From positions 1 through 11,450 of the forward strand of contig MKRS01000284.1 of assembly GCA_001897035.1 (NCBI GenBank): 11,450 bases of DNA. Reading direction: 5' to 3'. Shown piece after piece: positions 1-11,450 of this stretch. The DNA is from Bacteroidales bacterium 45-6. Its GTDB lineage: Bacteria; Bacteroidota; Bacteroidia; Bacteroidales; Dysgonomonadaceae. A program made the translations under genes and the position numbers. The notes under the pieces were generated by a model. It made no database searches, had not been told where the DNA came from, and was given only the letters and a program-made list of their open reading frames with translations. Each line of letters begins with the position of its first letter. Within the stretch, counting starts at the first letter, position 1.

Positions 1-23
1 ACCTGCGCTTCGGCGAACGTTGT

Positions 24-39
24 TTGGCATATTGGCACA
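24..39. repeat. Two units of an 8-nt degenerate repeat (TTGGCATA, TTGGCACA)
   Basis: Two adjacent 8-nt units, TTGGCATA and TTGGCACA, lie just beyond the ilvC terminator. TTGGCACA recurs exactly at 2694-2701, next to a TTGGCGTA unit, inside the longer array between the VOC gene and ilvN. The rest of positions 1-77 shows no gene start. One frame is open from position 3 to a TGA at 93-95 and could be the tail of a neighbouring rightward gene, but its composition changes once the repeat begins, so I do not call a CDS. Confidence 0.45.
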
Positions 40-77
40 TTGATTTGATTTTATCTTTCGGTAAGGGAAATACAAAA

Positions 78-113
78 AAAAACCGTCTTGAATGATGATT
101 CAAGACGGTTTTT
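78..113. terminator. Intrinsic terminator closing the ilv operon (bidirectional)
   Basis: A perfect 15-bp stem (78-92 with 99-113) has a 6-nt loop, TGATGA. The stem core is CCGTCTTGAA, and it is flanked by A's on the left and T's on the right, so either strand would give a hairpin followed by a U-run. It starts 28 bp beyond the ilvC stop codon and is the natural 3' end of the leftward operon. It could also stop a rightward transcript entering from the left edge. Confidence 0.92.
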
Positions 114-141
114 GATTTATAGAGGACAGTTGATCAATCCA

Positions 142-1188
142 TTAGTTGTTTTCAGGGCGAAGCTTGCGAACCACTGCGCCTGCTTGCCACATTTCGCTTT
201 CGCGAAGGGCGGCCAATTCTTTTTCCAAGCCATCGCGGTAGTCAGGTTTGGAGTTGGTGTCGATGGAGCGTTGAGCTTCGTTGCCGACAGCCACTTCTGC
301 GTATAGTTTAGCAAAAACGGGTTTGGTGGCGTCGTGGAAAGGCCCCATCCAATCCAACGCACCACGTTGAGCGGTAGTAGAGCAGTTGGCATACATCCAG
401 TCCATTCCCTTTTCAGCGAACAAAGGCATCAGCGATTGGGTCAATTCTTCCACTGTTTCGTTGAAAGCTTCGGATGGAGTGTGTCCGTTTTCACGAAGTA
501 CTTCGTATTGTGCCAACAAAAGTCCTTGAATAGCACCCATCAAAGTACCACGTTCACCTGTCAAGTCGGAATACACTTCGCGTTTGAAAGTGGTTTCGAA
601 CAAATATCCTGATCCTACGCCGATTCCCAAAGCCACCGTGCGGTCGAAAGCCTTGCCAGTCGCATCCTGGAAGATGGCATAGCTGGAATTCAATCCACGC
701 CCTTCGAGGAACATGCGGCGCAAGCTTGTGCCGGAACCTTTGGGGGCAACGAGGATGACGTCGATGTCGGCAGGCGGAACGATGCCTGTGCGTTCTTTGT
801 AAGTGATGCCGAATCCATGGGAGAAATAAAGCGCTTTTCCGGCAGTCAAATAAGGTTTCAGGCGTGGCCAAACCTCGATTTGAGCAGCATCGGAAAGCAA
901 GTATTGGATGATGGTTGCGCGTTCGGCAGCCTCTTCAATGTCAAACAATGTTTCTCCGGGAACCCATCCGTCGGCAACAGCCTTTTCCCAAGTTTTTCCA
1001 CCTTTGCGTTGGCCAACGATCACGTTGAAGCCGTTGTCGCGCAGGTTGAGGGATTGTCCTGGTCCTTGCACGCCGTAGCCTATAACGGCGATGGTTTCAT
1101 TTTTCAATACTTCTCTTGCTTTTTCCAATGGAAATTCTTCACGGGTAACCACATTTTCGGTTACTCCTCCAAAATTCATTTCAGCCAT
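142..1188 (-). CDS. ilvC: Ketol-acid reductoisomerase (KARI, EC 1.1.1.86)
   Basis: This cytosolic enzyme isomerises and reduces 2-acetolactate (Val/Leu branch) or 2-aceto-2-hydroxybutyrate (Ile branch) to the dihydroxy acid, using NAD(P)H and Mg2+. The protein has 348 residues, the short form rather than the about 490-residue E. coli form. The Rossmann glycine motif GYGVQG is at 37-42 and the probable cofactor-specificity loop (VGQRKGGKTW) at 58-67. H124 sits in SHGF, and APKGSG is at 148-153. Expected metal and substrate ligands are D208 and E212 (SDLTGER), E244 and E248 (ETVEE) and S270 (CSTT). The GPGQ after the glycine motif and the C-terminal KLRPEN resemble fungal Ilv5 as I remember it, more than the usual bacterial GSQGHAHA form. 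It is the last gene of the operon, 64 nt after the thioesterase and just before a strong terminator. The ATG is preceded by an A-rich stretch without a Shine-Dalgarno sequence. Confidence 0.97.
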   Translation of the reverse strand: MAEMNFGGVTENVVTREEFPLEKAREVLKNETIAVIGYGVQGPGQSLNLRDNGFNVIVGQRKGGKTWEKAVADGWVPGETLFDIEEAAERATIIQYLLSDAAQIEVWPRLKPYLTAGKALYFSHGFGITYKERTGIVPPADIDVILVAPKGSGTSLRRMFLEGRGLNSSYAIFQDATGKAFDRTVALGIGVGSGYLFETTFKREVYSDLTGERGTLMGAIQGLLLAQYEVLRENGHTPSEAFNETVEELTQSLMPLFAEKGMDWMYANCSTTAQRGALDWMGPFHDATKPVFAKLYAEVAVGNEAQRSIDTNSKPDYRDGLEKELAALRESEMWQAGAVVRKLRPENN

Positions 1189-1252
1189 TTTCTTTTTTTT
1201 GTTTGGTTATAAATTATTAAAATGATTTTTTGTTTGTTGTGGGCGTAAGGCT

Positions 1253-2002
1253 TTAATTGCTTGACGGCTTGCTCCATTCCACTTTTGCCAGACAGATAGT
1301 CCTGTCGCCGTTTTTCATGGCCAGCGTAAACGAGTCGGGCTCGTTTTCCGTTTCCAGAATTTGCAACTTTTCGCTGTAATGTCCCTCAAAAAGGTAGTTG
1401 ATGTGGAAATGCCGGATTTCCTTGTCGTGGTACATTTCGATAGGAAACACATCTACAAAATGCTCGATATACTTCAGGCTATTCAAATGCTTGTTGATGT
1501 CGATGTCGCTGTATTGCACCGTGAATCCGCCTGCCAACTTGCTGTCGCCTTTGGGCTGCGCAATTTTGGAGATGGCTTCGAGCGGACATTCCTTTTGTAG
1601 TACATATTCGTTCAAGCCTTTCATCTCCAGTATGCTAATTGGTTTTCGGGTCTCCACATCCAAGGCTGCCCACAGTGAACGGGCATATCCGACCTCCTTT
1701 CCGTCTTGATCTTGGATGGAAAAGCATCTTTCCGTAAAAAGTTTATTGATGTCTGTCACCCAGGTGTTTACAGTTATTTGTGTTTCGTTGGTCGGGTATT
1801 CACGGAGTTGGATGTGCATCCGGCTAAGGACCCATGTTTTTCCCTTTTCCGTCATGGCCGAATATCCAAATCCACGCTCTTCTGCGTGTTTGGAGGCTGC
1901 TTGCAGCAAAAATCCGCCAATCATGGGCAAAGTGGCCTTTCCCCGGAAGTCACTTAAATAAGCATCCACTGTGAATGTATATGAACCAACCGTATTTAGC
2001 AT
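1253..2002 (-). CDS. Acyl-[acyl-carrier-protein] thioesterase (FatA/FatB-like, double hotdog)
   Basis: The family hydrolyses the thioester of acyl-ACP, releasing free fatty acid from type II fatty acid synthesis. The 249-residue protein looks full length, with two hotdog halves. Around residues 58-112 are WVLSRMHIQL and the GYARSLWAALDVETRKP segment typical of the family. The second half carries YSDIDINKHLNSLKYIE (164-180), equivalent to the plant FatA/B catalytic DxNxHxN motif, with D168, N170 and H172 as likely active-site residues. From memory it is close to the Bacteroides thetaiotaomicron enzyme found in that organism's ilv operon. Here it lies between ilvN (72 nt upstream) and ilvC (64 nt downstream). 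The in-operon position suggests co-regulation with branched-chain keto-acid supply, possibly linked to iso/anteiso fatty acids. That link is inference, as is any substrate preference. Confidence 0.9.
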   Translation of the reverse strand: MLNTVGSYTFTVDAYLSDFRGKATLPMIGGFLLQAASKHAEERGFGYSAMTEKGKTWVLSRMHIQLREYPTNETQITVNTWVTDINKLFTERCFSIQDQDGKEVGYARSLWAALDVETRKPISILEMKGLNEYVLQKECPLEAISKIAQPKGDSKLAGGFTVQYSDIDINKHLNSLKYIEHFVDVFPIEMYHDKEIRHFHINYLFEGHYSEKLQILETENEPDSFTLAMKNGDRTICLAKVEWSKPSSN

Positions 2003-2074
2003 TTTATTTAGTCATAATGCAATAGCTCTCGAAAAAGCTTGACAAAGATAATCAAAAGATACCCAAAATAGGTA

Positions 2075-2617
2075 TTATTTCTGCTTTTTATCCAATTTTT
2101 GCAGCATATCGCTCAATCGTTCCGTTTTGGATTTGGTGATGGCAACGCGTCCCGAACGGATGAATTGCAGGACTCCGATCAGTCCGCTCAATTCCTTGAA
2201 CAGGCTTTGTGTTTCGGCATAATGTCCAGTCTTTTGAATCACCACATAAGTTTCGGTAATGTCCAGGATCTGCGCGTTGTATTTCCGGATAAGCTCTTCC
2301 ACCGAGGGAATGCGCAGGAATTCGGATGTTGCCAACTTGTAGAGGGCTATTTCCTGGTGAACCAATTCGTCGTCGGTGTTGAAATAGGCTTTCAGGATGT
2401 CCACTTTCTTGTCGATTTGCTTCACCACTTTTTCTATTTCTTCTTCCGTGCTGAAGGTGGTCACCGTGAATTTATGGATTCCTTCCAAGGCTGAAGGGGA
2501 AACCGAAAGGGTTTCGATATTTAATTGTCTCCGGGTGAAAACACTTGTCACCTGGCTCAGCAAGCCGGCGGTGTTTTCCGAAAAAATGGTTACGGTAAAT
2601 AATGTTTTATTTTCCAT
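2075..2617 (-). CDS. ilvN: Acetolactate synthase small (regulatory) subunit
   Basis: The regulatory subunit of AHAS (EC 2.2.1.6) activates IlvB and confers feedback inhibition by valine. I chose the ATG at 2617, giving 180 residues beginning MENKTLFTVTIFSEN. An upstream in-frame TTG at 2626 would add only MKY and is less likely. The N-terminal ACT domain spans about residues 3-75. It keeps the effector-pocket residues known from E. coli IlvH (N11, G14, N29) as N15, G18 and N33 in NTAGLLSQV and NIETL. The C-terminal AHAS regulatory domain (about 85-165) contains LQFIRSGRVAITK. Valine feedback is therefore expected. Unusually, it does not directly follow ilvB: a VOC gene and an 8-nt repeat tract lie between them. 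Confidence 0.95.
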   Translation of the reverse strand: MENKTLFTVTIFSENTAGLLSQVTSVFTRRQLNIETLSVSPSALEGIHKFTVTTFSTEEEIEKVVKQIDKKVDILKAYFNTDDELVHQEIALYKLATSEFLRIPSVEELIRKYNAQILDITETYVVIQKTGHYAETQSLFKELSGLIGVLQFIRSGRVAITKSKTERLSDMLQKLDKKQK

Positions 2618-2633
2618 GTATTTCAAATATTTG

Positions 2634-2709
2634 TTTACCTATTAGTAAATTTGCAAATCAGCTTATCCAATGATTAGATCATCTATTGGCGTATTGGCAC
2701 ATTCACTTA
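2634..2709. repeat. Degenerate 8-nt-phased repeat tract between the VOC gene and ilvN
   Basis: On the plus strand the tract reads in 8-nt steps: TTTACCTA, TTAGTAAA, TTTGCAAA, TCAGCTTA, TCCAATGA, TTAGATCA, a half unit TCTA, then TTGGCGTA, TTGGCACA, TTCACTTA. The shared pattern is roughly TTnGCnnA, with the initial T and final A best kept. It occupies most of the intergenic space, and its last unit overlaps the VOC stop codon (2707-2709). Two units recur at 24-39. The period is visible in the sequence; function is unknown. On the mRNA it would be an A/U-rich spacer without an obvious stable hairpin. Confidence 0.5.
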
Positions 2710-3102
2710 TTTTGATTCGTATAATTCTAAGGGCAAGTCGTCGGGATCACTAAAAAAGACGAAGTGTTTGCCGGTGATCTCATCTACGCGTATGGGTTCT
2801 GTTTTCACTCCGTTTGCGTGTAACTCGGCGACAGCCTTTTCGATGTCGTTTGTCGAGAAAGCGAGGTGGCGAAGGCCGCAGGCTTCGGGCCAGCTTTGCC
2901 TTTTCGGAGGGTTTTCGAACGAAAAGAGTTCGATTTGCCCTCCGTTTTCACCTATTTGCAAATCCAATTTATAGGATTTTCTCGCTTCGCGGTACGTTTC
3001 TGCAATCACCTTCAACCCGAGTTTGTTGACATAAAAATCTTTCGATTTTTCGTAATCCGAGCAGATAATTGCCGCATGATGTATCCGTTGAAGGCTATTC
3101 AT
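2707..3102 (-). CDS. VOC-superfamily metalloprotein, YaeR/SMU1112c (glyoxalase I-like) group
   Basis: This is a small single-module pair of beta-alpha-beta-beta-beta vicinal oxygen chelate units, 131 residues, full length. Visible signatures are IHHAAIICSDYEKSKDFY at the N terminus, YREARKSYKLDL (37-48), IELFSF (57-62), CGLRHLAFS (75-83) and DPDDLPLELYE (119-129). They match my memory of E. coli YaeR closely. Likely metal ligands are H8 or H9, E58, H79 and E126. The substrate of this subfamily is not settled, so I do not call it lactoylglutathione lyase. Its ATG lies inside the end of ilvB with an 8-nt overlap (3095-3102), indicating translational coupling and operon membership. The stop is followed by a repeat tract and then ilvN. 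Detoxification or proofreading of a reactive keto compound of the pathway is only a guess. Confidence 0.85.
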   Translation of the reverse strand: MNSLQRIHHAAIICSDYEKSKDFYVNKLGLKVIAETYREARKSYKLDLQIGENGGQIELFSFENPPKRQSWPEACGLRHLAFSTNDIEKAVAELHANGVKTEPIRVDEITGKHFVFFSDPDDLPLELYESK

Positions 3103-4795
3103 TTCCGAGCAAGATATTGGTTACGCATGTCCCTGCCGGCATCATGGGATAAACCATTCCTTTGGTTTCCACTTGCACGTCGAGCAAGTAAGCACCGTCG
3201 TGGTTCAGCATGTCGGCAATGGCTTCGTCCAATTCTTCACGGGTTTCCACTTTCCTTGCCGGAATGTTGTAGGCGTTGGATATTTTGACGAAATCCGGAT
3301 TTGTCATCACCGTTTCAGAATACCGTTCTTCGAAGAACAATTCTTGCCATTGGCGAACCATGCCCAAGAAGTGGTTGTTGAGAAGGATGATTTTCACATT
3401 CACGCCATATTGCATGATTACGCCCAACTCCTGGATGGTCATTTGGATGCCGCCGTCGCCTACAAAGAGGCAAATCGTGCGGTCGGGCGTGCCGTATTTG
3501 GCTCCGATGGCGGCAGGCAGGCCAAATCCCATCGTGCCCAATCCTCCTGATGTTACCACACTACGGGATTGTGAATATTTAAAATAGCGCACTCCCATCA
3601 TCTGGTGCTGACCAACATCGGTCACTAAAACCGCCTTGTTGTCAGTGGCTTCCGATACTTTGCGGATCACTTCGCCCATTTTCAGCTGTCCAGTAGTTGG
3701 ATAAAGTTCGTGCTTGATCACAGCGTCGTATTCACGTTGGTCGCACGCCCTGAATTCTTGTAGCCACTCTTGGTGGCTGTTTTTCTCGATTTTTTCAGTA
3801 ACGGCAGCCAGTGTCTCTTTCGCATCGCCCAGCACTTTTACATGGGCATACACGTTCTTGTCTATCTCGGCAGGATCGATGTCGAAGTGGATCACTTTGG
3901 CCTGCTTGGCGTAGGTTTTCAGGTCGCCCGTTACGCGATCGTCGAAACGCATCCCGATGGCAATCAGCACATCGCATTCGTTGGTTTTCTTGTTGGGTCC
4001 TAAGTTGCCGTGCATTCCCAGCATTCCCACGTGCAGCGGGTGGTCTGTCGGTACTGCTGACAGTCCCAACACGGTAGATGCGGCCGGAACTCCGGCTTTT
4101 TCCAAGAAAGCAAGCAGTTCTTTTTCAGCTCCTCCCAAAATCACACCCTGGCCTACCAGCGCATAAGGCTTTTTGGCTTGGTTGATTAATTTGGCAGCTT
4201 CTTCAATTGCCGAAATATTCACTTCGGGAATAGGTTGGTAGCTTCTGATGAATGATGCCTTTTTGTATTCGTAATTTGCAACTTTCCCAAATTGTGCATC
4301 TTTCGTAATATCTAACAACACAGGTCCTGGACGGCCAGATGCCGCAATGTAAAATGCCCTCGCCACAGCCCATGCAATGTCCTGCGGCCGTCTGATTTGA
4401 TAGGCCCATTTGGTCACCGGTTGTGATATGCCTACCACGTCGGCTTCCTGAAAGGCATCGCTTCCAAGGAGAGAGGATGCCACTTGGCCCGAAATCACGA
4501 TCATGGGTGTGCTGTCGATCATCGCATCTGCTATTCCCGTAATCGTATTGGTTGCGCCCGGTCCCGAAGTCACCAAGGCCACACCCACCTTGCCGGATGT
4601 TCTTGCATATCCTTCGGCTGCATGGGTTGCTCCTTGTTCGTGGCGTACTAAGATGTGGTTTATTTTATTTCGATAGTCGTATAAACAGTCAAAAACGGGC
4701 ATGATGGCACCACCTGGATACCCGAAAATCGTGTCAACTCCTTCACTTAACAATGAAAGAATTAAGGCTTCACTTCCTGTAATCTCTTTTGACAT
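3095..4795 (-). CDS. ilvB: Acetolactate synthase large (catalytic) subunit
   Basis: This ThDP- and FAD-dependent enzyme condenses two pyruvates to 2-acetolactate, or pyruvate and 2-oxobutyrate to 2-aceto-2-hydroxybutyrate, committing carbon to Val/Leu/Ile. At 566 residues it has the usual length and three-domain layout. The N-terminal pyrimidine-binding domain carries GYPGGAIMP (25-33) and catalytic E53 in RHEQGA. The central FAD/NAD-like domain spans about 190-340 and includes GMRFDDRVTG (281-290). The C-terminal PP domain has the ThDP/Mg motif beginning GDG at 446-448 and ending NN at 473-474. The C-terminal MVYPMMPAG is typical of biosynthetic AHAS. It starts 68 nt after ilvD and overlaps the downstream VOC gene by 8 nt. 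The regulatory partner IlvN is encoded one gene further on. Confidence 0.97.
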   Translation of the reverse strand: MSKEITGSEALILSLLSEGVDTIFGYPGGAIMPVFDCLYDYRNKINHILVRHEQGATHAAEGYARTSGKVGVALVTSGPGATNTITGIADAMIDSTPMIVISGQVASSLLGSDAFQEADVVGISQPVTKWAYQIRRPQDIAWAVARAFYIAASGRPGPVLLDITKDAQFGKVANYEYKKASFIRSYQPIPEVNISAIEEAAKLINQAKKPYALVGQGVILGGAEKELLAFLEKAGVPAASTVLGLSAVPTDHPLHVGMLGMHGNLGPNKKTNECDVLIAIGMRFDDRVTGDLKTYAKQAKVIHFDIDPAEIDKNVYAHVKVLGDAKETLAAVTEKIEKNSHQEWLQEFRACDQREYDAVIKHELYPTTGQLKMGEVIRKVSEATDNKAVLVTDVGQHQMMGVRYFKYSQSRSVVTSGGLGTMGFGLPAAIGAKYGTPDRTICLFVGDGGIQMTIQELGVIMQYGVNVKIILLNNHFLGMVRQWQELFFEERYSETVMTNPDFVKISNAYNIPARKVETREELDEAIADMLNHDGAYLLDVQVETKGMVYPMMPAGTCVTNILLGNE

Positions 4796-4863
4796 ATAGG
4801 TGTTGTTTTTTTTATATAAATAGTTTGGCTAATAATTCTTTAGCTTTTTTAGAATTAGGTCTG

Positions 4864-6687
4864 TTAATCGATCAGTCTCACGCCACCGAGGTCGGCTGAG
4901 CTCACCATGCTGGCATAAGCTTTCAGGGCTTTTGATACGTTTCGTTCTCGATTTGGTTTGAAAGCAAGGTTTCCCTTTGCGATTTCTTCTTGGCGGCGTT
5001 TTTCCAATTCTTCATCGCTTATCCTGAGCTGGATAGAACGATTTGGAATGTCGATGTCTATGATGTCTCCATCTTTAATCAATCCGATGGCACCTCCTGA
5101 AGCGGCTTCCGGCGAAACGTGCCCGATGGATAATCCCGAAGTTCCTCCCGAAAAACGTCCGTCAGTGATGAGGGCGCATTCTTTTCCAAGATGTTTCGAT
5201 TTGATGTAGGATGTGGGGTAGAGCATTTCCTGCATTCCTGGTCCTCCTTTAGGTCCTTCGTAGATAATTAGCACTACATCTCCCGCTTTCACTTCGTCTC
5301 TCAAGATCCCTTCACAAGCTGCATCCTGCGAATGGAAAACTTTGGCCGTTCCGCTAAATTTGAAGATGCTTTCGTCCACACCGGCAGTTTTCACAACGCA
5401 ACCGTCCAAGGCGATGTTTCCTTTCAGGATGGCCAATCCTCCATCTTTGGTGTAGGCATGTTCCATATCCCGGATGCAGCCACTGACTCGGTCTTTGTCC
5501 AAGGTGTCGAACTTTTCATTTTGCGAGCCCATCACCAAATTGAAGCGGTTGGCAGGAGCCGAACTGTAGATCCGTTCGGCTTCGGCATCCAAAGCATTTT
5601 CCGTGATGGAATATTTTTCAATGGCTTGTTGCAATGTCAAACCATCTGCCCGATGTACGCTTGTGTCAATCAGCCCCCCTTTTGCCAATTCTCCGAGAAT
5701 CCCCATGATTCCGCCCGCACGGTTTACGTCTTGAATGTGGTATTTTTCGCTGTTCGGGGCAACTTTGCAAAGGCAAGGCGTTTTACGGGAAAGTTCATCA
5801 ATATCTGCCATCTTGAAATCGACTTCTGCCTCGTGAGCGATAGCCAGCAAGTGGAGAATCGTGTTTGTGGAGCCTCCCATGGCGATATCCAACCTCATGG
5901 CATTGAGAAAAGCTGTTTTGGAAGCAATGGACCGAGGTAGGACGGTGTCGTCTCCGTCGCGGTAGTATTTGTATGCGTTTTCTACGATGATTTTTGCCGC
6001 ATCCTTGAACAGTTGGAGGCGGTTGGCATGGGTTGCAACAATTGTTCCGTTTCCGGGCAAACCCAAACCTATGGCTTCATTCAAACAATTCATGGAGTTT
6101 GCGGTAAACATACCCGAGCAAGAACCACATGTTGGGCATGCTGCTCTTTCAATGGCGTTCACTTCTTTGTCCGAAATGGTTGAATCGGCAGATTTTATCA
6201 TCGCATCCACCAAGTCGAGCTGCTTTTCGCCAAGCTTTCCGGCTTCCATCGGGCCTCCCGAAACAAAAATGGCTGGAATATTTAGGCGCATGGCTGCAAT
6301 CAGCATTCCCGGAGTGATTTTGTCACAATTGCTGATGCAAATCATCGCATCGGCTTTGTGTGCATTCACCATGTATTCGATGCTGTCGGCGATCAGGTCG
6401 CGTGAGGGTAGGGAGTAAAGCATTCCGTCGTGCCCCATAGCTATCCCGTCGTCGATGGCGATGGTGTTGAATTCGGCGGCAAAGCAGCCTAATTTTTCAA
6501 TCTCACCCTTCACCATCTGTCCCACTTCGTGCAGGTGCACATGCCCCGGGACAAATTGCGTAAATGAATTCACGATGGCGATCAGCGGTTTCCCCATTTG
6601 ATCTTCTTTCATGCCATTGGCTTTCCACAAGGCTCTGGCTCCAGCCATTCTGCGACCTTTTGTGGTGGTCAAACTCCTTAATTCCAT
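4864..6687 (-). CDS. ilvD: Dihydroxy-acid dehydratase
   Basis: This iron-sulfur dehydratase (EC 4.2.1.9) converts 2,3-dihydroxy-isovalerate or -methylvalerate to the keto acid, the step after KARI. The 607-residue protein aligns end to end with the long E. coli-type enzyme as I recall it. Cluster-region cysteines are C121 in NCDKITPGM and C184, C187 and C190 in [10 protein letters not shown]. The early segment [14 protein letters not shown] lacks the extra cysteine found in oxygen-stable [2Fe-2S] relatives, which suggests an oxygen-labile [4Fe-4S] enzyme. Other conserved stretches are [18 protein letters not shown] (271-288), [13 protein letters not shown] (477-489) and [20 protein letters not shown] (508-527). 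It is the first structural gene of the operon. The ATG lies about 33 nt after the leader terminator's T-run, so expression depends directly on the attenuator. Confidence 0.97.
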
Positions 6688-6719
6688 TTCTATTTTTAAA
6701 GTTTTCTTGTTTTGGACAT

Positions 6720-6751
6720 AAAAAAAGCCTTTCTCTTTGTGAGAAAGGCTT
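6720..6751 (-). terminator. Attenuator: intrinsic terminator in the ilv leader
   Basis: In the minus-strand RNA a perfect 11-bp stem, AAGCCUUUCUC with GAGAAAGGCUU (6751-6741 with 6735-6725), has a 5-nt loop ACAAA and runs directly into a stretch of U's to about 6720. It lies between the leader peptide stop (6789) and the ilvD start (6687). There is no other gene for it to terminate, so it must act on the ilv transcript itself. Its 5' arm is also complementary to a segment overlapping the leader peptide's stop codon, so it can be disrupted. Confidence 0.92.
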
Positions 6752-6812
6752 ACATATATATTCTACATGGCAATCAGGCACACCTTTCTCACTCGTACTG
6801 ACAGAGGACGAG
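6739..6812 (-). promoter_or_regulatory. Antiterminator and protector hairpins of the ilv attenuator
   Basis: Two alternative pairings precede the terminator in the minus-strand RNA. The antiterminator pairs GUGAGAAAGG (6792-6783, spanning the leader stop codon) with CCUUUCUCAC (6748-6739), 10 perfect bp that consume most of the terminator's 5' arm. A protector hairpin pairs CUCGU (6812-6808, inside the Val/Leu codons) with ACGAG (6796-6792, the last codons) and competes with the antiterminator at its edge. A ribosome stalled on the Leu/Val codons would leave 6783-6792 free and permit antitermination. A ribosome reaching the stop would cover it and permit termination. The complementarity is seen directly; the mechanism follows the classical enterobacterial his/trp/ilv attenuators. 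Confidence 0.85.
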
Positions 6813-6845
6813 GACGACAAGGTTATATACTGAATTGATAGCCAT
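6789..6845 (-). CDS. ilvL: ilv operon leader peptide (18 aa, Leu/Val-rich)
   Basis: An ATG-started, TGA-stopped 18-codon reading frame gives MAINSVYNLVVLVLCQYE. Codons 9-14 are an unbroken Leu-Val-Val-Leu-Val-Leu run (CTT GTC GTC CTC GTC CTC). With I3 and V6, eight of 18 residues are branched-chain amino acids. It starts about 20 nt after the predicted transcription start and stops 38 nt before the terminator stem, as an attenuation control peptide should. There is no Shine-Dalgarno sequence; an A-rich stretch precedes the ATG, as at the other genes here. With only one Ile codon, outside the run, sensing should be mainly of Leu- and Val-tRNA charging. The symbol is by analogy with enteric ilvL, not homology. 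Its product is probably not a functional protein. Confidence 0.85.
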   Translation of the reverse strand: MAINSVYNLVVLVLCQYE

Positions 6846-6870
6846 AGCTTTTTTTGTTTTATAGATGGGG

Positions 6871-6900
6871 CAAAGTTATAAATCTTTTTTTTATAAACAA
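6871..6900 (-). promoter_or_regulatory. Bacteroidetes-type promoter of the ilv operon
   Basis: On the minus strand TTG (6900-6898) is followed after 19 nt by TAACTTTG (6878-6871), a full match to the Bacteroidetes sigma-A -7 element TAnnTTTG with a -33 TTG at normal spacing. The spacer is A/T-rich. Transcription should start near 6864-6866, about 20 nt before the leader peptide ATG at 6845. No other full-match promoter with correct spacing was seen further down the operon. Confidence 0.75.
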
Positions 6901-7022
6901 CAGGTACGCCCTCTTTTTTGAATGTAAAATGTAATTTTCTTATACTCGGCCTTTAAAATTGGGGTGATTTTCTGCTTTTTCACATCCGATGCCCGGCGAG
7001 ATGAAAAATGAGGAATCTTACA

Positions 7023-7053
7023 TTCGGTGGGGAAGTAGTTTTTATTACCTTTG
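7023..7053 (+). promoter_or_regulatory. Probable promoter of the DUF4494-yggS unit
   Basis: TACCTTTG at 7046-7053 matches the Bacteroidetes TAnnTTTG -7 element. An imperfect -33 element, TTCG (7023-7026), lies 19 nt upstream. Transcription would begin near 7060, leaving a 5' UTR of about 48 nt before the ATG at 7108. The stretch from 6901 to 7022, between this promoter and the divergent ilv promoter, shows no gene and no other clear signal. Confidence 0.6.
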
Positions 7054-7107
7054 CAGGAATAATTTTAGTAAATAATCACGCAATATACAAAGAAGCAGAA
7101 AAACATC

Positions 7108-7557
7108 ATGAATAACTGGTTTGAATGCAAAGTCAGCTATGACAAACAACTCGAAAACGGTCTAATCAAAAAAACGACGGAACCTTATCTGGTCGATGCC
7201 CTTTCTTTCACTGAGGCGGAGGCGCGCATCATAGAGGAAATTAAGCCTTATATCAGCGGCGAATTTTCCATTACAGATATAAAAAGGGCGAAACTGTCGG
7301 AAATTTTTTTCAACGAAAATGGTGACCGCTTCTATAAAGTGAAAGTCCAATACATCACTTTGGACGAAAAAAGTGGGGCTGAAAAGAAAACAGCCGTCAA
7401 CATGCTGGCTCAGGCATCCGATTTCCAGGAGGCCTTGGACGTGGTGCTGAAAGGCATGGCCGGCACAATGGCCGATTACAACATTGCCTCGATAGCTGAA
7501 ACCAACTTGATGGATATCTTCCCCTACAATAGCGAAAAGCCAGTAAAGCCGGAATAA
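7108..7557 (+). CDS. DUF4494 domain-containing protein
   Basis: A 149-residue soluble protein with no signal peptide or membrane segment. I recognise it as the Bacteroidetes-restricted DUF4494 family from its opening MNNWFECKVSYDKQLENG, the middle SFTEAEARIIEEIKPYISGEF and the C-terminal TMADYNIASIAETNLMDIFPYN. Alternating hydrophobic residues suggest mostly beta strands with two helices (about 34-46 and 106-117). The molecular function is unknown. The gene begins about 55 nt after a good TAnnTTTG promoter and lies only 12 nt before yggS, so they are probably co-transcribed. The pairing hints at a role near vitamin B6 or amino-acid metabolism, but nothing in the protein itself shows this. The length agrees with the family as I remember it, and the start is the only ATG that keeps the conserved N terminus. 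Confidence 0.82.
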   Translation: MNNWFECKVSYDKQLENGLIKKTTEPYLVDALSFTEAEARIIEEIKPYISGEFSITDIKRAKLSEIFFNENGDRFYKVKVQYITLDEKSGAEKKTAVNMLAQASDFQEALDVVLKGMAGTMADYNIASIAETNLMDIFPYNSEKPVKPE

Positions 7558-7569
7558 GCATCTCCTAAA

Positions 7570-8241
7570 ATGACTAATATTTCTTCAAATCTTTTCAAAA
7601 TCAAGGATAGTTTACCGGAATCGGTGCGATTGGTGGCTGTGTCGAAGTTCCATCCGGCTGAAGCCATCCGGGAAGCTTATGATGCTGGTCATCGGATTTT
7701 TGGCGAAAGCCGACAACAGGAAATCGAAATCAAGCATGGACAACTGCCCAAGGATATAGAATGGCACTTCATCGGGCATCTCCAGACAAACAAGGTAAAA
7801 TCCGTATTGCCCTACATCCACACCATCGAAAGTGTAGATAGCGTGAAGCTGTTGCGGGAGATCGAAAAACAGGCCAAGGCACTTTCTGTGCGTGTGGATT
7901 GTCTGCTTGAAGTCCATATTGCCCGCGAACCCGAAAAATACGGCTTCACGATGGATGAGTGCCGGGAATTTCTTGCAGGCGGGGAATGGCAGGATTACCA
8001 AGGTGTCACCATTGCCGGAGTGATGGGAATGGCCACTTACACAGACGACAAGGAGCAAATTCGCCATGAGTTTAGGGCGCTGAAAGCCTTCTTCGGGGAG
8101 CTAAAGGATTCATTCTTTCGTGACGACGATTCTTTCCGGCATGTTTCGATGGGTATGTCGGGCGACTACGAAATTGCCGTTGCAGAGGGTAGCACTTTGG
8201 TGAGGGTCGGCACTTTTATTTTTGGAGAAAGAGAATATTAA
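7570..8241 (+). CDS. yggS: YggS/PLPBP-family pyridoxal phosphate homeostasis protein
   Basis: A single-domain PLP-binding TIM-barrel protein (alanine racemase fold III type), 223 residues, full length. K26 in LVAVSKFHP should form the Schiff base with PLP. Other family signatures are FGESRQQE (44-51), WHFIGHLQTNKVKSV (65-79), VHIAREPEKYGF, GVMGMATYTDD, and the C-terminal SMGMSGDYEIAVAEGSTLVR with GTFIFGERE, which binds the PLP phosphate. Family members have no established enzymatic activity. They buffer PLP and affect amino- and keto-acid pools; E. coli yggS mutants disturb isoleucine/valine metabolism. It follows DUF4494 by 12 nt. No intrinsic terminator is evident after the stop codon. The neighbouring divergent ilv operon makes a metabolic link attractive, but this is inference. 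Confidence 0.95.
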   Translation: MTNISSNLFKIKDSLPESVRLVAVSKFHPAEAIREAYDAGHRIFGESRQQEIEIKHGQLPKDIEWHFIGHLQTNKVKSVLPYIHTIESVDSVKLLREIEKQAKALSVRVDCLLEVHIAREPEKYGFTMDECREFLAGGEWQDYQGVTIAGVMGMATYTDDKEQIRHEFRALKAFFGELKDSFFRDDDSFRHVSMGMSGDYEIAVAEGSTLVRVGTFIFGEREY

Positions 8242-8356
8242 GAAAAAATTTGCATTATCGAAGTTATAATTCTAAATTAGAGGCCTGAAAGAATTCCTTG
8301 ATTCCTAATAACTTTCGTAGCCGAATTTGATGGAGGAGTCGAACGCAATTCCTGAT

Positions 8357-8395
8357 ATAGAAAAAAATTATAGACAGTCATAGAAAATCATATAG
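8357..8395 (+). promoter_or_regulatory. Four ATAG elements upstream of oxyR (possible OxyR operator)
   Basis: ATAG occurs at 8357-8360, 8370-8373, 8380-8383 and 8392-8395, at intervals of 13, 10 and 12 nt, ending 25 nt before the oxyR ATG. E. coli OxyR contacts four ATAG elements about one helical turn apart, so an autoregulatory site is plausible. Here all four are in the same orientation rather than as the inverted ATAG/CTAT pairs of the E. coli consensus, and the tract is A/T-rich, so chance is possible. The remainder of 8242-8356 shows no gene and no convincing TAnnTTTG promoter. Confidence 0.35.
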
Positions 8396-8420
8396 CACTT
8401 GACCCTCAATATTTACTTTC

Positions 8421-9362
8421 ATGAACATTCAACAATTAGAATACATTATCGCGGTTGACAATTTCCGCCATTTTGCGAAAGCAGCTGAAGCATCATTTGT
8501 GACCCAACCTACCTTGAGCATGATGATTCAGAAGTTAGAAGAAGAGCTGGGCGTCAAGATCTTTGACCGAAGCCAACTCCCCGTCCAGCCAACTCCTATT
8601 GGGGCACAAGTCATTAATCAAGCCCGTGTGATCGTTTCGCAGGTCAAGCAAGTGAAAGACATTGTTCAGGAAGAGAAGGGGATCGTGAAAGGAAGTCTTC
8701 GGATCGGTATAATTCCGACCATATCTCCTTATCTATTGCCAAACCTTATACAAAAACACACCGAGCATGGCTTCGATATTGAACTTGTTATCGAGGAAGC
8801 TACCACCGACCAGATCATGGAGAAACTTGCCTCAGGCACGCTTGACGTTGGAATTCTGGCCACACCTCTAAATAACGACCGCTTGAAAGAACATCCGGTG
8901 TATTACGAAAAATTCTTTGCGTATGTTTCGCCCGAAGAAACTTCCTTGTATGCGAAAAAAGAATTAGATGAAGATGATTTGAACATCAATCGTTTGTGGC
9001 TACTCACCGAGGTGCATTGTTTCCGCAGCCAGATTTTGCGCTTGTGCAACATGCGGAAAAAAAGGAATGTACATACTCTTCTATCGTACGAAGCAGGAAG
9101 CATTGCCACATTGGTGCGGATCGTGGACCAGAACAGCGGGTTGACGATGATTCCTGAAATGGCGATCGACCATCTCACCGAGGAGCAAAAGAAAAATGTG
9201 CGTCCGATGAAGAAGATAACGCCAGTCAGGGAGGTCAGCTTGGTGACCCGAAAAGAATTCCTTCGGGAAAAAATGTTGAACTTGTTAATCAAGGAGGTGA
9301 AAGAAGCAGTTCCCACCTCTTTCCTTTCTCCGGAACTGAAAAAATTCGTAGTCGCGATATAA
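8421..9362 (+). CDS. oxyR: Peroxide-sensing LysR-family regulator OxyR
   Basis: A cytoplasmic transcription factor of 313 residues. The N-terminal winged helix-turn-helix (about 1-60) reads NIQQLEYIIAVDNFRHFAKA and TQPTLSMMIQKLEEELG, followed by a linker helix and a periplasmic-binding-like sensor domain (about 92-300). The diagnostic feature is VHCFRSQILRLC. C200 and C209 are nine residues apart, as are C199 and C208 of E. coli OxyR, and H199 and R202 match flanking residues of the reactive cysteine. It should therefore form the regulatory disulfide on peroxide exposure. In anaerobic Bacteroidales OxyR controls catalase, Dps, AhpCF and similar genes, none of which lie in this window. It is monocistronic here, with ATAG repeats upstream and an intrinsic terminator downstream. 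Confidence 0.94.
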   Translation: MNIQQLEYIIAVDNFRHFAKAAEASFVTQPTLSMMIQKLEEELGVKIFDRSQLPVQPTPIGAQVINQARVIVSQVKQVKDIVQEEKGIVKGSLRIGIIPTISPYLLPNLIQKHTEHGFDIELVIEEATTDQIMEKLASGTLDVGILATPLNNDRLKEHPVYYEKFFAYVSPEETSLYAKKELDEDDLNINRLWLLTEVHCFRSQILRLCNMRKKRNVHTLLSYEAGSIATLVRIVDQNSGLTMIPEMAIDHLTEEQKKNVRPMKKITPVREVSLVTRKEFLREKMLNLLIKEVKEAVPTSFLSPELKKFVVAI

Positions 9363-9385
9363 TAGGAAAAAGCGAAGGTGATATA

Positions 9386-9415
9386 AAAAAGACGGACTTG
9401 TAAGGCCGTCTTTTT
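9386..9415. terminator. Bidirectional terminator between oxyR and the HU/SPOR gene
   Basis: A 10-bp perfect stem, AAAAAGACGG (9386-9395) with CCGTCTTTTT (9406-9415), has a 10-nt loop. A's on one side and T's on the other give a U-run on either strand. It lies 23 nt after the oxyR stop and 11 nt beyond the stop of the convergent minus-strand gene, so it can end both transcripts. Confidence 0.9.
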
Positions 9416-9426
9416 CTATTCTATAA

Positions 9427-10422
9427 TTAGTTGGTAGTCGTGTCTGGGAATTTGTCAGTTTCTTTCAGACTGTAAATCCAGGCGTCTTTGAGAAGCGGGT
9501 TTTCTGTTACAAATTTGGACAAATATGTATTTGCCTCTGTTGCGTCGCTAAATCTTGCAACGAAGATTCTTTTAGCATTTGAGTTTGCGATGATCCCCGA
9601 GTCATCGAAGCCTTTCTGCCGGAAGCTTTCCAATTCTTTATTCGCCACCGTCATTGTTTGGAATGTTCCAACGATAAGGAAGTATTTCGCCTCTTTGGTC
9701 AGCTTGCTCTGGTATTCAGGCTCCTTGCTTGTTGGCATGTCTTTGTCTTGCGGTAGTCTCTTTGCCGGGACACCTTCCAAAGAGTCGGCATTTCGGAGAA
9801 TAACATGATCCGCGCTCGTGATTTTTTCAGGAAAGAACCCGGCGAACTGCTTGTTGCTCTCCCTTCTGTCTGAAATTGGGATCGAGATAGCAAATAGCAA
9901 AATAGCGGCTGCTGCGCTTGCCGATGTAAATGCGATCGCTTTTCTAAGCGGTGAGTACCTTTTGGACTCGGTCTCCTTTTCGTTCTCAGCCCTTATGTCG
10001 GCAAGGCTGCGGATGGATATGCTCTCAAGGCCCCAAAATTCGGGTTTTACGAAATTTGTTCCGTTGGAATTGTTAAAGCAAACGGAGCCTTCTTTGTTCA
10101 AGTATAATTTTCCCCAATTTCCAAGGTCGATCCATTTGGAGGCAAATAATTCTTTCCTCAAATCTTCCACATCTTCTTTTATCATTTGTTCGGCTTTGAG
10201 GGAAGATGTAGCCTGGGTTTTGATGTATAATTCAACGAGGAGGCCGTCGTTGTGGGTAAGGGCTTGGTTGAATCCTATCCAGTGATGGGGGGCGTGCAAT
10301 ATTTGCTTAGCGTCGTCACTATAAGCCTGTTCTTTGTTCACCACGAATCCTCCTAATCCGGGTACAATAATGAAATCGTTTTCAAAAAGCAAAAAGCTTA
10401 TATGTTCTACTAATCTGTTCAT
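9427..10422 (-). CDS. HU-domain (CCDC81-like) and SPOR-domain membrane protein
   Basis: A 331-residue single-pass membrane protein. Residues 1 to about 130 form a CCDC81-like prokaryotic HU region: LVEHISFLLFENDFIIVPGLGGFVV is its hallmark opening, and a second half ends near SVCFNNSNGTNFVKPEFWGL. A transmembrane helix follows at about 162-183 (KAIAFTSASAAAAILLFAIS). A charged linker then leads to a SPOR domain at about 246-318 (KYFLIVGTFQTMTVANKELESF to DAWIYSL). SPOR domains bind denuded peptidoglycan glycans at the division septum. The expected arrangement is HU domain in the cytoplasm and SPOR in the periplasm. Whether this HU domain binds DNA is unknown. The gene converges on oxyR and stands alone. 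The start is supported by the conserved N terminus, although a promoter-like element ends only 4 nt upstream of it. Confidence 0.88.
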   Translation of the reverse strand: MNRLVEHISFLLFENDFIIVPGLGGFVVNKEQAYSDDAKQILHAPHHWIGFNQALTHNDGLLVELYIKTQATSSLKAEQMIKEDVEDLRKELFASKWIDLGNWGKLYLNKEGSVCFNNSNGTNFVKPEFWGLESISIRSLADIRAENEKETESKRYSPLRKAIAFTSASAAAAILLFAISIPISDRRESNKQFAGFFPEKITSADHVILRNADSLEGVPAKRLPQDKDMPTSKEPEYQSKLTKEAKYFLIVGTFQTMTVANKELESFRQKGFDDSGIIANSNAKRIFVARFSDATEANTYLSKFVTENPLLKDAWIYSLKETDKFPDTTTN

Positions 10423-10426
10423 ATTG

Positions 10427-10457
10427 CAAACGTACAGATATTTGTCTGAATATTAAA
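10427..10457 (-). promoter_or_regulatory. Promoter-like element abutting the HU/SPOR gene start
   Basis: The minus strand has TACGTTTG (10434-10427), a full TAnnTTTG match, with TTTA 19 nt upstream (10457-10454). The -7 element ends only 4 nt before the ATG at 10422. If real, transcription would start at or within a few bases of the start codon, making a leaderless mRNA. A chance match in A/T-rich DNA is a fair alternative. Confidence 0.4.
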
Positions 10458-10557
10458 ATTGCAGTTATGCTTTTTATGGTCAAGTTTTCAATTAATTGTT
10501 AGTAAAGTGTGTAATTTCCTAAATGTGAATTTATTATATAGATAGAAGCTCCTTCCC

Positions 10558-10637
10558 GTGACGGACTTTCTATGCTTCATGAATGAGGGTGCATGCGCTT
10601 TCTATGAGTCCCCGTAGGCTTTGTCTTGCATGCGATT
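10558..10637. other. GC-richer intergenic island with short direct and inverted repeats
   Basis: Inside an otherwise A/T-rich gap is a block of more balanced composition. CTTTCTATG occurs at 10566-10574 and 10598-10606, and TGCATGCG at 10590-10597 and 10627-10634. ACGGACT (10561-10567) can pair with AGTCC...GT (10607-10615, with a CC bulge), closing a stem-loop over the first repeat. It has no long reading frame, no flanking T-run and no clear promoter. It may be a structured RNA, a protein-binding site, or the decayed copy of a dispersed element; I cannot choose among these. Confidence 0.3.
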
Positions 10638-10702
10638 TTTACTGCTGTTACAAGACCAATTTCAATGTAATTGCTGTGAAAATGAAAAATATCACAAATT
10701 AG

Positions 10703-10734
10703 TTGGCTTTTTTTCAAGAAGATTTATACCTTTG
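10703..10734 (+). promoter_or_regulatory. Bacteroidetes-type promoter upstream of the outer-membrane protein gene
   Basis: TTG (10703-10705) is followed after 21 nt by TACCTTTG (10727-10734), a full TAnnTTTG match with allowed spacing. Transcription should start near 10740, immediately before the hairpin-forming leader and 218 nt upstream of the porin ATG. Confidence 0.7.
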
Positions 10735-10740
10735 TATCAA

Positions 10741-10876
10741 AATTAATTGTCCTCCTGCCAGCTTAGGTCTTGTGGGGACTTAATTTTATTGTTGATTAGG
10801 AACTTAAAATGTGAATTAATTAATCTTCTTGATGTTGTAATTTTTATGTCTTATAACACTGAAGATACTTTTTTTT
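10741..10876 (+). ncRNA. Structured leader or small RNA preceding the outer-membrane protein gene
   Basis: The predicted transcript opens with a stem-loop: AATTAA and GTCC (10741-10746, 10749-10752, TT bulge between) pair with GGAC and TTAATT (10776-10785). A second, longer hairpin lies at 10823-10866 and is followed by T's. Promoter, 5' hairpin and terminator-like 3' hairpin together would make a small RNA of about 135 nt. Otherwise this is a long regulated 5' UTR of the downstream gene. I do not recognise a known RNA family and see no convincing peptide in it. The pairings are read by eye, with no energy calculation. Confidence 0.4.
10823..10876 (+). terminator. Terminator-like hairpin with T-run in the omp leader
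   Basis: TGTTGTAA (10833-10840) pairs with TTATAACA (10851-10858), 8 bp with one G-U. This stacks across a small internal loop on ATCTTC (10823-10828) with GAAGAT (10861-10866), 6 bp. Two bases later come eight T's (10869-10876). The stem is A/U-rich, so it may be a weak or conditional terminator. It lies within the expected 5' UTR of the outer-membrane protein gene, where termination would either end a small RNA or limit readthrough. Confidence 0.45.
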
Positions 10877-10904
10877 GTTTACATTTATCAAATTTTTTCG
10901 TCAA

Positions 10905-10912
10905 TAATTTTG
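10905..10912 (+). promoter_or_regulatory. Possible second promoter, proximal to the outer-membrane protein gene
   Basis: TAATTTTG fully matches TAnnTTTG and would give a 5' UTR of about 40 nt. No good -33 element lies at 19-21 nt spacing: the nearest TTTG (10874-10877) is 27 nt away. If used, it would separate the upstream leader RNA from the coding transcript. Confidence 0.3.
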
Positions 10913-10958
10913 GATTAATGCAATAACTACAATTTTAAACTAGTAAATTTGATTTATT

Positions 10959-11450
10959 ATGAAACGGTTAAGTCTATTCTTTATTTTAGCTTTGGCGGCA
11001 ATCAGCACTTTCGCACAGGAAAGTACTCAAGCTGGCAGCAAAGTGACTTTTATTCGCAATGGATTTTGGGATAATTGGTTTGTAGGCGCTGGGGTCGGTG
11101 CCAACTATTATGTGAAAGGTGGCGGTTCTGAGGCTAGCTTTCTGAGCAAATTGACAGTTGCCCCTACGATTCAGGTGGGTAAATGGTATAACCCTTACAT
11201 CGGAGGCCGCTTGAAACTTCAGGGCGGTTCTTTGCATAGCTATTTTAATTCGAACAATACCTTCCTTCACGGAAAATATGTTTCGGCTGAAGCTGACCTG
11301 TTGTGGAATGTGTCGAATTATTTTGGAAAATACAACGAAAACCGCTTTTATAGCCTTGTTCCATACATCGGTATCGGCGGTGGATATGGATGGGACTACA
11401 AAGCCCATGGCAAAAGTGTAGGTTCAAAACAACGTAACTTCACCATCAAT
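10959..11450 (+). CDS. OmpA-family outer-membrane beta-barrel protein (N-terminal part, runs off the window)
   Basis: The reading frame is open from the ATG to the window edge (164 codons, 3' end missing). Residues 1-19 are a signal peptide, MKRLSLFFILALAAISTFA, with cleavage likely before Q20. The mature part begins near FIRNGFWDNWFVGAGVGANYY (31-51), the characteristic start of Bacteroidales OmpA-like major porins. It continues with alternating aromatic/hydrophobic strands such as VGKWYNPYIGGRLKLQG and YVSAEADLLWNVSNYF, consistent with an eight-stranded barrel. A C-terminal OmpA peptidoglycan-binding domain is expected outside the window but cannot be seen. Expression likely starts from the promoter at 10703-10734 with a long hairpin-bearing leader, or from a weaker proximal one. 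The OmpA assignment rests on the N-terminal pattern only. Confidence 0.8.
   Translation, partial: MKRLSLFFILALAAISTFAQESTQAGSKVTFIRNGFWDNWFVGAGVGANYYVKGGGSEASFLSKLTVAPTIQVGKWYNPYIGGRLKLQGGSLHSYFNSNNTFLHGKYVSAEADLLWNVSNYFGKYNENRFYSLVPYIGIGGGYGWDYKAHGKSVGSKQRNFTIN

Follow-up and report, generated by a model that had tools for sequence, protein, structure and literature searches.

The ilv operon in the window (the whole stretch of 11,450 nucleotides that was analysed) is preceded by what we judge, with a probability of about 0.92, to be a ribosome-mediated transcription attenuator of the canonical type, and the element is real and very probably functional. A first-pass annotation of the same DNA had proposed this reading, and it was borne out: the leader peptide, the competing arms, the terminator and the promoter box are kept in relatives, and a model of the nascent RNA switches as attenuation requires. 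The mechanism is ordinary; the element is absent from Rfam, is one of several in the genome, and is conserved in Bacteroidales.

The ilv operon and its leader

The window corresponds to contig C284 of genome G000, which is incomplete and has the Bacteroidales MAG UBA1309 as its nearest record (ilvD 98% identical), with Dysgonomonas species among the next-closest records. The operon runs on the minus strand in the order ilvD-ilvB-VOC-ilvN-thioesterase-ilvC:

4864..6687, minus strand: ilvD, dihydroxy-acid dehydratase, operon gene 1 (NCBIfam NF009103, 1068 bits, cut-off 710)
3095..4795, minus strand: ilvB, acetolactate synthase large subunit (TIGR00118, 709.2 bits, cut-off 538.35)
2707..3102, minus strand: SMU1112c/YaeR-type VOC protein (NF050075, 199 bits, cut-off 140)
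2075..2626, minus strand: ilvN, acetolactate synthase small subunit (TIGR00119, 87.1 bits, cut-off 56.9)
1253..2002, minus strand: acyl-ACP thioesterase-like protein (PF01643, 87.5 bits, and PF20791, 49.7 bits, each above cut-off)
142..1188, minus strand: ilvC, ketol-acid reductoisomerase (TIGR00465, 326.9 bits, cut-off 226.15)

The sister genome (G001, L112) has the identical gene order, as read by eye, so that the thioesterase-like and YaeR-type VOC genes lie inside the ilv operon in both genomes.

The attenuator is located on the minus strand in the intergenic region between ilvD (4864-6687, minus) and a divergent DUF4494 gene (7108-7557, plus). Its elements are present as the first-pass annotation had described them:

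6898..6900, minus strand: -33 element TTG of the leader promoter, read directly, 19 nt from the -7 element
6871..6878, minus strand: -7 element TAACTTTG (TAnnTTTG), 25 nt to the leader ATG at 6845
6789..6845, minus strand: leader peptide ORF MAINSVYNLVVLVLCQYE, 18 codons, stop TGA 6791-6789, read directly
6804..6821, minus strand: control codons CTT GTC GTC CTC GTC CTC (LVVLVL), read directly
6783..6822, minus strand: predicted protector (segment 1:2), control-codon region with antiterminator arm, from the MFE fold
6783..6792, minus strand: antiterminator 5' arm (segment 2) GTGAGAAAGG, covering the leader stop codon, 10 bp perfect with the 3' arm
6739..6748, minus strand: antiterminator 3' arm (segment 3) CCTTTCTCAC, mostly common to the terminator, 10 bp perfect with the 5' arm
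6720..6751, minus strand: intrinsic terminator, 11-bp stem AAGCCTTTCTC 6751-6741 / GAGAAAGGCTT 6735-6725, 5-nt loop ACAAA, U7 6726-6720, from the sequence and the MFE fold

The promoter box at 6878-6871, the leader peptide at 6845-6789 with the Leu-Val-Val-Leu-Val-Leu run at 6821-6804, and the perfect pairing of 6792-6783 with 6748-6739 over the leader stop codon were all found as claimed. The two long pairings are, also as claimed, mutually exclusive, since both use positions 6748-6741. Two details had to be amended. The terminator does have a perfect 11-bp stem and a U-run, but the spacing from stop codon to stem is 37 nt and not 38; and the 5-bp protector hairpin, although its pairing is predicted, is actually part of a longer predicted hairpin between the control-codon region and the antiterminator arm. 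No SD-like sequence is found upstream of the window's leader ATG (CTATAAAACAAAAAAAGCTATG).

An arrangement of this kind is rarely obtained by chance. The 136-nt leader folds with -42 kcal/mol as compared to -26.07 (sd 3.25) for shuffled sequences, none of 200 being equally stable, and the terminator is the favoured fold of the full-length leader. The antiterminator duplex (-20.7 kcal/mol) was matched in strength by none of 200 mononucleotide shuffles (mean -9.1; z -4.42). When the 420-nt intergenic region was subjected to 20,000 dinucleotide shuffles, the terminator alone appeared in 30 and together with the antiterminator in 1, and the combination with a leader run in 0.

A long, structured 5' region also fits control of the terminator by a metabolite riboswitch or a T-box, with the ORF in a secondary role. 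However, no part of the window reached the gathering score of any Rfam family, T-box and riboswitch models included, the matches from a permissive Rfam scan were all far under the gathering scores, and the codon content of the leader follows the downstream pathway. We consider such control very improbable as compared to ribosome-mediated attenuation.

Conservation among ilvD loci

Comparison of the upstream regions of relatives, the check that the first-pass annotation had called for, came out in favour of the attenuator, with the branched-chain amino acid (BCAA)-rich ORF, the antiterminator arm at the stop codon and the terminator all kept, and with covarying stems. The 110 ilvD loci were reduced to 100 distinct ones by merging those with an identical 100-nt upstream stretch (an earlier set comprised 105), and attenuators were recognized by an automatic rule, i.e. 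a BCAA-rich ORF terminating 25-67 nt ahead of the terminator core. The attenuator is present in 69 of the 100 distinct loci, 64 by the rule and 5 by eye (L056, L081, L082, L086, L089). Carriers include Phocaeicola vulgatus ATCC 8482 (L071), Bacteroides fragilis S82 (by eye), Parabacteroides gordonii, P. distasonis, Dysgonomonas mossii and Bacteroides luti, and gut Bacteroidales such as the first of these gain a concrete model of branched-chain amino acid control.

Most of the 31 loci without an attenuator share another arrangement, with leuB immediately upstream of ilvD in 21 (tblastn; leuB HMM-confirmed in L019), as compared to 0 of the attenuator-bearing loci. The remainder are 2 contig ends and 8 loci with a full upstream region but neither leuB nor a recognized attenuator. 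For 12 genomes of the leuB-ilvD arrangement, the covariance model instead locates the attenuator in front of leuA, 6.3-7.2 kb ahead of ilvD. In two of the 8 loci, L095 and L108, there is upstream of ilvD a terminator-like hairpin with no recognizable BCAA leader ORF, and these hairpins are possibly decayed attenuators.

The promoter box is likewise kept. In 56 of 58 leaders a TAnnTTTG ends 12-42 nt ahead of the start codon, whereas 3 of the 58 contain one in a control stretch lying 252-320 nt upstream (in 2 cases this stretch falls short of 68 nt), and a TTG at similar distance occurs in 55 of the 56 relatives having the -7 box. In a Bacteroides/Phocaeicola group the leader frame passes through segment 2 and stops 20-22 nt beyond its start. 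Leaders with such a late stop (L064, L070, L075, L078, L080, L084, L100, L103, L105) represent a natural variant of the stop position.

Alignment A1 was made from 59 leaders of 73, leaving out duplicates, leaders over 95% similar to one another, and L108, which has no fitting leader. Its sequences are mutually related and the pairing and recoding counts not independent, with 95.3% of cells paired in the terminator and 94.7% in the antiterminator (segment 2:3); for each of the two helices 0 of 500 shuffles reached the pairing or the covariation score. Slid registers of either pairing gave at most 71% paired. The outer column pair of the antiterminator, 82:172, is UA in 39 leaders, GC in 8, GU in 3, UG in 2 and other in 7, and column 172 makes the terminator pair in only 34 of 59. 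Segment 3 (CCTTTCTC) is nearly invariant while segments 2 and 4 drift through G-U changes, presumably because the fixed arm has two partners.

Leu, Val and Ile account for 19%, 19% and 13% of the residues in the 59 leaders. The first-pass annotation had described the code as rich in Leu and Val and poor in Ile, which is true of the window's leader but not of the family, in which 51 of 59 leaders have at least 2 Ile codons and 55 have all three amino acids; the Ile-poor code is a peculiarity of the window's lineage. As compared to the ilvD genes, the 59 leaders favour GTC (52% of Val vs 14%), CTC (33% vs 11%), CTA (15% vs 4%) and ATT (80% vs 40%), a bias that may arise from pairing of the run with the purine-rich segment 2, from tRNA choice, or from both.

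LHI-type stretches recur in the leaders of several genera, as might suit a peptide that arrests the ribosome from within the exit tunnel instead of by codon-limited stalling. On the other hand, BCAA content is kept while the residues vary between genera, the recurrent stretch coincides with the segment predicted to pair with segment 2 and its 3' flank, and the leaders of other operons are rich in their own product amino acid. An arrest peptide is thus highly unlikely, and codon-limited stalling is the reading we retain.

Modeled switching in the nascent RNA

The enteric ilv, leu, his, thr, trp and phe operons are subject to attenuation by a ribosome on a leader peptide. The Bacteroidales ilv leader resembles these attenuators in its product-rich peptide, its stop codon near the antiterminator arm, its competing terminator and its U-run, but it belongs to another phylum and has a TAnnTTTG promoter, and of 59 such leaders only 1 shows an SD-like 4-mer upstream of its start. 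To our knowledge, Bacteroidota messages as a rule lack Shine-Dalgarno sequences.

With charged Leu-tRNA and Val-tRNA the ribosome would reach the stop codon and cover segment 2, whereupon the terminator would form and transcription end ahead of ilvD. At low Leu or Val charging it would stall within the LVVLVL run, and the exposed segment 2 would pair with segment 3 ahead of the synthesis of segment 4, allowing RNA polymerase to enter ilvD-ilvC. With no ribosome on the leader, the control-codon region would pair with segment 2 and termination would dominate, which is the least secure step. We infer that the ilv leader responds to tRNA charging and involves transcription-translation coupling, and the attenuator thereby predicts such coupling in Bacteroidota.

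The switch was modeled with nascent RNA up to segment 3 and a ribosome covering to 13 nt beyond the A-site, a model in which the footprint is assumed and kinetics are ignored. For the window, the antiterminator probability was 1.0 with codons 2-15 in the A-site, 0.51 at Gln16, 0.25-0.26 at the next two codons, 0.14 at the stop codon and 0.12 without ribosome. For the 59 leaders the mean was 0.93 with the ribosome stalled in the run, 0.17 at the stop codon and 0.53 with no ribosome, the stalled value exceeding the stop value in 59 of 59. The no-ribosome mean of 0.53, together with the 21 of 59 leaders in which the antiterminator probability at the stop codon exceeds 0.2, means that clean termination is not predicted everywhere.

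The same calculations agree in part with a plain intrinsic terminator that constitutively lowers expression, with an incidental short ORF and any regulation exerted by a protein at the promoter, as the stem is strong, is the favoured full-length fold, and has a modeled probability of 1.00 in the window without ribosome. A plain terminator does not account for the retention in relatives of the ORF with its BCAA run and of a competing arm at the stop codon, nor for codon runs that fit the pathway gene by gene, and we find it improbable next to ribosome-mediated attenuation.

The protector helix is the least supported part of the attenuator, its presence being weakly supported. No covariation was detected for it in A1, where 73.2% of cells are paired and 172 of 500 shuffles were equally high. 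As a family, the 59 leaders folded more stably than synonymous-codon shuffles, with a mean z of -1.48 (at or below 0 in 54 of 59, below -2 in 18), but the window's protector, with z -0.47, is not better than its synonymous recodings.

Attenuator-type leaders ahead of other operons

Three further leaders of the same genome have the layout of the ilv leader. The leuA attenuator (G000:C759; L111:955-1094, minus) has the leader MIASFENIISSILLLLCGFQRVS with LLLL and four CTC Leu codons, the trpB leader (G000:C804; L172:190-329, plus) is MFINSVNTYWWWRSQLQKS with WWW, and the pheA leader (G000:C756; L173:1847-1981, minus) is MAVRFFTYFFFYFYFSR with FFTYFFFYFYF. The genome, which is incomplete, yielded no hisG. 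The trpB leader matches the Rfam family Bacteroid-trp, RF01692, with 67.1 bits (gathering score 49), and its site is found by the ilv covariance model too, while no Rfam model matches the ilv, leu or phe leaders of the genome at gathering score. A single terminator core for all Bacteroidota attenuators was considered and dropped, as the terminators of trpB, pheA and hisG leaders differ from it in sequence.

The downstream proteins of 13 loci were checked by HMM and 11 could be named, the exceptions being L122, without a match at 1e-20, and L182, without one at a strict 1e-60. Partial proteins at contig or locus ends (L161, L172) fall under full-length HMM cut-offs, and the pheA protein of the same genome is below the NCBIfam cut-off but above that of PF00800. 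Outside these 13 loci, downstream genes were named by eye from their N-termini.

A codon-run scan of loci of the order, based on promoter box, ORF and terminator with no covariance model (L218 and L243, weak second matches, were left out), revealed cognate runs of His before hisG in 13 of 26 loci, of Phe before pheA in 15 of 24, and of BCAA before ilvD in 56 of 100 distinct loci (61 of 105 before merging). Codon runs preceded purA in 0 of 30 control loci, the best 30 of 44 genomes with a match, and runs of the BCAA type were found in 0 of 26 hisG, 0 of 24 pheA and 0 of 30 purA loci. The only non-cognate runs were 2 Trp-type matches among the ilvD loci. The antiterminator duplex had a z below -2 in 47 of 59 ilv leaders and was weaker in the his (2 of 13) and phe leaders (6 of 16); L240 was left out of this comparison.

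Across the phylum, the ilv covariance model, which is biased toward its own terminator core, matched 171 of 395 genomes, a figure that does not equal the number of attenuators. When 30 of its loci were read by eye, 25 had a leader run fitting the downstream gene and 5 did not (L122, L136, L139, L140, L141); among 20 further places, 5 had no fitting leader (L176, L180, L189, L190, L191). The search also yielded leaders of the Trp type before trpE, of the Thr/Ile type before aspartokinase genes, and of the Ile/Val type before ilvE. All 12 of the leuA leaders from leu-ilv operons (L145, L146, L148-L154, L156, L158, L166) have Val in the run, as compared to 0 of 8 leaders of separate leuA genes (L147, L160, L161, L163, L183-L186), a comparison uncorrected for kinship in which all 12 of the former and 4 of the 8 latter come from one family.

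Attenuation in Bacteroidota has already been suspected, from Bacteroid-trp (PMC2864571), from Flavobacterium psychrophilum (PMC9723704), and from leader-like sORFs remarked upon in B. thetaiotaomicron (PMC7366714). Bacteroid-trp (RF01692; Weinberg 2010) shares phylum and layout with the ilv leader but has Trp codons and a different terminator sequence, and the window's ilv leader gave no RF01692 match at gathering score or by permissive scan. The F. psychrophilum study, a transcriptome of one species, reports structured 5' regions ahead of amino acid operons with clues to leader-peptide attenuation, and names pheA and hisG elements with no Rfam hits; 'ilv' is absent from its main text (PMC9723704). 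In Staphylococcus aureus a BCAA-rich leader and a terminator likewise precede ilvD, an attenuator backed by suppressor mutations and growth data, albeit in a Firmicute, with an Ile/Leu leader, a putative ribosome binding site and another antiterminator arrangement (PMC5794164). A search of mainly open-access literature yielded no account of an ilv attenuator from Bacteroidota. A 2013 study, which lists the Rfam His, Trp, Thr and Leu leaders, proposed that amino acid attenuators may have arisen in gammaproteobacteria with few transfers (PMC3766115); the Bacteroidales attenuators speak against this as a general statement.

The breadth of attenuation across the phylum is of more interest than the single ilv case. 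We lean towards the view that ribosome-mediated attenuation (of ilv, leu, trp, phe, his, thr and perhaps met/cys), free of SD sequences and with leader codons tracking the pathway genes of the operon, is the Bacteroidota default for control of amino acid synthesis.

In L121, L123, L126 and L142, Thr/Ile-rich leaders such as MTTNNTIIITIITTGINLGGR precede aspartokinase-type genes (HMM only for L121); these loci come from another family within the class. Leaders of this type closely resemble the enteric thr leader. Finally, a leader-like ORF with MMPMCMMMCCCC is located before an O-acetylhomoserine/O-acetylserine sulfhydrylase gene (TIGR01326) in L188 (G348:C18), and it is a possible Met/Cys attenuator.
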